A stretch of 64,000 nucleotides of DNA from Saprospiraceae bacterium (GTDB lineage: Bacteria > Bacteroidota > Bacteroidia > Chitinophagales > Saprospiraceae): assembly GCA_020628475.1 (NCBI GenBank), contig JAHDFB010000008.1:1-64000 (forward strand), written 5' to 3'. Shown in pieces: positions 1 through 64,000 of this stretch (positions within the stretch are counted from its first letter, which is position 1; every line of letters begins with the position of its first letter). The notes beneath the pieces were generated by a model. The model saw nothing but the letters and a program-made list of their open reading frames with translations. It searched no databases and was not told the DNA's origin. A program made the translations under genes and the position numbers.

Positions 1-9
1 TTGTGGAGA

Positions 10-46
10 CCAGGCTTTCAGCCTGTCCTTCCTATCCTTATCCCGA
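10..46 (-). repeat. Dispersed GC-rich element, copy A (partial)
   Basis: Read on the minus strand this stretch begins GGGATAAGGATAGGAAGG and continues into a small hairpin (CAGGCT / AGCCTG). It matches the copy at 22437 (GGGATAGGGATGGGAAGG, then ACAGCC and AGGCTGG) and resembles the copies near 7660, 32321, 53366 and 61141. The element may continue upstream of the window. No coding function is apparent. Confidence 0.55.
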
Positions 47-182
47 ATGGAGATTTCAACTCAAACAGCTACTAAAAGAAATGCCTACAATGCCTTTCGT
101 CGAACTTTTCACAGTACTTGGTCGTGAAAAATGGACATAAAGAGGTAATATGCCTATATTCTACATATAAAATACACGCATT

Positions 183-380
183 ATGGGACAGTTTGGCTCC
201 ATCTTATCATTACAATACAATCGCGGTTTACTGCGTAAAAGAAGCTTTCTTCATATGGAGAAAATGCCTTCATCAGAGACTACTGTGTCTTCTACGTATA
301 GAAAATCGGAGTCTATTAAAAATTCATTTATTCATAAGAAAACCCCATTCCTGAAGCGACTTTGGGATTGGCTGAAGTAA
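183..380 (+). CDS. Small basic protein with C-terminal KRLWDWLK, tandem copy 1
   Basis: A 65-residue protein that I do not recognise. It is very basic and ends in the octapeptide KRLWDWLK. It is a paralogue of the next gene: both begin MG, share a pattern S-[IM]-[LI]-S-[LI]-x-x-N-R-x-L-x-R-K near residues 6-19, have an unconserved hydrophilic middle, and end identically. The DNA of the last nine codons is also identical (28 bp). No signal peptide or membrane segment is evident. The C-terminal segment would form a short amphipathic helix with two tryptophans, so membrane contact or a protein-docking tail are possible, but this is inference. Conserved ends around a variable middle argue for a real gene family. 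The ATG was chosen because it aligns with an ATG in the second copy. A longer overlapping ORF in another frame (118-354) lacks this support. Confidence 0.6.
   Translation: MGQFGSILSLQYNRGLLRKRSFLHMEKMPSSETTVSSTYRKSESIKNSFIHKKTPFLKRLWDWLK
352..379 (+). repeat. 28-bp exact direct repeat, copy 1 (copy 2 at 587-614)
   Basis: The 28 bases encoding the shared C-terminus of the two tandem small proteins are identical at 352-379 and 587-614, while the DNA between is strongly diverged. Copy 1 ends in stop TAA and copy 2 in TAG. Either recent gene conversion of the tail or strong selection on it could explain this. Confidence 0.85.
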
Positions 381-411
381 TTTTTTGTCATTTATTTTAA
401 ACCCGAACACC

Positions 412-615
412 ATGGGATCATCACACCAATCTATGATCAGTATCCGCAACAATCGACGGTTACAGCGTAAAAAATATATTTTCCGTCAAGGTAAACTTGA
501 CAAGTTTAAGCTTATTAATGATCAAGAAAAAGAACTTCCTACATCCAATAAAAAACCAAGACTTATTGAGAAACCGCTTCCGATCATGAAGCGACTTTGG
601 GATTGGCTGAAGTAG
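412..615 (+). CDS. Small basic protein with C-terminal KRLWDWLK, tandem copy 2
   Basis: A 67-residue lysine/arginine-rich protein, paralogous to the gene ending at 380 and sharing its N-terminal pattern and its last eight residues. The frame is open from 385, but the ATG at 412 aligns with the start of copy 1 and is preferred, leaving a 31-nt spacer. The middle is rich in K, Q, E and N and looks disordered. There is no signal peptide. The gene ends only 3 nt before the convergent stop of the AraC-type regulator at 619. Function unknown. Candidates to consider are a small regulatory or signalling peptide, a membrane-active peptide, or a partner of a larger protein upstream of the window; the sequence does not choose between them. 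Confidence 0.6.
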   Translation: MGSSHQSMISIRNNRRLQRKKYIFRQGKLDKFKLINDQEKELPTSNKKPRLIEKPLPIMKRLWDWLK

Positions 616-618
616 GGA

Positions 619-1539
619 TCAAAGAATAGGTATATGTAAATCCACAATACATTTACCTTCTGGATGCTCGCGATAATCATTGTGATACATTTCAAAAGGA
701 TGTTGTTTTCCTTTCTTATAACCCTGTTCATTCATCCAAACAAATAAACTAGTCCAAGCCCTTTCAAATGCCGAAGGGTGAATTTCAAATCGTCCTACAA
801 TACAGGTACTCTCATCTAGATGTAAGGCATGAACTTGACCCTCCAATTCATAGTTTTGATCCGAATGTAAGAATATTTTCATCCGCACTTGATCAGGCGC
901 GGTTACTTTCACGCTATCATAAAACAGTCTTCCCAATTTCGTATCTGGAGCACGCATCAATCCTTGCCCATTGGCCCATCGGATCAAGGTATCAAATCCT
1001 TGTTCTACCTGATTCATACCAATATGAGTAACTGCCGCCAAATCCATTGAAGGTACTTCTTTAATATCTATTGTTGTCTGCATCATCAACCATTTTTTAA
1101 GATTATCAATGATACAAAGATATTCGTCATAGTCCGGGTAGCTTTGACCATTCTTGCTATTCAATATGCGAATCTTGCTAAAAGGTTGATTGTGTTGTTT
1201 TTTAAATTCAGAAGGACTAACACCGTAAAATCTTTTAAAACTACGTGTAAAACTCGATCCATCATTAAAGCCGCATAAACGAGCAATTTGACCTATTTCA
1301 GCTTCTCGATGAATCAGTTCGATAGCTGCTTTTTCAACCCTACGTCTCAACACATAAGCGTTCAATGTTTCATTCGTGACATACTTAAAAACTCGATGAA
1401 AATGATACGGAGAAAATAGGGCGATTTTAGCGATGGACTCCAAGTTTAAGTTGTCATCGAGGTGATCATCGATAAATTCAAATACACGATCAATGCGAAG
1501 CATGTACTCCTCTTTTATTTTGGGTATCTGCGCTGACAT
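619..1539 (-). CDS. AraC-family transcriptional regulator with GyrI-like effector domain
   Basis: A 306-residue regulator. Residues about 15-115 form the two helix-turn-helix motifs of the AraC/XylS family; the second carries the typical GFNDGSSFTRSFKR...GVSPSEFKK pattern. Residues about 155-305 resemble the GyrI-like (SOUL/effector-binding) domain that binds small ligands in Rob- and BmrR-type regulators. It probably controls a detoxification or efflux response, but no target is visible nearby. It starts 3 nt after the stop of the TPR gene upstream on the same strand, so the two are likely cotranscribed. The N-terminal ATG gives a short leader before the domain; the internal methionine at residue 13 is an alternative start. 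Confidence 0.9.
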   Translation of the reverse strand: MSAQIPKIKEEYMLRIDRVFEFIDDHLDDNLNLESIAKIALFSPYHFHRVFKYVTNETLNAYVLRRRVEKAAIELIHREAEIGQIARLCGFNDGSSFTRSFKRFYGVSPSEFKKQHNQPFSKIRILNSKNGQSYPDYDEYLCIIDNLKKWLMMQTTIDIKEVPSMDLAAVTHIGMNQVEQGFDTLIRWANGQGLMRAPDTKLGRLFYDSVKVTAPDQVRMKIFLHSDQNYELEGQVHALHLDESTCIVGRFEIHPSAFERAWTSLFVWMNEQGYKKGKQHPFEMYHNDYREHPEGKCIVDLHIPIL

Positions 1540-1542
1540 GCC

Positions 1543-2700
1543 TTAGATACAAACCTTATCCAAATTGGCGACCGCCTGTGGAAGCTTGAGCTTTGCCGCC
1601 TTCCGCATATCTTTACAAGCTGCTTCCTCTTTTTCCAATTGAACATGTACATTGGCACGATTGTAATACGCCTCTGCAAATTTTGGATCCAATTTGATGG
1701 CCTGATTGAAACTTTCCAAGGCCTCTGAAGGATTTTCCATATTTAAATAGGCTACTCCGATACTATAATGATTCTTGGGATTACTCGGATCATACTCCGC
1801 TAAAGTACTATAATCTTGAAGGGCTTCTGCATACAATTTCTCGTTCAAATAACAGATCGCTCTGTTTTTTCGCGCTGCCGTATAATCAGGCTTTACCTCC
1901 AAGGCCATGCTAAAATCCATCATTGCAGCACGTGTATCTTCCATCTTCATTTTACAATACGCTCGATAGTAATATGCCTCCGCCATCGACGGATCTTGTC
2001 GCAAGGCATTTGAGAAATCTTGGATGGCCTCCGTAAAAAGTTCTGATTTCAAATAAGCCTTTCCCCGTTGCATGTATAATTTCTTATCGCCGGGCTTCAC
2101 CTTCAAGGCATCGGCATATATGAGTGCTGCGCGTTCATAATCTTTCTTCTTCTCATAACACAGCCCCAAATTATACATGGCATTGGTAGATTTAGGATCT
2201 AGTTTTAAGGTCTTTTCTAAATCTTTTATAGCCGCATCGTACTCTTTTAATCGGATCAAACAAGAACCGCGATTCATATATGCCTGCGCATAATCCGAAT
2301 CCAACTTGAGCGCTTCTGTAAAGGAAAATATAGCCGTTTCATATAATTTCAAACGCATCAAAGAATATCCTTTGTACAAATGTGCTTTCTTAAACGTCTT
2401 ATCATACTTCAAGGTCTTATCAAAATCATTAATAGCCTCCTCGTATCGCTTTAGATTCAACTTTGCATTGGCACGATTGTAATACGCATTGGTGTAATCC
2501 GGCTTTTCTTTAATAGCTTTTGAATACAATCCAATCGCCTTTTCAAAATCGTTATTTTGAAACGCATCGACCGCCAAATTAAAGTACTCTACTGCCTTCT
2601 CGTCATTTTGGGCGTAAGCCCCCAAAGAAAAAATAGCGCTAAAAACAGTAATAAAGAAAACTCGAGTCCATGCGTGTACAGAGGAATGTGAAGACATCAT
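1543..2700 (-). CDS. Secreted tetratricopeptide-repeat protein
   Basis: A 385-residue protein with an N-terminal signal peptide (hydrophobic residues about 14-27, likely cleavage after A-Y-A at 30) followed by about ten consecutive TPR units from residue 35 to the end. The classic pattern is visible in each unit (Y-x-x-A-x-x-x-Y...A-x-x-x-x-x-x-A-L-x-x-x-P). It is probably a periplasmic or outer-membrane-associated scaffold. The last repeats carry a short cysteine-containing tail. It is the first gene of a likely two-gene unit with the AraC-type regulator. A specific partner cannot be inferred. The initial MM gives two possible starts one codon apart. Confidence 0.85.
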   Translation of the reverse strand: MMSSHSSVHAWTRVFFITVFSAIFSLGAYAQNDEKAVEYFNLAVDAFQNNDFEKAIGLYSKAIKEKPDYTNAYYNRANAKLNLKRYEEAINDFDKTLKYDKTFKKAHLYKGYSLMRLKLYETAIFSFTEALKLDSDYAQAYMNRGSCLIRLKEYDAAIKDLEKTLKLDPKSTNAMYNLGLCYEKKKDYERAALIYADALKVKPGDKKLYMQRGKAYLKSELFTEAIQDFSNALRQDPSMAEAYYYRAYCKMKMEDTRAAMMDFSMALEVKPDYTAARKNRAICYLNEKLYAEALQDYSTLAEYDPSNPKNHYSIGVAYLNMENPSEALESFNQAIKLDPKFAEAYYNRANVHVQLEKEEAACKDMRKAAKLKLPQAVANLDKVCI

Positions 2701-2927
2701 AGAAAGTAGATTTTAGTTAAATAGTTACAAGAATGTTGCCAAAAAATTGGCTTAAGGTGTATAAATTATTGCATTCATCTACTTTTAAGAAAACCAAAAT
2801 GAGTACTCAAGCGTATATTAAACGGAATTCAACTTATTTAAATTATTTTTGTTCCATATTTTTTCAGGCACTCTTCGACTTACATAGGCGAATAATGAAT
2901 GAAAAATAAGAACCGACTTTAATTTGT

Positions 2928-3980
2928 ATGAAAAAAAGCCTTGAATATATTGATATAGATGAAACGGCTTCATCGAGAAAACAGGACCATATTACCTTGG
3001 CATTCAAGAGCCAACAGGACCGACGTGTTATAGATGACCGCTTTTACTATGAACCCATGCTATCGGAACACAAAAGTGATCTAAGTATTCTGGAACAATC
3101 ATTCATGGGTTTTCGTCAAAAATTACCACTGTGGGTATCGTCTATGACCGGTGGCACTGAACGCGCCAAAACCATCAACAAAAATTTAGCGAAAGCTTGT
3201 GGAGAATACGGTTTTGGAATGGGTTTAGGCTCCTGTCGCTCCTTACTTTTTTCGGACGAATACCTCGACGATTTTTCAGTCAAAGAACTCATTGGTGACA
3301 TGCCGCTCTTTGCCAATCTTGGCATCGCACAAGTGGAGATATTAGCCGAACAAGGTGATTGGCAACGGATCAAAGACATGCTCCAAAAGCTGAATGCCGA
3401 CGGTTTGATCATACATGTTAATCCTCTACAAGAGTGGTTACAACCGGAAGGCGATCGATTTGCGAAGCCGCCGATTGATACGATCAAGAAAAGCTTAGAC
3501 CATCTGGATACGCCTATCGTTGTAAAAGAGGTCGGACAAGGAATCGGCCCCAAAAGTTTGGATGCACTGATGCGATTGCCTTTAGCGGCCATCGAATTTG
3601 CGGCAGCTGGAGGAACGAATTTTTCAACCATAGAATTATTCCGAGCCGAAAAACAAAAACAAGAATCATTGGACATTGCTACTCATGTCGGCCATACTGC
3701 CGAAGAAATGGTACATATACTCAATCAATTGATCGATCATCACGGTAGCGATTATCTAGTCAAAGATGTCATCATTTCTGGTGGCGTTAGAAACTTCTTA
3801 GATAGTTATTATCTCCGAGAAATTTGTCAACTAAATGCGATATCTGGACATGCCTCGGCTTTCCTAAAATATGCACTAGAAGACTATGAGCAACTTTGCC
3901 AATACATAGAGATTCAAAGGGATGGACTCCTCATGGCTGAATCTTTTCTTACCGTCAAAACAAGAAAAACACAAGGATGA
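2928..3980 (+). CDS. fni: Type 2 isopentenyl-diphosphate delta-isomerase
   Basis: 350 residues, the usual size for the FMN- and NADPH-dependent type 2 IPP isomerase, which interconverts IPP and DMAPP. Visible family motifs in order: SSRKQDHI near residue 15, SSMTGG near 67, GLGSCR near 99, NLG near 129, HVNPLQE near 164, KEVGQGI near 200, AAGGTNFS near 227, SGGVR near 288, and a C-terminal GHAS. The stop overlaps the start of the HMG-CoA reductase gene by 4 nt (ATGA), showing tight translational coupling of two mevalonate-pathway enzymes. This is the non-orthologous alternative to the Idi (type 1) enzyme. The rest of the mevalonate pathway is not in the window. Confidence 0.96.
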   Translation: MKKSLEYIDIDETASSRKQDHITLAFKSQQDRRVIDDRFYYEPMLSEHKSDLSILEQSFMGFRQKLPLWVSSMTGGTERAKTINKNLAKACGEYGFGMGLGSCRSLLFSDEYLDDFSVKELIGDMPLFANLGIAQVEILAEQGDWQRIKDMLQKLNADGLIIHVNPLQEWLQPEGDRFAKPPIDTIKKSLDHLDTPIVVKEVGQGIGPKSLDALMRLPLAAIEFAAAGGTNFSTIELFRAEKQKQESLDIATHVGHTAEEMVHILNQLIDHHGSDYLVKDVIISGGVRNFLDSYYLREICQLNAISGHASAFLKYALEDYEQLCQYIEIQRDGLLMAESFLTVKTRKTQG

Positions 3981-5320
3981 ACAAAAGAATCTCAGGGTTT
4001 TCAAAACTCAATAAAGCAGGAAAAATAAAATGGATCGTCAAGACCTTTTATAAAGATCCTGAAGCGGTGATGAACGAATTGATGAGTTACTGGCATTCGA
4101 ATGAGGCAGAACAAAAGATCATCGATGGATTCAGTGAAAACACCATTAGTAACTTCATCCTTCCATATGGAGTGGCTCCCAATTTCATGATCAATGATAA
4201 GGTATACTGTGTACCGATGGTGATTGAAGAAAGTTCGGTGGTAGCCGCAGCTTCCAGCGCGGCAAAATTCTGGGCGGACCGAGGTGGCTTTAAAGCGCAA
4301 ATTCTCGGAACGCGGAAAATTGGTCAATTACATTTCAAATGGCCAGGTAAAGCCTTAAAACTCCGAGCTAGAATGGATGATATTCGAGAACGTTTGCTCA
4401 ATGATGTAGCAGATATTACTCGAAATATGGAAAAACGAGGCGGTGGTGTCCGAGAAATCGAGCTCATCGATTTTACACAAAAAATGGATAGCTATTATCA
4501 ACTTCGAGTGAGTTTCGAAACCTGTGATAGTATGGGCGCCAATTTTATTAATAGTGTGTTGGAACAGTTTGGGCAATCGTTGCAAAGTTTCGTTTTAGAA
4601 GACGCGACCTTCGAAGGAGACGAAAAAGATCTTGAAATTATCATGGCGATTCTATCCAACTTTACACCACAATGTATGGTACGGGTTGAGGCAAGCTGTC
4701 CGATCAAAGATTTAGGAACCTTCCCGAATAACATGAGTGGAGAAACCTTTGCTCGTAAGTTCCACGACGCCATTCAAATTGCACACATTGACCCTTATCG
4801 TGCAACAACGCACAATAAAGGAATTTTCAATGGAATCGATGCCGTGGTTTTGGCAACAGGTAATGACTTTAGAGCCATAGAAGCCTGTGGACATACTTAT
4901 GCAGCACATGAAGGCCGATATCGATCACTCAGTCACTGTTCCATCCACGATGGTATATTCAAATTTTGGATTGACTTACCTTTGGCAATTGGTACCGTCG
5001 GCGGATTGACGAGTTTACACCCAATGGCAAAACGATCCTTAGAATTACTAGAAAATCCATCTGCTGAAGAACTGATGCAAATCATCGCAGCTACTGGTTT
5101 GGCACAAAACTTCGCCGCCGTTCGCTCTTTAGTTACGACAGGTATTCAACAAGGACATATGAAAATGCACTTGATGAATATTATCAATAACTTACAGGCG
5201 ACCGACGAGGAAACAGATGCTCTCATAGCTCATTTCGAATCAGAAACTGTTAGTTTTTCTGCGGTAAGAACCAAGCTAGAAGATATCCGCCAATCAAAAA
5301 ATCGGAGAATCAATCAATAA
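3977..5320 (+). CDS. Hydroxymethylglutaryl-CoA reductase, class II-like
   Basis: 447 residues, matching the bacterial (class II) HMG-CoA reductase rather than the membrane-anchored eukaryotic class I. Seen: the EESSVVAAAS substrate motif near residue 84, the CDSMGANF segment near 173, the catalytic lysine in T-H-N-K-G (K281), the cofactor/catalytic region GNDFRAIEACGHTYAAHEG containing the conserved histidine, and GTVGGLT near 347. It converts HMG-CoA to mevalonate or the reverse. Class II enzymes were first known as degradative and NAD(H)-linked, but the overlapping position with IPP isomerase points to isoprenoid synthesis here. The start overlaps the upstream stop by 4 nt. Cofactor preference cannot be read by eye. 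Confidence 0.93.
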   Translation: MNKRISGFSKLNKAGKIKWIVKTFYKDPEAVMNELMSYWHSNEAEQKIIDGFSENTISNFILPYGVAPNFMINDKVYCVPMVIEESSVVAAASSAAKFWADRGGFKAQILGTRKIGQLHFKWPGKALKLRARMDDIRERLLNDVADITRNMEKRGGGVREIELIDFTQKMDSYYQLRVSFETCDSMGANFINSVLEQFGQSLQSFVLEDATFEGDEKDLEIIMAILSNFTPQCMVRVEASCPIKDLGTFPNNMSGETFARKFHDAIQIAHIDPYRATTHNKGIFNGIDAVVLATGNDFRAIEACGHTYAAHEGRYRSLSHCSIHDGIFKFWIDLPLAIGTVGGLTSLHPMAKRSLELLENPSAEELMQIIAATGLAQNFAAVRSLVTTGIQQGHMKMHLMNIINNLQATDEETDALIAHFESETVSFSAVRTKLEDIRQSKNRRINQ

Positions 5321-5341
5321 CCTTTTTCGAAGAAAAAAGAC

Positions 5342-6229
5342 ATGACGGATACCACCCTATCCAGTAGTCCTGGAAGACAAGACTGGATAATATTAATATT
5401 CCTAAGTATCGTATGGGGGAGTTCCTTTATCCTCATCAAATATGGACTGGATTACTTCTCACCCATGCAAGTTGGAGCCCTGCGTGTACTTATTTCGAGT
5501 GTGGCCTTCATCCCAATTTGTATCTACAACTTCAAAAAAATCGATTGGACACTTTGGCCATTTTATCTGTTAGTCGGACTTTGTGGAAGTGGCATTCCAA
5601 GCTTTTTATTTCCTTTAGCACAGCAAGAACTTTCATCATCAGTAGCCGGTATTCTAAACTCGCTAACACCGCTCTTTACCCTAGTTATCGGAAGTCTCGT
5701 ATTTTCGACCATCGTTTCAAAATGGAAAACCCTCGGTGTCATTATCGGTTTTATCGGAGCAGTCATTCTCACGGTTATGGGCGAATCTCTAGAAATTGGA
5801 GGTAAGGCCATATATGGTTTATTTATCGTTGCTGCGACCCTCTGTTATGGAACCAGTGTCAACGTTGTCAAAGAAAAATTAAATCATCTCAACCCGACCA
5901 TTCTGAGCTCGATTGCCTTTAGTTTCTTGATTCCTTTTGCGCTCGTACTATTTTTCACTACTGGAACTTGGGATGCCATTGTCAGCAATCCAGATTCTTG
6001 GAAAGGATTGACTTATGTAGCTGTACTGTCACTATTGGGTACCTTTTTGGCCTCCATCTTGTTTTACCAAATGGTCCAGCGCACCAACGCCGTATTTGGT
6101 TCCTCGGTGACCTATTTGATTCCCATTATATCATTAGCATGGGGAATATTCGACAACGAAGTCTTCACTGTATTCCATGTTATTGGAATGATGCTTATAT
6201 TAGTCGGCGTATATTTAAGTAGAAAATAA
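5342..6229 (+). CDS. EamA/DMT-superfamily membrane transporter
   Basis: 295 residues with about ten hydrophobic segments arranged as two EamA halves of five, the typical drug/metabolite transporter architecture. The first half contains the usual W-G-S-S-F pattern in the first membrane helix and PLFT near residue 113. Substrate unknown; the family exports amino acids, metabolites or drugs. It lies 21 nt downstream of the HMG-CoA reductase stop and shares a TAATG stop/start overlap with the SET-domain gene, so it belongs to the same operon. A link to isoprenoid metabolism is only positional. Confidence 0.92.
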   Translation: MTDTTLSSSPGRQDWIILIFLSIVWGSSFILIKYGLDYFSPMQVGALRVLISSVAFIPICIYNFKKIDWTLWPFYLLVGLCGSGIPSFLFPLAQQELSSSVAGILNSLTPLFTLVIGSLVFSTIVSKWKTLGVIIGFIGAVILTVMGESLEIGGKAIYGLFIVAATLCYGTSVNVVKEKLNHLNPTILSSIAFSFLIPFALVLFFTTGTWDAIVSNPDSWKGLTYVAVLSLLGTFLASILFYQMVQRTNAVFGSSVTYLIPIISLAWGIFDNEVFTVFHVIGMMLILVGVYLSRK

Positions 6230-6615
6230 TGAGTACTCAAATTCCTGGATTGTACATCCTCGAAACCGAAGAAAAAGGACGCGGAATATACACATCCATT
6301 GATATTAGTGCTGGAGATATCATAGAATCTGCGCCGGTTATTATTTGTGATTCAGTCGACACCAAGTTGATTCACAAAACACATCTCCACGATTATTACT
6401 TCACTTGGGGCGAAAAAGAATCGGCCATCGCATTGGGCTATGGCTCTTTGTACAATCACAGTACCGACCCAAATGCAGAATTTATCCTTGATTTTGACAA
6501 TCATTCTATCGATTTTCAGGCGATTAAAGATATAAAAGCAGGTCAAGAAATTACGATTCATTACCACAGTGATGAGGAAACCGATTTCAAAATTTGGTTT
6601 GACGTAAAAGAATAG
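6229..6615 (+). CDS. SET-domain protein (putative protein-lysine methyltransferase)
   Basis: A 128-residue minimal SET domain with no other domain. Visible motifs: KGRGIYTS near residue 16 (the GxG element that binds S-adenosylmethionine), GYGSLYNHSTDPNA near 76 (the RFINHSCxPN-like knot-forming motif) and IKAGQEITIHY near 104 (the ELTxDY-like motif). These are the three hallmarks of SET methyltransferases. The post-SET cysteine cluster is absent, as in other small bacterial SET proteins. The target is unknown; small bacterial SET proteins are thought to methylate cellular proteins. Translation is probably coupled to the preceding transporter gene through the 1-nt overlap. Confidence 0.88.
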   Translation: MSTQIPGLYILETEEKGRGIYTSIDISAGDIIESAPVIICDSVDTKLIHKTHLHDYYFTWGEKESAIALGYGSLYNHSTDPNAEFILDFDNHSIDFQAIKDIKAGQEITIHYHSDEETDFKIWFDVKE

Positions 6616-6723
6616 TTTCTCTGCCAAAACAAAATATGTGCGCTAATTATTAATTATACAGGCTATAATTCATATATTGAAACAGCACCAGAAAAGCACA
6701 TTTTTTGTACAAAAACAGTTAAA

Positions 6724-7542
6724 ATGAACTCTAAAACATTAGCAAGACTTATTCCCTTCGGAATCATCGCTCTTTTTCTCATAGTCATCCTCTCCAACAC
6801 CACTTTTCTAACGATTGATCCGGGAGATCGCGGGGTATTATTTAAGCGATTCTCTGGTGGTATTGACACCGAAAAAATATACGATCAAGGATTTCATGTG
6901 ATCGCGCCTTGGAACAAAATGTATATCTACGACGTGAAGGTAAATGAGCACTTCGAAAAGATGAGCGTCCTTTCTAAAAACGGATTGAATATTGAGATCG
7001 ATTTATCCTTCCGGTATTTTCCTGATCGAAATGAAGTGGGACAGCTACACAACGAAGTAGGACAGGCCTATCGAGATAAGATCATCATTCCAGAAATTCG
7101 GTCGGCGACTAGAGAGGTCATCGGTAAGTACTTACCAGAAGAATTGTATTCCACAAAGCGCGAAGCAATCCAGGAAGAAATCTTCAAAATATGTAAATCC
7201 AAAATTGCTCAGAAGCACCTAGTATTGGACGACGTATTGATTCGAGAGGTGAAATTACCAGAAACCCTTCAGGCGGCCATTGAACGAAAATTGAAGGAAG
7301 AGCAAGAATCCCTGCAGTACGAATACATCCTCGAAAAGGAACGTAAGGAAGCGGAAAGAATCGTCATCGAAGCTCAAGCAAAGGCAGATGCCAATAAGAT
7401 ATTAAATGCGAGTTTGACTTCCAATATATTGCGTGATAAAGGCATCGAAGCGACCTTGAAACTCGCCAATTCACCCAATAGTAAAGTAGTTGTTGTCGGC
7501 GGTTCGGAAAACGGCGGACTACCACTGATCTTAAATAACTAA
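6724..7542 (+). CDS. Prohibitin-like SPFH-domain membrane protein
   Basis: A 272-residue protein with one N-terminal membrane helix (about residues 8-27), then an SPFH/Band-7 domain (about 28-190) and a C-terminal coiled-coil region rich in K/E/A. The pattern V-D-P-G-x-R-G-V...F (here TIDPGDRGVLFKRF), the segment QVGQLHNEVGQAY and YSTKREAIQEEI are typical of prohibitins. In bacteria such proteins form large ring assemblies in the inner membrane, often regulating FtsH-type proteases or membrane microdomains. The gene has its own downstream terminator and appears monocistronic. Confidence 0.92.
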   Translation: MNSKTLARLIPFGIIALFLIVILSNTTFLTIDPGDRGVLFKRFSGGIDTEKIYDQGFHVIAPWNKMYIYDVKVNEHFEKMSVLSKNGLNIEIDLSFRYFPDRNEVGQLHNEVGQAYRDKIIIPEIRSATREVIGKYLPEELYSTKREAIQEEIFKICKSKIAQKHLVLDDVLIREVKLPETLQAAIERKLKEEQESLQYEYILEKERKEAERIVIEAQAKADANKILNASLTSNILRDKGIEATLKLANSPNSKVVVVGGSENGGLPLILNN

Positions 7543-7585
7543 TATCGTCTAAAGAGATTCAGATCCAAGGATTTGAGCTAAAGGG

Positions 7586-7616
7586 GAGGTCGATTGTAAA
7601 ATCGGCCTCTATTTAA
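7586..7616 (+). terminator. Intrinsic terminator after the prohibitin-like gene
   Basis: A 10-bp hairpin with one G-U pair (GAGGTCGATT / AATCGGCCTC, loop GTAA) is followed by a short T-rich tract. It lies 44 nt past the stop at 7542. Confidence 0.7.
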
Positions 7617-7659
7617 TAGATATAATTCTTACGTGTCCTAAGTAGTGTTTTATAATAAT

Positions 7660-7756
7660 GGCGATGCCTGCGGCCCCGGTCATCCGTGATTTCATCCCTC
7701 CTGTCGTCGGGACTGCGCTTGCGCTGGTCACTACTACCCGTATCGCGGGACAAAAA
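7660..7756 (-). repeat. Dispersed GC-rich element, copy G
   Basis: About 97 bp of sequence much richer in G+C than its surroundings. On the minus strand it begins GCGATACGGGTAGTAG, contains GTCCCGACGACAGGAGGG followed by ATGAAA, and ends GGCATCGCC. These landmarks match the copies at 32321 and 53366. It happens to be open in the frame of the downstream gene, which produces a false N-terminal extension of 47 codons. Confidence 0.65.
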
Positions 7757-7798
7757 GTAAATAATAATATTATTCCAAAAAATAACGAATCACCATTT

Positions 7799-8341
7799 AT
7801 GAACTATAAGAACCAAGTTGAATCTCCCCTATCAGATAATGAATTAAAGACTTTATTAATACAGTATTTTAATCTACATAAATTCATTCTAGCTTCAGAT
7901 ATGCAATCCAAATTGGTATTTAAATGTGGAAGTAAGATTAAGAATTTAGTTACGTTCAATCCTTTAAAGTGGAAAAGTGAAACCATCATTAATATTGAAA
8001 ATTCAATCGTCGAATATGAATGTACCGTCGACGCTAGTTTTCAAGCTGTGACAATACAAGAAGAAAAAGTTTGGGATACCTTCATTGCGAATCTTGAAAC
8101 TACCATTGAGCGTGGTAAACTTTCAACTCAAAATATAAGAGCAATATCTCAAGATAATAAAAGGTCTATCAGAACTTATATTTTATATGTTATTTTGGGA
8201 GCAGTGATATTCGGAATACCTTCTGGAATTATTAGTCATTATACAGAAATCAATCTATTTATATTCATCGGCCCATCCATTGGAGGCTTACTATTCTTAT
8301 TCTGGAAAATGATCAATGAAAGAAATAATTATCAAGATTAA
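7799..8341 (+). CDS. Unrecognised protein with two C-terminal membrane segments
   Basis: 180 residues from the ATG at 7799. The frame is open from 7658, but the first 47 codons are a translation of the GC-rich dispersed element plus linker, so I reject that longer start. The soluble N-terminal 115 residues show no familiar motif. Two hydrophobic segments near the C-terminus (about residues 122-143 and 150-168) should place the N-terminus and the short basic tail in the cytoplasm. The gene is followed 41 nt later by another unknown gene on the same strand. Base composition is AT-rich. Function unknown. Confidence 0.65.
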   Translation: MNYKNQVESPLSDNELKTLLIQYFNLHKFILASDMQSKLVFKCGSKIKNLVTFNPLKWKSETIINIENSIVEYECTVDASFQAVTIQEEKVWDTFIANLETTIERGKLSTQNIRAISQDNKRSIRTYILYVILGAVIFGIPSGIISHYTEINLFIFIGPSIGGLLFLFWKMINERNNYQD

Positions 8342-8382
8342 CGATCGATAAAATCAAAAATCGACCATTTGATAAACGAATT

Positions 8383-8799
8383 ATGACCGAAGAAGAATAT
8401 AGATTTCAGCTTATTAAAGCATTAAATAGGGAGAAGTCATCTATTCTATCAAATATCAACTCATTTTTACAAAAAATACCATCAGAAGCCGTCCGAGTAA
8501 ATATCATTATAGCACCAAACCAAGATGGCAAAGGTGGTTTTTGCATACATGGTGGATTAAATGGTCCCAATTTATATCACTTGAACCAAAATGTGTTCGA
8601 CTGGACTCGTATTCTCGAAATCAAACAAGGAATCGACGGTTTCGAACCTGATGTTCCTATGCTTAATCCATTAACAACTGATTTTAACGTAAATGACATC
8701 CTTGAAAAAATCTGTTTTGAATGGATTGATCATCATTGGAATGAAATTGACGATGCACATGTCAAAGTGGCCATTACCATTTATAGCGACTACATTTAA
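8383..8799 (+). CDS. Unrecognised 138-residue soluble protein
   Basis: An acidic soluble protein with no signal peptide or membrane segment. The N-terminus is helical (EEEYRFQLIKALNREKSSIL), the middle contains a glycine-rich turn (GKGGFCIHGGLNG) and the C-terminus an aromatic/acidic stretch (CFEWIDHHWNEIDD) followed by a beta-strand-like end. It resembles in size and composition the single-domain proteins found as immunity or hypothetical genes in accessory loci, but I cannot assign a family. It follows the membrane protein gene ending at 8341 on the same strand and may be cotranscribed with it. Confidence 0.65.
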   Translation: MTEEEYRFQLIKALNREKSSILSNINSFLQKIPSEAVRVNIIIAPNQDGKGGFCIHGGLNGPNLYHLNQNVFDWTRILEIKQGIDGFEPDVPMLNPLTTDFNVNDILEKICFEWIDHHWNEIDDAHVKVAITIYSDYI

Positions 8800-8855
8800 A
8801 GCATGCAAAAAGTTTAATAAGAAGTAATATTCTATGGTATTCTTATATAAGCCGG

Positions 8856-9944
8856 TTACTCATCAATAATTCGATCCAAATCGACGTGCTCCTTGATCAA
8901 TTCGATCGCACGGCTAATTTTCCAAGGAGTAGACCGATTGATTTTTACTTCGATTCTGGATATTTTTATGACGGCGCCATACGTATCTAAGAAAGTATTG
9001 ATGACGGGAATATTGTGCGTCTCAATATACTTCAAGGCATATTCATCCAGATCGGGTTCACCAGTAATAACTATTCCCGAAAGAGGAGAGTTTTTCAATC
9101 CTAAAGTATTCGACATTCTAGAAATCTTCGAAAGCGCATTGTGCAAACTTCGACTACTGACAATCAAACACAAATCCTCTGATTTTTTGAGCTCTTTGTA
9201 CTCCACCAAACTACCGGCAATCACATCTTCTACCTTATTAGCTAGAAATTCTCCTCCATATAAAACACGTCCTTTTATGGCAGAACAAACACGTTTCATT
9301 AAAGGATAAGCTAAACTCTGTTCATATGGAATCAATCCCAATAATGGCAGCTTGTTTTCTTTCAACCAAAGTCCCACATAATGTCCGATTTTTTCAATCT
9401 TGTCCGGCCGAATTTTATTAATGATTACTCCAATAATGGGTACATTTTCTTCTCTAAATAAAGATAAGGACATATTCAGTTTATCGATCGTATTTCCGAT
9501 TCCTCCCTCAACGACCATCACAACGCCTGCATTCAACAATTTAGCAACACGCGCATTGGAAACATTGGCAACGCTTCCTACTCCAGGGTGCCCAGTGCCT
9601 TCAAAAATCACGATATCGTGTAATTCGTCCAACTGAGAGGCCGCATGTATAATACGATCATTCAACTTGTATTTGGATGGATTATCCAGAAACAATTGCG
9701 TGGCGCCTTTGCCCAGAATTACTGGCGAATGTAAGGCTGGATCGAGATCAAACTTGATCAAATCAGAAAATAGTAAAGCATCTTTATCTACCCGTAAATT
9801 ATTGATATCAAGAAACTGTTGTCCCACCGGCTTACAATAACCCACATTTTTTCCTCTGCTCAACAAACCCGCTACCAACCCTAAGGTGGTCGTTGTCTTC
9901 CCTACATGCTGGCTCGTAGCCGCTACATAAATATGCTTTCTCAT
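8856..9944 (-). CDS. BioD-like P-loop protein with a DRTGG-type domain
   Basis: 362 residues. The N-terminus carries a P-loop of the dethiobiotin-synthetase/cobyrinic acid synthase type (A-T-S-Q-H-V-G-K-T-T, K16), and residues 1-210 resemble the BioD-like domain found at the N-terminus of long phosphotransacetylases. The segment IFEGTGHPGVGSVAN near 114 fits the metal and nucleotide site. Residues about 215-330 resemble the DRTGG domain that links such P-loop domains to other catalytic units. No phosphotransacetylase domain is attached. The role is probably regulatory or ligand-sensing; it is not expected to be the biotin enzyme. The gene is single and divergent from the histidine kinase gene. 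Confidence 0.8.
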   Translation of the reverse strand: MRKHIYVAATSQHVGKTTTTLGLVAGLLSRGKNVGYCKPVGQQFLDINNLRVDKDALLFSDLIKFDLDPALHSPVILGKGATQLFLDNPSKYKLNDRIIHAASQLDELHDIVIFEGTGHPGVGSVANVSNARVAKLLNAGVVMVVEGGIGNTIDKLNMSLSLFREENVPIIGVIINKIRPDKIEKIGHYVGLWLKENKLPLLGLIPYEQSLAYPLMKRVCSAIKGRVLYGGEFLANKVEDVIAGSLVEYKELKKSEDLCLIVSSRSLHNALSKISRMSNTLGLKNSPLSGIVITGEPDLDEYALKYIETHNIPVINTFLDTYGAVIKISRIEVKINRSTPWKISRAIELIKEHVDLDRIIDE

Positions 9945-10067
9945 AGATTCCTAACTTAGACGACGAAGATAAAAAATTACAAAAAAGATCAATCCTTTTG
10001 ATCCTTACTTTTTCATAATGCCTGTTAATAAGCTGTTAAGCGCAGAAAGTGGATGCACAGATTATCT

Positions 10068-10075
10068 TATTTTTG
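10068..10075 (+). promoter_or_regulatory. Putative -7 element (TATTTTTG) of the two-component operon
   Basis: TATTTTTG fits the Bacteroidota -7 consensus TAnnTTTG and lies 18 nt before the kinase start codon, giving a very short leader. No clear -33 TTG was found at the expected distance. Confidence 0.45.
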
Positions 10076-10093
10076 GATCAATTTACATGAACA

Positions 10094-11341
10094 ATGTCAA
10101 ATAGAAGTATTCAATACATATTAATACTTGGTGCCCTCGCCATTCTGGGAGTAGTCTTTATTCAAGCCTACTGGGTGGTAAACACTTGGAATTTGAAAGA
10201 TGAAGAATTTGATTATTCCGTTCGTGTTGCGCTTCGTAAAACAGCCGAGTCATTAGCAACATTCAACAATTCTCGTCTACCCAAACAGAATATCATTCAG
10301 CGAAGGTCGAGTAATACCTATGTCGTCAATATCAATGATATAATCGATGCACAGGTACTGGAAGATTATCTAATCCAAAACTTTGAAGCCAGAAGTTTAG
10401 ATGCCGACTTTGAATACGGTATCTATGACTGTCTCAGCGATGATATGCTTTATGGAAACTATTGTGACATCGGATCGCGAAACAAGGAATCGTCCGAAGA
10501 GTCAATACTGCCGAAGTTCAAAGAGTTGGAGTATTACTTTGTAGTGCGTTTTCCATCGAAAATGAGTTATGTGCTGAGTAATCTATCTCAGGCGACCTTA
10601 TTTTCTGCCATCACCTTATTGGCTATAGCATTCTTTATCTACGCAATCTTCGTGATTCTTCGTCAGCGGCGTTTATCAGAAATGCAACGCGACTTTATCA
10701 ATAACATGACGCACGAGTTCAAAACACCCATCGCTTCCATAAAATTAGCTGCTGCCACGATTTCTAAAGATGACTATATCAAGGAGAATCAACGCTTGGC
10801 TAAATATTCGGAAATCATCGAAGAACAAGGAACACGTCTCAACGAGCAAGTTGAAAAATTACTCAATGTTGCCGCGCTCGAAAAAAGAAGCATTGATTTA
10901 CAAATTGAAGAAATCGATTTAAATGCCCTTTTAACCGAGATACATGAAGACGTATCTATGCGAATTAAGGAGAAAAATGGTCAATTTACATTCCAAGAAA
11001 AGGCTGAAAATGTATCCGTTCGAGCAGATCGAATACATATCACCAATGTGATCTATAGTCTACTTGATAATGCCATCAAGTATAGTCGAGATTCTCTGGA
11101 TATTCAATTGATCCTTTCCAAACAAAGCATTGAAATAAACGATAAAGGCATCGGTATTGACGCAGAAAATATCAAAAAGATATTCAAGAAATTTTTTCGG
11201 GTTCCTACCGGCAACATACATAATGTAAAAGGCTTTGGACTGGGCTTATATTACGTAAAAACTATATTAAATAAATTGGGTTGGACCATAGAGATTGAAT
11301 CCGAGATCAACGTGGGCACTAAAATCAAACTTAACTTTTAA
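10094..11341 (+). CDS. Sensor histidine kinase (Bacteroidota RprX-like)
   Basis: 415 residues: membrane helix about 8-28, periplasmic sensor domain about 29-155, second helix about 160-183, then HisKA and HATPase domains. The phosphoacceptor is H207 in the NNMTHEFKTPIASI box. The N box (SLLDNAIKYS), G1 (INDKGIGI) and G2 (KGFGLGLYYVK) are all present. The periplasmic YGIYDC segment is typical of Bacteroidota RprX-type sensors. The kinase stop precedes the response regulator ATG by 4 nt, so kinase and regulator form an operon in the order kinase-regulator. The signal sensed is unknown. Confidence 0.93.
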   Translation: MSNRSIQYILILGALAILGVVFIQAYWVVNTWNLKDEEFDYSVRVALRKTAESLATFNNSRLPKQNIIQRRSSNTYVVNINDIIDAQVLEDYLIQNFEARSLDADFEYGIYDCLSDDMLYGNYCDIGSRNKESSEESILPKFKELEYYFVVRFPSKMSYVLSNLSQATLFSAITLLAIAFFIYAIFVILRQRRLSEMQRDFINNMTHEFKTPIASIKLAAATISKDDYIKENQRLAKYSEIIEEQGTRLNEQVEKLLNVAALEKRSIDLQIEEIDLNALLTEIHEDVSMRIKEKNGQFTFQEKAENVSVRADRIHITNVIYSLLDNAIKYSRDSLDIQLILSKQSIEINDKGIGIDAENIKKIFKKFFRVPTGNIHNVKGFGLGLYYVKTILNKLGWTIEIESEINVGTKIKLNF

Positions 11342-11345
11342 AAGC

Positions 11346-12032
11346 ATGAAGGCACATATTTTTTATGTCGAGGATGATGAAACCTTAGCATTCTTAACCA
11401 AAGATAATCTAGAACAACAATCCTACGAGGTATCTCATTTTCCCAATGGAGAAGTCGCTTGGAATGCCTTCAAGGATGGCAACTATGATATATGCGTGCT
11501 CGATGTCATGCTTCCAGAAATGGATGGCTATACACTGGCGAAAAATATTCGTTCCATGAATGATAGTATCCCAATCATCTTTTTGACGGCGAAAACGATG
11601 AAAGAAGATAAAATCACTGGATTATCACTAGGTGGCGATGATTACTTGACCAAACCATTTAGCATAGAAGAACTCACCTTAAAAGTAGATATATTCTTAC
11701 GTCGCAAAAATGTCGTTACACCTTCCGACAGCAACATCTATAAAATCAGTTCAGAGATCAAGCTTGATTCGAAAAATCTTGTTTTACAGCGACCTAGCGG
11801 GGATAAAGACCTTACACAAAAGGAAGCCGATTTACTTAAAATGTTTGCAGAAAATAAAGGCACAACTTTAAAAAGATCCATCATCTTGGAGAAAATCTGG
11901 GGCACAGATGACTATTTCTTAGGTCGGTCTTTAGATGTTTTTATTTCTAGACTGCGCAAGTATCTATCTGAAGATGAGTCGATTAAAATTGACAACATTC
12001 ATGGTGTAGGATTTCGCCTGGTCAATAAATAA
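11346..12032 (+). CDS. OmpR-family response regulator
   Basis: 228 residues from the ATG at 11346; the frame is open further upstream inside the kinase gene, but a start there would add residues that do not belong to a receiver. The receiver domain has the acidic pair D10-D11, the phosphoacceptor D53 (CVLDVMLPEMDG), T in FLTAKT and K in LTKPF. Residues about 130-228 are the winged-helix DNA-binding domain with LTQKEADLLKMF and the C-terminal hairpin RLRKYL...NIHGVGFRL. It is the cognate partner of the preceding kinase, transcribed with it. Confidence 0.94.
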   Translation: MKAHIFYVEDDETLAFLTKDNLEQQSYEVSHFPNGEVAWNAFKDGNYDICVLDVMLPEMDGYTLAKNIRSMNDSIPIIFLTAKTMKEDKITGLSLGGDDYLTKPFSIEELTLKVDIFLRRKNVVTPSDSNIYKISSEIKLDSKNLVLQRPSGDKDLTQKEADLLKMFAENKGTTLKRSIILEKIWGTDDYFLGRSLDVFISRLRKYLSEDESIKIDNIHGVGFRLVNK

Positions 12033-12248
12033 GGAATTACACGCATCTTCCAACCTTTGATCCGAAAACGTCGTCTATCAAGTCAGAAGTTAAATTGTTA
12101 AATAATTTAATAATAGCTCTCAAAATTTGTCGTTATAGGTTCAAGCGGTTAAAGTATTGTTAATAAAAACAACGCGGGAACTGTGTTTATCGTTAAAAAT
12201 CTGTAACTTCAATCTATGAAATAGAGCTTTACCTTTTTTGTAACAAAA

Positions 12249-12256
12249 TATATTTG
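12249..12256 (+). promoter_or_regulatory. Putative -7 element (TATATTTG) of the sigma-factor gene
   Basis: A perfect TAnnTTTG match 36 nt upstream of the sigma factor ATG. The preceding 250 bases hold no gene. Confidence 0.55.
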
Positions 12257-12292
12257 TTATGCCCCAACTATTTATAAATCAAAACTTACACC

Positions 12293-12850
12293 ATGGATAT
12301 TTCAATTAAACTAAAACATGCAGAGCAGGATTTTATCCAGGCATGTATTAATGGTGAGCGATGGGCCCAACGCAAAATATATGAAGATCATTACTCAATG
12401 ATGCTTCCTGTCTGTCTTCGTTATGCTACTGATGAAAACGAAGCACTGGACATATTACATGAAGGATTTATTAAGGTTTTTAGACACATTTCGAAGTATA
12501 CGCCGGGCACTTCATTAACCGCCTGGATTCGTAGAATCATGGTCAATACCTCGATTGATTATTACAGAAAACAGTCCAAACGTAGAACAACAGATTTAGA
12601 TACCGTATATAACATGACGGATGATCAACCGGACATCATTTCTGAAATGTCGGCAGAAGAAATACTCAAAGCCCTGCAAACACTGACACCTTCGTACAGA
12701 ACAGTATTCAATTTGTACGTGGTGGAAGGATATTCACACAAAGAAATTGCAAAAGAATTGGGAATCACAGAAAGCACTTCGAGAAGTAATCTCGTTAAAG
12801 CTAGGGGGAAACTTCGCCAAGCCATTAATTTAATGTATTCAGGAAAATGA
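12293..12850 (+). CDS. ECF-type RNA polymerase sigma factor
   Basis: 185 residues, typical for an extracytoplasmic-function sigma-70 protein. Region 2 (about residues 25-95) includes the core-binding segment DEALDIL/HEGFIKVFRHI and the -10 recognition helix with TAWIRRIMVNTSIDYYRK. Region 4 (about 125-180) has the helix-turn-helix YVVEGYSHKEIAKELGITESTSRS. Its last codons overlap the start of the next gene by 4 nt (ATGA), an arrangement that usually pairs an ECF sigma factor with its membrane regulator. Confidence 0.95.
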   Translation: MDISIKLKHAEQDFIQACINGERWAQRKIYEDHYSMMLPVCLRYATDENEALDILHEGFIKVFRHISKYTPGTSLTAWIRRIMVNTSIDYYRKQSKRRTTDLDTVYNMTDDQPDIISEMSAEEILKALQTLTPSYRTVFNLYVVEGYSHKEIAKELGITESTSRSNLVKARGKLRQAINLMYSGK

Positions 12851-14379
12851 ATCTGAACGATTTCGATGACATATTAAAACAAAAGCTGAAAGACATTTCG
12901 GTGCATCATGCTGCCCCAGATTGGGATAGAATGAGTAAGGAATTGGACGAAGATTCTGTGAAAGATCAAATTTTTGATGAACAAATCAATCGAAAGTTAC
13001 AGCAGCTAAAAGTACATCAATTTGCAAAGCCAAATTGGACTGGATTATACACACTCATTGAACGAAGAATACAAAATAAACGTCGAGTTATCATCAATAA
13101 AACATTCGAAGTTTCATTGGTACTACTCTTGTTTTTTACCGCCTTCAACATTGGATTTCAAAGCCAACAGAACATACCATCCTCCGATGATCATCTGAAT
13201 CAATCAAGCCCTAGCTTCTATGCTCAGTCGGAAACCTTAAAAAATGACAAGTCAAATATAGCGCTGGTAACAAATCCTTCGGAAGATCAGCAAAGCCTAA
13301 GCGAATCTTTGGTCAATGATCAAAAATCTTCAAAAGCTAACACCAGATTAACCTACCAATCTACCCCATTAGCTACCTTGAATTTATCGATGGTTGATGA
13401 TGCCTCTATTTCTGCAGTACAAGGAACTGCCTTGAACACGCAGGAATGGAATCAACAACTCCATCAAGATCACACAGTCAAGGAAAACCTGTTAGTAAAT
13501 CATATCGATGACATTCCAGATGAAATCATGGCAAAGGCCTTCGCTAAAGACTTTCCAACCTTGCAATTGGATCATTTAGAGTTACATGCATTGGAGTCCG
13601 ATGTTGCCATAAATCATTCAGCTGTCCTAGGATTGCAGAAGGTTTCATCGCCTAATTGGTTCATTGCTGCTTCTACCGGAATCAATCTTAATCATATAGA
13701 ATCGGCCTTGTATAAATGGATCGATCAAAATGACGATAGTTTCCATAGAAACAGTGATGGTCATCAAAGTCCTTATCGAAGTTCGTACAACTCGCAGGTT
13801 GCGCTACGGTTTGGATATGCATTGGGTAAAATAGAGATTTCCAGTGGAATCAATTACCAACAAGTGGATTACGATGTCGATTTAACCACAACAGACTTCA
13901 ATTTATCTTCGAAGACAGAAACGCACTTCAGCAATATTAAATACGACTTCTTGTCTATTCCGTTAGAATTAAGTGTTCCGATTTATTCCCAAAATGCTTG
14001 GAAAGCTAGGATTCATGCAGGTGCTTTTGTGAATCTTTTATTGAATACGCAAAATTCTGTAGAACAAAGAATAAAAAGAGGATCGCAATTGTACGAAGCT
14101 TATCAAGAAGATGTTGACTTAAGCTATTTAGATTATGATTTTCCAACAGGATATTTCTCTGATGAAGATCGTCATGGAAAAAGTCATATGTTCTCTGAGT
14201 ATGCACGTTACAAAGCCCTTTTCGGCCTAAGTTTATCAAAACGAATTCGAGCGAATACGGAGATCTTCGGTAGAACCGATTTTCTATACCAATTGCCAAG
14301 TACCAGTCTTCTCAATAAGAACATTGATTTGATCAATGCCGTATCATTCAACATTGGTATTAAAAAATACATTAGTTAG
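12847..14379 (+). CDS. Putative membrane anti-sigma protein with barrel-like C-terminal domain
   Basis: 510 residues. The N-terminal 80 residues are hydrophilic and contain an internal duplication: residues about 8-35 and 46-74 share the pattern KL-x-x-[IL]-x-VH-x-x-A-x-P-x-W. One membrane helix follows (about 86-105), then a long S/N/Q-rich linker (about 106-265). The C-terminal region (about 270-510) has alternating beta-strand patterns resembling Bacteroidota outer-membrane barrel domains (SGINYQQVDYD, FLSIPLELSVPI, and terminal aromatic-rich strands). The overlap with the ECF sigma gene and the cytoplasmic N-terminus suggest the anti-sigma role. How a barrel-like domain would work behind an inner-membrane helix is unclear; it may instead fold in the periplasm as a sensor. 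Confidence 0.7.
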   Translation: MNLNDFDDILKQKLKDISVHHAAPDWDRMSKELDEDSVKDQIFDEQINRKLQQLKVHQFAKPNWTGLYTLIERRIQNKRRVIINKTFEVSLVLLLFFTAFNIGFQSQQNIPSSDDHLNQSSPSFYAQSETLKNDKSNIALVTNPSEDQQSLSESLVNDQKSSKANTRLTYQSTPLATLNLSMVDDASISAVQGTALNTQEWNQQLHQDHTVKENLLVNHIDDIPDEIMAKAFAKDFPTLQLDHLELHALESDVAINHSAVLGLQKVSSPNWFIAASTGINLNHIESALYKWIDQNDDSFHRNSDGHQSPYRSSYNSQVALRFGYALGKIEISSGINYQQVDYDVDLTTTDFNLSSKTETHFSNIKYDFLSIPLELSVPIYSQNAWKARIHAGAFVNLLLNTQNSVEQRIKRGSQLYEAYQEDVDLSYLDYDFPTGYFSDEDRHGKSHMFSEYARYKALFGLSLSKRIRANTEIFGRTDFLYQLPSTSLLNKNIDLINAVSFNIGIKKYIS

Positions 14380-14578
14380 GATTTCGTCCTCGAACTAAAT
14401 CTTCAATACAGCATTTCCCCTAATTACATCCTCTATCCAGTAGAGAATTCGAGTGAACAGTATGAAAATTGTCCGCAGAGAAGTCATTTATTCTGTTAAG
14501 ATGAAAACATGCTTACATTTTGTGTGTTTTAACACTTGATTTGAACTTTCTTGAAACTCATTTCTCTACGAAAAAATG

Positions 14579-14586
14579 TAGATTTG
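14579..14586 (+). promoter_or_regulatory. Putative -7 element (TAGATTTG)
   Basis: Matches TAnnTTTG and sits 19 nt upstream of the ATG at 14606, placing the start site about 13 nt before the gene. Confidence 0.45.
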
Positions 14587-14605
14587 TTAGACAACGGGAT
14601 TATAT

Positions 14606-16303
14606 ATGTTTACGGATAAAGGGCTATTCAATTTTATAGTATTATTACTATTATCATCAATACAACTTCATGGACAATGTCCAGATGATTCACTCAATGT
14701 AGAAATTTTATATCATTATGTCGACTTGAACCAACCTTCCGCAAGTGGGGTCAATTACAATGACGTTTGGGGATATGTAGACACGGCTGGGAACGAATAT
14801 GGAATTATCGGTGGAGCCGATTCAATCCTTATATTCAATGTCACCAATACCGATTCCATCTATAAAGTAGGAGCCCGTCCCGGTGATGGTGTCACCATTT
14901 GGCGAGATATGAAAACCTATGACAAGTATCTTTATGCCGGATGTGATAATTGTAGTGAAGGAATCAAAGTTTTTGATCTTGGAGCTTTACCAGACTCTTT
15001 TGTCCAAGTAAATCAATTTACGACTGACTTTGTAAACTCGCATAACATCTATATCGATACCACATCTGCCCGTTTATATGCTGTAGGAACAGATAACGCC
15101 AGTGGAATCGCTGAAGGGTTTGCTATTTATGATTTGGCAAGTAACCCTGTCAGTCCGCCTTTGCTGAAAAAACTCAGATTAGACACATTGCCTGGAGAGG
15201 TATCCAGTGTGAACTATTACATCCACGATATATTTGTTCGCGATAGTTTTGCTTACTGTTCTCATGCACGTACCGGTTATGGAATATGGAACGTTGCCAA
15301 TGTAGATAGCATCTATAAACTTTCGATGCTAGCCCTACCCGATCCAGATAATCGTACCTATGTACATTCTTCTTGGAACACGACCGATAACAACTATGCC
15401 TATGTAGCCTCTGAAGTATTTGGAAATGAGCAAATATATGTGATCAATCAAACGGATCACGCCAATACCTTTTTAGATACCATTTGGAAAGATCCCTTAC
15501 TATCCTGTAATAGCATTACAGATAATGTTCCGCACAATCCATACATACGGGATAATTACGTCTATATTTCTTATTACGAAGATGGCGTACAGATTCTGGA
15601 TGTTAGTAATCCGGATGTACCAGTACGTGTAGGATATTACGATACGCATCAAGAAAATACCGATTATAACGGTACTACAGGAAACTGGGGTGTGTATCCA
15701 TTTTTGCCTTCTGGCACGATCATCGCATCGGAGACAGATTCTGGATTCTATGCCCTTAAATTCACACCTCCGATTGTACCGATCGAATTAGAGCAATTTG
15801 AAGTTAATCCTACGCAAGTACACGATCAGGCTCTGGTAAGTTGGAAAGTGGCATCTGCTGTAAATGTCCGTGAATTCGAATTACAGCGTAGTTTTAATGG
15901 TGTTGAATTCGAAAGGATTGATCAACAATTTTTCGATCCAAATATGAACGAATATCAATTCTTGGATAAACATTTATTCCAAGGTCAATATTACTACAGA
16001 CTGAAATCAATCGATTATGACGGCAGTTTCAAATATTCAGACATTCGGACCTTAAAAATTGAAGACGAAATTGGTTTGGTTCTTCTTCCCAATAGTTCAT
16101 CTGATGTGATTAACATTCAGCTTTCAAGCAAAGATGATTGGCAATACCATATTTACAATGCGGCCGGTGCTTTGGTGCAACGAGCTTCCTTCAATGGTGA
16201 CAGCCATCAACTAAACATCGATCCATTATTTGCGGGTGTCTATTTTATTCAGATTTCAAATCGGAATCAAACCGTATCTTCGCGGTTTCAAAAAGTAAAT
16301 TAA
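14606..16303 (+). CDS. T9SS type A secreted protein with choice-of-anchor B/LVIVD-type repeats
   Basis: 565 residues. A signal peptide covers about residues 1-23. Residues about 30-395 contain repeats of the choice-of-anchor B/LVIVD kind, each giving a strand pattern such as YIISGGADSILIFNVTN, LYAGCDNCSEGIKVFDL and VYISYYEDGVQILDVSNPD, and likely fold as a beta-propeller. Residues about 400-480 resemble the fibronectin-like linker seen before sorting domains (VSWKVASAVNVREFELQRS). The last 75 residues form a type A T9SS sorting domain with YNAAGALV and AGVYFIQIS. It is therefore expected on the cell surface or in the medium. Binding target unknown. Confidence 0.85.
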   Translation: MFTDKGLFNFIVLLLLSSIQLHGQCPDDSLNVEILYHYVDLNQPSASGVNYNDVWGYVDTAGNEYGIIGGADSILIFNVTNTDSIYKVGARPGDGVTIWRDMKTYDKYLYAGCDNCSEGIKVFDLGALPDSFVQVNQFTTDFVNSHNIYIDTTSARLYAVGTDNASGIAEGFAIYDLASNPVSPPLLKKLRLDTLPGEVSSVNYYIHDIFVRDSFAYCSHARTGYGIWNVANVDSIYKLSMLALPDPDNRTYVHSSWNTTDNNYAYVASEVFGNEQIYVINQTDHANTFLDTIWKDPLLSCNSITDNVPHNPYIRDNYVYISYYEDGVQILDVSNPDVPVRVGYYDTHQENTDYNGTTGNWGVYPFLPSGTIIASETDSGFYALKFTPPIVPIELEQFEVNPTQVHDQALVSWKVASAVNVREFELQRSFNGVEFERIDQQFFDPNMNEYQFLDKHLFQGQYYYRLKSIDYDGSFKYSDIRTLKIEDEIGLVLLPNSSSDVINIQLSSKDDWQYHIYNAAGALVQRASFNGDSHQLNIDPLFAGVYFIQISNRNQTVSSRFQKVN

Positions 16304-16417
16304 GAGGTCAACTAGACTCATTCGTCTATTATATTTACCTACTGGTATGCTTTTGAAGCATTTGTAAAACATATCTATGTTTTGCGAGTTTATATCCCTA
16401 CAAATGTATGATGAAGT

Positions 16418-17656
16418 ATGTCTAGATATATTTTTTTAGCGATCGTTTTGTGCCTCTACCTGGTCATCGATATCTATTCTTTCAACGGATTAAAAACGAC
16501 TTTTCAATCTAATAAGATTTTCAATGTAGTCTATTGGCTCAGCTCGATTTTTTTCTTTCTGGGAATCTATTTTAGTTTTCAATACCTGCAGAGCCATACT
16601 GGAATCCGTCCACTTTGGGTCAATCTAACCATCGGTTTAGTGTTCACCATCTTTCTAAGTAAATTACTTTTCGGTGGACTCTTACTGCTGTATGACACCT
16701 CACGTGTTGCAGCGGGAATTGTTCAATGGCTAGGAAATGTAGTTGGAATAACGGATCAACCCGGTGAACAATTTGTACCGAAACGTAGAGAATTAGTCAC
16801 AGGAATTTTAGCGGGTATCACCGCAGTACCATTTCTAGGTATGCTCTATGGAATCACCAAAGGGAAATACAACTACGAAATCAATAAGGTCACCTTAGCC
16901 TTTAAAGATTTACCAGACTCCTTTGATGGCTTCAAACTGGTTCAAATATCCGACATTCATTCTGGAAGTTATGACAGTTATGAACAAGTTATGAAAGGAA
17001 TTCATTTAATCAATGATTTAGATCCAGATGTATTAGTTTTTACCGGGGATTTAGTCAATTCCACGAAAAATGAAATTGATCCTTACATTTCAGCCTTTAA
17101 AGCTGCGAATAGTAAAGAAGGAAAATTTAGTATCACGGGTAACCATGATTACTATGGTGTAAATTCAACAGAAGACCAACAAGGATACTGGAAAGATTTT
17201 ATATCGAAACACGATCAGATGGGTTTTGATATCCTCATGAATGAAAACAGAACTATTCGTCGAGGTGATGATCAAATTCGAATCGTAGGTGTAGAAAATT
17301 GGGGCTTGGGTCCATTTCCAAAACGAGGTGATTTGTCCAAAGCTTTGGAAAATGTGGATGCAGACGATTTTACCATCTTATTATCGCACGATCCAACCCA
17401 CTGGGATGAACATGCTCTAAAACACCAAAAACATATTCATCTAACCTTAAGTGGTCATACGCACGGCATGCAATTCGGTTTGAATGCACTGGGTATTAAA
17501 TGGTCTCCCATCAAGTATCGATATAAGAAATGGGCCGGTTTATACACCGAACAGGATCAACACTTATACATCAATAGAGGTTTCGGATTCCTAGGTTTAC
17601 CAGGTAGAATTGGTATGTGGCCAGAAATCACACAATTTGAATTTGTCAAGGCTTAA
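16418..17656 (+). CDS. Membrane-anchored metallophosphoesterase
   Basis: 412 residues: about four membrane helices in the first 145 residues, then a calcineurin-like phosphoesterase domain (about 170-405). Metal ligands are visible: D179-I-H181 in the QISDIHSG motif, TGDLVN near 208, the GNHDYY box near 244, LLSHDP near 325 and SGHTHGMQFG near 345. This architecture resembles the YaeI/YkuE-type phosphodiesterases that act at the membrane surface on lipid-linked phosphates, but the substrate is not known. It has no close operon partner. Confidence 0.93.
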   Translation: MSRYIFLAIVLCLYLVIDIYSFNGLKTTFQSNKIFNVVYWLSSIFFFLGIYFSFQYLQSHTGIRPLWVNLTIGLVFTIFLSKLLFGGLLLLYDTSRVAAGIVQWLGNVVGITDQPGEQFVPKRRELVTGILAGITAVPFLGMLYGITKGKYNYEINKVTLAFKDLPDSFDGFKLVQISDIHSGSYDSYEQVMKGIHLINDLDPDVLVFTGDLVNSTKNEIDPYISAFKAANSKEGKFSITGNHDYYGVNSTEDQQGYWKDFISKHDQMGFDILMNENRTIRRGDDQIRIVGVENWGLGPFPKRGDLSKALENVDADDFTILLSHDPTHWDEHALKHQKHIHLTLSGHTHGMQFGLNALGIKWSPIKYRYKKWAGLYTEQDQHLYINRGFGFLGLPGRIGMWPEITQFEFVKA

Positions 17657-17660
17657 ACAA

Positions 17661-17825
17661 TCAGCCTAAACCTTCTATTTCTTTTAGTACAGCTTCCGCT
17701 TCCGCTTGTTTGGCATCACTAGCCTTACGATCTGTAGAAGACAGTCTATACGACTCTTCTAACAGTGCTTTATATTTTTTCTCTAACTTTTTCTTTGGGT
17801 CTTTTGACTTGAATAATCCGAACAT
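17661..17825 (-). CDS. Lacal_2735-type mini-protein
   Basis: A 54-residue ORF on the minus strand. It begins MFGLFKSKDPKKKLEKKYK, followed by ALLEESYRLSSTDRKASDAK and a short acidic helix ending EIEGLG. The pattern MFGLFKxK..KKxLxKKYxxLxxExxxLSxxxRKxSDxKxAEA is the one I associate with the Lacal_2735 family of Bacteroidota, an all-helical coiled-coil-like protein of unknown function. The stop lies 4 nt from the convergent phosphoesterase stop. Codon use looks like that of its neighbours. The family assignment is from memory of the pattern. Confidence 0.8.
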   Translation of the reverse strand: MFGLFKSKDPKKKLEKKYKALLEESYRLSSTDRKASDAKQAEAEAVLKEIEGLG

Positions 17826-17888
17826 TTCCTTTTTCTGATAGTAACAATTCGGAACGGAATGGGTTTAGGAAAATGAGATCAAGATGCT

Positions 17889-17933
17889 ATAAAATTAAAA
17901 AGCCCAAATTTGCAAGCAAATCCAGGCTCTTTC
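17889..17933 (-). terminator. Intrinsic terminator (minus strand)
   Basis: Read on the minus strand, an imperfect outer stem (AAAGAGCC / GGGCTTTTT) encloses a perfect inner ATTTGC / GCAAAT hairpin, followed by TTTTTAATTTTAT. It could end transcripts from the metalloprotease gene at 18208 or from the sigma-54-like promoter at about 18010. Confidence 0.6.
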
Positions 17934-18007
17934 GACTAAGGTCTCAAAATAAGAAAACTACATCTTTTACTGTGACCAGTTATATTTTTTACATGATTAC
18001 TATTATT

Positions 18008-18022
18008 GCACATATCGTGCCA
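18008..18022 (-). promoter_or_regulatory. Sigma-54-like promoter (TGGCACGATATGTGC)
   Basis: On the minus strand the sequence has GG and GC separated by exactly 10 nt, as in the -24/-12 consensus TGGCAC-N5-TTGC, with one mismatch in the -12 box. Transcription would run toward the terminator at 17889 and the mini-protein gene at 17825. No sigma-54 gene or activator lies in this window. Confidence 0.35.
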
Positions 18023-18207
18023 AAAAAGTAAATCTGCGTATTTTTTTATTTTAATTTATTGCTTCCAATAATACGTTACAAATATAAACATATTTTAGAA
18101 ATTATAATAGATCATTCTCTATTTCATAGCTTATAACGAGCAAAGTTGTAAAAATGTTCGAATATATTGTTTTTTTTATAATATTTTTTTTCTTGCTATA
18201 CAAGCCA

Positions 18208-19521
18208 TTAATTTTCAAGCTCGTAAAAGTCCGTCATAGTAGCGTTTTGAATATAGAAGGTATCCACATAACTTAATTTTGCTGGGCGTTTCTTCGTTCC
18301 TTCCAGCTTAATACCCTCCCATTCGTAATCACAATCATTGTAAATCGTTGCACTAGAAAGTAATAACTCGCCACCACCTTTTACTATAATAGAGGTCGAT
18401 TTTGCCATATTAAGATGACAAGAAAGCGCCAATAATCCACCATCTTCTATGGTAATATTACCATCAAAATCCACAACACGATTCCAAACGGTCGTATCAC
18501 GAATGATAATGTCATGATCCGGATCTGGCGTACACCAATGTTTTTTGACCAATTTTCGCTTCTTAGAGTTTATGCGAGACAAGGTTCGATCCGTTTTGGC
18601 AATCTGGCAAGGAGTAAAGGCATTCTGAGTACTGTTGTAATCCATTACATTATTAGAAACGGCACCATCACAAGGTGCAGGTCCCTTATTCCAACAATTG
18701 GGATTTTCCGGGGTATCGTCACAGCCATCACTTTTGGTCCAAGCATGCGATAATCCCAAAACATGTCCAATTTCATGATTTAATAATCCGGTGTAAGACC
18801 AGGGGTCTGCGGGTCTCAAGAAATTGACTCCTAGCTTCACGGCATTGCCTAATGCAATTCCCGCCTCTTTAACTTTATAAGTCTTACTTCCAATACTATC
18901 GGGAGGGTGGACCATATAAAAGATGTTTAATACAGAATCCAAATTGACTCCATACTCCTTAATTATCTTCTGACTATAGTTATTCTTGAATCGACCATAA
19001 TTGAGATAAAATGGATCTTCCAAATAATGAAAATAAATCCCTTCATCATGCGGATCGTTCGGATCTCCCGTCAATACATACCGATAAGGAAGCGGATCTA
19101 CCGCTGTTTCATTTCCTTCTGGCAATTTCATTTTCTTATTATCACGCAATTTTCCATTCGAATATCGAATCAATCCTTTAGCATATTTGATCCCTGTATC
19201 TGGATTATAATTTTGAGTACTATCTAGAGAATTGATAAAATGGATATTGACTCGAATATTTCGCTTGTTGTATAGATACTTTCGATTTCTGTCATAGAAA
19301 TAGTTCCCAAGACTATTGCAACCTGAATTGTCGTTTCGAATAATGATTTCACCTTGAGCTTTCGTATATAGTTTGGGCGCATGATCATAGCGAACAAAAT
19401 CTGCCCTTTCAGCAGAGCGTTTTACCATTTTCGACCCATTACATGAAAAGGTAAAGACCATCACTACACTTAATAATACGATCGAGTAGATTGTAAAACC
19501 CCAATAAGAAAGCTGTTTCAT
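18208..19521 (-). CDS. Lipoprotein zinc metalloprotease (M43-like)
   Basis: 437 residues with a lipoprotein-type signal (hydrophobic 12-25, cysteine at 27). The zinc site is the metzincin motif H249-E-I-G-H253-V-L-G-L-S-H259. The downstream VMDYNS supplies a Met-turn, and cysteine-rich loops (GCDDTPENPNC) resemble pappalysin-like M43 proteases. After about residue 345 the sequence turns into short glycine-rich strands (ITIEDGGLLAL, IIVKGGGELLL) like the start of a parallel beta-helix, which then ends abruptly. The C-terminus may therefore be shortened relative to longer homologues. It starts 1 nt after the fabG stop and is probably cotranscribed with it. Confidence 0.85.
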   Translation of the reverse strand: MKQLSYWGFTIYSIVLLSVVMVFTFSCNGSKMVKRSAERADFVRYDHAPKLYTKAQGEIIIRNDNSGCNSLGNYFYDRNRKYLYNKRNIRVNIHFINSLDSTQNYNPDTGIKYAKGLIRYSNGKLRDNKKMKLPEGNETAVDPLPYRYVLTGDPNDPHDEGIYFHYLEDPFYLNYGRFKNNYSQKIIKEYGVNLDSVLNIFYMVHPPDSIGSKTYKVKEAGIALGNAVKLGVNFLRPADPWSYTGLLNHEIGHVLGLSHAWTKSDGCDDTPENPNCWNKGPAPCDGAVSNNVMDYNSTQNAFTPCQIAKTDRTLSRINSKKRKLVKKHWCTPDPDHDIIIRDTTVWNRVVDFDGNITIEDGGLLALSCHLNMAKSTSIIVKGGGELLLSSATIYNDCDYEWEGIKLEGTKKRPAKLSYVDTFYIQNATMTDFYELEN

Positions 19522-19522
19522 C

Positions 19523-20269
19523 TTACATATTTAGCCCTCCGCACACACTTAGAACCTGTCCAGTCACATACTTCGACATATCCGATGCTAAAAACACGGC
19601 CGTATCCGCTACATCTTTTCCAGTTCCCAATTGTTTCAAAGGAATGTTAGCCATGAATGTTTCTTTGGTTTTTTCGTCCAAAACATGGGTCATATCTGTT
19701 TCAATAAATCCAGGCGCGATTACATTAGAACGAATACCACGTGATCCAATTTCTTTAGCTAAAGATTTGCTAAATCCAATGACTCCTGCTTTAGAAGCCG
19801 CATAATTAGCCTGTCCAGCATTCCCAAAAACACCCACGACAGAAGATACATGAATGATCGATCCAGACCGCGCTTTCAACATCGAACGCATCACATGTTT
19901 ACTTAAATTGAAAACAGATTTTAAGTTTACATTGATGACTGCATCCCATTGATCTTCATTCATACGAAGTAATAGATTATCCTTGGTAATCCCAGCATTA
20001 TTAATCAATACGTCAATTTTCCCAAATTCTGCCAATATTTCCTTGGTCAAACTTTCAGCGGCCTCGAACGAAGCTGCATCTGATTGATAAGCCTTGACTT
20101 TTTGACTATCTGAATTTAATCCGTCTGCAATGGCCAACGCCTCTTCGGCAGAAGAACGATAGGTAAAAGCTACAGAAGCACCTTGTTCAACAAAAACTTC
20201 TACCATAGATTTTCCGATTCCTCGAGATCCACCTGTAATTAAAGCTACTTTTCCATCTAACAATCCCAT
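19523..20269 (-). CDS. fabG: 3-oxoacyl-[acyl-carrier-protein] reductase
   Basis: 248 residues, the standard length of FabG, the NADPH-dependent ketoreductase of fatty acid elongation. The nucleotide-binding motif T12-G-x-x-x-G-I-G19, the NNAG segment near 90, and the catalytic S143, Y156 and K160 are all present. The C-terminal FIETDM...GQVLSVCGGLNM is typical, with cysteine where many FabGs have aspartate. A perfect -7 element lies 27 nt upstream. It is followed 1 nt later by the lipoprotein protease gene, an unusual operon partner. Confidence 0.95.
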   Translation of the reverse strand: MGLLDGKVALITGGSRGIGKSMVEVFVEQGASVAFTYRSSAEEALAIADGLNSDSQKVKAYQSDAASFEAAESLTKEILAEFGKIDVLINNAGITKDNLLLRMNEDQWDAVINVNLKSVFNLSKHVMRSMLKARSGSIIHVSSVVGVFGNAGQANYAASKAGVIGFSKSLAKEIGSRGIRSNVIAPGFIETDMTHVLDEKTKETFMANIPLKQLGTGKDVADTAVFLASDMSKYVTGQVLSVCGGLNM

Positions 20270-20295
20270 ATATTCTTTCGATTTTGTTTGTGCAA

Positions 20296-20303
20296 CAAAT
20301 ATA
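20296..20303 (-). promoter_or_regulatory. Putative -7 element (TATATTTG) of fabG
   Basis: Minus-strand TATATTTG matches TAnnTTTG and supports the annotated ATG at 20269. Confidence 0.55.
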
Positions 20304-20398
20304 CATTCCTATTTGATAAATCCTTAGGCTTGAAGAATTTGATTATTTGAATATGATCGAGATAACAATCTAAGGATACAAATTGTTAGTTTTACCTT

Positions 20399-22417
20399 AT
20401 GGCATTTAATCTTACTTCTAAATTTAGTCCAACTGGTGATCAACCTACTGCTATCCAACAATTGGCGGAGGGCGTAGAAAATGATGAAAAAGCACAAGTT
20501 CTCCTAGGTGTGACAGGCTCTGGAAAAACATTTACCATTGCGAACCTCATCCAAGAAACACAACGGCCCACCTTGATTCTTACGCATAATAAAACGTTGA
20601 CAGCTCAATTGTATGGTGAGTTCTGTGAGTTTTTCCCAGATAACGCCGTGGAATACTTTGTCTCCTACTATGATTACTATCAACCAGAAGCCTATATCAC
20701 GCATTCTGATACTTATATTGAAAAAGATTTGCAGATCAATGAAGAGATTGACAAACTTCGATTACGAGCTACCACGACCCTACTATCCGGAAGAAGAGAT
20801 GTCATCATCGTAGCTTCTGTATCTTGTATATATGGTATGGGAAATCCTGAAGATTATTCCAACGGTGTCACTCGAATCAAAAAAGGAGACATTATTAGTA
20901 GAAATGCATTTCTTTACAAGCTTGTCGAAGGGCTCTATTCAAGAACTCAAACTGATTTTAAGCGTGGAACTTTCCGCGTCAAAGGCGACACTGTTGACAT
21001 CAACTTACCATATCTCGACTATGGTTATCGAGTCACATTCTTTGGAGATGAAATCGACGAAATTTCAAAATTAGAGGTTGAAACGGGTAAACGAATCATC
21101 GAAATGGATTCAGCAGCAATCTTTCCAGCTAATTTATATGTCGCGCCGAAAGAGCGATTGAAACAAGTGATTCGAGGTATCGAAGATGAATTGGTAGAAC
21201 AGGTAAAATACTTTGAAGGGGATGGTAGATTTCTAGAAGCCAAACGAATCCATGAACGCACCAGCTTCGATGTTGAAATGATGCGCGAACTGGGATATTG
21301 CAGTGGTGTTGAAAATTATTCTCGTTTTTTTGATGGAAGGAAACCGGGTACTCGACCCTTCTGCCTACTCGATTATTTCCCGGACGACTACTTACTAGTC
21401 ATTGATGAATCCCACGTAACGGTTCCTCAAGTTCGAGGGATGTGGGGAGGAGACCGCGCCCGAAAGACCAATTTGGTATCACATGGATTCAGACTGCCAT
21501 CTGCTATGGATAATCGTCCATTAAATTACAATGAATTTGAAGGATTAACCAATCAGGTCGTATATGTCAGTGCTACTCCTGGAGATTACGAATTGGAAAA
21601 AACGGGTGGAGAAATTGTAGAACAAGTAGTGCGACCAACAGGATTAGTCGATCCTCCCATAGAAGTACGACCTTCTATCAATCAAATTGATGATCTCCTA
21701 GAAGAAATCAATAAACGCGTGGATCGAGACGAGCGGGTGCTGGTTACTACCTTGACTAAGCGAATGTCTGAGGAATTGGCCAAATATCTTACGCGCCTAC
21801 AAGTAAAATGTAGATATATCCATTCGGAAATCGATACGATGGATCGCGTCGAAATCATTCGAGATCTTCGTCTGGGGGAATACGATGTATTGATCGGTGT
21901 GAACTTACTGAGAGAGGGCTTGGATATGCCGGAGGTATCCTTAGTAGCTATCATCGATGCGGATAAAGAAGGTTTTCTTAGAAATGATAAATCTCTTACC
22001 CAAACGGCTGGTCGAGCTGCTCGGAACGCTAACGGAAAGGTCATTTTCTACGCAGATAAAATGACGCATTCTATGCAGAAAACGATCGATGAAACCAATC
22101 GACGACGAGCAAAACAAATCCAGTACAACGAAGAGCATGGTATCGTTCCGAAAACCATCTTTAAGAGTAAAGAAGACATCATTGGTGCTAGTTCCATATT
22201 GGATATTCGAGGCAAGAAAAAAGCGTATATCGAAGCGGACGAACCAAGTGTTGCTGCTGATCCGATCGTACAATATATGGACAAAGATCAACTCGAACGC
22301 CTGATCAGTACCACGGAAAGTAAAATGCGAAAAGCGGCTAAAGAATTGGATTTTATTACGGCTGCACAGTTACGAGATGAGCTGTTTGCTTTGAAGAAGA
22401 AACTGAAAGAAAAATAA
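20399..22417 (+). CDS. uvrB: Excinuclease ABC subunit UvrB
   Basis: 672 residues, the usual UvrB length. It loads with UvrA at DNA lesions, verifies damage and recruits UvrC. Walker A is G-V-T-G-S-G-K-T at 37-44. The aromatic beta-hairpin region (SYYDYYQPEAY) near 90 inserts between DNA strands. The helicase motif DESHVTVPQ (Walker B region) is near 337, motif V/VI includes GRAARN near 540, and a C-terminal UVR domain (about 630-670, AAKELDFITAAQLRDEL) binds UvrC. The gene stands alone between fabG and a GC-rich element. Confidence 0.98.
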   Translation: MAFNLTSKFSPTGDQPTAIQQLAEGVENDEKAQVLLGVTGSGKTFTIANLIQETQRPTLILTHNKTLTAQLYGEFCEFFPDNAVEYFVSYYDYYQPEAYITHSDTYIEKDLQINEEIDKLRLRATTTLLSGRRDVIIVASVSCIYGMGNPEDYSNGVTRIKKGDIISRNAFLYKLVEGLYSRTQTDFKRGTFRVKGDTVDINLPYLDYGYRVTFFGDEIDEISKLEVETGKRIIEMDSAAIFPANLYVAPKERLKQVIRGIEDELVEQVKYFEGDGRFLEAKRIHERTSFDVEMMRELGYCSGVENYSRFFDGRKPGTRPFCLLDYFPDDYLLVIDESHVTVPQVRGMWGGDRARKTNLVSHGFRLPSAMDNRPLNYNEFEGLTNQVVYVSATPGDYELEKTGGEIVEQVVRPTGLVDPPIEVRPSINQIDDLLEEINKRVDRDERVLVTTLTKRMSEELAKYLTRLQVKCRYIHSEIDTMDRVEIIRDLRLGEYDVLIGVNLLREGLDMPEVSLVAIIDADKEGFLRNDKSLTQTAGRAARNANGKVIFYADKMTHSMQKTIDETNRRRAKQIQYNEEHGIVPKTIFKSKEDIIGASSILDIRGKKKAYIEADEPSVAADPIVQYMDKDQLERLISTTESKMRKAAKELDFITAAQLRDELFALKKKLKEK

Positions 22418-22436
22418 GTCAAATTATATCTTCTTC

Positions 22437-22519
22437 CGGGATAGGGATGGGAAGGACAGCCGTCAGGCTGGTGTCAGCGTAGCTGATACGGAACTAGGTG
22501 AACTCCTGCAACAGCCCGG
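22437..22519 (+). repeat. Dispersed GC-rich element, copy B
   Basis: Begins GGGATAGGGATGGGAAGG and continues through nested small hairpins (CAGCC...GGCTG, GTCAGCGTAGCTGAT) to CAGCCCGG. It shares its first 18 bases almost exactly with copy A at the window start. It lies between the convergent uvrB and YdjM-like genes. Confidence 0.6.
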
Positions 22520-22546
22520 TTTATATCCTTCTGTGAAGGATATAAA
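22520..22546. terminator. Perfect 11-bp inverted repeat between convergent genes
   Basis: TTTATATCCTT and AAGGATATAAA flank a 5-nt loop (CTGTG). It lies between the uvrB stop and the convergent stop at 22553. A T tract is short, so it may act as a weak bidirectional terminator or as a 3-prime stabilising hairpin. Confidence 0.45.
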
Positions 22547-22552
22547 ATCCCC

Positions 22553-23773
22553 CTAAATACCTGCCACTCGGTTCCACAAAATCATCCAGAAATCTTTCAT
22601 AGACCCCTCCGGTGGACCTGATTGATCCTGCATATGATAACGGGTTCCTTCTGTGCTTAGCTGAAAAGGAAATATATAATCGGACGGTTTGGTTGTTTCT
22701 CCGCCTATCTGAGCTCCATATCGTAAATCATTGACTTGTAGTGTATCTCCATTGAGCGGAATCACGTTGTAATATCCATCACTAAACCATCGTATAATTT
22801 CCATCCGCCGATCATCGGGATACTTGATCAAATCATGATTTTTTTCAATCTCACTGATCTGTACAACGGGATTTTTATCCAACAAGGAATAATAGCCATC
22901 ATAATAGACCTTATCTCCCTCAGCAATACAATGCCAAAGTATATTATTTAAGATGGAAGGTGTCGTCATATACCTTGAATACTCGACCTGTTCCGTTTTT
23001 AAACTCTCTTCAAAAATACGATCTACCAATATCTTATTTCGAACGGTCCAGGCCATATATATCATACTCCAGCCAAAAGCGGCATAATTGAGAATACTTC
23101 GCCAAGGATTGGACTTTTTTCTAGTAGCTGCTATGATCAATAGCAATAAAAATGGACCTGTATACGCTGGATCAGCCACAGATATGTTGTTCCATGCCAC
23201 TCTATAATCACTAAATGGTTGAAATAATTGTGTACCATAGCCCGTACAACTATCCAAAATGGGATGTGTAACAATCGCTACAAAAAACAATAAATACCAG
23301 CGCCAGTAAGGCATCTCCACGGAATCCTGTTCTTGTCGAGCAAACTTCACGATCAAACGATAGGCGAAATACAGCACGGCTACCAAGGTAACACCAAGCA
23401 TGATGTATGAGATTTTCTGATTGACCGCTACAGGAATGACATTGAGTATGAACGCACAAAAGCCAAGAAAAAGAATACCCGCAATGGCGGTGATCCATTT
23501 AACTACCGGCTTTTTATGATGTTGATGATCATAAAGCCAAGAGGTGTACCATGCCAATAATAGAGGCATTAATACTGCAAATAATAATGAATGAGAAATT
23601 CCTCGATGGAAAGCAAGGGCATCTTCTGGTGTCATAAATATGCCTCCGAACACATCTAGATCAGGAACCGTACCTGCTACAGCTCCCCACAACATGGCTC
23701 TATTTCCAATTTTTCTACCCGCAACTGCTTCCCCCATGGAGGCCCCAAGTACGATCTGGGTTAATGAATCCAT
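22553..23773 (-). CDS. YdjM/DUF457-type membrane-bound putative metal-dependent hydrolase
   Basis: 406 residues. The N-terminus MDSLTQIVLGASMGEA, then AGTVPDLDVFGG and FHRGISHSL, match the family of inner-membrane proteins annotated as metal-dependent hydrolases (YdjM, DUF457), whose conserved H and D residues are visible (H in HRGISHS, D in PDLDV, H...D in THPILDSCTGYGTQ). About six membrane helices fill residues 55-240; the C-terminal 160 residues are soluble. The biochemical reaction is not established for the family. Its start codon abuts the rnc stop with no gap, so it is the last gene of a fabF-rnc operon. Confidence 0.88.
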   Translation of the reverse strand: MDSLTQIVLGASMGEAVAGRKIGNRAMLWGAVAGTVPDLDVFGGIFMTPEDALAFHRGISHSLLFAVLMPLLLAWYTSWLYDHQHHKKPVVKWITAIAGILFLGFCAFILNVIPVAVNQKISYIMLGVTLVAVLYFAYRLIVKFARQEQDSVEMPYWRWYLLFFVAIVTHPILDSCTGYGTQLFQPFSDYRVAWNNISVADPAYTGPFLLLLIIAATRKKSNPWRSILNYAAFGWSMIYMAWTVRNKILVDRIFEESLKTEQVEYSRYMTTPSILNNILWHCIAEGDKVYYDGYYSLLDKNPVVQISEIEKNHDLIKYPDDRRMEIIRWFSDGYYNVIPLNGDTLQVNDLRYGAQIGGETTKPSDYIFPFQLSTEGTRYHMQDQSGPPEGSMKDFWMILWNRVAGI

Positions 23774-24517
23774 TTAGCTCACTTTTATATCCGTCGTGTT
23801 TTCGAAACCCAGTTTAGTGATGGCATATTTAGAAGCAGACTGTTCCGCTGATTTCTTATTAAAATCCTCGGCTTGTCCCATATGTTCCCCATCTACGATG
23901 ACAGCAATTCTAAATCGATCACGTTTTTCAAATTTGAATTTTTCCACCAATTTGTAATCGATCGATTTATTATTTTTTTGACACCACTCCAATAATCTGG
24001 ATTTGAAATTATCATCTTTTTCCTCCAACATATGTATGTCGATATATTTTCGGATGATATGTTCAACAACGTAATGCTTGGTTTTGTTATAACCCGACTC
24101 AATATAAATAGCTCCTATCAACGCTTCGAGCGCGTTTCCAAGCATCGTAGAGGACATCTTACCCAAGGAAAAATCAACTAGAATCAAATCCAAGCCCATT
24201 CGATCCGCGACATCATTGAGTGTTTTACGCTTGACAATCTTAGATCGCATCTTGGTCATGAAGCCTTCATCCTTTCTAGGATATTTCTGATATAGATAAT
24301 CAGCCACGATGGTGGAAAGTATGGCATCGCCCAGATATTCAAGGCGCTCATTATTTCCTTCGTGCTGAGGATCGTTGTTCATCGATTTATGCAAAAAAGC
24401 CAGTTTATACAAGTGCATTCTGGAAGGAACGATTCCTACCACACTTTTTATTCGCCTTGCCAGATCTCGATCCTTGGACAGGTGAAAATTATATAACCGT
24501 CTGATTGCATTCAGCAT
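23774..24517 (-). CDS. rnc: Ribonuclease III
   Basis: 247 residues. The catalytic RNase III domain has the signature N-N-E57-R-L-E60-Y-L-G-D64-A-I-L and a second acidic site in NALEALIGAIY near 118. The C-terminal 70 residues form a double-stranded RNA-binding domain (SRLLEWCQKN...AEQSASKYAITKLGF). It cleaves double-stranded RNA during rRNA and mRNA processing. It follows fabF by 8 nt, the common Bacteroidota order fabF-rnc; the acpP gene that often precedes fabF is not present here. Confidence 0.96.
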   Translation of the reverse strand: MLNAIRRLYNFHLSKDRDLARRIKSVVGIVPSRMHLYKLAFLHKSMNNDPQHEGNNERLEYLGDAILSTIVADYLYQKYPRKDEGFMTKMRSKIVKRKTLNDVADRMGLDLILVDFSLGKMSSTMLGNALEALIGAIYIESGYNKTKHYVVEHIIRKYIDIHMLEEKDDNFKSRLLEWCQKNNKSIDYKLVEKFKFEKRDRFRIAVIVDGEHMGQAEDFNKKSAEQSASKYAITKLGFENTTDIKVS

Positions 24518-24525
24518 ATACTTAT

Positions 24526-25770
24526 TTATACTTTCTTGAAAATAAGAGAGGCGTTATGTCCTCCAAAACCGAAGGTATTACTTAGTACTGAATTGACCGT
24601 TCGATCTTGCGCTTCATTGAAGGTGAAATTAATCTTCGGATCAAAAGCCGGATCATCCGTAAAATGGTTGATCGTAGGCGGCACAAAATTATCTCGTATC
24701 GATAGTATACCAGCAATGGCTTCTACAGCACCTGCTGCCCCTAATAAGTGACCTGTCATTGACTTGGTCGAAGAGATATTTAAGTCATAGGTATCATCAC
24801 CAAATACATTTTTAATGGCTTTTATCTCAGCCACATCTCCCAATGGAGTCGATGTACCGTGAACATTGATATAATCGATATCAGCCGGTGTCATATTCGC
24901 TTCTTCCAAAGCCAAAGACATCACCTTTGATACACTGATTCCTTCTGGATGTGGAGCTGTCATATGGTATGCATCTGCTGTGTAAGCTACCGCAACAACT
25001 TCGGCATATATTTTTGCTCCTCTCTTTTTAGCGTGCTCATACTCTTCTAGTATCAATGCTCCCGCACCTTCTCCTAAAACAAATCCATCCCGATCCAAAT
25101 CGAAGGGTCTGGATGCTGTTAATGGATCATCATTTCGAATACTCATCGCTTTCATAGAGGCAAATCCACCTATTCCTGCTTTCGTTACTGCTGCTTCAGA
25201 ACCACCTGCAATGATGATATCTGCTTTGCCCATTTTAATATAATCTACGGCATTTCCAATCGAGTGATTTGAAGTAGCACAAGCGGAAACCGCTCCATAA
25301 TTAACACCTTTGAAGCCATAAGCCATAGAAATATGACCTGGGGCAATATCCGAAATCAATTTAGGTATTAAAAAAGGACTGTATTTTGGAGCTCCTTCTC
25401 TTCTGGCTTCGGCATCAATCTCCGATTCCATCGTATAGAATCCACCGATTCCACTACCCCAGATTACACCTGCTCTAAAAGGATCTTGCAAATTTTCATA
25501 ATCCAATCCAGAATCTTCGATAGCTTGACCAGCCGTATACATCGCATATTGGCAGAATGGATCCATACGTCTTAAGGCTTTTCGATCCACATATTTGGAA
25601 GGCTCGAAATCCTTTATTTCACAGGCAAAACGCGTTCTGAAATCGGTAGCATCAAAATGTGTTATCATCCCAGCACCACTCTTTCCTTCTTTCAAGGCCT
25701 GTCCATAAGTATCAACGTCATTTCCAATGGGAGTTAATGCTCCCAAACCAGTAACTACGACTCTTCTCAT
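24526..25770 (-). CDS. fabF: 3-oxoacyl-[acyl-carrier-protein] synthase II
   Basis: 414 residues from the ATG at 25770. The frame is open to 25941, but the preceding 57 codons are low-complexity, lie upstream of a -7 promoter element and precede the conserved start MRRVVVTGLGALTPIG. Catalytic residues are C164 (VSACATS), the histidine in INVHGTSTPLGD and that in SMTGHLLGAAG. It condenses acyl-ACP with malonyl-ACP in fatty acid elongation. It heads the fabF-rnc-YdjM-like operon and is divergent from the ABC permease genes. Confidence 0.97.
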   Translation of the reverse strand: MRRVVVTGLGALTPIGNDVDTYGQALKEGKSGAGMITHFDATDFRTRFACEIKDFEPSKYVDRKALRRMDPFCQYAMYTAGQAIEDSGLDYENLQDPFRAGVIWGSGIGGFYTMESEIDAEARREGAPKYSPFLIPKLISDIAPGHISMAYGFKGVNYGAVSACATSNHSIGNAVDYIKMGKADIIIAGGSEAAVTKAGIGGFASMKAMSIRNDDPLTASRPFDLDRDGFVLGEGAGALILEEYEHAKKRGAKIYAEVVAVAYTADAYHMTAPHPEGISVSKVMSLALEEANMTPADIDYINVHGTSTPLGDVAEIKAIKNVFGDDTYDLNISSTKSMTGHLLGAAGAVEAIAGILSIRDNFVPPTINHFTDDPAFDPKINFTFNEAQDRTVNSVLSNTFGFGGHNASLIFKKV

Positions 25771-25792
25771 ATTTTCAATTTTTATAAGGCTG

Positions 25793-25800
25793 CAAAAATA
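25793..25800 (-). promoter_or_regulatory. Putative -7 element (TATTTTTG) of fabF
   Basis: Minus-strand TATTTTTG fits TAnnTTTG and lies 23 nt upstream of the fabF ATG, confirming the shorter start. Confidence 0.5.
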
Positions 25801-25921
25801 AATAAATCTACCTAATGAAGATATTTTGCCACCGAAAGCTACTAAATTATAAGAATCTTGCTGTTTACCATATAAAAACAGCAATTTTGAGTAAATTTCC
25901 AACGTATTAATCATTGGATCA

Positions 25922-27283
25922 GTGATTTTGTTTATCCTCAAAAGGCTCTTTTATTTACTTTTTTCGATACCCATCGTGGTATTTATCGCTTTTTTTCTGA
26001 TAAAAGCGTCGCCCATTGATCCCGTCGAACAGCTCATCGACCAAGGTGAATTTTCATTGGATAGTGAGGCTTATTCCAAGATTTATACCGAAACTGCTAG
26101 AAATAATGGCCTTGATAAACCCCTATTTTATTTTTCCATCAGTACCAGTAACTACGATAAAGATTTTTATCAATTGGTTTTGCCTGCTGATATCACATTC
26201 TTTAAAAATTTACTACGCGAATCATTTGATTATCAAGCCATCAAACAATTACACCAAGCGCTGAATCAGCTCAACAAAGAAGCCTCTAAAGAATTGAAAC
26301 CCTATATTTCTTCCATTCTTTTGAGCAAAACTATTGATGAAATTGATAAGAGTCTGGAGCAGTTACAATCGAAGAGTCCCGGATACTATGCCGTCATCGC
26401 GCCTTCTGTGCAAACATTAAAGGCCAGTAAATCGAATCTTTTCAGATGGATCCCTTCATGTACATGGCACGGATTGGATAATCAATACCACCAATCCATT
26501 TCGAAAATATTCCGTTTTGATTTAGGCGCATCCAAACGAGATGGTCGCGCCGTACAAGTCAAAATCAGACAGGCTTTTTCGCTGACCCTATTGATGATCA
26601 TTCTAGCATTACTTTTCTGTTATCCTTTTTCAATCTGGCTGGGAAAGCAAATGTTCATACATCGCCATAAACGATGGCCAGGCATACTAGAATCCATTCT
26701 TTTTATGTTTGCTTCGATTCCATTATTCTGGTTGGCCACCATGGCGCTGAGTTTATTTACCACACCTGAGTATGCAAAATGGCTACATATATTTCCGAGT
26801 GTAAGTAATTTTGACATGCATTTGAAGGATCACTTTTGGCAAGGTATCTGGAACAACATACATCAATTGATTTTGCCGATCATCTGTATGGTTATCTTAG
26901 AGTTGGCCATCGTAACGAGACAAATTGCCAATCTGCTGCAAAAAGAAGCACATCAAGTCTATATCAATACAGCCAAAATGAAAGGGCTGGATCATAAAGA
27001 CATCATCCATCATCATATGTATCGCTCTGCCAGAATTCAAATGATTACGATGATCTCCGGAGGTATTACCAGCTCCTTAGCCGGTTTTGTTGTCATCGAA
27101 TATATTTTCAATATTCTCGGAATAGGAAGACTACTCTTAGACAGCATAAAATTCTCGGACTGGCCAGTACTCCTAGGCATCATTCTATTGGTGTATATCC
27201 TGACCAATATAATTGTTACTATAGCCGATATATTGATCAATCGTTTTGATCCTCGATTAAACCTATTTGATCATGCGCAGTAG
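25922..27283 (+). CDS. Oligopeptide/dipeptide-type ABC permease, DppB-like
   Basis: 453 residues from a GTG start. The N-terminal helix (RLFYLLFSIPIVVFIAFFLIKASP) is followed by a large extracytoplasmic segment (about residues 30-210), longer than the roughly 60-residue loop of E. coli DppB. The C-terminal part holds the five helices of the BPD_transp_1 domain and the EAA-like loop HQVYINTAKMKGLDHKDIIHHHMYR. The following permease gene overlaps its end by 11 nt. Neither an ATP-binding subunit nor a substrate-binding protein is encoded nearby, so the transporter must be completed by genes elsewhere. Confidence 0.9.
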   Translation: MILFILKRLFYLLFSIPIVVFIAFFLIKASPIDPVEQLIDQGEFSLDSEAYSKIYTETARNNGLDKPLFYFSISTSNYDKDFYQLVLPADITFFKNLLRESFDYQAIKQLHQALNQLNKEASKELKPYISSILLSKTIDEIDKSLEQLQSKSPGYYAVIAPSVQTLKASKSNLFRWIPSCTWHGLDNQYHQSISKIFRFDLGASKRDGRAVQVKIRQAFSLTLLMIILALLFCYPFSIWLGKQMFIHRHKRWPGILESILFMFASIPLFWLATMALSLFTTPEYAKWLHIFPSVSNFDMHLKDHFWQGIWNNIHQLILPIICMVILELAIVTRQIANLLQKEAHQVYINTAKMKGLDHKDIIHHHMYRSARIQMITMISGGITSSLAGFVVIEYIFNILGIGRLLLDSIKFSDWPVLLGIILLVYILTNIIVTIADILINRFDPRLNLFDHAQ

Positions 27284-28448
27284 TACATCTTGGTCATATC
27301 GTATAGCTTGGATATATCTCCTTTTATTAGCTTCTATAGCTATTATCGGACCACTTTTTACCAGTAATGCACCTTGGAAATGGACGCATAACGATACGAA
27401 TGTTTACCCGGCTTGGAGCATGTATTTGGATCAGTGGGGTCTCCAGGAAGCTCCACCTGCTTGGAAACTCAAAGATTGGAACACCGTACCCGGACAAAAA
27501 GTAGAAAATCTAATTCCTTATGATCCAAACTACATGGATCTCTCGGCGGTCGGAGCTAAAAAACCAGGATTGGATTCCAAGCACTTACTCGGAACGGACC
27601 TATACGGTAGAGATGTATTAGCTGGACTTATACAAGGCTGTCATGTATCCTTACTCATTGGATCTTTATCCGTCGTATTAATGCTCATACTCGCATTTCT
27701 CTTCAGTATATTTACCAGTTATGTAGGAAATGAATCACTTAAACTAAGTATTCCACAAATAATACTGTTGACGCTTGTAGCTATGATGCTTATTTATTAT
27801 CTATTCATAGCATTTCCTTCTTCTTCCTTAATAGTGGGTATATTCAAAGTGCTCATCTTGATCAGCATGCTCGCCGCTTTGAGTATTTGGCTACAACGAA
27901 ACAAAGTACTTTCTTGGGGCAATCAATATTTCATTCCTTTGGATCTCGTAGGATTGCGATTCTACGAATTGTTTAAATCAATTCCTGCGCTGATAATTCT
28001 ATTGATTTTAATCGGTATCCAACCGGAAAAATCAATCTTCAATCTGGCTCTGACACTAGGCTTATTACTCTGGCCGATATTGTATCGATACATACGAATA
28101 GAATTTCATCAAGAAAAAGCAAAAGACAGTTTTCAATCATATAAGAATATGGGATTTGGTCATTTGCGAATCATTTTCATTCAGATGCTTCCAAATATTA
28201 TGGCCACTTTAATCACACCAATTATATTCATTTTCATCTCTGTTATTGTGACCGAGGCTACCCTATCTTTTCTGGGGATTGGGCTCAATGAGAACATTAT
28301 TAGTTGGGGAAAAATACTGGCTCAAGCAAGACAACGTATCGATGCTTGGTGGCTGATTTTATTTCCAGGACTTTTATTGTTTTTATGCTTGTATGCCTTA
28401 AACATTATTGCTCGATATTGGAGTCAACAGTCCATACAAAAAGCCTGA
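27273..28448 (+). CDS. Oligopeptide/dipeptide-type ABC permease, DppC-like
   Basis: 391 residues from the ATG at 27273, a likelier start than the TTG six bases upstream. It has an N-terminal helix, an extracytoplasmic domain (about 32-120) with the family marker HLLGTDLYGRDVLAGL, and about six further helices. The EAA-like loop (YKNMGFGHLRIIFIQMLPN) contacts the ATPase. The 3-prime part contains SFLGIGLNENIISWGKIL, characteristic of DppC/OppC. It is translationally linked to the DppB-like gene. Substrate not predictable. Confidence 0.9.
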   Translation: MRSSTSWSYRIAWIYLLLLASIAIIGPLFTSNAPWKWTHNDTNVYPAWSMYLDQWGLQEAPPAWKLKDWNTVPGQKVENLIPYDPNYMDLSAVGAKKPGLDSKHLLGTDLYGRDVLAGLIQGCHVSLLIGSLSVVLMLILAFLFSIFTSYVGNESLKLSIPQIILLTLVAMMLIYYLFIAFPSSSLIVGIFKVLILISMLAALSIWLQRNKVLSWGNQYFIPLDLVGLRFYELFKSIPALIILLILIGIQPEKSIFNLALTLGLLLWPILYRYIRIEFHQEKAKDSFQSYKNMGFGHLRIIFIQMLPNIMATLITPIIFIFISVIVTEATLSFLGIGLNENIISWGKILAQARQRIDAWWLILFPGLLLFLCLYALNIIARYWSQQSIQKA

Positions 28449-28753
28449 TTCGATCCCTGCGAAATATCAGGAAGAGCAGGCAATTATTTTAATCGCTAAA
28501 GCCTTATGAATACATGGCTTATATATTATTCATTAAATTCTATGTAGATAGTTTGTGTCACAAAGGGTATATCTTCTATCTAAAAACACTATTTTTGCCT
28601 ACCCATGAGCAATAAAAAAGGACTTCAATCATTATTAGAATGAAGTGAATCGGAGTGAAGATAAATGCGGGGTACTCTTGTCCGATTCAGCTGAAAGAAT
28701 ATATCGAGTAAAACATTCAGCTCTATATTTGCTAATAAAATATAACCAATATT
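28449..28753 (+). other. Intergenic interval before accA
   Basis: 305 bp without a convincing gene. It contains a TATTTTTG at 28590-28597 and a TATATTTG at 28724-28731, both matching the -7 consensus. Short ORFs here lack family features. Confidence 0.5.
28724..28731 (+). promoter_or_regulatory. Putative -7 element (TATATTTG) of accA
   Basis: Perfect TAnnTTTG match 22 nt upstream of the accA ATG. No -33 TTG is evident at the ideal spacing. Confidence 0.45.
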
Positions 28754-29809
28754 ATGGTTTTCTTAGAATTCGAAAAACCACTAGAAAGCTTACACGAGCA
28801 ACTGGAAAAATTCAGGCAAATAAATGCCGAAGGAGATATTGATGTAAGCGATAAAATTGTTGAAATAGAAAAGAAAATAGTTGCTAAACGAAAAGAAATT
28901 TTTAGCAACCTAAATAGATGGCAGCGTGTTCAATTGTCTAGACATCCTGAACGTCCATATACCTTATATTACATCAATGAGATGTGTAAAAACTTCACTG
29001 AATTGCACGGTGATCGTTATTTCAAAGACGATAAAGCAATCGTCGGAGGAATAGGGAAAATAAATGGACAATCTTGCGTCATCTTAGGGCATCAAAAAGG
29101 GGTTAATACCAAATTACGCCAATACCGAAACTTTGGAATGGCAAACCCAGAAGGCTATCGAAAAGCACTTCGGCTGATGAAAATGGCCGAGCGATTCAAT
29201 ATGCCAGTGATCTGTTTGATCGATACACCGGGTGCATATCCAGGTATCGAGGCTGAAGAACGAGGTCAGGCTGAAGCAATTGCCAAGAATTTATTCGAAA
29301 TGGCTCAATTACGCACACCAATTCTATGTTATGTGATTGGAGAAGGAGCTTCTGGTGGTGCTCTTGGAATCGGTCTTGGAGATAAAGTCTGTATGATGGA
29401 AAACACTTGGTATTCCGTTATTTCTCCAGAATCTTGCTCTTCGATCTTATGGCGATCTTGGGATTACAAACAAAAAGCAGCAGAAGCGTTGAGACTTACT
29501 GCAGATGATATGCTTGGATTCGGTCTGATCGATGAAATCATCAAAGAACCGCTGGGAGGAGCACATGTCGATCGAGAAAAAATGGCTAAAACCTTGCGTT
29601 TACACATTAAAAAAGAACTGCAAGAACTTTGTGCTTTAGATAAAGATGAACTGGTTCAACGACGTATAGAAAAGTACAGTAAAATGGGTGAATTCACGGT
29701 CATTCAAGATGAAGCTCCCGAAGAAGTTGAAGCCAAGGAAAAATCCATAACAGAAAAGAAAAGCAAACGATCCAAAAAAGTAAAAGAAGAAGTTTTAGAG
29801 GATAAATAA
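28754..29809 (+). CDS. accA: Acetyl-CoA carboxylase carboxyltransferase subunit alpha
   Basis: 351 residues. It forms the carboxyltransferase with AccD and transfers the carboxyl group from biotin to acetyl-CoA, the first step of fatty acid synthesis. The N-terminus ([17 protein letters not shown]) and [11 protein letters not shown]...[19 protein letters not shown] are characteristic, followed by the [15 protein letters not shown] oxyanion-hole region near 197. The last 25 residues are a K/E-rich, probably disordered extension ([13 protein letters not shown]) beyond the usual core. accD is not in the window. Confidence 0.97.
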
Positions 29810-29821
29810 TTCTGATTTTAT

Positions 29822-30349
29822 ATGAATTGGCTCAAAAACAAGTTGTTTTCCTATCAATTGAAAAATATTCCGGTTGATAAGATAAACAATGATCAGAAAG
29901 CACAGATAAAAAATCTGACCAGCTATATTGGCATTCTATATGATGACATTCATATTGATAACCTACAAGAAATGTCTCAGATAATAAATCGTTGGACAAA
30001 ATCCGGAAAGCGAATCGAGACCTTCTCTTTCGTGGATGTCAAAGAATTTGAAGAAGATTCCAATCCCGACAACAAAATATGTAGAAAGGATATCAATTGG
30101 TATGGACTACCAAAAGGAGAGAAAGTGGATCGCTTTACCCAAAAAAAGTTTGACATCCTGATTACGATCAACCCAAACAAAACCAAACACCTGCATTATT
30201 TAAATGCGGCTTCTAAAGCCAAGTTTAAAATTGGATTGTTACCAGACGAACTAGAATTTTACAATCTCATGATTGATTGTCCCAAAAACGATTCGATCAA
30301 AAAAATATTTTCAGACATTCAAATCACCTTAGATAAATTAGCTATATAA
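29822..30349 (+). CDS. DUF6913-type protein
   Basis: 175 residues, soluble, without signal peptide. The pattern of an N-terminal K-rich helix, an IGILYDD segment near 41, KICRKDINWYGLP near 84 and DILITINPNKTKHLHYLNAASKAKFKIGL near 110-140 matches the small Bacteroidota family I know as DUF6913. Its members commonly sit directly upstream of dapA, as here, where the stop and the dapA start share TAATG. A role in the diaminopimelate/lysine branch is suggested only by this linkage. Biochemical function unknown. Confidence 0.75.
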   Translation: MNWLKNKLFSYQLKNIPVDKINNDQKAQIKNLTSYIGILYDDIHIDNLQEMSQIINRWTKSGKRIETFSFVDVKEFEEDSNPDNKICRKDINWYGLPKGEKVDRFTQKKFDILITINPNKTKHLHYLNAASKAKFKIGLLPDELEFYNLMIDCPKNDSIKKIFSDIQITLDKLAI

Positions 30350-31254
30350 TGCGTAATCAACAGACCTATCAACAATACACCGGAATGGGCGTCGCTGTAA
30401 CGACTCCATTTATAAACAGTAAAATAGATTTCGGTACGCTGGCTAAATTAATCGATCATAAGATTGACAACGGAACCGATTATTTAGTGGCCCTTGGCTC
30501 TACAGGTGAATGTAACTTGCTGAACGAAAAAGAACAAAAAGAAATTCTTGCCTTCTTCGTTCAACAAATAGATGGTCGTGTTCCATTGGTGGCCGGAAAT
30601 TTCTCTGAAATTTACACCGGTGATGTGATCGATAAATTTGATCGTTTCGATATGACCGGTATCGACGCGCTCATGATTTCTGCTCCCGCTTATGTAAAAC
30701 CACCACAAGAAGGGATGTATCAGCACTTCATGAAAATTGCCGAACATACACCACTCCCATTGATTATATACAATGTACCTGGTAGGACTAAATCCAACTT
30801 GGAATGGGAGACAACCACACGTCTAGCTCATGATTCGAAAAAGTTTATTGGCCTAAAAGAAGCGAGTGGTGATTTGATTCAGACTATACACATCACCCGA
30901 AACAAGCCTACAGACTTTTTCCTCACTTCTGGTGATGATGAACTTGCCTTAGCGATGATGGCAAATGGTGGAGAAGGACTCATTTCGGTGATTGGCAACG
31001 CCTATCCGAAAGAGACCAAGAAAATGATTGATCTAGCTTTGAAAGGAAATTATCAGGATGCTGTTAAAATTCAACATGAATTTTTCTCTATTTATCTCTG
31101 GATCTACAAAGAGGGAAATCCTGCCGGAATCAAGGCCGCGCAAGAAATATTAGGTTTTGGATCGAAAGAAGTTAGATTGCCTTTGGCTGCCTTAAGCCAA
31201 GAGTCCTACGATTTACTTAAAAACGAAATGGAACGAATTCAAACCGTTTTCTAA
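30349..31254 (+). CDS. dapA: 4-hydroxy-tetrahydrodipicolinate synthase
   Basis: 301 residues, a TIM-barrel Schiff-base enzyme that condenses pyruvate with aspartate semialdehyde in lysine and peptidoglycan precursor synthesis. Seen: the GSTGE loop at 50-54 (usually GTTGE), Y141 in YNVPGRT and the pyruvate-binding K170 in GLKEASGD. The first 14 residues are typical for the Bacteroidota enzyme. It is translationally coupled to the DUF6913-type gene upstream. Confidence 0.96.
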   Translation: MRNQQTYQQYTGMGVAVTTPFINSKIDFGTLAKLIDHKIDNGTDYLVALGSTGECNLLNEKEQKEILAFFVQQIDGRVPLVAGNFSEIYTGDVIDKFDRFDMTGIDALMISAPAYVKPPQEGMYQHFMKIAEHTPLPLIIYNVPGRTKSNLEWETTTRLAHDSKKFIGLKEASGDLIQTIHITRNKPTDFFLTSGDDELALAMMANGGEGLISVIGNAYPKETKKMIDLALKGNYQDAVKIQHEFFSIYLWIYKEGNPAGIKAAQEILGFGSKEVRLPLAALSQESYDLLKNEMERIQTVF

Positions 31255-31284
31255 ACAATCGTTGACGTATCTGTTTAATTACTT

Positions 31285-32226
31285 TTATTGCACTACAAAG
31301 CGAATACCCGCTTGATCAGCTATTTGAATGATATAGGCTCCAGCTGCTAATTGTTGGGAAATACGTAAATCTTTACCGCTCATTAAGGTTGAACCTTGTA
31401 AATCATAAATTACCCACGGCATAGGAACATCTGCATCAATTTCCAAGAAATCAGATCCTGAAATTACGGAACGTTTCAAACCGATTTTCTGCACAGCTAG
31501 TTGATCGACTGTATGCACCGTATTACAAGGCGTTGCATTCATCAACCAAGTCAAGCCTTCGTTTAATATATTAAATTGATTGTCAAACTCGATCGTATGG
31601 CCGACCCCGTTGAGCAGGTTTGTTTCTACACAAGCCATATTATCTTCTAAAAGATTAACAAGAGGTGTAAATCTTACATTAGGAGAATCCTGTGATCCAT
31701 GTATAATATAAAAGTATTGATCTTTTGCTTGGCTAGCAAAATTAACCACCTCGCTCTGTTCAACAGCTGCCCCCATAGGCATAAAACCCGCAAAGCGCTC
31801 GACATGATTGAGCCCATAAGTATAGACGGTTTTTCCACCCCAAGAAAATCCTACCAAATACATCTTTGAGGCATCCAGATTGTATTGCCCCATCATTTCA
31901 TCAATCAAGAAAGTAGTAAACGCGGTATCAATATCATCATCAATTTGTCCATCTGATCCGCCATCCGGGCAAATTACAATACAATTATTAGCCTCGGCAA
32001 TTTCCGATAATTCCTCCGCCCAAGATTCTGAATCCCATTTGCTGGTATTCCAAGGATGCAATCCCACAATCACCTTGGAAGGAACGGTTGCATCATAGCC
32101 TGAGGGTATATAAAGGGTATATTTTTTTTCTGGATCAGTCTGGAAATCGTAACTTCCATTAATAATTTCTTGAGCATCCACTCGACAAAATAGTGCGGCT
32201 ATGAAAATAAGTAAAAGATATCGCAT
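31285..32226 (-). CDS. Secreted alpha/beta hydrolase with T9SS type A domain
   Basis: 313 residues. Signal peptide 1-18, then an alpha/beta-hydrolase domain with nucleophile S128 in G-F-S-W-G, plausible acid D180 and histidine H210 (GVGHTIEF). The beginning (YTLYIPSGYD...VIVGLHPWN) resembles feruloyl esterase, PHB depolymerase-like and phospholipase/carboxylesterase folds. The last about 70 residues are a T9SS type A sorting domain (VIYDLQGSTLMSGKDL...GAYIIQIAD). It should be a surface or extracellular esterase; the substrate is not inferable. Confidence 0.85.
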   Translation of the reverse strand: MRYLLLIFIAALFCRVDAQEIINGSYDFQTDPEKKYTLYIPSGYDATVPSKVIVGLHPWNTSKWDSESWAEELSEIAEANNCIVICPDGGSDGQIDDDIDTAFTTFLIDEMMGQYNLDASKMYLVGFSWGGKTVYTYGLNHVERFAGFMPMGAAVEQSEVVNFASQAKDQYFYIIHGSQDSPNVRFTPLVNLLEDNMACVETNLLNGVGHTIEFDNQFNILNEGLTWLMNATPCNTVHTVDQLAVQKIGLKRSVISGSDFLEIDADVPMPWVIYDLQGSTLMSGKDLRISQQLAAGAYIIQIADQAGIRFVVQ

Positions 32227-32320
32227 TGATTTTTTTCTTAAAGATAACAGAATTCAACTTGGACCACATCTTGGTCCATCATAAGCTGGGTAAATTGTCG
32301 TTTTGCTAGCTGTTTTATTA

Positions 32321-32440
32321 GGGCGATTGCCACCTCCTACGTCGGCGTCACCAGGCTCTGCATGGTTTCATCCCTTCGATACGAAGTATCTTCGGGACCT
32401 TCCTCCGAAGTCGTCGGCCATTCCGATCCTTATCGCATAA
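32321..32440 (-). repeat. Dispersed GC-rich element, copy F
   Basis: On the minus strand it begins GCGATAAGGATCGGAATGG, contains a central TCCCGAAGATACTTCG / GAAGGGATGAAA region and ends GGCAATCGCCC. Start and end match copy D at 53366. It lies in the 364-bp divergent interval between the hydrolase and glutamine synthetase genes, a position where a promoter or regulatory role could be considered. Confidence 0.65.
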
Positions 32441-32549
32441 ATATTTCATACACCCCTCTCAAAATAGGGGTTACTTGTTAAAAATTTACATTTTTTACAT
32501 TATACCCCCTAATATTTTATCAAATTTTAGGATAAAGTACATTTATTTT

Positions 32550-32557
32550 TATCTTTG
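32550..32557 (+). promoter_or_regulatory. Putative -7 element (TATCTTTG) of glutamine synthetase
   Basis: Perfect TAnnTTTG match 33 nt upstream of the glutamine synthetase ATG. The upstream 60 bases are AT-rich. Confidence 0.5.
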
Positions 32558-32590
32558 CCCCCATCTTTTTAAATATAAAAAATAAATGTA

Positions 32591-34783
32591 ATGTCTACTT
32601 TAAGGTTTCATGCCGTAAAAGAATCCATGTCAAGAAAACCGATCGAAATTCAAGAAATTGAAGGAAAAAGATCGGCCTTATTCGGAAAGAAAGTATTCAA
32701 TTCGAATGCGCTTCAAAATTTTATGACAAAAGAAGCATACAATGCTATTCAAGATGCTGTAGATCACGGCAAGAAAATCGATCGTGCGATAGCTGATCAG
32801 GTAGCTTCTGGTATGAAAGCTTGGGCTATTGAAGTAGGTGCTACTCACTATACACACTGGTTCCAACCACTTACCGGTATTACAGCAGAAAAACACGATG
32901 CATTTTTTGAGCCTGTTGGTCCAGGTAAAGCCATTGAAAAATTCGGAGGTTCTCAATTAGTACAACAAGAACCAGATGCATCTAGTTTTCCAAATGGAGG
33001 AATCCGAAACACCTTTGAAGCAAGAGGCTATACCGCTTGGGATCCGACGTCTCCAGCATTCGTCATGGGTACTACTTTATGCATTCCTACAATCTTTGTA
33101 GCATATACAGGAGAAGCATTAGATAATAAAACACCCTTATTAAGAGCCCTTCAATCGATTGACAAATCAGCAACAGAAGTAGCACAATATTTTGACAAAA
33201 ACGTCAAAAAAGTAATCGCGACACTTGGATGGGAACAAGAGTTTTTCTTGATCGATAGCGCTTTAGCCGCGTCACGTCCAGATTTAACATTAGCCGGTCG
33301 GACTCTATTAGGTCACGCATCTGCAAAAGGACAACAATTAGACGATCATTATTTTGGTTCGATTCCAGCTCGGGCAATGTCATATCTTCGAGATTTAGAA
33401 ATGGAATGTCTGCAGTTAGGTATTCCTATTAAAACGAGACACAATGAAGTGGCACCGAATCAATTTGAGGTGGCACCATTGTTTGAAGAAGCGAATTTAG
33501 CCGTCGATCACAACTCTCTCTTGATGGATGTGATGCAAAAAGTAGCACAGAGACACGATTTTAAAGTATTATTCCACGAGAAACCATTTGCTGGCATTAA
33601 TGGATCCGGAAAACACAACAACTGGTCTTTGTCAACTAATACAGGCGTAAATCTATTAGCACCAGGAAAAACACCCATGTCTAATTTGCAATTCTTGACT
33701 TTCTTTATCAATACAATCATGGCTGTATATGAGCATGCCGATTTATTGAGAGCGTCGATAGCGACGGCGGGAAATGAGCACAGATTGGGAGCCAATGAAG
33801 CACCTCCTGCTATCATTTCTGTATTTATTGGAAATCAATTAACCAATGTATTGGATCACTTAGAAAAAGTAAGCGATGGAAAATTAACTCCAGAAGAAAA
33901 GACAGATCTTAAATTGAACATTGTCGGAAAAATACCATATGTATTATTAGACAATACAGATCGAAACCGAACATCACCGTTTGCCTTTACAGGAAACAAA
34001 TTCGAATTCAGAGCTGTAGGATCGCAAGCCAACTGTGCTGTTCCAATGACTGTTTTAAACACGATTGTATCCGAGCAATTGCGAAAATTCAAAATAGAAG
34101 TAGATGCCTTGAAGAATAAAAAAGGCATGAAAAAAGATGATGCCATATTTAACGTCTTACGGGAGTACATTAAGAAGAGTAAAAAGATTCGATTTGAAGG
34201 AGATGGATATGGAGACGCATGGGTAAAAGAAGCTAAGAAGCGAGGGCTAAACAATATCAAGAGTGCACCAGAAGCATTGAAAGCAAGAGTTTCTAAAGAA
34301 ACGGTCAAATTATTCTCGGATCACAACGTCATGAACAAGGTTGAAATCGAGGCGAGACACGAAATTGAATTAGAGGAATATTTACTACGTATACAAATTG
34401 AAGGAAGAGTATTAGGCGACATCGCAACTAATCACGTTATCCCAACAGCTATTAAATACCAAAATGTTTTAATAGAAAATGTACGAGGACTTAAAGAGAT
34501 ATTCTCTGCGACAGAATACAAGAAAAATGCTGCAGAACAACTTCAGTTGATATCAGAAATCAGCAATCATATTTCTAATTTGAAATCGAAAGTGAATGCG
34601 ATGATCGAAGAGCGTAAAAAAGCGAACGTATTAAGCAATACGCAGAAAAAAGCTTCTGCTTATGCCGATCATGTGAAGCCATATTTTGATGAGATTCGCC
34701 ACCACTCAGATAAGTTGGAAATGTTAATCGATGATGAGCTTTGGCCATTGACCAAATACAGAGAGTTACTTTTTACGAAGTAA
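32591..34783 (+). CDS. glnN: Glutamine synthetase type III
   Basis: 730 residues, the size of the large type III enzyme common in Bacteroidota and cyanobacteria, which assimilates ammonia by making glutamine. Motifs visible: TLGWEQEFFLID near 214, TRHNEVAPNQFEVAP near 281, HEKPFAGINGSGKHNNWSL near 331, and NRTSPFAFTGNKFEFRAVGSQANC near 458. The C-terminal 150 residues are coiled-coil-like. It is monocistronic with its own promoter and terminator. The symbol glnN is given for the type III class. Confidence 0.96.
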   Translation: MSTLRFHAVKESMSRKPIEIQEIEGKRSALFGKKVFNSNALQNFMTKEAYNAIQDAVDHGKKIDRAIADQVASGMKAWAIEVGATHYTHWFQPLTGITAEKHDAFFEPVGPGKAIEKFGGSQLVQQEPDASSFPNGGIRNTFEARGYTAWDPTSPAFVMGTTLCIPTIFVAYTGEALDNKTPLLRALQSIDKSATEVAQYFDKNVKKVIATLGWEQEFFLIDSALAASRPDLTLAGRTLLGHASAKGQQLDDHYFGSIPARAMSYLRDLEMECLQLGIPIKTRHNEVAPNQFEVAPLFEEANLAVDHNSLLMDVMQKVAQRHDFKVLFHEKPFAGINGSGKHNNWSLSTNTGVNLLAPGKTPMSNLQFLTFFINTIMAVYEHADLLRASIATAGNEHRLGANEAPPAIISVFIGNQLTNVLDHLEKVSDGKLTPEEKTDLKLNIVGKIPYVLLDNTDRNRTSPFAFTGNKFEFRAVGSQANCAVPMTVLNTIVSEQLRKFKIEVDALKNKKGMKKDDAIFNVLREYIKKSKKIRFEGDGYGDAWVKEAKKRGLNNIKSAPEALKARVSKETVKLFSDHNVMNKVEIEARHEIELEEYLLRIQIEGRVLGDIATNHVIPTAIKYQNVLIENVRGLKEIFSATEYKKNAAEQLQLISEISNHISNLKSKVNAMIEERKKANVLSNTQKKASAYADHVKPYFDEIRHHSDKLEMLIDDELWPLTKYRELLFTK

Positions 34784-34804
34784 TCAACATTGACTTGAAA
34801 GAAA

Positions 34805-34848
34805 AAAGAGGCTGGTTCCATAAAAAGAATCAGCCTCTTTTCTTTTTT
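34805..34848 (+). terminator. Intrinsic terminator of glutamine synthetase
   Basis: A 10-bp stem (AAAGAGGCTG / CAGCCTCTTT) is followed by a T-rich tract. It also reads back toward the convergent secreted protease gene, whose stop codon lies at the end of the tract. Confidence 0.8.
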
Positions 34849-37369
34849 AACGCATTAATAAAATACGTTTAACCATCATTTGTTGCCGGGTTTTAATACT
34901 TAAAAAATAAACACCAGATGCTTGTTGCCATTCAAATTCAAGAGCATTTGGAACATGCGCGTTTAAGTGATCAACAGAAACATCTTGGATAAGCTTTCCT
35001 GACAAATCAGTCAGATATATATCAACGATTCCTTCATCAAATAAGGCTTGATCAATTTCAAGATAAAACTGTTGAGAGGTTGGATTAGGGTAAATGCTAA
35101 CCAAAGTATGATCGGCTTGTCGAACAACAAGCTCTTCGGGCTCTCCATCTGTAAATTTAGATCCACATTGGTCGATACATTGTTTTTCTGAAAATTCAGA
35201 CTTTTTCCCATCAGAACAAATAGCTTGTACTTTCCAACTAGCACATCGCGGCGAAAAATTCAAAGTAAATGGAGGCGTTTGCACATCGAAAAAGCTACTC
35301 GTTGGTTCTCGGGAAGTTTCACAACAATCTGGATCATCAAAGGTCAGAATCACTCGGTAACTATCCGCATCTACCACTGGATCCCAACTTAGTTCTATGA
35401 GTCCATTTGGTGCAGAACAGCTAGGGTTTTGAGGTGCCGTAAGATGACAATAGTCTTCTGTATCAATACATGGAACATCGCTAATCATCGTAACCGGACC
35501 ATTTGGCGTTGAAGTGATTTCAATTTCTTTAGCCACACAACAAGATCCACAAGGGGTGGTAACAATATGTTGCACGATATAAAATCCCGGCATCGTTAAA
35601 TCTAATATCATACTGGATCCAGCACCTGTGGCCATTACTTCCAAGTCATCCGGATCTGTCGAATTTGAAGAATGCATGATTGTCCAGCCATGTTCATAAT
35701 AAGGACGATCTATAGACGCATTCAGTACAAATTCAGAACCATCTTCTTCTACTTTGAAGCCAGCGTTACAAGCATCTTGATCCGAACAACAAATCACCCG
35801 AAAAGAAGCATCAAATTTTGAATACCAACCTTGATCGCAATCATTTTGAACAGCCAGTTGGACGGCATATTCATATCCAGGTGCAAAATAATCGGATTCA
35901 AAATTATCCCAAACCGTCAATAAATTAATTTGACTTGGCACTTCTCCCTGTGCCCAGGAAGGTTCTAAGCGACTATAACCAATATTGTTTGAACCTGGAT
36001 CATCTGGATCAAATGTTCCATCCACATATTGCCAAATCGCTAAAAAATATTTACTATCGTTATAAGAAGCAGAACCATCTAAAAATATGCGCTCTCCCAA
36101 ACAGAATTCATCTTTTGGATTCCCATTTTTATCTGTAAATATATAATCTGGAGTTGGCAAAAGAATCGTAAAAATTCCATCTTCTTTAACATCCTCATAA
36201 TCATCACAATCTCCATTTACCCGAAGAACAACCCGATATTCATAGCCCTGCCGAAATTCATACGTTACATTATTGGCCCAAATATCTTGTAGACTAATCC
36301 CATCAGGAACCGTTCCGTTAATCCATAACGGATTCGTCGTGCTACTTGCTAACGGACTCTCTCCCGCTTCATATCCACCAAGATTATATTCTAAAATCTC
36401 AATAGAATACATGTCCTCATTTTCAGAAATGGCACCGTCCAGATAGATCTTGTCATCCTTACAAAATTCTAATTGCGCTGTACCATTCACGTTAACGATC
36501 GTATAATCTGCTGAATATGGACCTTCTGGTGCATCATAAATTACTTGAGGCAGTGCATCATTGCACATCTTTGTATTTTGACCTGCAGTAAATTCACTCA
36601 TACATGAAACCTGAGTATAGGCCATATAATTGATACGTAGATGCCCAGGATCTTGACCATCATCTGCACATCCCTGTCCATTCCATTCACATGAACTATT
36701 TATATTATCAAAGCTATCATTTTCATCCTCTGGTGTGTCTGAAACATAATCCCCGTTGGGATCGGTCCCAACCCAGTAAGGTTCATTACTGGGACAATCA
36801 CTGGTTTGTTCGTTACATGTTCCCGAAAAAGTATGCAATAATCCTAAGGCATGTCCCATTTCATGGGCTATAATAGCCGAACCGTAAGCTGAAACACCAA
36901 GATTAGAATTATAGCCTCCAACAATAATTTCACTCCCTGGAATACCTGAAGCAACGGCCATATAAGGAGAACCAATATTTCTTAAGTGTATATCAATGCC
37001 ATCAGAATGACTATGTGGACCAAAAAAGAAATCACATTTGATAATTGAAGTATACAAGTTAACCAATGGATCTTCGCGAACTTCACAAGGACTATAAAAA
37101 AATGAAAAACTGGTACCACTGAAGTAACCATTTAAATCGGCTACGATCGCATCAAGTTGACTGGTTGAAAAAGTACTATTCCCACCATTTGTATACACAT
37201 GAAAATAAATTTTTACAAATTTTGGCGAAGAACTGGATAAAGCACTTGGAGTCTCTATTTTATCTTTGGCAATGGGAGACACTTCTATTCCAGCACAATT
37301 AAACTGTGCATGAAGGAATCCTCCATAAAGAAAAAGTAATAAGCAGCATATTCTGACAATAAATTTCAT
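34847..37369 (-). CDS. Secreted M43-like metalloprotease with T9SS type A domain
   Basis: 840 residues from the ATG at 37369. The frame is open to 37423, but the chosen start begins the signal peptide MKFIVRICCLLLFLYGGFLHA. The zinc motif is H169-E-M-G-H173-A-L-G-L-L-H179, followed by SCMSEFTAGQ as Met-turn, as in pappalysin-like M43 proteases. The middle (about 300-700) contains two homologous domains that each begin with LEFCKDDKIYLDG- or DEFCLGERIFLDG-like strands, then a fibronectin-like domain with paired cysteines. The last 75 residues are a type A T9SS sorting domain (SIYPNPTSQQFYLEI...GVYFLSIKT). It is expected to be exported to the surface or medium. Confidence 0.88.
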   Translation of the reverse strand: MKFIVRICCLLLFLYGGFLHAQFNCAGIEVSPIAKDKIETPSALSSSSPKFVKIYFHVYTNGGNSTFSTSQLDAIVADLNGYFSGTSFSFFYSPCEVREDPLVNLYTSIIKCDFFFGPHSHSDGIDIHLRNIGSPYMAVASGIPGSEIIVGGYNSNLGVSAYGSAIIAHEMGHALGLLHTFSGTCNEQTSDCPSNEPYWVGTDPNGDYVSDTPEDENDSFDNINSSCEWNGQGCADDGQDPGHLRINYMAYTQVSCMSEFTAGQNTKMCNDALPQVIYDAPEGPYSADYTIVNVNGTAQLEFCKDDKIYLDGAISENEDMYSIEILEYNLGGYEAGESPLASSTTNPLWINGTVPDGISLQDIWANNVTYEFRQGYEYRVVLRVNGDCDDYEDVKEDGIFTILLPTPDYIFTDKNGNPKDEFCLGERIFLDGSASYNDSKYFLAIWQYVDGTFDPDDPGSNNIGYSRLEPSWAQGEVPSQINLLTVWDNFESDYFAPGYEYAVQLAVQNDCDQGWYSKFDASFRVICCSDQDACNAGFKVEEDGSEFVLNASIDRPYYEHGWTIMHSSNSTDPDDLEVMATGAGSSMILDLTMPGFYIVQHIVTTPCGSCCVAKEIEITSTPNGPVTMISDVPCIDTEDYCHLTAPQNPSCSAPNGLIELSWDPVVDADSYRVILTFDDPDCCETSREPTSSFFDVQTPPFTLNFSPRCASWKVQAICSDGKKSEFSEKQCIDQCGSKFTDGEPEELVVRQADHTLVSIYPNPTSQQFYLEIDQALFDEGIVDIYLTDLSGKLIQDVSVDHLNAHVPNALEFEWQQASGVYFLSIKTRQQMMVKRILLMR

Positions 37370-37603
37370 AACTATTAAATTGAGTTCAATAGTTATAAGG
37401 TAGATCTGAAAACTTTGTGACACAAAATTTACCTTTTTCTACTTCAAGCATTGTAAATCTTCGAACATTCTATTACTATTTTCTTCCTATAAAAATTAGT
37501 CTTCGTTGAGCTTTTCTAAAATCCTCAAGCCTCGGTACAAACACATCTCAGCATTAAAGCTTTATGTCTATTAAAAAATCAGAGCTATATGTAGAAAAAG
37601 TAT

Positions 37604-37634
37604 TTGCTTAAAGGTAGATTTATGCCTATATTTG
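37604..37634 (+). promoter_or_regulatory. Bacteroidota-type promoter of rimP-nusA-infB
   Basis: A TTG at 37604-37606 is separated by 20 nt from TATATTTG at 37627-37634, which fits the -33/-7 consensus of the Bacteroidota primary sigma factor. Transcription should start near 37641, just before the leader hairpin. Confidence 0.7.
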
Positions 37635-37650
37635 CGGAGCTTTTGATCGG

Positions 37651-37679
37651 AAGGGAACAAAAATTTTGTTCCCTTTTTT
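37651..37679 (+). terminator. Terminator-like hairpin in the rimP-nusA-infB leader
   Basis: A perfect 12-bp inverted repeat (AAGGGAACAAAA / TTTTGTTCCCTT) is followed by a run of T to 37679, immediately before the rimP start. Located between the promoter and the first gene, it would stop transcription unless read through, so it is a candidate attenuator, possibly responding to NusA itself. Confidence 0.7.
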
Positions 37680-37681
37680 AA

Positions 37682-38155
37682 TTGTATGAATTGATTGTAG
37701 ACCAGATAAAAGAATTACTCGAACTAAAGTTTCAGGAAGAAGATTTCGCTGATTGCTTTACAGTAGAAGTGTTACAGAACAATTCGAAAGTCGAGGTATA
37801 TATTGACTCGGACGATCGACTTGACCTTAGAAAATGTCAAAGAATTAGTCGTTATTTGGAATCAATTATTGATGAAAAGGGTTGGTTAGGTGAGAAGTAC
37901 ACCTTGGAAGTTTCTTCACCTGGAGCCACAAGACCACTAATTGTTCGCCAATATCCGAAACACGTAGGACGAAAGGTCAAAGTGAAAATAGAAGGTGAAA
38001 AGTTAGAGGGGAAGTTGGAGCAAGTCAACGATTCTAATATTGTGATCAGTTACACAGAGATCGAACGCGTAAAAAAGAAAAAAATCAAAACTTTGGTGAC
38101 AAAAACCATTGATTTTGACGATATTAAGGAAATAAAAGTCATTATAAGTTTTTAA
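37682..38155 (+). CDS. rimP: Ribosome maturation factor RimP
   Basis: 157 residues, the usual RimP length, needed for 30S subunit maturation. The N-terminal domain has EVLQNNSKVEVYIDSDDRLDLRKCQRISR; the C-terminal SH3-like domain follows the typical LEVSSPGATRPL near 78. The only workable start is the TTG at 37682 directly after the leader hairpin; the ATG four bases later is out of frame. It is the first gene of the rimP-nusA-infB operon. Confidence 0.93.
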   Translation: MYELIVDQIKELLELKFQEEDFADCFTVEVLQNNSKVEVYIDSDDRLDLRKCQRISRYLESIIDEKGWLGEKYTLEVSSPGATRPLIVRQYPKHVGRKVKVKIEGEKLEGKLEQVNDSNIVISYTEIERVKKKKIKTLVTKTIDFDDIKEIKVIISF

Positions 38156-38166
38156 ATGATGCGTAA

Positions 38167-39408
38167 ATGAATTTAGTAGAAGTATTTTCGGAATTTAAAG
38201 GGAGTAAAAACATTGATAGACCAACCATGGTCCGTGTTTTAGAAGATGTATTCCGTACGCTAATAAAAAAGAAATACGGCAGCGATGACAATTTTGATGT
38301 CATTGTAAACACGAATGGTGACCTCGAGATGTGGAGAGTTAGAGAGATTGTGCCGGACGGAGAGGTAACCGACGATAATAGTGAAATATCTATCTCAGAA
38401 GCATTGAGTATAGATGATGATTATGAACCTGGAGAAGAGTGTTACGAGCAAATTGGTCTAGAAGACTTCGGTCGACGATCCATTATGGCCGCTCGCCAAA
38501 CGCTTATTTCTAGAATCATGGACTTGGAAAAAGACGATATTTTCAAACGTTATGAAGATAGAATTGGAGAAATCGTTCTTGGTGAAGTACATCAAATTTT
38601 GAAGCGAGAATTACTCGTTATCGATGATGTTACTGGTAATGAATTGATTCTTCCTAGAGCAGAAATGATTCGAGGAGATTACTATCGAAAAGGCGATATG
38701 GTAAGAGGAGTGATCAAGCGTGTAGAAATGAAAAATAATTCTCCGCTGATCATTATGTCTAGAACGAGTGAATTACTATTGGAGAAATTAATGGAACAAG
38801 AAGTTCCAGAGATCGAAGATGGTTTGATTATCGTCAAGAAAATAGTAAGAATTCCTGGAGAAAGAGCAAAAGTAGCCGTTGAATCTTACGATGATCGTAT
38901 TGATCCAGTAGGAGCTTGTGTAGGTATGAAAGGATCTAGAATTCACGGAATCGTGCGTGAATTAAAGAATGAAAATATTGATATTGTGAACTATACGACG
39001 AACAATATCCTATATATTCAACGATCTTTGACTCCAGCGAAAGTAACCAACATCGAGTTAAATGATGAAACGATGAAGGCTTCAGTATTCCTGAAAGCGG
39101 ATCAAGTTTCTCTAGCGATCGGTAAAGGTGGAAGTAACATTAAACTAGCTTCTAGATTGACCGGATACGAAATCGATGTTTACAGAGACACGGACGAATT
39201 CGAAGTAGAAGATGTAGAGTTAGAAGAATTTACAGATGAAATCGAAGATTGGATTATCGACGAATTGAAATCTATTGGATGTGATACGGCTAGAAGTGTA
39301 TTAAATTTGAGTAAAGAAGAACTAGTACGTAGAACTGATTTAGAAGAAGAAACCATCGACGAACTTATGAAGATATTAGCTTCTGAGTTTGAAGATGATA
39401 AAAAATAA
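38167..39408 (+). CDS. nusA: Transcription termination/antitermination protein NusA
   Basis: 413 residues. The N-terminal RNA-polymerase-binding domain (about 1-130) is followed by an S1 RNA-binding domain (about 133-200, GEIVLGEVHQIL), two KH domains (about 210-350; VGACVGMKGSRI and SLAIGKGGSNIKLA) and a short C-terminal helix-hairpin-helix-like region (about 355-410). It modulates pausing, intrinsic termination and antitermination. It lies 11 nt downstream of rimP. Confidence 0.97.
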   Translation: MNLVEVFSEFKGSKNIDRPTMVRVLEDVFRTLIKKKYGSDDNFDVIVNTNGDLEMWRVREIVPDGEVTDDNSEISISEALSIDDDYEPGEECYEQIGLEDFGRRSIMAARQTLISRIMDLEKDDIFKRYEDRIGEIVLGEVHQILKRELLVIDDVTGNELILPRAEMIRGDYYRKGDMVRGVIKRVEMKNNSPLIIMSRTSELLLEKLMEQEVPEIEDGLIIVKKIVRIPGERAKVAVESYDDRIDPVGACVGMKGSRIHGIVRELKNENIDIVNYTTNNILYIQRSLTPAKVTNIELNDETMKASVFLKADQVSLAIGKGGSNIKLASRLTGYEIDVYRDTDEFEVEDVELEEFTDEIEDWIIDELKSIGCDTARSVLNLSKEELVRRTDLEEETIDELMKILASEFEDDKK

Positions 39409-39501
39409 TGCTTGATTCAAGCATCAATAGACATCTTGACATCCTCATTTTACTAAGAAGGAGGATAATCAAGATTCAAACTTAAAGATTAAAAGAACTG
39501 A

Positions 39502-42348
39502 ATGGCGCTTAGATTAGTCAAAATTGCAAAAGAACTAAATGTTGCTACATCTACTATTGTAGAGTACTTGGCAAATGCTGGTTTTGAAATAGAAAACAAG
39601 CCTACTGCTAAAGTATCTGATGAGATGTACAAGGAACTCCAAAAGGAGTTTAGTTCTTCTATTGCCGAAAAGGAAAAAGCAGATCAACTGGTCATTGGAC
39701 GATCCAATACTCCTAAAAAAGAAGTTGAACCTGTCGCTCCTCCAAAACCTGCCGTTCCTCCAGTGACGGAAAAGGTATCAACACCTGTTGAAACACCTGC
39801 TCCAACTCCAGAAGTGAAAAATACGCCGGTAGAACCTGTCGAGGAAAAACCTGTACAAGAAGAAAAAGTAGAGCAATCATCAAAGGCTCCTGGTCTTAAG
39901 GTACTTGGCAAAATCGATCTTGACGCTCAGAAACGTCGTCCTAAGAAAAAAGAAAAGCCAGCGGAAGAAACGCCTAAACCAGAAGTGAAAGAGGCTGATA
40001 GCAAAGTGGAAGAGTCCAAACCAAAGGTGGAGAAAGCGAAACCAGAGGCGAAACCAAAAGAGGATAAAAAAGCTGCTCAAAAAGGCGCGCCTGAAATCGA
40101 TCCTAATGTTCCTATTCCCGCTTCCGATCGCGAAGCTGCACAGGCTTCTGCAGAAGTTGTTAGAGCTGCCACGCCACAGTTAAAAGGATTGAAAATTCTT
40201 GGAAAGGTGGACGCTTCAAAATTAGGAAGTGATAAACCAAAGAAGAAGAAAGAAGCTGCTAATAATCGAGCAGGTCAAAAATCTGGTTCGGCTGGAAATA
40301 ATAGAAATTCCACCAATCAAAATACTGGTAAACGAAAACGTACCAGAAAAAAAGTAAATGCTGCTAACTATCGAGGAAACAACAATCAAAATCGATCGAA
40401 GAAAAAGGTCGAGGAAGTAAAAGAAGTTTCTAAGAAAGAGATCGAAGATAAGATCAAGGCAACAATGGCCAAGATGTCTCGGGCAGGAAAGAATAAGAGA
40501 CAAAAAATTCGTCGTGAAAATAGAGACGATAAGAAAGAAAAATTAGAATTAAAAGAAGCGGAAGCACATACAGATAAAATCGAATTAACAGAATTTATCT
40601 CCGTTTCCGAACTATCTAGTTTATTAGAAGTCAGTGTTTCGGATGTGATCATGACCTGTATGAATTTAGGTGTGATTGTATCCATCAATCAGAGATTGGA
40701 TGCTGAAATCATAGAATTAGTTGCTCAAGAATTTGATCGCGAAGTTTCATTCATCACAACAGAGGAAGAAGAAGATGAAGATGACGAAATCATCGATGAC
40801 CCAGCAGATTTGAGACCACGAGCTCCGATCGTTACTGTCATGGGACACGTAGATCACGGTAAAACATCTTTATTAGATTATATCCGAAGTGCATCCGTAG
40901 CTGACGGTGAGGCCGGAGGTATTACACAGCACATTGGTGCTTATGAAGTATCTGTTGGTTCGGACAAAAAGAAAATCACTTTCTTAGATACTCCAGGTCA
41001 CGAAGCCTTTACAGCGATGCGGGCACGGGGTGCTAAAGTAACGGATGTAGCCGTGATTATTGTAGCGGCTGATGATCGAATCATGCCACAAACGAAAGAA
41101 GCGATATCGCATGCTCAAGCTGCAGGTGTACCAATCATTTTTGCGATTAACAAGATCGATAAAGCTGGAGCTGATCCTGAAAGAATCAAATCCGAATTAT
41201 CTCAAATGAATTTCTTGGTAGAAGAATGGGGAGGTAAATATCAATCTCAAGATATTTCAGCGAAGCAAGGAACAGGAATTGAAGAGTTACTGGAAAAGAT
41301 TATTCTTGAATCTGAATTATTAGAGCTAAAAGCCAATCCATCCAGAGATGCGATCGGAACAGTGATAGAAGCATCCCTAGACAAAGGACGAGGATATGTA
41401 ACCAAATTATTGGTTCAAAATGGATCCATGGAAGTAGGTGATGTAATGGTAGTCGGAGAACATTCTGGTAAGATCAAGGCAATGTTCAATGAAAAAGGAA
41501 AACGTGTTAAAAAGGTTGGTCCTGCTCAACCCGTATTAATTCTTGGATTGAGCGGTGCTCCACAGGCTGGGGAGAAATTCAAAGTGATGGATTCTGAACA
41601 AGAGGCTAGACAAATAGCTGCAAGACGAGCTCAAATCGCACGGGAACAATCCGTACGTGCAAATAAGCGAATTTCTCTCGATGAAATCGGAAGACGTTTA
41701 GCACTTGGTAGTTTCAAAGAGTTGAACCTAATTGTAAAAGGTGATGTGGATGGATCGATCGAAGCATTATCCGATTCATTAATCAAACTTTCGATTGAAT
41801 CTGTTCAAGTAAATGTTATACATAAAGCCGTAGGACAAATTGCAGAATCTGATGTATTATTGGCATCAGCATCCGATGCAATCATTATCGGGTTCCAAGT
41901 AAGACCTTCTATGAATGCGCGTAATATTGCTGAGCGTGAAGGTGTCGAAATTAAAACCTACTCAATCATTTACGAAGCTATTGATGAAATCAAAATGGCT
42001 ATTGAAGGAATGCTTGAACCAACAAAAGAAGAGAAAATTGTTGGACAAATCGAAGTTCGAGAAACCTATAAAATATCGAAAATCGGTACAATTGCCGGAT
42101 GTTATGTTCAGGAAGGAAAGATTAGTAGAAATACCAGTATTCGTTTAATACGCGAAGGTATTGTGATCTATCCAACCAAAGAAGGCGTTCGAGGGGAGAT
42201 ATCGTCCTTAAAACGATTTAAAGATGATGTGAAAGAAGTGAAAGCAGGAATAGAATGTGGACTTTCTATTAAGAACTACAATGACATCAAACCTGGTGAT
42301 ATTATCGAAGGATATGAAATTGTCGAAATCAAGCAGACTTACGGATAA
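39502..42348 (+). CDS. infB: Translation initiation factor IF-2
   Basis: 948 residues. An N-terminal IF2-N-like helical domain (about 1-50) is followed by a long charged, proline- and lysine-rich disordered region (about 60-370), expanded relative to minimal IF-2 as is common in this phylum. The GTPase domain has G1 at 448-455 (GHVDHGKT), DTPGHEAF (G3) and NKID (G4). Domains II-IV extend to residue 945. It delivers initiator fMet-tRNA to the 30S subunit. The gene ends at a strong terminator and closes the operon. Confidence 0.97.
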
Positions 42349-42374
42349 ATCGTAAGGAGGCTATTAAAATACTC

Positions 42375-42407
42375 AGACGGCGTTGATATCAGCGCCGTCT
42401 TTTTTTT
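42375..42407 (+). terminator. Intrinsic terminator of the rimP-nusA-infB operon
   Basis: A stem with arms AGACGGCG and CGCCGTCT and a run of eight T after it, 27 nt past the infB stop. Confidence 0.88.
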
Positions 42408-42716
42408 GTCCAAACTTTTTCACTTTCAATATACTAGAAAAAAGCCCATTTGAAATTACTCCCATATGGAAAGTAAATGACGTTAGCGGAAAATGGCCCG
42501 TGTAAGTGCGTCTGCAAGCCATTCGGCCGCAGGCCCGATTATTACTTCATTTCAGTACATTTTGTTCTATTTTGTTAACGCAAGTTATCTTTTTAGCAAT
42601 ACAGAAGGATAGTATACTAGATTCCAAATCAACGGAAGTAAACCCTAGTCACCGCCTCAAAACTGCAAATATTCTTACATTCGCGACCTTACTTAACAGC
42701 ATAATATGCTATTGTA
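42408..42716. other. Gene-free interval with a possible degenerate GC-rich element (copy H)
   Basis: The bases at about 42481-42540 are GC-rich against an AT-rich background and contain GGCCGCAGGC, shared with copy G at 7660. The resemblance to the other elements is weak, so this may be a degenerate or unrelated copy. A short ORF at 42506-42730 has no family features. Confidence 0.35.
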
Positions 42717-43487
42717 ATGGATCAAACTAAACTTAAAAAAAAACTGGATTATTACGTCGAGAAGTATAATCAAGTATCGTTCATTGAGCAAGATCCCATT
42801 TCAATTCCTCACCAATTTACGGATCAGAAGAATATTGAAATTATGGGGTTTTGGGTCGCCATGCTCAGTTGGGGACAACGTAAAACAATTATTAATAAGA
42901 CCAAAGAATTAATTCAATTGATGGATGGAAATCCATACGATTTTATCATGAATCATCAAGAATCGGATCTTAAAAAATTAATTGATTTTAAACATCGTAC
43001 CTTCAATTTTACAGATACTCTATACTTTATCGAATATTTCAAAAGCTATTTTAGTAGACAAGAAAGTCTTGAACAAGCTTTCCTATCCCCTGCTGAACCT
43101 CAATCTATGAAGGCCAATTTAATTCACTTTCACGAACAATTTTTCAGCCTTGAATTCGCTCCGCATCGGACGCGAAAACATGTTTCCACGCCTTTACGTA
43201 AAAGCGCTTGTAAAAGGCTCAATATGTTTTTGCGGTGGATGGTTCGAAAGGATGACAAAGGCGTGGATTTTGGGATATGGAAACGTCTACAGCCGAATCA
43301 ATTAATGATTCCACTGGACGTACACGTCTTTAAAATTGCCAAACAACTCGGATTATTGAAACGAGATAAGGCGGATTGGAGTGCGGTAGAAGAACTCACC
43401 GAAAGTCTCAAAGTATTCGATGAACAAGATCCTGTAAAATACGATTTTGCCTTGTTTAGCTTGGGAATATTAAATGAGCCCATTTAG
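42717..43487 (+). CDS. TIGR02757-type conserved protein
   Basis: 256 residues. The beginning (LKKKLDYYVEKYNQVSFIEQDPISIPHQF) and the following IEIMGFWVAMLSWGQRKTIINK match the Bacteroidota family TIGR02757 (DUF2400), a soluble protein of unknown function. The C-terminal part contains FLRWMVRKDD, RLQPNQLMIPLDVHV and VKYDFALFSLGI. No signal peptide. Neighbouring genes give no functional hint. Confidence 0.85.
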   Translation: MDQTKLKKKLDYYVEKYNQVSFIEQDPISIPHQFTDQKNIEIMGFWVAMLSWGQRKTIINKTKELIQLMDGNPYDFIMNHQESDLKKLIDFKHRTFNFTDTLYFIEYFKSYFSRQESLEQAFLSPAEPQSMKANLIHFHEQFFSLEFAPHRTRKHVSTPLRKSACKRLNMFLRWMVRKDDKGVDFGIWKRLQPNQLMIPLDVHVFKIAKQLGLLKRDKADWSAVEELTESLKVFDEQDPVKYDFALFSLGILNEPI

Positions 43488-43572
43488 AAATTTGTAAAAA
43501 AATCCCTTTGATCGCAACGTATGTACTCTGGTTGGAGTAATTCCATTAACTACATTACTCAAATCAATACTT

Positions 43573-44247
43573 ATGAACCGCATTTATTATACCATAGGCC
43601 TCATACTTTTACTTTGCTTTCCACTTTCAGGGCAAAATTTCAAATTTACTGGACAGACTAGTACGTCTTATACTTGGCAACATCTCAAAAGCGACCATGA
43701 AAAAACCATTCATGGTCAAATTGATGGCTTCCAACATAAATTAGGTGTTGGATTAACAGGAAAAGTATCTTCACAGCTATCCCTGGATGTATACATGAAT
43801 GTAATGATGCATAAACTGGTACAATTTACTGGGCGAGCTCGATTTCCAAATCAATACCCAGATTTTAAACAAGATGCGCATCTATATAATATTAGTCAGG
43901 TGATCCAAGTAGGACCTGAAGTAAGATTGAGATATATAAAACATCGTTTTCGTCCATCCATTGGATTTTTCATTTCTAGAGATGTCTATGATCAAACTAG
44001 ATTTCGAGCATTTGAATTGGATGAAGTTATCGATACAGGTATGAAAAAAGCATTTAGTTTAGAAGAGAATACGGGTCTTCGATCTCAACTATCACTAGGA
44101 CTCGATTTTCGATTGATTCGAAACAAATGGTTTGAAATCAATCTAAGCCCAATCTATGCCTTTGATATTAAATGGAAGAATCAATACGTGCAAGAACATA
44201 AGCTCTATTCCAGTCTAGGCCTTCAATGTCAACTTAGCTTGAAATAA
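43573..44247 (+). CDS. Putative outer-membrane beta-barrel protein
   Basis: 224 residues with a signal peptide (about 1-20, ending FPLSGQ). The mature part alternates short polar and aromatic beta-strands (FKFTGQTSTSYTWQHL, LSLDVYMNVMMH, QVGPEVRLRYI, FEINLSPIYAFDI) and ends with a strand-like LYSSLGLQCQLSLK. This fits an outer-membrane or surface barrel of about ten strands. I cannot name a family. The 3-prime end is convergent with the HxlR gene. Confidence 0.65.
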   Translation: MNRIYYTIGLILLLCFPLSGQNFKFTGQTSTSYTWQHLKSDHEKTIHGQIDGFQHKLGVGLTGKVSSQLSLDVYMNVMMHKLVQFTGRARFPNQYPDFKQDAHLYNISQVIQVGPEVRLRYIKHRFRPSIGFFISRDVYDQTRFRAFELDEVIDTGMKKAFSLEENTGLRSQLSLGLDFRLIRNKWFEINLSPIYAFDIKWKNQYVQEHKLYSSLGLQCQLSLK

Positions 44248-44308
44248 AGTATTACATGTTGAATAAAAAATGACTAAAGATTCATACTGACATGGATTGC
44301 GTTGGTTC

Positions 44309-44677
44309 TTATTTATTCGAAAACTTGTTCGCAACGAAATCTCCCCAATCCGCTATAGTTTGTATTAACGGAATCAATGTCTTGCCAAAATCAGTTAAAG
44401 AATATTCAACTTTTAATGGAGGCTTTGAAGTATACACCTTTCTCTTTACCAATCCATCTTCCTCCAATGCCTTCAACTGCAAACTCAACGTTCTTTCCGT
44501 CACCGTTGGCATAGATTTTCTCAATTCGTTATATCTCAATTTTTTTTCCATGAGGTGAAAAAGAATCACCGTTTTCCACTTGCCTCCAATAATGCCCATG
44601 GTCAAGCTCGTGCAACAAGGATATTCATTATTCCTAAAACGAAGCATAGTTGGTTGAGTAGTTTCCATATTATTCAT
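44309..44677 (-). CDS. HxlR-family transcriptional regulator
   Basis: 122 residues with a winged helix of the HxlR/YodB type: cysteine pair CCTSLTMGIIGGKWKTVILFHL at residues 21-42, the recognition region RYNELRKSMPTVTERTLS and the wing SKPPLKVEYSLTDFG. Members sense quinones, aldehydes or redox stress and repress adjacent oxidoreductases. The -7 element at 44701-44708 and the operator-like palindrome at 44730-44748 lie in the divergent promoter region. The divergent oxidoreductase gene is truncated. The ATG three codons later is an alternative start. Confidence 0.9.
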   Translation of the reverse strand: MNNMETTQPTMLRFRNNEYPCCTSLTMGIIGGKWKTVILFHLMEKKLRYNELRKSMPTVTERTLSLQLKALEEDGLVKRKVYTSKPPLKVEYSLTDFGKTLIPLIQTIADWGDFVANKFSNK

Positions 44678-44700
44678 ACTATCATTTTTGACCGTTATTG

Positions 44701-44708
44701 CAAAGATA
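44701..44708 (-). promoter_or_regulatory. Putative -7 element (TATCTTTG) of the HxlR gene
   Basis: Minus-strand TATCTTTG fits TAnnTTTG and places the start site near 44694, 17 nt before the HxlR ATG. Confidence 0.5.
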
Positions 44709-44720
44709 ATAAACTATATA

Positions 44721-44728
44721 TAATTTTG
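44721..44728 (+). promoter_or_regulatory. Putative -7 element (TAATTTTG) of the divergent target promoter
   Basis: Plus-strand TAATTTTG fits TAnnTTTG. The start site would be near 44735, inside the palindrome at 44730-44748. Confidence 0.45.
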
Positions 44729-44729
44729 T

Positions 44730-44748
44730 TACTATATAAAATATAGTA
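44730..44748. promoter_or_regulatory. HxlR operator-like palindrome
   Basis: TACTATATAAAATATAGTA has perfect 7-bp arms (TACTATA / TATAGTA) around a 5-nt centre. HxlR-type repressors such as YodB bind TACT...AGTA palindromes between divergent genes. Here it overlaps the predicted start site of the divergent transcript and is at about -35 to -55 for HxlR itself. Confidence 0.6.
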
Positions 44749-44761
44749 TTATAGAACATCA

Positions 44762-44890
44762 ATGGAAGCAATGACTATTCGTGCTTTTGGAGAAAACGCA
44801 CCCTTCGAACTAAGCGAAGTAACTATACCCGAAGTTTATACAGGACAAGTATTAATTAAAATACTCGTTCAATTTGACATCCAAATGTGA
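44762..44890 (+). pseudogene. Truncated zinc-type alcohol dehydrogenase/quinone oxidoreductase remnant
   Basis: A 42-codon ORF beginning MEAMTIRAFGENAPFELSEV, then TIPEVYTGQVLIKI, which is the canonical N-terminus of the medium-chain dehydrogenase/quinone oxidoreductase family. The match ends about residue 34 and eight unrelated residues precede a stop. The remaining 300 or so residues are absent; the next gene is an unrelated oxygenase. The promoter and operator in front appear intact, so this looks like a deletion that removed an HxlR target gene. Confidence 0.75.
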
Positions 44891-44917
44891 CATAATATAA
44901 CCTTTTAATAAAATACA

Positions 44918-45877
44918 ATGACAGATAATAGTAGTAATGCACTTGAACAAGCTCGTGCTCTTACCCTTCCCTCTCGTGCATCAACATTGAATCGAGCACC
45001 ATCGGTTTCTCATTTTTGGAATAGCAACCAAGCTATTTTAAAAGATGCTTGGAAAGAATGGGAATTGAAAAATAGTGCGATAATACCCGTTCTAGACGAA
45101 ACATTTCTTGATCCAATATTGAGAAAAACAGTTAGTGATGCTTGGGAAAACCCAGAAAAAGAAAATGCGGTAGCCAATCTTTGGGAAGAAATTATTCCTG
45201 GCGTTTACAGCACTCAATTTTTCGATTTAAATCGATTAAAGGAATTTCGAGATTATTTAAATGCCGTTTCAAATGCTCAGATTCCGAGCCGTGCACCATA
45301 TGGCATACAATTGAACCGTCATGGAATTATGCTTGATCCACGATCAGAAGGTTATCTCGCTGCACCTAATTTTCAAGAATTCTACCATTCCATGATGGAT
45401 CGTTATATGCGTCCAATAGCGCGTTTATTGCTGGACACTTATGGATATGACAATCAAACTTTTGGTTTTTCGATACAATACAATCCGAGCAAAGACAAGG
45501 ATTTACAAGCGCACACCGACGCTTCTTCTGCCACGCTAAATATTAACATTAATTTAGTTGATGAATCCTTTTCAGGATCTCAAGTTGATTTTTTCGATAA
45601 AAATTCTGGAAAAACCGTACAAACGACCTTTAAACCAGGTCAAGCAATCATTCACCGTGGAAGTGTCCCTCACGCCACGCATCCTATCACAGCTGGGCAA
45701 CGAAGTAATTTGGTAGTGTGGCTTTACGGAGATCGCATGCAAATTCCCAATAGACATTCGAATCCTTATAATTCTATCAATGCTTCTGTACAAAGTGTGA
45801 CAACAAATAATATAATATCACCCCGTGAGCGCTGGAGTATACCAAATAGTCCAAAAGATGCCTATGCTCCCTTTTAG
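44918..45877 (+). CDS. 2-oxoglutarate/Fe(II)-dependent oxygenase-like protein
   Basis: 319 residues, cytoplasmic. The double-stranded beta-helix core carries the iron ligands H199-x-D201 (QAHTDAS) and H252 (GSVPHATH), with R262 as the 2-oxoglutarate anchor ten residues later. This spacing is that of prolyl-4-hydroxylase-like 2OG oxygenases. The N-terminal 150 residues are family-specific and contain a hydrophilic lead segment. The substrate is unknown; protein or small-molecule hydroxylation are both possible. It lies 27 nt after the truncated dehydrogenase and may now be transcribed from the HxlR-controlled promoter. The gene has no obvious partner downstream. Confidence 0.85.
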   Translation: MTDNSSNALEQARALTLPSRASTLNRAPSVSHFWNSNQAILKDAWKEWELKNSAIIPVLDETFLDPILRKTVSDAWENPEKENAVANLWEEIIPGVYSTQFFDLNRLKEFRDYLNAVSNAQIPSRAPYGIQLNRHGIMLDPRSEGYLAAPNFQEFYHSMMDRYMRPIARLLLDTYGYDNQTFGFSIQYNPSKDKDLQAHTDASSATLNININLVDESFSGSQVDFFDKNSGKTVQTTFKPGQAIIHRGSVPHATHPITAGQRSNLVVWLYGDRMQIPNRHSNPYNSINASVQSVTTNNIISPRERWSIPNSPKDAYAPF

Positions 45878-46027
45878 AATCAAGAATGTTCCATTCTAAT
45901 CGTTGAGAAATCCAATGTTTTTACAGGTATTTTCAATATCTACCTATTGATGAAAAATAGATAAGGGAAGCATCTGTAAATCCTATTTTTAGCGTGTCTC
46001 ATGATTCTACGTGTAGCATAAAGTATA

Positions 46028-47785
46028 TCATATAGATGAAGTAACTTTTTCCTTAAACTGAATGGCACAATACATTCCTTTTTGAGATTTCAGGATCAAT
46101 TCACCTCTCAGTTGACGAACCAAAATTCGAATCAACTCCAATCCTATACCCGCCTTTTCAGCATAATTTTCCGGTAAGCCTTTACCATTATCCGTGTAAA
46201 TCAACGTATATAAATCGTCTTGACGCTTCAAAGTAATTTCACAGGATAGATTTTCCAAAGCTGCATTATGTTTCACGCTGTTGGTTAATAGCTCTGAAAG
46301 TATAATACCTAATGGAATGGTTGTCTCAATATTTAAAAAACTAGCATCAATCTGTACGGTAGATCCCAGCATTTGCTCATTGTAACTAGAGGAATTTGCA
46401 ATCAAGGTTGTAACATAATTTTCAAAGTTGATCCGTTCAAACTCTTCACTTTGATATAACTGATCATGTACCAACGAAATACTCTTGATCTTTTCACTAA
46501 ATTCATCTATTAAAGCACGCACCTCAGCATTACTAGTTTTACGACTTTTCAAAAACATCAAACTGATAATGTTCTGAAGATTGTTTTTGACCCGATGATG
46601 TATCTCGGCTAATAATAATGTATTGGAGTCACTAGCTTCTTTTAAACGTTGATTCTTCGTAACAATTTCAGAATTCTGTTGTATAATTCTATTTCTTGTG
46701 ATGACAATCTTGTACAGTAACCATGAAATAAAAGCTAATACCGCTAAGCCTATATATATCGCCGTTAATAAAAAAGATCTTTCTTGACTAAGTTGATCCA
46801 GTTCGGCTTGTTTGCGAATATAATTAAACTTCACTTCATTCGCCTCCAACTTCCTTCTGGACTCGATCAGCTTGTGTTTATTACTATAGTCCAATTCAAC
46901 CACTGCATAGTGATAGGCAGAATCCATCATACCCATTCGCTCAAAGTTGACTCTACAATGCTTGGCCAATCCTGATCCGTATAAGTAATATTCCGGATTA
47001 ACTTCTTTGACTTGAGCCATATAGTACCATGCTGTATCATAATACAATTGTCTTAATTCAGGAGTCGGTTTCTCATGGATAATCCGATTCGAAGCATACA
47101 TAATGGCTGCACTGAGATAATGCTTATTATCTATGTAAGACTTTAATTGTAAATCTGTATTACGACGTATCTCCTCAGGATCTTCCGAAAGAACAGAAAC
47201 CAAATAATAGGCATCTATCGCATCGCGATCCATCACCGCTTGATCTATATGCTTCAAAGCTTTTCTGGCATCAATTAATGCTTGAGGCAGGTTTCCAAAA
47301 ACGCGATTAAAGGAAGAACGGCGAACATAGAATAAGGTTTTTACTTCATCCAACTGATGCTCTGCGATGATTTTTTCAGCTTCTGCCAAATTGTGGCGAC
47401 TTGGTTCCTCATTTTGTATCCACTCATATGCCAATGAAAGACCTATATGAGCCATCGCCTTTTCACGAGGAAAATGATTGATCGCTGGTTCACTTAATAT
47501 CTCTTTAAATATTTCCTGAGCCTCGGATAATTCAGCGTGTACAAAATGTAGATGGGCTCGTTCATATTTTGCCATATAATAAATAGAACAAGTCGAACGG
47601 TCTAGCTCCGTAATCTGGCTAAATAATGAATCCAATACTGAAATGGCTGATAGAGATCTACCCTGTTCAATGTACTCATGTACTTGATTCATCTGTACCT
47701 GGTAGATTGAATCATGACAGCTTTGTGTGTTCCCCGTAGAAACAAAACAAAATAAAATCATACATACACTAATAACAATCCTCAT
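46028..47785 (-). CDS. TPR-containing sensor histidine kinase (HisKA_2-type)
   Basis: 585 residues. A signal peptide (1-20) precedes a periplasmic helical-repeat domain (about 21-315) of TPR-like character, then one membrane helix (about 337-361). The dimerisation/phosphoacceptor region has the HisKA_2 signature IHHRVKNNLQN (H396-H397), followed by an HATPase_c domain with SELLTNSVKHN, YTDNGKGLP and GIGLELIRIL. This architecture is common in Bacteroidota and pairs with LytTR regulators. The partner gene lies upstream on the same strand with a 129-nt gap. The stimulus is unknown. Confidence 0.93.
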   Translation of the reverse strand: MRIVISVCMILFCFVSTGNTQSCHDSIYQVQMNQVHEYIEQGRSLSAISVLDSLFSQITELDRSTCSIYYMAKYERAHLHFVHAELSEAQEIFKEILSEPAINHFPREKAMAHIGLSLAYEWIQNEEPSRHNLAEAEKIIAEHQLDEVKTLFYVRRSSFNRVFGNLPQALIDARKALKHIDQAVMDRDAIDAYYLVSVLSEDPEEIRRNTDLQLKSYIDNKHYLSAAIMYASNRIIHEKPTPELRQLYYDTAWYYMAQVKEVNPEYYLYGSGLAKHCRVNFERMGMMDSAYHYAVVELDYSNKHKLIESRRKLEANEVKFNYIRKQAELDQLSQERSFLLTAIYIGLAVLAFISWLLYKIVITRNRIIQQNSEIVTKNQRLKEASDSNTLLLAEIHHRVKNNLQNIISLMFLKSRKTSNAEVRALIDEFSEKIKSISLVHDQLYQSEEFERINFENYVTTLIANSSSYNEQMLGSTVQIDASFLNIETTIPLGIILSELLTNSVKHNAALENLSCEITLKRQDDLYTLIYTDNGKGLPENYAEKAGIGLELIRILVRQLRGELILKSQKGMYCAIQFKEKVTSSI

Positions 47786-47914
47786 ACCACATTGGATCTA
47801 GAACCTTCAATGTTAGCATTTTAATGCTGAAATTAGTAATTAATTGTAAATCTTGTTCTAAATGGTAGGATATATGATCTAAATGGTCAAAATGAGGCTA
47901 ATAGATGATTTAGA

Positions 47915-48607
47915 TCAGCTGTTCATTAGCTCCTGAAACTCTTTTCGACGTACTCGACTAATAGGTACTTTTTTTTCTCGAATCAAGACGGAATTACGAC
48001 CTATATGATGCACCTTATTGACATTAATGATATAGCTACGATGACATTGGAAGAACACTTTATCCGATAAGTGATTATCTTTAAAATATTGTAAGGACTG
48101 ACGCACCACATATTTTTGATCTTCTGCGTGAATATTGATATACACGTGATCGGATTCTATAAAATCAATGGCGTTTTCGGCTAAAAAAACGGTATTGACT
48201 CCATCATTTATTTTCACAATGCGCTGGCGTTTTACCTTGTTATTTAAATGATTGTTATACGCCAATTCAATGGTGGTCCATAATGATTCTTTCTGTATTG
48301 GTTTGGTCAAATATCCGCCAGGATTCGTTGCCATAGCATTTTGCAATACTTTCTTATCGTATTGGGATGTCAAAAACACAAAGGGAATATCCGTTTTATC
48401 TACTAAGTAATTAGCAATATCGATACCCGATTTTGGACCATACAATCGGACATCCAATAGGACCAAATCAGGCTCATTGGATTGTAAAAATTCAATGGCC
48501 TCTTCATATGAAATGACAATTCCCGTAGGAGAATGCCCTCGCTCTTCAAGATAAAGCTTGATCGTTTCTGCGATCAACATTTCATCTTCCACAATTAAGA
48601 TCTTCAT
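47915..48607 (-). CDS. LytTR-type response regulator
   Basis: 230 residues. Receiver domain with acidic E7-D8, phosphoacceptor D52 (LVLLDVRL), T in FLTSQ and K in LTKPI; then a LytTR DNA-binding domain (about 128-228; IDFIESDHVYINIHAED, FFQCHRSYIINVNKV). LytTR proteins bind direct repeats spaced two helical turns apart. Such a repeat occurs upstream of this gene (48760-48790). A GGAGG precedes the start at some distance. Likely regulates surface or competence-like functions, but targets are unknown. Confidence 0.94.
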   Translation of the reverse strand: MKILIVEDEMLIAETIKLYLEERGHSPTGIVISYEEAIEFLQSNEPDLVLLDVRLYGPKSGIDIANYLVDKTDIPFVFLTSQYDKKVLQNAMATNPGGYLTKPIQKESLWTTIELAYNNHLNNKVKRQRIVKINDGVNTVFLAENAIDFIESDHVYINIHAEDQKYVVRQSLQYFKDNHLSDKVFFQCHRSYIINVNKVHHIGRNSVLIREKKVPISRVRRKEFQELMNS

Positions 48608-48759
48608 AATTGCCTAAAAAATTCCTCCGTTATAGTAATAGAATATAGTATTGAGTTGCAAGATAACGGATTTCAAGCTGAACTAAAAAAGCTGGGATCA
48701 TTAATTTTAGATTATCGCTATGCTAAACATTTTTATGTAAAAAACAACAAACGATACCA

Positions 48760-48790
48760 TTCAGAACATTATAGACACCTTTCAGAACAT
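48760..48790. promoter_or_regulatory. Direct repeats TTCAGAACAT with 21-bp period
   Basis: Two exact copies of TTCAGAACAT at 48760-48769 and 48781-48790, offset by 21 bp (two helical turns). LytTR-domain regulators such as AgrA and ComE recognise 9-10-bp direct repeats with this period. The repeats lie about 155-185 bp upstream of the LytTR regulator start, so autoregulation is a reasonable inference. Confidence 0.5.
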
Positions 48791-49081
48791 AGCCACACCA
48801 TAAAGCCCTTATAACGACATACATCTATAATATTTGTTAACGCACTGCTACCTCTCGCAGGCAATCACTAACTGATTATTATTTTATGAGCGTATTATCC
48901 TGTATTTTCAGATTAACAATGAGATCGACATGTAAAAACGGCCATTAGCATCTCCCTCCGGAAATATACGAGAAAAATCGGTGTGCAAGCATTATCAATA
49001 GGAATGTACATATTAAAAATCAATGAAAACAATCCGTACATAAAGCATCGATTTATAGTTCATTAATTAGGTCATAAAGCG

Positions 49082-49104
49082 GATGATTTCACCAACAAAT
49101 CATC
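49082..49104 (+). other. Perfect 8-bp hairpin (GATGATTT / AAATCATC)
   Basis: A hairpin with a 7-nt loop, immediately before a second, stronger hairpin at 49119-49144. Together they may belong to a structured RNA. Confidence 0.4.
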
Positions 49105-49118
49105 GCTAGATGTACTAG

Positions 49119-49144
49119 AAGGAAGCTCCATTCAGAGCTTCCTT
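49119..49144 (+). terminator. Perfect 10-bp hairpin, possible terminator
   Basis: AAGGAAGCTC and GAGCTTCCTT separated by 6 nt, followed by TATTATG with a weak T tract. It could end a plus-strand transcript from the gene-free interval. Confidence 0.45.
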
Positions 49145-49207
49145 TATTATGTAAAGGATTTCCACTCGATTTCCATTTCGTCGATGAGCTATTTTTCTTC
49201 AAGATGC

Positions 49208-49330
49208 TTCCTCCTCCCGTCACCGCTGTGCAGTAGTCCTGACGAAGGAAGGAGCCCAAAGGGCCGAACAGACCTGTGAGCTGCGGAACATAGGGGCGGC
49301 ACGAAGCAGAGCGCAGTGACGCGACGGCAT
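49208..49330. repeat. GC-rich structured sequence, possible element copy C
   Basis: A GC-rich block with GAAGGAAGGAGCCCAAAGGG and, nearer sucD, GAAGCAGAGCGCAGTGACGC. The GGAGCAGAGCG-like segment is shared with copy D, but the typical GCGATA start and GCGATCGCCC-like end are not clear. Classed here as a possible diverged member. Confidence 0.35.
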
Positions 49331-49367
49331 AAAAAAAGGGTTCGCCTCATTTCTGATGACAAACCCT
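49331..49367 (-). terminator. Intrinsic terminator of sucD
   Basis: On the minus strand, arms AGGGTTTG and CGAACCCT (one G-U pair) are followed by seven T. It lies 25 nt past the sucD stop. Confidence 0.8.
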
Positions 49368-49391
49368 AGATAATTAGTTGAATTTTACTTC

Positions 49392-50267
49392 TTATTTTCC
49401 TAACACTTTGGCCATAGTCTTTCCGATATCCGCTGGTGAATTAACCACGTGAATACCACAAGATGCCATGATTTCCATTTTAGCTGCCGCTGTATCATCT
49501 TTCCCACCGATAATAGCACCAGCGTGTCCCATGGTTCTACCAGCCGGTGCTGTCTGACCCGCGATAAATCCAACAACAGGCTTTTTATTCCCCGTACTCT
49601 TGATGTACTCCGAAGCCAATGCTTCGTAATTTCCTCCAATCTCACCGATCATCACAATACCATCCGTATCCGGATCTTCCATTAATAACTGTACAGCTTC
49701 TTTCGTCGGTGTACCAACAATTGGATCTCCACCAATTCCGATCGCTGTAGAGATTCCTAATCCAGCCTTTACAATCTGATCAGCTGCCTCATAGGTAAGC
49801 GTACCTGATTTAGAAACAACGCCAATACGTCCTTGTTTGAACACAAAACCAGGCATAATACCCACCTTTGCTTCACCTGGAGTAATCACACCTGGACAAT
49901 TTGGTCCAATAAGTGTTACATTCTTATCTTCAATATAAGCTTTTACTTTCACCATATCTTGCACGGCGATTCCCTCCGTGATACAAATAATCACAGAAAT
50001 ACCGGCCTCCGCCGCTTCCATAATTGCATCCGGTGCAAATTTTGGTGGTACAAATATAATACTCGTATCCGCCTGTACTTTTTGTACAGCCTCTGAAACA
50101 GAGTTAAACACAGGTTTTCCCAAATGCTCCTGTCCTCCTTTTCCCGGAGTCACTCCACCAACGACATTGGTTCCATATTCGATCATTTGTTCAGCATGAA
50201 AAGACCCTTCTTTCCCTGTGAATCCCTGTACGATTATATTAGAATTTTTGTTTACTAAAACACTCAT
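49392..50267 (-). CDS. sucD: Succinate-CoA ligase subunit alpha
   Basis: 291 residues, standard for SucD. It forms succinyl-CoA from succinate with SucC in the TCA cycle, generating NTP. Motifs: [13 protein letters not shown] near 16 in the CoA-binding domain, GVTPGKGG near 38, [14 protein letters not shown] near 146 and the phosphohistidine region [14 protein letters not shown] near 240. The sucC gene is not adjacent. It begins 3 nt after the ftsB/divIC-like stop, last in a carA-eno-ftsB-sucD run. Confidence 0.96.
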
Positions 50268-50270
50268 ATA

Positions 50271-50582
50271 TTATTCTTCTGGATTAATTACTAATATTTC
50301 TTCATTGGGCTTATGCATGTAATATTTTTCCCGTGCATATCGCTCTTTGTGAAGTTCAACGTCTTGCAATTGCTTGGCCGTCTCTTTCTTTTTATCGATG
50401 ATCGTGATTTTCTCTTGTTCTAATTTGCTGATCGAATCCGATAATTTCTGATGCGTCGCATAATTAAACTTATCAAAAAACACTACCCATACCAAAAAAC
50501 AGACAGTGGCTATGGTATATTTACTATACCAACGCTTCCGCACCAACTGCTTACATCGCTGTAATATATCCTTCGTGTTCAT
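50271..50582 (-). CDS. FtsB/DivIC-family cell-division protein
   Basis: 103 residues: a short basic N-terminus, one membrane helix (about 22-40, SKYTIATVCFLVWVVFFDKF), a leucine/lysine coiled coil (about 45-80) and a conserved tail with EKYYMHKPNEEIL. This topology is that of septum formation initiator proteins (FtsB/DivIC), which link the divisome components FtsL and FtsQ. Its place directly after enolase is the common Bacteroidota order. Confidence 0.9.
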   Translation of the reverse strand: MNTKDILQRCKQLVRKRWYSKYTIATVCFLVWVVFFDKFNYATHQKLSDSISKLEQEKITIIDKKKETAKQLQDVELHKERYAREKYYMHKPNEEILVINPEE

Positions 50583-50720
50583 AAATTTTACGCTTAAATA
50601 AAATTATATTACAATAATACTTTAAGTATAAATTCAAGATTTATAGCATTATAGCCACTAAGATACATCAATTTTATGGTTTTCTGAAATCACGTTTGAT
50701 TTCAGAATTGTTCGATTTTT

Positions 50721-52013
<1,293 letters not shown>

Positions 52014-53126
52014 TTAAGATTTGTGATTTTTGATATTTTCAATGAATTGATCAAACAGGTATCTGGAATCATGTGGTCCAGGAGCTGCTTCCGGGTGATG
52101 CTGTACTGAGAAAGCTGGTTTATCTTTCAATGCAATTCCCTCAATCGTGTTATCATTGAGATTAATATGTGTGATTTGTATCGTATCTTTTTTAGCTTCT
52201 AATTCTTCCGTGTTCACAGCAAATCCGTGATTTTGCGTGGTTATTTCGCACTTACCCGTAATCAAATTTTTCACTGGATGATTCGCTCCTCTATGACCAT
52301 GGTGCATTTTATAGGTAGAAACGCCGTTGGCCAAAGACAAAATCTGATGTCCTAAACAGATTCCGAAAACAGGTTTATTGGTATTTAATATAGACTTCGT
52401 TGTTTCGATGGCATAATCCATCGTAGAAGGATCTCCAGGGCCATTGGATAAGAAAAATCCATCTGGATTCCAAGCTGCTATTTCGTCAAAAGATGTTTTA
52501 GCCGGAAATACTTTTAGATAAGCACCTCGCTCAGCAATGCAGTGTAGGATATTCTGTTTTGTACCGAAATCAAGTACGGCCACTTTATAATCACTAGACT
52601 CGTCTCCTACAAAGTAACTTTCTTTAGCGGACACACGGCTTGCAAGCTCCAAACCATCCATACTTGGGGTGTCTGCCAACATCTTCTTCAATACATCAAT
52701 GTCGTCATGCTCCGAAGAAATGATGGCATTCATCGCTCCTTGATTTCTGATTTTCTTGACTACCGCTCGAGTATCGATATCTGAAATACAAACGAGATTT
52801 TCTTGTTCCAAATATTCCTGAATCGATTGATCCGCTAGCGGTCTGTGAAAATCATTGGTAAAATTCTTAACGATCAATCCAGCGATCTGTACTTTTTCGC
52901 TTTCAGAATCTGAATTTCTTGTTCCATAATTTCCGATATGGGCATTGGTAGTCACCAATATCTGTCTGAAGTAAGAAGGATCCGTAAATACCTCCTGATA
53001 TCCAGTCATTCCGGTATTAAAACATATCTCACCTGTAGTTGTTCCTTTGATACCGTATGCCTTGCCTTTGAAAACCGAGCCATCCTCAAGAAGTAGTGTG
53101 GCTGTATGTGTACCTATATGTGTCAC
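52014..53126 (-). CDS. carA: Carbamoyl-phosphate synthase small subunit
   Basis: 370 residues from a GTG start, the only reasonable one behind the -7 element. The N-terminal domain contains LLLEDGSVFKGKAYG and CFNTGMTGYQEVFTDPSY; the C-terminal glutaminase domain has the nucleophile cysteine in FGICLGHQ and the histidine/glutamate of HHPEAAPGP. It releases ammonia from glutamine for the large subunit, feeding arginine and pyrimidine synthesis. carB is not in the window. It heads the carA-eno-ftsB/divIC-sucD gene run. Confidence 0.96.
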   Translation of the reverse strand: MTHIGTHTATLLLEDGSVFKGKAYGIKGTTTGEICFNTGMTGYQEVFTDPSYFRQILVTTNAHIGNYGTRNSDSESEKVQIAGLIVKNFTNDFHRPLADQSIQEYLEQENLVCISDIDTRAVVKKIRNQGAMNAIISSEHDDIDVLKKMLADTPSMDGLELASRVSAKESYFVGDESSDYKVAVLDFGTKQNILHCIAERGAYLKVFPAKTSFDEIAAWNPDGFFLSNGPGDPSTMDYAIETTKSILNTNKPVFGICLGHQILSLANGVSTYKMHHGHRGANHPVKNLITGKCEITTQNHGFAVNTEELEAKKDTIQITHINLNDNTIEGIALKDKPAFSVQHHPEAAPGPHDSRYLFDQFIENIKNHKS

Positions 53127-53150
53127 GTCGAAGCTTTTTTAAAATTCGCA

Positions 53151-53158
53151 CAAATATA
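53151..53158 (-). promoter_or_regulatory. Putative -7 element (TATATTTG) of carA
   Basis: Minus-strand TATATTTG, a perfect TAnnTTTG, 25 nt upstream of the GTG start. Confidence 0.5.
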
Positions 53159-53365
53159 CTAAACAACAGCAATGAGGCTAACAATTTGACCGTTAATTGT
53201 TCGTCAAGAATAAATCCTTGATTTTTTTCATACAATAGCTCTCGATTCCATATAAAATCTGGTACTTTTTGGTCGTTTCAAGTCCACCATGTTGGCGTTT
53301 CGATCCGCTTTGATTACATTAAAATATCTAATATATATCATAAATAAGCACTATTTATATGATTT

Positions 53366-53477
53366 GGGCGATCCCCTCCATGCGCTACGCTTCATTTCGG
53401 GTCGGAGAGCTCCATAGTTCGCTCTGCTCCGTCCTTCGGACTCGGCTATCGCCGATACTACGCATTCCTATCGCAAA
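53366..53477 (-). repeat. Dispersed GC-rich element, copy D
   Basis: On the minus strand it begins GCGATAGGAATGCGTAG, contains a nested hairpin GTCCGAAGGACGGAG and ends GGGGATCGCCC. Start and end match copy F at 32321. The bases preceding the start on the minus strand are TTTTT, as in copy E. Confidence 0.65.
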
Positions 53478-53626
53478 AATATCTTGTTTTTTTAACGCCA
53501 AAAAATAGTCCAGAAAACGAAGTAATCCGCCCGCAAAATTAAAAGTCAAGAACAGATCAGACGGTAATACATTAATTCGTTGACTATTGGCGTCTTTAAG
53601 TCCATACATTACTGGGGATTACTCTC

Positions 53627-54775
53627 TTACCATTTAACTATTCGAATATTCTGACCTTTTACAACGATAGAGTAGATACCACTGCTCAAATCAGAAATAT
53701 TGATCCAATGATTATACGCGCCATTTTTAACCAGTTGACCATTCATATTATAAATTTGATACGCTGTACCAATTTCTACATTTATCAATTGAAATTCGTT
53801 GTAAATCATCACAGGTAAGGCCTTGACATCAACATGATCCAACCTTTCAATTGATTTGATGGGATAATCCTCATAGTTTCCATTAAAATCCACCTGTCTT
53901 ATTTTGTAATAATGTATTCCTAAACCGGGATTCCGATGCTGATAGCTGTATTTACTCTTTCCCGAATTATTTCCTTTTCCATCTACACGCGTTAATTCAT
54001 TAAAATCTTTAGCATTTCGGGAGTGATAAACCACAAAATAATCATTGTCAAACTCTTGTGCCGTAGCCCAATTCAGGGTTACTTGATCTGACTGATTCTG
54101 AATGTTAAAGTACATCATATCAACAGGAACATTTTGAGGATTTTCCAGGGGTATTGCTCGAGCAGAGTTTTCTGCCAATACCCAATCTCCAAATCCATTT
54201 TGTTGGAGTGATCTAGACGTTGACAGTGCCGAATTCATTTGAACAAGAGAAGCCCCTGAGGTTCCACAGGTTTGAGATGCATCCGATGTTAATGGGGATG
54301 AAACCGCCCCTAAAGCTGGTCCATCAATTGCCGTAAAATCCGTACATGTTTCGTATCTCCAAAATTGATGCACAATATTTGGCGAAGCAATTTCTACTAA
54401 AGCAATACCATCATCACCATCTCTAATTCCACCGATGGGAAAACCAAAAAATGAAGAATCCACAAATTCAATGACATAATACTTTCCATTAGGCGTGTTC
54501 CAGGTTCTCAAAGTATCCTCCAAATCTTTAACGAATGCTACCTCAGCATCAGTAGATGTTCCTGATACCTCATTATAACTAACAATCTTGAATGATGTTA
54601 AATCGACAGGTTGAGGATTAGGTAAATAGATTTCAACATACTCTATACTATCTATTCCAAAAGGTAAGGCTTGATCATAATTATTATCATAAGATATCTC
54701 CGTAATCAAAGGTCCTTGTGATAAGACCATCATACAAAAGGATAAACAGATCAATGCAGTCATCAAAATTCTCAT
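53627..54775 (-). CDS. T9SS type A secreted protein with lamin-tail-like domain
   Basis: 382 residues from the ATG at 54775. An ATG three codons upstream (54784) would lie at the predicted transcription start, so the internal one is preferred. Signal peptide about 1-20. Residues about 22-190 begin LITEISYDN and contain IEYVEIYLPNP, with strands like the lamin-tail domain of secreted Bacteroidota proteins. A fibronectin-like region (TLNWATAQEFDNDYFVVYHSRN) precedes a sorting domain ending with YNMNGQLVKNG and SGIYSIVVKG. Function unknown; probably a surface protein. Confidence 0.8.
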   Translation of the reverse strand: MRILMTALICLSFCMMVLSQGPLITEISYDNNYDQALPFGIDSIEYVEIYLPNPQPVDLTSFKIVSYNEVSGTSTDAEVAFVKDLEDTLRTWNTPNGKYYVIEFVDSSFFGFPIGGIRDGDDGIALVEIASPNIVHQFWRYETCTDFTAIDGPALGAVSSPLTSDASQTCGTSGASLVQMNSALSTSRSLQQNGFGDWVLAENSARAIPLENPQNVPVDMMYFNIQNQSDQVTLNWATAQEFDNDYFVVYHSRNAKDFNELTRVDGKGNNSGKSKYSYQHRNPGLGIHYYKIRQVDFNGNYEDYPIKSIERLDHVDVKALPVMIYNEFQLINVEIGTAYQIYNMNGQLVKNGAYNHWINISDLSSGIYSIVVKGQNIRIVKW

Positions 54776-54791
54776 ACAATTCATTTATGCG

Positions 54792-54799
54792 CAAAACTA
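54792..54799 (-). promoter_or_regulatory. Putative -7 element (TAGTTTTG)
   Basis: Minus-strand TAGTTTTG fits TAnnTTTG and lies 16 nt upstream of the ATG at 54775. Confidence 0.4.
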
Positions 54800-55081
54800 C
54801 CTTGGATAGAACGAATAAAAACTACCCGAAAGGGTATTTATCCCAACCTGTTTATGGCAGTAAAATCTTGATGTGATAAAAATTTGAGGATTATGTAAAG
54901 ACATTCGTTTTCTGAAATGGTACATCTTGAAGCTACTCAATATTGCTAGAACCCATAGGCTCATCCATTGGATAGCTGCTCATCATCATTATATAACTGT
55001 CGTTAGAAATCCATGGTGCCTGTAATTTTAGATAATACCATTTTAGATTAGTATATTTAATATCTCTTAATAAACCGTATC

Positions 55082-56392
55082 ATGCACAAGAAAACGACCT
55101 TATCCTTTCTCCTTTTTTACCTGACTCTTCATTCTATTTGTTTAGCTCAATATGTGGATGGTGGCAATCAACATTCTATTTTTCTTACGGAAAGTAAGGA
55201 AGTATGGACCGTTGGAAAAAATGATTATGGTGAGCTGGGCGATTCTACAAATACCACCCGAATCTATCCAGTAAAAGTCGGAGGTTTACCTCCTATAGAC
55301 TTTGTTTCAAGAGGATACAAACACAATCTTGCCATCGATGAAAACAAAAGAGTATGGACCTGGGGCTGGAATAATTACGGACAATTGGGAGCCGAGAATC
55401 ATGAAAACTATAATTACCCTCAACAAGTAGACGGCGTCGAAGGAGCCGTTGCTGTTGAAGGTGGTCAATGGCATTCATTAGCCTTGTTGGAAAACGGGCG
55501 TGTCATGAGTTGGGGACATAATTTTTATGGTGAGTTGGGAGATGGAAGCCGAGAGCATTCGGAAAAGCCTGTTTTTGTCAAGGGATTGAAAAACATTATT
55601 AAAATTGCCTCCGTGGGTTATTTTTCATTGGCATTAGACAAGCATGGGCAAGTCTGGGCTTGGGGAGATAATTTTTATGGACAGTTGGGAGATGGAAGTC
55701 TGGAACGAAAAACCATCCCCATTCACATTGATGGACTGAGCGATGTGGTAGATATAGCAACCGGCTGGCATCATTCTATGGCTCTTCTGAAAGATGGTTC
55801 AGTCTGGGTCTGGGGTGACAATGAAAATGGTAAACTGGGAATTGGTGGATATCAAGATCGCTTGAAGCCGACTCGATTAAATCAAATACCTAGGATAAAA
55901 AAAATAGCATGTGGTAGTTGGCATAGTCTTGCGATTGATATGGATGATCAGGTTTGGGCTTGGGGCAGCAACTCTAATGGTATGCTGGGAGATAATTCGA
56001 CAGAAGATCGAGACGTCCCGGTTCAATTAGGATTAAGTGAGATAGAAGATATCGGAGCTGGTTGTTTTCAATCCATGGCTATTGACAAGCAGAACAGGGT
56101 TTGGGTCTGGGGAGAAAACTGGAATGGTCAATTAGGAATCAATAGCTATACGCGTGCCCTCGAACCAACCAAGTCTTTGATGCAGTTGGACCAGTATAAA
56201 GGCTTTGAAGAAGCCACGCAAACAGTGTCTGAAACGAAAGATATGGAATCCTTTTCCATGGCCGATGCAAACTCCATATCTAGGGAATCATTTAAGCATG
56301 GCATTCTTGAAAACAAACTGCTAATACTAAGCTTACTATTAAATCTGATCTTCGTTGTAAAACTAATGTTTGTTGGCAAAAAGCAATCGTAG
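55082..56392 (+). CDS. RCC1-repeat propeller protein with C-terminal membrane anchor
   Basis: 436 residues. A signal peptide (1-23) is followed by seven RCC1 repeats of the type VWAWGxNxxGQLGDG, at intervals of about 50 residues between residues 30 and 360, enough to close a seven-bladed propeller. After a short linker, a hydrophobic segment (about 411-431, LLILSLLLNLIFVVKLMFVG) precedes a basic KKQS tail. The propeller should therefore face the periplasm and be held by the C-terminal helix. No T9SS sorting domain is present. Binding partner unknown. Confidence 0.85.
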   Translation: MHKKTTLSFLLFYLTLHSICLAQYVDGGNQHSIFLTESKEVWTVGKNDYGELGDSTNTTRIYPVKVGGLPPIDFVSRGYKHNLAIDENKRVWTWGWNNYGQLGAENHENYNYPQQVDGVEGAVAVEGGQWHSLALLENGRVMSWGHNFYGELGDGSREHSEKPVFVKGLKNIIKIASVGYFSLALDKHGQVWAWGDNFYGQLGDGSLERKTIPIHIDGLSDVVDIATGWHHSMALLKDGSVWVWGDNENGKLGIGGYQDRLKPTRLNQIPRIKKIACGSWHSLAIDMDDQVWAWGSNSNGMLGDNSTEDRDVPVQLGLSEIEDIGAGCFQSMAIDKQNRVWVWGENWNGQLGINSYTRALEPTKSLMQLDQYKGFEEATQTVSETKDMESFSMADANSISRESFKHGILENKLLILSLLLNLIFVVKLMFVGKKQS

Positions 56393-56414
56393 ATATATGT
56401 ATTAAATGATTGTT

Positions 56415-56927
56415 TTAATTACTCGACTTTTGACGAATGTAAGCATGAATTTCCATACCATCTTCAATCAGCATTCCATCAAAACGAAATTGTAATTTCT
56501 CCAATACTCTTAGAGAGGCAGCATTTTCAGGAATGATAAAGGCTACAATTTCTTGGAGCTGTAGCTGATCAAAACCAAATTGAATACATGCTTGTGAAGC
56601 TTCGGTCGCAATACCCTGTCCCCAATATGATTGAAGAAAGCGATAACCCAGATCCACTTTTTTCACATCTGGTAGATACTTCAATCCTGCAAAGCCGATA
56701 AACGTTTGGTTTTCTTTCCATTCCACAGCAAATCGACCAAATCCATGTCTTTCATAGTCGCCAATAACATCTTGCACAATTCTTCGTTCCATTTCTTCTC
56801 TGGATACGACACCTCCATCTCCTGTATAACGTGTGATTTCTGGATCCAAATTCATTTGATATGCCGCTTCTACATCATGAATCGTAAACGATCTTAGTAG
56901 AAGTCGGTCTGTTTCGATACTTATCAT
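56415..56927 (-). CDS. GNAT-family N-acetyltransferase (RimJ/RimL-like)
   Basis: 170 residues. The start IETDRLLLRSFTIHDVEAAYQM and the segments IGFAGLKYLP, VDLGYRFLQSYWGQGIATEAS (acetyl-CoA-binding R/Q-x-x-G-x-G/A-like loop) and NAASLRVLEKLQF are typical of the RimJ/RimL-type acetyltransferase_3 family. It acetylates an amino group of an unknown small molecule or protein. Single gene. Confidence 0.9.
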   Translation of the reverse strand: MISIETDRLLLRSFTIHDVEAAYQMNLDPEITRYTGDGGVVSREEMERRIVQDVIGDYERHGFGRFAVEWKENQTFIGFAGLKYLPDVKKVDLGYRFLQSYWGQGIATEASQACIQFGFDQLQLQEIVAFIIPENAASLRVLEKLQFRFDGMLIEDGMEIHAYIRQKSSN

Positions 56928-57143
56928 GTCATTATTAAGCTATATGTACAACATTACGTTAAACGTAAATAAAGTTCGGGACATCAAGCACTTAGTCCAT
57001 CATCTCTACTTGAATTTAAAATATAATTAGACAATTATTTTGATTTGACTATTTTTTTACAAACTAAATATGGGCTTTAACATAATTAATGAAATATTCC
57101 ACATACCTTTAGCGCCAACTATTAAAACTAAATAATTTTATAT

Positions 57144-58367
57144 ATGAAAAAAGTATTATTAGCTGTTCTGGCAGTAGGTTTTGTTGTGGCTGCCTGTGTA
57201 AAGGACAGTACTAACCTTCAATTGGAAGAGGTTAGTTCTCCAGATGAAAATGTTCAACTCATTACGTATGAAGATTCGGATGTAATTGAGGGAAGTTACA
57301 TTGTGGTTTTCAAAAACGATATCAATACTGGATCTAGAGCCAGTGTAACGAAAGATAATTATACCGAAAGACAGGCTGAAATGAAAGCTTTTGCTCAGGA
57401 TATTTTTGCGAGCAGATTAAATTCAACACCGGAAATTTCTCAAGTTTATGTCAAAACTATGAAAGGTGTGGCTTTAGAATTAGATGAAAATGAAATTGCT
57501 ACTCTAAGAAGAGATGATCGAATCGAATTTATCGAACAAGATCAGATGTTCCATGTAAGTATGGGAGGCCCTCCAGGTGGAGGTGGAGGTGGTGATCCGG
57601 CTCAAACAACTCCATGGGGAGTGACTAGAGTTGGAGGAGCTATCGATGGAACCAATGCTGGGACAGCTTGGATTATCGACTCTGGAATTGACTTAGACCA
57701 TGCTGATCTGAATGTAGATGTAGCGAATTCTCAATCATTCCTATCTGGTGGTGGAGGAGCGTCTAGCCCTGACGATCAAAATGGTCATGGAACACACGTG
57801 GCTGGAACGGTGGCTGCCTTGAATAATTCCATCGGAGTAGTGGGAGTTGCGGCAGGAGCACCTGTTGTTTCTGTTCGAGTATTGGATAGAAGAGGTAGTG
57901 GTTCTAATTCTGGTGTCATTGCAGGTGTTGATTATACTGCTGCTAATGCATCCTCAGGAGATGCAGCCAATATGAGTTTAGGAGGAGGAGTATCTACTGC
58001 GTTAGACAATGCTGTATTAGCAGCTTCTTCGACTTGTCCATTTATCCTAGCTGCTGGAAATTCATCTACGGATGCAAATAATTCTTCTCCAGCAAGAGTG
58101 AATGGATCCAATATTTATACAGTTTCTTCCATGGCGCAAGGGGACAATTGGTCTTCTTTCTCGAATTGGGGAAATCCTCCGGTAGATTACTGTGCTCCTG
58201 GTTCGGGTGTATATTCTACCTATAAAGGTGGAGGATACGCTACATTGAGCGGTACGTCTATGGCTGCTCCTCACGTATGTGGTATCTTACTTATCGGTGG
58301 AATTAGCACAAGTGGTACGGTGAATGGTGATCCAGATGGCAATCCAGATCCTATAGCGCATCATTAA
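57144..58367 (+). CDS. S8-family subtilisin-like serine protease, lipoprotein-like
   Basis: 407 residues. The N-terminal signal ends in VVAAC (cysteine 18), so it is probably a lipoprotein. An I9-type propeptide follows (about 45-135, GSYIVVFKNDI), then a glycine-rich linker and the peptidase domain with catalytic D179 (IIDSGIDLDH), H215 (NGHGTHVAG) and S372 (GTSMAAPHV). This pattern is that of proteinase K/aqualysin-like subtilases. The C-terminus ends shortly after the domain. No sorting domain, so it is likely surface- or periplasm-tethered. Confidence 0.92.
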   Translation: MKKVLLAVLAVGFVVAACVKDSTNLQLEEVSSPDENVQLITYEDSDVIEGSYIVVFKNDINTGSRASVTKDNYTERQAEMKAFAQDIFASRLNSTPEISQVYVKTMKGVALELDENEIATLRRDDRIEFIEQDQMFHVSMGGPPGGGGGGDPAQTTPWGVTRVGGAIDGTNAGTAWIIDSGIDLDHADLNVDVANSQSFLSGGGGASSPDDQNGHGTHVAGTVAALNNSIGVVGVAAGAPVVSVRVLDRRGSGSNSGVIAGVDYTAANASSGDAANMSLGGGVSTALDNAVLAASSTCPFILAAGNSSTDANNSSPARVNGSNIYTVSSMAQGDNWSSFSNWGNPPVDYCAPGSGVYSTYKGGGYATLSGTSMAAPHVCGILLIGGISTSGTVNGDPDGNPDPIAHH

Positions 58368-58421
58368 AATATTGAAACCATTTATTGAGGGTTCTCGATA
58401 AAATATATACTCTACTTAATG

Positions 58422-58452
58422 AAAGGAAGTTTCTTGAGAAACTTCCTTTTTT
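58422..58452 (+). terminator. Intrinsic terminator of the subtilase gene
   Basis: A 12-bp stem (AAAGGAAGTTTC / GAAACTTCCTTT) with TTGA loop runs into further T to 58452, 54 nt past the stop. Confidence 0.85.
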
Positions 58453-58471
58453 ACGTTTGCATTAAATTTCT

Positions 58472-60025
58472 ATGAATCATAATAAAAGACAACTATTTCT
58501 CCTGATGTCCTTTATAGAAGGGGGATCTGTCATGGCTTGTGAACTTATAGGCGCTAAATTAATGGCTCCTTACTTTGGTACATCTTTATATGTATGGGCA
58601 TCTGTTTTAGGCCTGACGCTCGGAGGATTAACCTTAGGTTATTTCTATGGGGGTAAATTATCCAGAAAATATGCTGGAAATGAGAAATTACTATACTATA
58701 CCCTTAGTCTAGCTGCCTTATTTTTAATGATTATGCCGTTTACAAGCATTATCATTATGGATCAAACCATCGTTCTTCCATTGGAAATTGGAGCTATTAT
58801 TTCTTTAATACTTTTTATGATGCCTCCGCTTATTTTAATGGGTATGGTATCACCTATCATCATTAACCTTTTAACGGCTAATTCTGATGCTGCCGGTTAT
58901 AGTGCTGGGACTGTATATGCCGTCTCTACATTAGGTGGAATTCTCTATACTTTTTTAATGGGATTCTTCATCATTCCGTATTTCGGATTGAAGATTCCAG
59001 CTGTAATATCAGGGATTATTTTAGCGATCCTACCCATTGTATTGCTTTTTAGAAGTAAACAAAAATCGTTGGTAGCTCTGATCGGTATAATGATGTTGTC
59101 TTCAGCTGCCAGCTTATACCCTCGTCAGAATTTCAATGAGGAATATCAAGTATTGTATAAGTCTGATGGAATCTTAGGACAAATAAAGGTGGTAGATCAC
59201 CCATCTTATGAAATTACGGATGACAATAGAATAGGACGAGCCTTACTCGTTAATAATACACTTCAAACCTACGTAGGCACAGATCACAATTTTGACTACA
59301 GCATATGGAATTGGTCGCATTATTTCCCAACTGCTGCCTCCATTTTTCCTAAAGGCTCTAAAGTATTGCTACTAGGTTTAGGAGGCGGGACCATCGTAAA
59401 ACAAATGAATCGCATGGGATATGATGTGGATGTCGTAGAAATCGATAAACGAGTAGGAGAAGTATCTATTGAATTTTTTAATCTAGATCCCAAAACGAAT
59501 ATCACCATCGATGATGCTCGTCACTATATAAAAACGACTGACAAGAAGTATGACATTGTCATATTTGATACTTTTTTAAGTGAAGCTGTTCCAGAACACC
59601 TATTGACCATAGAAGGATTCGAAGATGTCAAGAGAATTCTTAATAAAGAAGGTATGATTATGTCTAATTTCTACGGCTTTATAAAGGGAGAACGAGGTAG
59701 AGCGGCAAGATCTGTCTATAAAACGTTTGAAGAAGCGGGTTTTTTCGTGGATTTATTAGCCACCCCTGGGCAAGAAAACAGTAGAAATTTGATCTTTTTA
59801 GCCAGTCTATCTGAAAAAGATTTTAGTAACACGCAGTACTCAGAACCTAATTATGAGAAAATTGATAATCTTTATGATTTTTTCATTGAAAGACGATTCA
59901 TAGATCTGGAAAATGCGGTAGTCTTATCTGATTTCAAACCTCAACTGACAAAACTCTATACCAAAGCAGCTCGAGAATGGAAGAAAAACTATAATGATTA
60001 TTATAGAAAGCATTTCAGCAAGTAA
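58472..60025 (+). CDS. Membrane protein with spermidine-synthase-like C-terminal domain
   Basis: 517 residues. About seven membrane helices occupy residues 10-215, then a soluble spermidine-synthase-like methyltransferase-fold domain (about 230-480) with VLLLGLGGGTIVKQM, VDVVEIDKRVGEVS and DDARHYIK. The combination is annotated in many genomes as fused MFS/spermidine synthase, but the membrane part lacks clear major-facilitator features and the aminopropyl-transfer activity is unproven. Residues after 485 are charged. Starts 20 nt after the subtilase terminator tract. Confidence 0.87.
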   Translation: MNHNKRQLFLLMSFIEGGSVMACELIGAKLMAPYFGTSLYVWASVLGLTLGGLTLGYFYGGKLSRKYAGNEKLLYYTLSLAALFLMIMPFTSIIIMDQTIVLPLEIGAIISLILFMMPPLILMGMVSPIIINLLTANSDAAGYSAGTVYAVSTLGGILYTFLMGFFIIPYFGLKIPAVISGIILAILPIVLLFRSKQKSLVALIGIMMLSSAASLYPRQNFNEEYQVLYKSDGILGQIKVVDHPSYEITDDNRIGRALLVNNTLQTYVGTDHNFDYSIWNWSHYFPTAASIFPKGSKVLLLGLGGGTIVKQMNRMGYDVDVVEIDKRVGEVSIEFFNLDPKTNITIDDARHYIKTTDKKYDIVIFDTFLSEAVPEHLLTIEGFEDVKRILNKEGMIMSNFYGFIKGERGRAARSVYKTFEEAGFFVDLLATPGQENSRNLIFLASLSEKDFSNTQYSEPNYEKIDNLYDFFIERRFIDLENAVVLSDFKPQLTKLYTKAAREWKKNYNDYYRKHFSK

Positions 60026-60181
60026 ATCAATAAAAGGAAAAATAAACCTTCATTTGTCACCTAAGATTTACAAGAGATCATAATTTCAGTGATGTTATAA
60101 GCCGTGTGATATGTCCCTTACGTTATATAAAGAATATACCGACTCTCGGAACATATCACGACTACTATATTGAAGAAAATC

Positions 60182-60198
60182 AATGAGACTTTCTCATT
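60182..60198 (-). terminator. Weak hairpin overlapping the doxX stop
   Basis: AATGAGA / TCTCATT with a 3-nt loop, followed on the minus strand by a short T-rich tract. It overlaps the stop codon, so it is a weak candidate. Confidence 0.3.
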
Positions 60199-60571
60199 AA
60201 TCTTGTTTGAAAGGTTTATATATTTTTCGATGATATATATAGGATACTATCACCAATATAAATCCGATCAATGCCGCAAAAAATTCACCGTCATTGATGT
60301 TTTGATGAGCTGCAATAGCTAACAGTGTATTGAATGTAAATCCTGCATAGGCCCATTCTTTGAGCATCGCGGATTTATTCGACCAAATAGCAATAATCCC
60401 CAATATCTTAGCAATGGCCAATGGATAAATAATAAAGGAAGGAAAACCTAAATTTAAGAAGGTTTCTTCTACCATTGGGTACTGTATAAAATACATGGAA
60501 GCACTAAATAACATGAGCGCTGAAAGTAATCCAGTGGCTATTCTGTACACTAATACGTTTGTTTTATTCAT
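60197..60571 (-). CDS. DoxX-family membrane protein
   Basis: 124 residues with about four membrane helices, matching the small DoxX/DoxD-like family (YPMVEETFLNLGFPSFIIYPLAIAKILGI and GFTFNTLLAIAAHQNI). In this family the proteins are linked to redox or stress responses, but the reaction is unclear. It follows the MarR gene on the same strand and has an operator-like palindrome upstream, so MarR control is likely. Confidence 0.88.
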   Translation of the reverse strand: MNKTNVLVYRIATGLLSALMLFSASMYFIQYPMVEETFLNLGFPSFIIYPLAIAKILGIIAIWSNKSAMLKEWAYAGFTFNTLLAIAAHQNINDGEFFAALIGFILVIVSYIYHRKIYKPFKQD

Positions 60572-60584
60572 AACAATAATTTTA

Positions 60585-60611
60585 TTTACCTAGCACTTTA
60601 ATACCTAGGTA
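60585..60611. promoter_or_regulatory. MarR operator-like palindromes upstream of doxX
   Basis: TACCTAGGTA at 60602-60611 is a perfect palindrome, and TTTACCTAG at 60585-60593 pairs with it as a distal half-site (TTACCTAG...CTAGGTAA). The half-site TTTACC recurs in the marR operator at 61109-61124. Confidence 0.55.
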
Positions 60612-60629
60612 ATTAATTTAGTAAAAAAT

Positions 60630-61079
60630 TTATTCTCGTAGTTTATCCAAGATATTGCTGACAATTTGTGCTTCTCTATCTGAAACTCTATACATCAATG
60701 CATCTCTCGATCCATCATCATCTTCATCGATTATTTGTAGTAAATCTTTTCCTTTTTCTGAGATGCGCAAATACACTACTCTTCTATCCTCGTCGCATCT
60801 TTGGCGTTCGACCAATTCTTTATCCACTAATTTATCGGATAAGCGGGTAGTATTGGGTGATTTTTCCACCATTCTATTTTTGATCTCGTGCATACTTAAC
60901 CAGTCCCCTGCGCCTCTTAATATTCTTAATATATTGAATTGCGGGTTCGAAATTCCATAGGGTTTGAGATATTCGCTAAAACGATTTCGAATCCAATTAC
61001 CGGTGAATACAATATTGGACAAAAATCGATGTTGATCATTGGTAAACCGCGTTTTCATTTCTTCATCAATCTTCGCCAT
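60630..61079 (-). CDS. MarR-family transcriptional regulator
   Basis: 149 residues from the ATG at 61079. An in-frame ATG 27 nt upstream (61106) falls in the promoter and operator region, so it is not used. The winged helix has ILRGAGDWLSMHEIKNRMVEKSPNTTRLSDKLVDKELVERQRCDEDRRVVYLRISEKG, with the D-x-R-x-x wing typical of MarR. It is likely a repressor of itself and of the neighbouring doxX gene. Ligands unknown (often phenolic or oxidant compounds). Confidence 0.93.
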   Translation of the reverse strand: MAKIDEEMKTRFTNDQHRFLSNIVFTGNWIRNRFSEYLKPYGISNPQFNILRILRGAGDWLSMHEIKNRMVEKSPNTTRLSDKLVDKELVERQRCDEDRRVVYLRISEKGKDLLQIIDEDDDGSRDALMYRVSDREAQIVSNILDKLRE

Positions 61080-61094
61080 TTTTGGAATTTTAAA

Positions 61095-61102
61095 CAAATA
61101 TA
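61095..61102 (-). promoter_or_regulatory. Putative -7 element (TATATTTG) of marR
   Basis: Minus-strand TATATTTG fits TAnnTTTG and lies 15 nt upstream of the ATG at 61079. Confidence 0.6.
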
Positions 61103-61108
61103 GCATTT

Positions 61109-61124
61109 ATTTACCATGGTAAAT
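61109..61124. promoter_or_regulatory. MarR autoregulatory operator-like palindrome
   Basis: ATTTACCATGGTAAAT is a perfect 16-bp palindrome just upstream of the -7 element, where bound repressor would block polymerase. It shares TTTACC / GGTAAA half-sites with the palindrome before doxX. Confidence 0.65.
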
Positions 61125-61140
61125 GATTCCGAGGTGATTT

Positions 61141-61258
61141 TTTTGCGATAGCGATAGTAGCTGGCGCGCTTTAGCGCGATCCCGACCATGAAATGTCGGG
61201 ATGACCTTAGGGAAACAGCGCATAGCGCGGTATATAGGCCGTCCAATGACGGACTATA
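61141..61258 (+). repeat. Dispersed GC-rich element, copy E
   Basis: Preceded by TTTTT, it begins GCGATAGCGATAGTAG, contains the hairpin TCCCGACC...TGTCGGGATGACC and further small hairpins (CGCGC...GCGCG, GTCCAATGACGGAC). It lies between marR and the adhesin terminator. Confidence 0.65.
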
Positions 61259-61276
61259 TAATCGTCCTTAAATAAT

Positions 61277-61310
61277 AAAGGGCCACGACATAAATTATGC
61301 GCAGCCCTTT
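61277..61310 (-). terminator. Intrinsic terminator of the large adhesin gene
   Basis: On the minus strand, arms AAAGGGC and GCCCTTT enclose a 20-nt loop and are followed by TATTATTT. It lies 20 nt past the gene stop. Confidence 0.6.
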
Positions 61311-61329
61311 CCTATTTACACGTTTTCCT

Positions 61330-64000
61330 TTATTTAATTATTGTCACGTCCCCTTTGAGTGTTGTTTGTGTTCCATCAATCAAGGTAACGATCGCATACC
61401 AAGCATATACACCAGGATTTAATGGTTGTCCTTTGAAAGTACCATCCCATCCTTCAGACTCTACTCCTGTTTCAATATTATGGTTCTCCCATACATGTTC
61501 TCCCCATCTATTGAACACTTTGATTTCATTGATCAAATCTATATTACTTGCCGAGTACAAGGTCCACATATCATTTACTCCATCATTATTTGGTGTAAAG
61601 ATATTTGGTGCATAAACTTTCGTTCTTCTATCCACTCGAATCGTAATATTATCTTCCAACATACATCCGAATACATCTTCTAATATCACTGTATATTCTG
61701 TTGTATAAAAAGGAGTAGCTAATGGATCTATACAATCTGTGCAATCTAAACTTCCATCCTCTGGAATCCAATTGATGTCCGCTATATTACTCGTTTCGAT
61801 ATCCGTTTCTGCATACAATTGAACACTTTCTCCAAGATCAATAGTATGATCTTCTCCTGCATCTAGCATGTAATCATCATAGCCGTGTAATTCAACACTC
61901 TGAACAGCTTCACAACCATTGGAAGCAACCGCAATTACTTCGTATGTTCCCGATTGTAATCCGCTGAAGTTTCCAGAATTATTGGAATATCCATTCGACA
62001 ATGTAAACTCAACTTCTCCACTGGCTTCAATTACTGTAGCTTGGATAGAACCTCCAATTGGATCATCACACGGATTGATCGTTTCGATTTCAAAGTCAAC
62101 AGCAGCCGTATCAAGTTCTACTACCACTTCTTCAGAAGAAATACAACCGTTATCTAAGTTCGTTACTTCGATCGTATAAACTCCCGCGGAATCTGTTGAG
62201 AAACTTAAATCATTTGTAATTTCAATAGACGACTCATTGTACCAAACAATGGATTGATTTCCATTTTCGATGGTAGCAGATATCGTGGCTTCTGACGTAT
62301 TACAATCTAATTGAACATCTGGACTAACAGAAACATTCAACGTTTCAATATTTTGTTCAACCATGATAGAATCAACCGCTTCACACATGTTGGTCGAATC
62401 GATCACATTTAATATATACAGTCCTGGTTCGTCTACCATCAGGAACAAGCTATCTCCTCCGATGCTTTCCCCTGCAGCATTTGTCCAATAGTAGTTGACA
62501 AAATCGTTATCTGTTGAATTGGAACCATCAATTAAAACGTTCAGATTATCACAATCTAAGATATTTGCCTCATCGAGTATTGCTAATGGATAGTTAATTA
62601 TTTCCGAAACAATTACTGTATCAAAATTGGTACATCCAGAATTTTCGTTTTGAACCATTAATATATATGTTCCATCTTCTCCAGTCTCATAGTACACACT
62701 ATTTGCACCATCAATTGGATTTCCTTCTCCATCCAACCATTGATAGATATAATCACCTTGTGAAGATGCACTTCCATCAAGCATTACCACAATTTCAGCA
62801 CAAGTCAACAATTTATCTTCACCTGCATTAGAAACAACGAAATCAGAAGAACCTGTAACGACGATCGAATCGATAATCGAACATTGTGTCTCCTCATTTA
62901 TTATTTCCAGAACATAGGTACCTGGAGCATTCACCACTATCGAAGATAATGTGTCATTTCCGACAATATTTCCGTCCGTAGTTGTCCATTGATATTCAAA
63001 TTCTGGTCCAGTACTAGACGCCGACGCATCAATAGAAGTGGTCACGTTATCACAATCCAATGGCAGTGCATCTTCAATGGAGATTTCAGGTAACTCACTT
63101 AATGTTATATTGATGGTCAACTGATCTGCATCACAAATCTGATGTTCACTGAAAACAGTATACACAAGATCATATGTACCTTGATTGATCATCGATATAT
63201 CTAAGGTATTAGATCCTGCATCGTATGCATCCTCTAATGTTGTCGGAATCGTCCATTCTCCTGTTGCAGTAGCTTCTTGAACCAAATCATCTAATACTAT
63301 GATATCCGAAGATGCTTCACAGAAGAACAATTCCTGATCTTCACCTGCAAATACTTGATTATCGACGATTATCGTTACCAATGAATCTGAAGGACAATCT
63401 GGGTCTATATCGTTCAGTGTAAACAGAAGTGATAAAATTGCTCCTTCTGTGCCAGACGTTATAAGCTGATTATCAGAGTCTATTTCAAAATTATTCGATG
63501 GGTTGTTTACTATAACCCAAGATCCAGGGTCTCCATTTACTAATTGATTCAGGTCAACTGTTTCACCCACACATATTGGATCTGGAGCATTGATATCCAC
63601 ATTTGGACAGAAACATTCAATTACTTCTATCTCCACGAAATATGTTTCTTCTCCACAATCAGATCCTTGTCCTATTACATATTGGAAAGTATACATTCCT
63701 GGCTGGACGCCATCAAAATTTAAAATTGGGAATGATCCTGTTGCATTTGAATTATCTAAATCGGTCCAAATTCCATTTGTAATTCCATCAATAATTAAGT
63801 CATCAAAGTTTACGATGGATCCTTTTAACTCAAGATTACAAATTGTTGTTTCCTCAATCAATTCAGAAAATAATTCGTCCACGATGGTCAATTCTACGAT
63901 TCCATAAACATCGCCTGGACAGTTTTCCGAATGAATTTCTACTAGTTCAATCGTTTTATTCTCATCTAATACAACTGTAATTTCAAATGGAGAATCAGCG
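61330..64000 (-). CDS. Large T9SS type B surface protein (5-prime end outside window)
   Basis: Partial gene; the frame is open to the edge of the window, so the N-terminus lies beyond it. At least 889 residues are visible. Most consist of repeating domains of about 80-100 residues with DGSASSQGDYIYQWLDG- and YVLEIINEET-like strands, i.e. PKD- or Ig-like adhesin modules. The last 85 residues are the gliding-motility-associated (type B) T9SS sorting domain: YAPNIFTPNNDGVNDMW, then FNRWGEHVWEN, GWDGTFKGQPLNPGVYAW and the final DVTIIK. It is a cell-surface adhesin or gliding-related protein. The apparent TTG start at 63891 is simply an internal leucine codon. Confidence 0.92.
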   Translation of the reverse strand, partial: ADSPFEITVVLDENKTIELVEIHSENCPGDVYGIVELTIVDELFSELIEETTICNLELKGSIVNFDDLIIDGITNGIWTDLDNSNATGSFPILNFDGVQPGMYTFQYVIGQGSDCGEETYFVEIEVIECFCPNVDINAPDPICVGETVDLNQLVNGDPGSWVIVNNPSNNFEIDSDNQLITSGTEGAILSLLFTLNDIDPDCPSDSLVTIIVDNQVFAGEDQELFFCEASSDIIVLDDLVQEATATGEWTIPTTLEDAYDAGSNTLDISMINQGTYDLVYTVFSEHQICDADQLTINITLSELPEISIEDALPLDCDNVTTSIDASASSTGPEFEYQWTTTDGNIVGNDTLSSIVVNAPGTYVLEIINEETQCSIIDSIVVTGSSDFVVSNAGEDKLLTCAEIVVMLDGSASSQGDYIYQWLDGEGNPIDGANSVYYETGEDGTYILMVQNENSGCTNFDTVIVSEIINYPLAILDEANILDCDNLNVLIDGSNSTDNDFVNYYWTNAAGESIGGDSLFLMVDEPGLYILNVIDSTNMCEAVDSIMVEQNIETLNVSVSPDVQLDCNTSEATISATIENGNQSIVWYNESSIEITNDLSFSTDSAGVYTIEVTNLDNGCISSEEVVVELDTAAVDFEIETINPCDDPIGGSIQATVIEASGEVEFTLSNGYSNNSGNFSGLQSGTYEVIAVASNGCEAVQSVELHGYDDYMLDAGEDHTIDLGESVQLYAETDIETSNIADINWIPEDGSLDCTDCIDPLATPFYTTEYTVILEDVFGCMLEDNITIRVDRRTKVYAPNIFTPNNDGVNDMWTLYSASNIDLINEIKVFNRWGEHVWENHNIETGVESEGWDGTFKGQPLNPGVYAWYAIVTLIDGTQTTLKGDVTIIK

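Follow-up and report, generated by a model that had tools for sequence, protein, structure and literature searches.

What kind of protein is encoded twice, side by side, at the very start of a contig, with ends that agree and a middle that does not? The window analysed here, a stretch of 64,000 nucleotides, opens contig C105, which belongs to an assembly with a judged completeness of 61%. Close to its left end lie two short reading frames on the plus strand, ORF1 (P0001; 183-380, 65 aa) and ORF2 (P0002; 412-615, 67 aa), separated by 31 nt between the stop of the first and the ATG of the second. Both open with ATG, an in-frame TTG at 385 being likewise open to ORF2, and both products are strongly basic (charge +9 and pI 10.6 for ORF1, +12 and pI 10.9 for ORF2). 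Alignments and profile ranks define an N-terminal motif in each, SILSLQYNRGLLRK at 198-239 and SMISIRNNRRLQRK at 430-471 (both plus strand), and the proteins end in PFLKRLWDWLK (345-377) and PIMKRLWDWLK (580-612). The common octapeptide lies within 28 identical base pairs (352-379 and 587-614), the last part of a 31 nt repeat with a single mismatch (349-379 and 584-614). The original prediction had described exactly this arrangement, two adjacent frames of 65 and 67 residues that agree near the start in S-[IM]-[LI]-S-[LI]-x-x-N-R-x-L-x-R-K and share KRLWDWLK at the end, and was accurate in each of these points; its view of the pair as basic tandem paralogues with conserved ends and an amphipathic, Trp-rich tail is also supported by what follows.

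The surroundings of the pair are limited on the upstream side. The sequence 5' of the genes is cut off after 182 nt (1-182) and any further tandem copy there would be missing, because the contig starts at the first base of the window. The Bacteroidota-type promoter consensus is TTTG-N17-23-TAnnTTTG; no match with up to one mismatch was found in positions 1-420. Downstream, a convergent ORF of 306 aa on the minus strand (619-1539), AraC-like by eye, ends 3 nt from the stop of ORF2.

The first issue is whether these frames are genes at all, or chance or decayed ORFs with a small stretch of repeated DNA in common. As proof of coding, codon usage is of no help or even tells against the pair: compared with coding chunks, ORF1 has its codon log-odds at the 0th percentile and ORF2 at the 1.7th, both in the non-coding range, and 35% and 19% of off-frame chunks, respectively, reach these values. 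Once amino-acid composition is removed, ORF2 has ordinary codon usage (44th percentile, reached by 9% of off-frame chunks), while ORF1 stays undecided (13th percentile; 25%). Against a chance origin stand the similarity of the two proteins (a search with ORF2 over the whole 3.42 Mb assembly matched nothing else but ORF1 at E ≤ 10, the value being 5.1e-5), a homologue in the same genus with mostly synonymous changes in its tail, and first and second rank among 459 frames with a profile started outside the window's taxonomic family, both described below. We regard a chance origin as very improbable.

A dispersed DNA repeat is ruled out for this assembly, as the tail DNA has only two occurrences (≤ 3 mismatches; none for a reversed-pattern control), both within the ORF pair; a repeated DNA tail lacking a reading frame, which the original prediction had held would speak against it, is thus not present in the assembly at its judged completeness. 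Recent gene conversion of the tail between ORF1 and ORF2 is undecided: all six degenerate codons of KRLWDWLK are the same in both copies, and so, by eye, are 5 of the 8 common degenerate codons of the N-terminal part.

Three other genomes of the window's genus were compared (G001, G002 and G003). One of them, G003 (96% complete), has a single homologue of the pair on contig C9 (CALSOU010000009.1, uncultured Saprospiraceae bacterium AK_MB52). This protein of 78 aa (charge +10) carries both the N-terminal motif, which we call the head (SLKSNRALRRK), and the tail, ending in TPFLKRLWDLLK. It is also the sole relative confirmed among 35 pattern matches in 84,980 species genomes, a collection that may omit the window's own record, and the Trp tail is known in two genomes only, both of the window's genus. 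Over the ten codons of FLKRLWDWLK, ORF1 and the G003 copy show four synonymous differences (AAG/AAA, CGA/AGA, CTT/CTC and CTG/TTG) and one replacement (TGG/TTA, W to L). Four of the five changed codons being synonymous, it is the peptide that has been kept and not the DNA. The remaining genomes of the genus differ: G001 (51% complete) encodes a transmembrane protein with a related head, and in G002 (96% complete) no member was found at the sensitivity used, its two weak matches being unrelated proteins.

What the tail might do is suggested by its physical character. As an 11-residue helix, the tail of ORF1 has a hydrophobic moment of 0.74, a hydrophobicity of 0.76 and a charge of +2, and that of ORF2 0.71, 0.72 and +2; 4.0% and 4.6% of their own shuffles reach these moments (3.6-4.6% over the tails), a share that, with so short a segment, counts against reading it as a membrane anchor. 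AlphaFold2 predicts a helix at residues 55-64 of ORF1 and 57-66 of ORF2, with a pLDDT of 85 and 86 for the last block, and gives low confidence outside the tail (mean pLDDT 62 and 60 for the two models). None of 16,508 11-mers from the 41 large ORFs of the window matches the tail in moment, hydrophobicity and charge together, by thresholds set from the tail itself, and none of the 41 C-termini reaches its moment. A C-terminal cationic amphipathic helix of this kind is what characterises targeting sequences of the FtsA and MinD type, and on such predictions the Trp-rich helix probably lies on the membrane surface.

Searches of existing libraries gave no name for the pair. Neither ORF has any match in Pfam or NCBIfam, and the relatives introduced below score under the curated cut-offs only (14 in Pfam and 8 in NCBIfam; further best Pfam scores, likewise under cut-off, are Ets1_N_flank with E 0.0024, RIC3 with E 0.0036 and SNARE with E 0.0047). 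No relative was found among PDB sequences (best E 0.28). The octapeptide KRLWDWLK and four head peptides are absent from the open-licence PMC literature, where a narrow topical search likewise retrieved none and a broader one gave nothing relevant among the matches listed. The statement that no family with this tail is known holds for the libraries tried, as neither family nor tail is described in Pfam, NCBIfam, PHROGs, PADLOC or the PDB sequences. By their head, the proteins most likely belong to a widespread family without a name, which was beyond the reach of the original prediction.

This link came from the iterative profile search that the original prediction had proposed, in which the head alone connects the pair across Bacteroidota. 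The head motif of the family is approximately S-[LIV]-[KRQ]-x-N-[RK]-x-L-x-[RK]-[RK], directly after the start. A profile of the three Trp-tail proteins (A2; ORF1, ORF2 and the G003 copy), which contains no transmembrane segment, was run over 398 genomes of the taxonomic family and, at E ≤ 0.1, produced 34 rows from beyond the genus, which does not exceed chance expectation. Translations were inspected for 29 of these rows, the other five being left out; 16 proved to be short unbroken ORFs with the head at their start, 13 of which end in a transmembrane helix that is absent from the A2 profile. The other 13 inspected rows were discarded by eye as long proteins, broken frames or sequences lacking the head. 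Profiles from further iterations matched more strongly, with 22 matches at E ≤ 0.01 over 298 genomes of the order (A3; best outside the profile 3.3e-9), 43 at E ≤ 0.001 over 395 genomes of the class (A5), 27 at E ≤ 0.01 over 119 relatives (A6) and 20 at E ≤ 1e-4 over 395 genomes of the phylum (A6), five of the latter outside the class, all with a recognisable head and a membrane helix and two of them identical. These tallies are not member counts, as they include the window's own genome and some rows are long proteins matched by the membrane helix alone. The Trp-tail gene of G003 is the sole A6 match in that genome at E ≤ 0.01, as if it had replaced a transmembrane version.

As these profiles all descend from the window, the search was restarted from single proteins of two other families of the class, each of which had itself first been found by a window-containing profile (E 3.5e-9 and 2.5e-6). 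The first, seedA, began with one protein from taxon f55, matched 15 of 149 genomes and became a profile of 15 proteins with no sequence of the window's taxonomic family; the second, seedB, began with one protein from taxon f75, matched 43 of 147 genomes, all of one genus, and became a profile of 30 proteins; seedAB joins the two (45 proteins). All were restricted to the first 45 residues and run against every six-frame frame of 45 codons or more, 459 in the window and 126 in the G003 region. With seedA, ORF1 and ORF2 rank first and second of 459 (E 0.0011 and 0.0016; next E 0.97), none of 5000 shuffles reaches the score of either, and the G003 gene ranks first of 126 (E 0.064; 8 of 5000 shuffles). 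With seedAB, ORF2 ranks first (E 0.0088; 3 of 5000 shuffles) and ORF1 seventh (E 2; 129 of 5000), and the G003 gene is again first (E 2.4e-4; 1 of 5000). SeedB alone did not recover ORF1 or ORF2 among the 459 window frames (0.7 and -0.4 bits, with 1115 and 2689 of 5000 shuffles scoring as high), and placed the G003 gene first of 126 but with E 0.12 (140 of 5000 shuffles). With an earlier class-only profile, less independent of the window than the seed profiles, none of 2000 shuffles scored as high as ORF2 or the G003 gene, and 3 of 2000 scored as high as ORF1. Judged by these scores, homology of the head to the Bacteroidota proteins is likely, not certain, and the window pair probably belongs to an unnamed small-protein family that extends across the phylum.

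The architecture of the relatives was read from 80 distinct head-bearing ORFs (E ≤ 0.01, with duplicates recognised by the last 40 residues and discarded), which include the three Trp-tail proteins by construction, as the profile contains them. A transmembrane helix (a hydrophobic 19-mer with Kyte-Doolittle ≥ 1.6) is present in 69 of the 80, a share that is partly selected for, since profiles A3 to A6 contain the transmembrane segment. In 61 of the 69 it ends within 13 residues of the C-terminus, and the other eight continue for 68-120 residues past the helix; by length, 61 of the 69 have 77-103 aa and eight 165-214 aa. Such long extensions were noted at L099, L101, L102, L104, L107 and L122, that of L107 being weakly TPR-like (Pfam TPR_2, E 0.00077, under cut-off). 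In 64 of 70 distinct transmembrane members, positive charge is higher in the 15 residues that precede the helix than in those that follow it (mean charge +3.8 vs +0.2), and the N-terminus is therefore placed inside.

Eleven of the 80 stay under 1.6: three are the Trp-tail proteins, three have a half-hydrophobic end (L030, L039 and L043), three are shortened by a stop (L103, L113 and L169) and two are borderline (1.51 and 1.59). The half-hydrophobic proteins have no full transmembrane helix and carry a tail of the KYQSFFDRLAILILNKMGY type that is not strongly amphipathic (moment 0.31 in L030 and L043). A possible sister group (L146:346-633, L158, L159, L160, L161 and L189), in which the head resembles M[SG]xAGHxxDxIKxxxxNRxL and the membrane helix is C-terminal, has one member in the window's genus, in G001.

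The window pair and the G003 copy share with the family the short, strongly basic form (65, 67 and 78 aa; +9, +12 and +10), being somewhat shorter than most transmembrane relatives, and lack the C-terminal transmembrane helix: the best Kyte-Doolittle 19-mer beyond residue 20 scores -0.45 in ORF1, -0.43 in ORF2 and -0.35 in the G003 copy. On sequence grounds we class them as a homologous variant and not as tail-anchored members. Their tail is amphipathic, is kept as a peptide and stands at the C-terminal end.

The original prediction had left open a peptide signal, a membrane-active peptide or a docking tail. Of these, a tail that anchors in the membrane agrees best with the data, since 61 of the 80 head-bearing ORFs have a C-terminal transmembrane helix at the position of the tail. 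Nothing in these analyses pointed to a secreted signal or a lytic peptide. We favour, with moderate confidence, the reading that the pair presents a membrane-tethered basic head whose transmembrane anchor has been replaced in this genus by a surface anchor, the swap being proposed because of the position and the physics of the tail. The two genes would then be paralogues in tandem, part of a Bacteroidota family of small proteins that are strongly basic, tethered to the membrane and oriented with the N-terminal part towards the cytoplasm. The conserved N-terminal motif would act as a functional head that contacts a cytoplasmic partner, and a variable basic linker would span the distance to the membrane. 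Most relatives would be anchored by a single C-terminal transmembrane helix; in two genomes of the window's genus this would have become an amphipathic helix, P[FI][LM]KRLWD[WL]LK, lying in the inner leaflet in the manner of the targeting sequences at the C-termini of FtsA and MinD. Binding of the tail to the membrane, the partner of the head and the effect on the cell are what we infer from this arrangement.

An alternative is that the tail is a motif for protein docking or degradation, the WDW face binding a folded partner and the proteins being soluble. That so short a tail has been retained in the three copies, with the D and the first W unchanged, is more than lipid binding on its own would require and would be explained in this way, but moment, hydrophobicity and charge are those of a membrane-targeting helix, and most head-bearing relatives have a transmembrane helix in the same place, so we consider docking unlikely.

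A second alternative takes the pair for membrane-active toxins in tandem that permeabilise either the producer, like type I toxins, or competitors, like bacteriocins. This would accord with small size, charges of +9 and +12, a Trp-rich amphipathic tail and tandem copies. It is improbable in our opinion, as the pair is a likely member of a family with mostly ordinary single-pass anchors and as the head is conserved too, not the helix alone. Searches for a phage or defence origin also speak against it: 16 pattern matches in viral contigs included no relative, and PADLOC models matched none of the four proteins submitted. A phage or defence origin was rejected on the same results together with weak PHROGs matches (best E 0.018 for the window proteins; E 0.0023 for one relative, to a family of unknown function).

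The genomic neighbourhood bears on a third alternative, a precursor pair for a peptide signal or RiPP with a conserved leader and a variable core. Conserved ends do flank a variable middle, but here the C-terminus is itself a conserved end, a membrane helix ends most relatives, and no neighbour cluster (unannotated) covers more than 4 of 15 loci, window included, the family gene excepted; precursor genes seem highly improbable to us. Nor did a common operon emerge from a second comparison, where no cluster exceeded 7 of 35 loci with the same exception. Tandem copies do occur elsewhere, in 5 of 43 matching genomes of taxon f75, namely G1360, G1385, G1395, G1426 and G1428, and in four further genomes (G849, G1227, G717 and G007), and G487 has a run of three with weak scores (L075:1206-2038, E 6e-4 to 0.04). 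Loci with such tandem small proteins include L145:4788-5901 and L184.

One neighbour is constant within a single genus. In genus g295 of taxon f75, which we take to be flavobacterial, gpmI (identified by NCBIfam TIGR01307) lies downstream on the same strand at all 30 loci (L220-L249), at a distance of 40-48 nt in 18, 92-223 nt in 5 and 674-769 nt in 7. It is also found about 0.7 kb downstream in one genome of taxon f55 (G775; L102/L217), and was found neither close to the window pair nor at the remaining loci of relatives examined. As the 30 loci represent one genus, this linkage is a lead only; it hints that the partner of the head could be a metabolic enzyme brought to the membrane.

A pair that looked like an orphan is thus probably tied to a widespread unnamed Bacteroidota family, for which a search motif is now available. 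The replacement of a transmembrane by a surface anchor, which we favour, would amount to a natural experiment, with one head placed on two kinds of membrane anchor, and if the head works with either, its job would be to tether something to the inner membrane. More tentatively, the whole family may consist of undescribed membrane-tethered basic docking peptides, in which the head recruits a cytoplasmic partner and the anchor is interchangeable. The anchors might in that case be a transmembrane helix, the same helix with an extracytoplasmic extension, or a surface amphipathic helix, a scheme we put forward as equally tentative. If it were true, the window pair would be a natural anchor swap and the anchor would do no more than tether.

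Among known systems, the tail resembles that of FtsA. E. coli K-12 FtsA ends in VGSWIKRLNSWLRKEF, an 11-mer of this tail having a moment of 0.81 and a charge of +3, and WIKRLNSWLR is alike to the [FI][LM]KRLWDWLK of the window and G003 in being a short cationic amphipathic helix at the extreme C-terminus. The MinD membrane-targeting sequence is likewise short, cationic, amphipathic and extreme C-terminal. No actin-like or ParA/MinD ATPase domain was found in either ORF (no Pfam or NCBIfam match), unlike FtsA and MinD. According to a passage in PMC6158289, mCherry is taken to the membrane bilayer by the amphipathic helix from the C-terminus of FtsA or of B. subtilis MinD. Borrowing of the tail from FtsA was considered and rejected: the FtsA of the window's own genome ends otherwise, in WVSTIFDKAKELLESTPDSEF, and the FtsA tails of this and of the three same-genus genomes differ from the Trp tail. 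There is no sign of borrowing, because the genome's own FtsA tail differs and the assembly has the tail DNA at no other place than the pair.

Type I toxins and cationic amphipathic peptides are alike in small size, positive charge and an amphipathic Trp helix, and unlike in that the window pair has a head conserved throughout the class and mostly single-pass relatives and that a toxin context was not seen. A further close counterpart is the unnamed tail-anchored Bacteroidota family itself (MSFGGSVSAMITSLKNNKRxR.. type), which has the same S-L-K-x-N-R/K near the start, is similarly small and strongly basic in its N-terminal part and occurs as tandem copies in several genomes; it mostly ends in a transmembrane segment, whereas the window pair and the G003 copy have an amphipathic Trp helix there. 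Neither single-pass proteins of small size nor amphipathic targeting tails are new as kinds; what would be new is the proposed swap of one anchor for the other within a single family.
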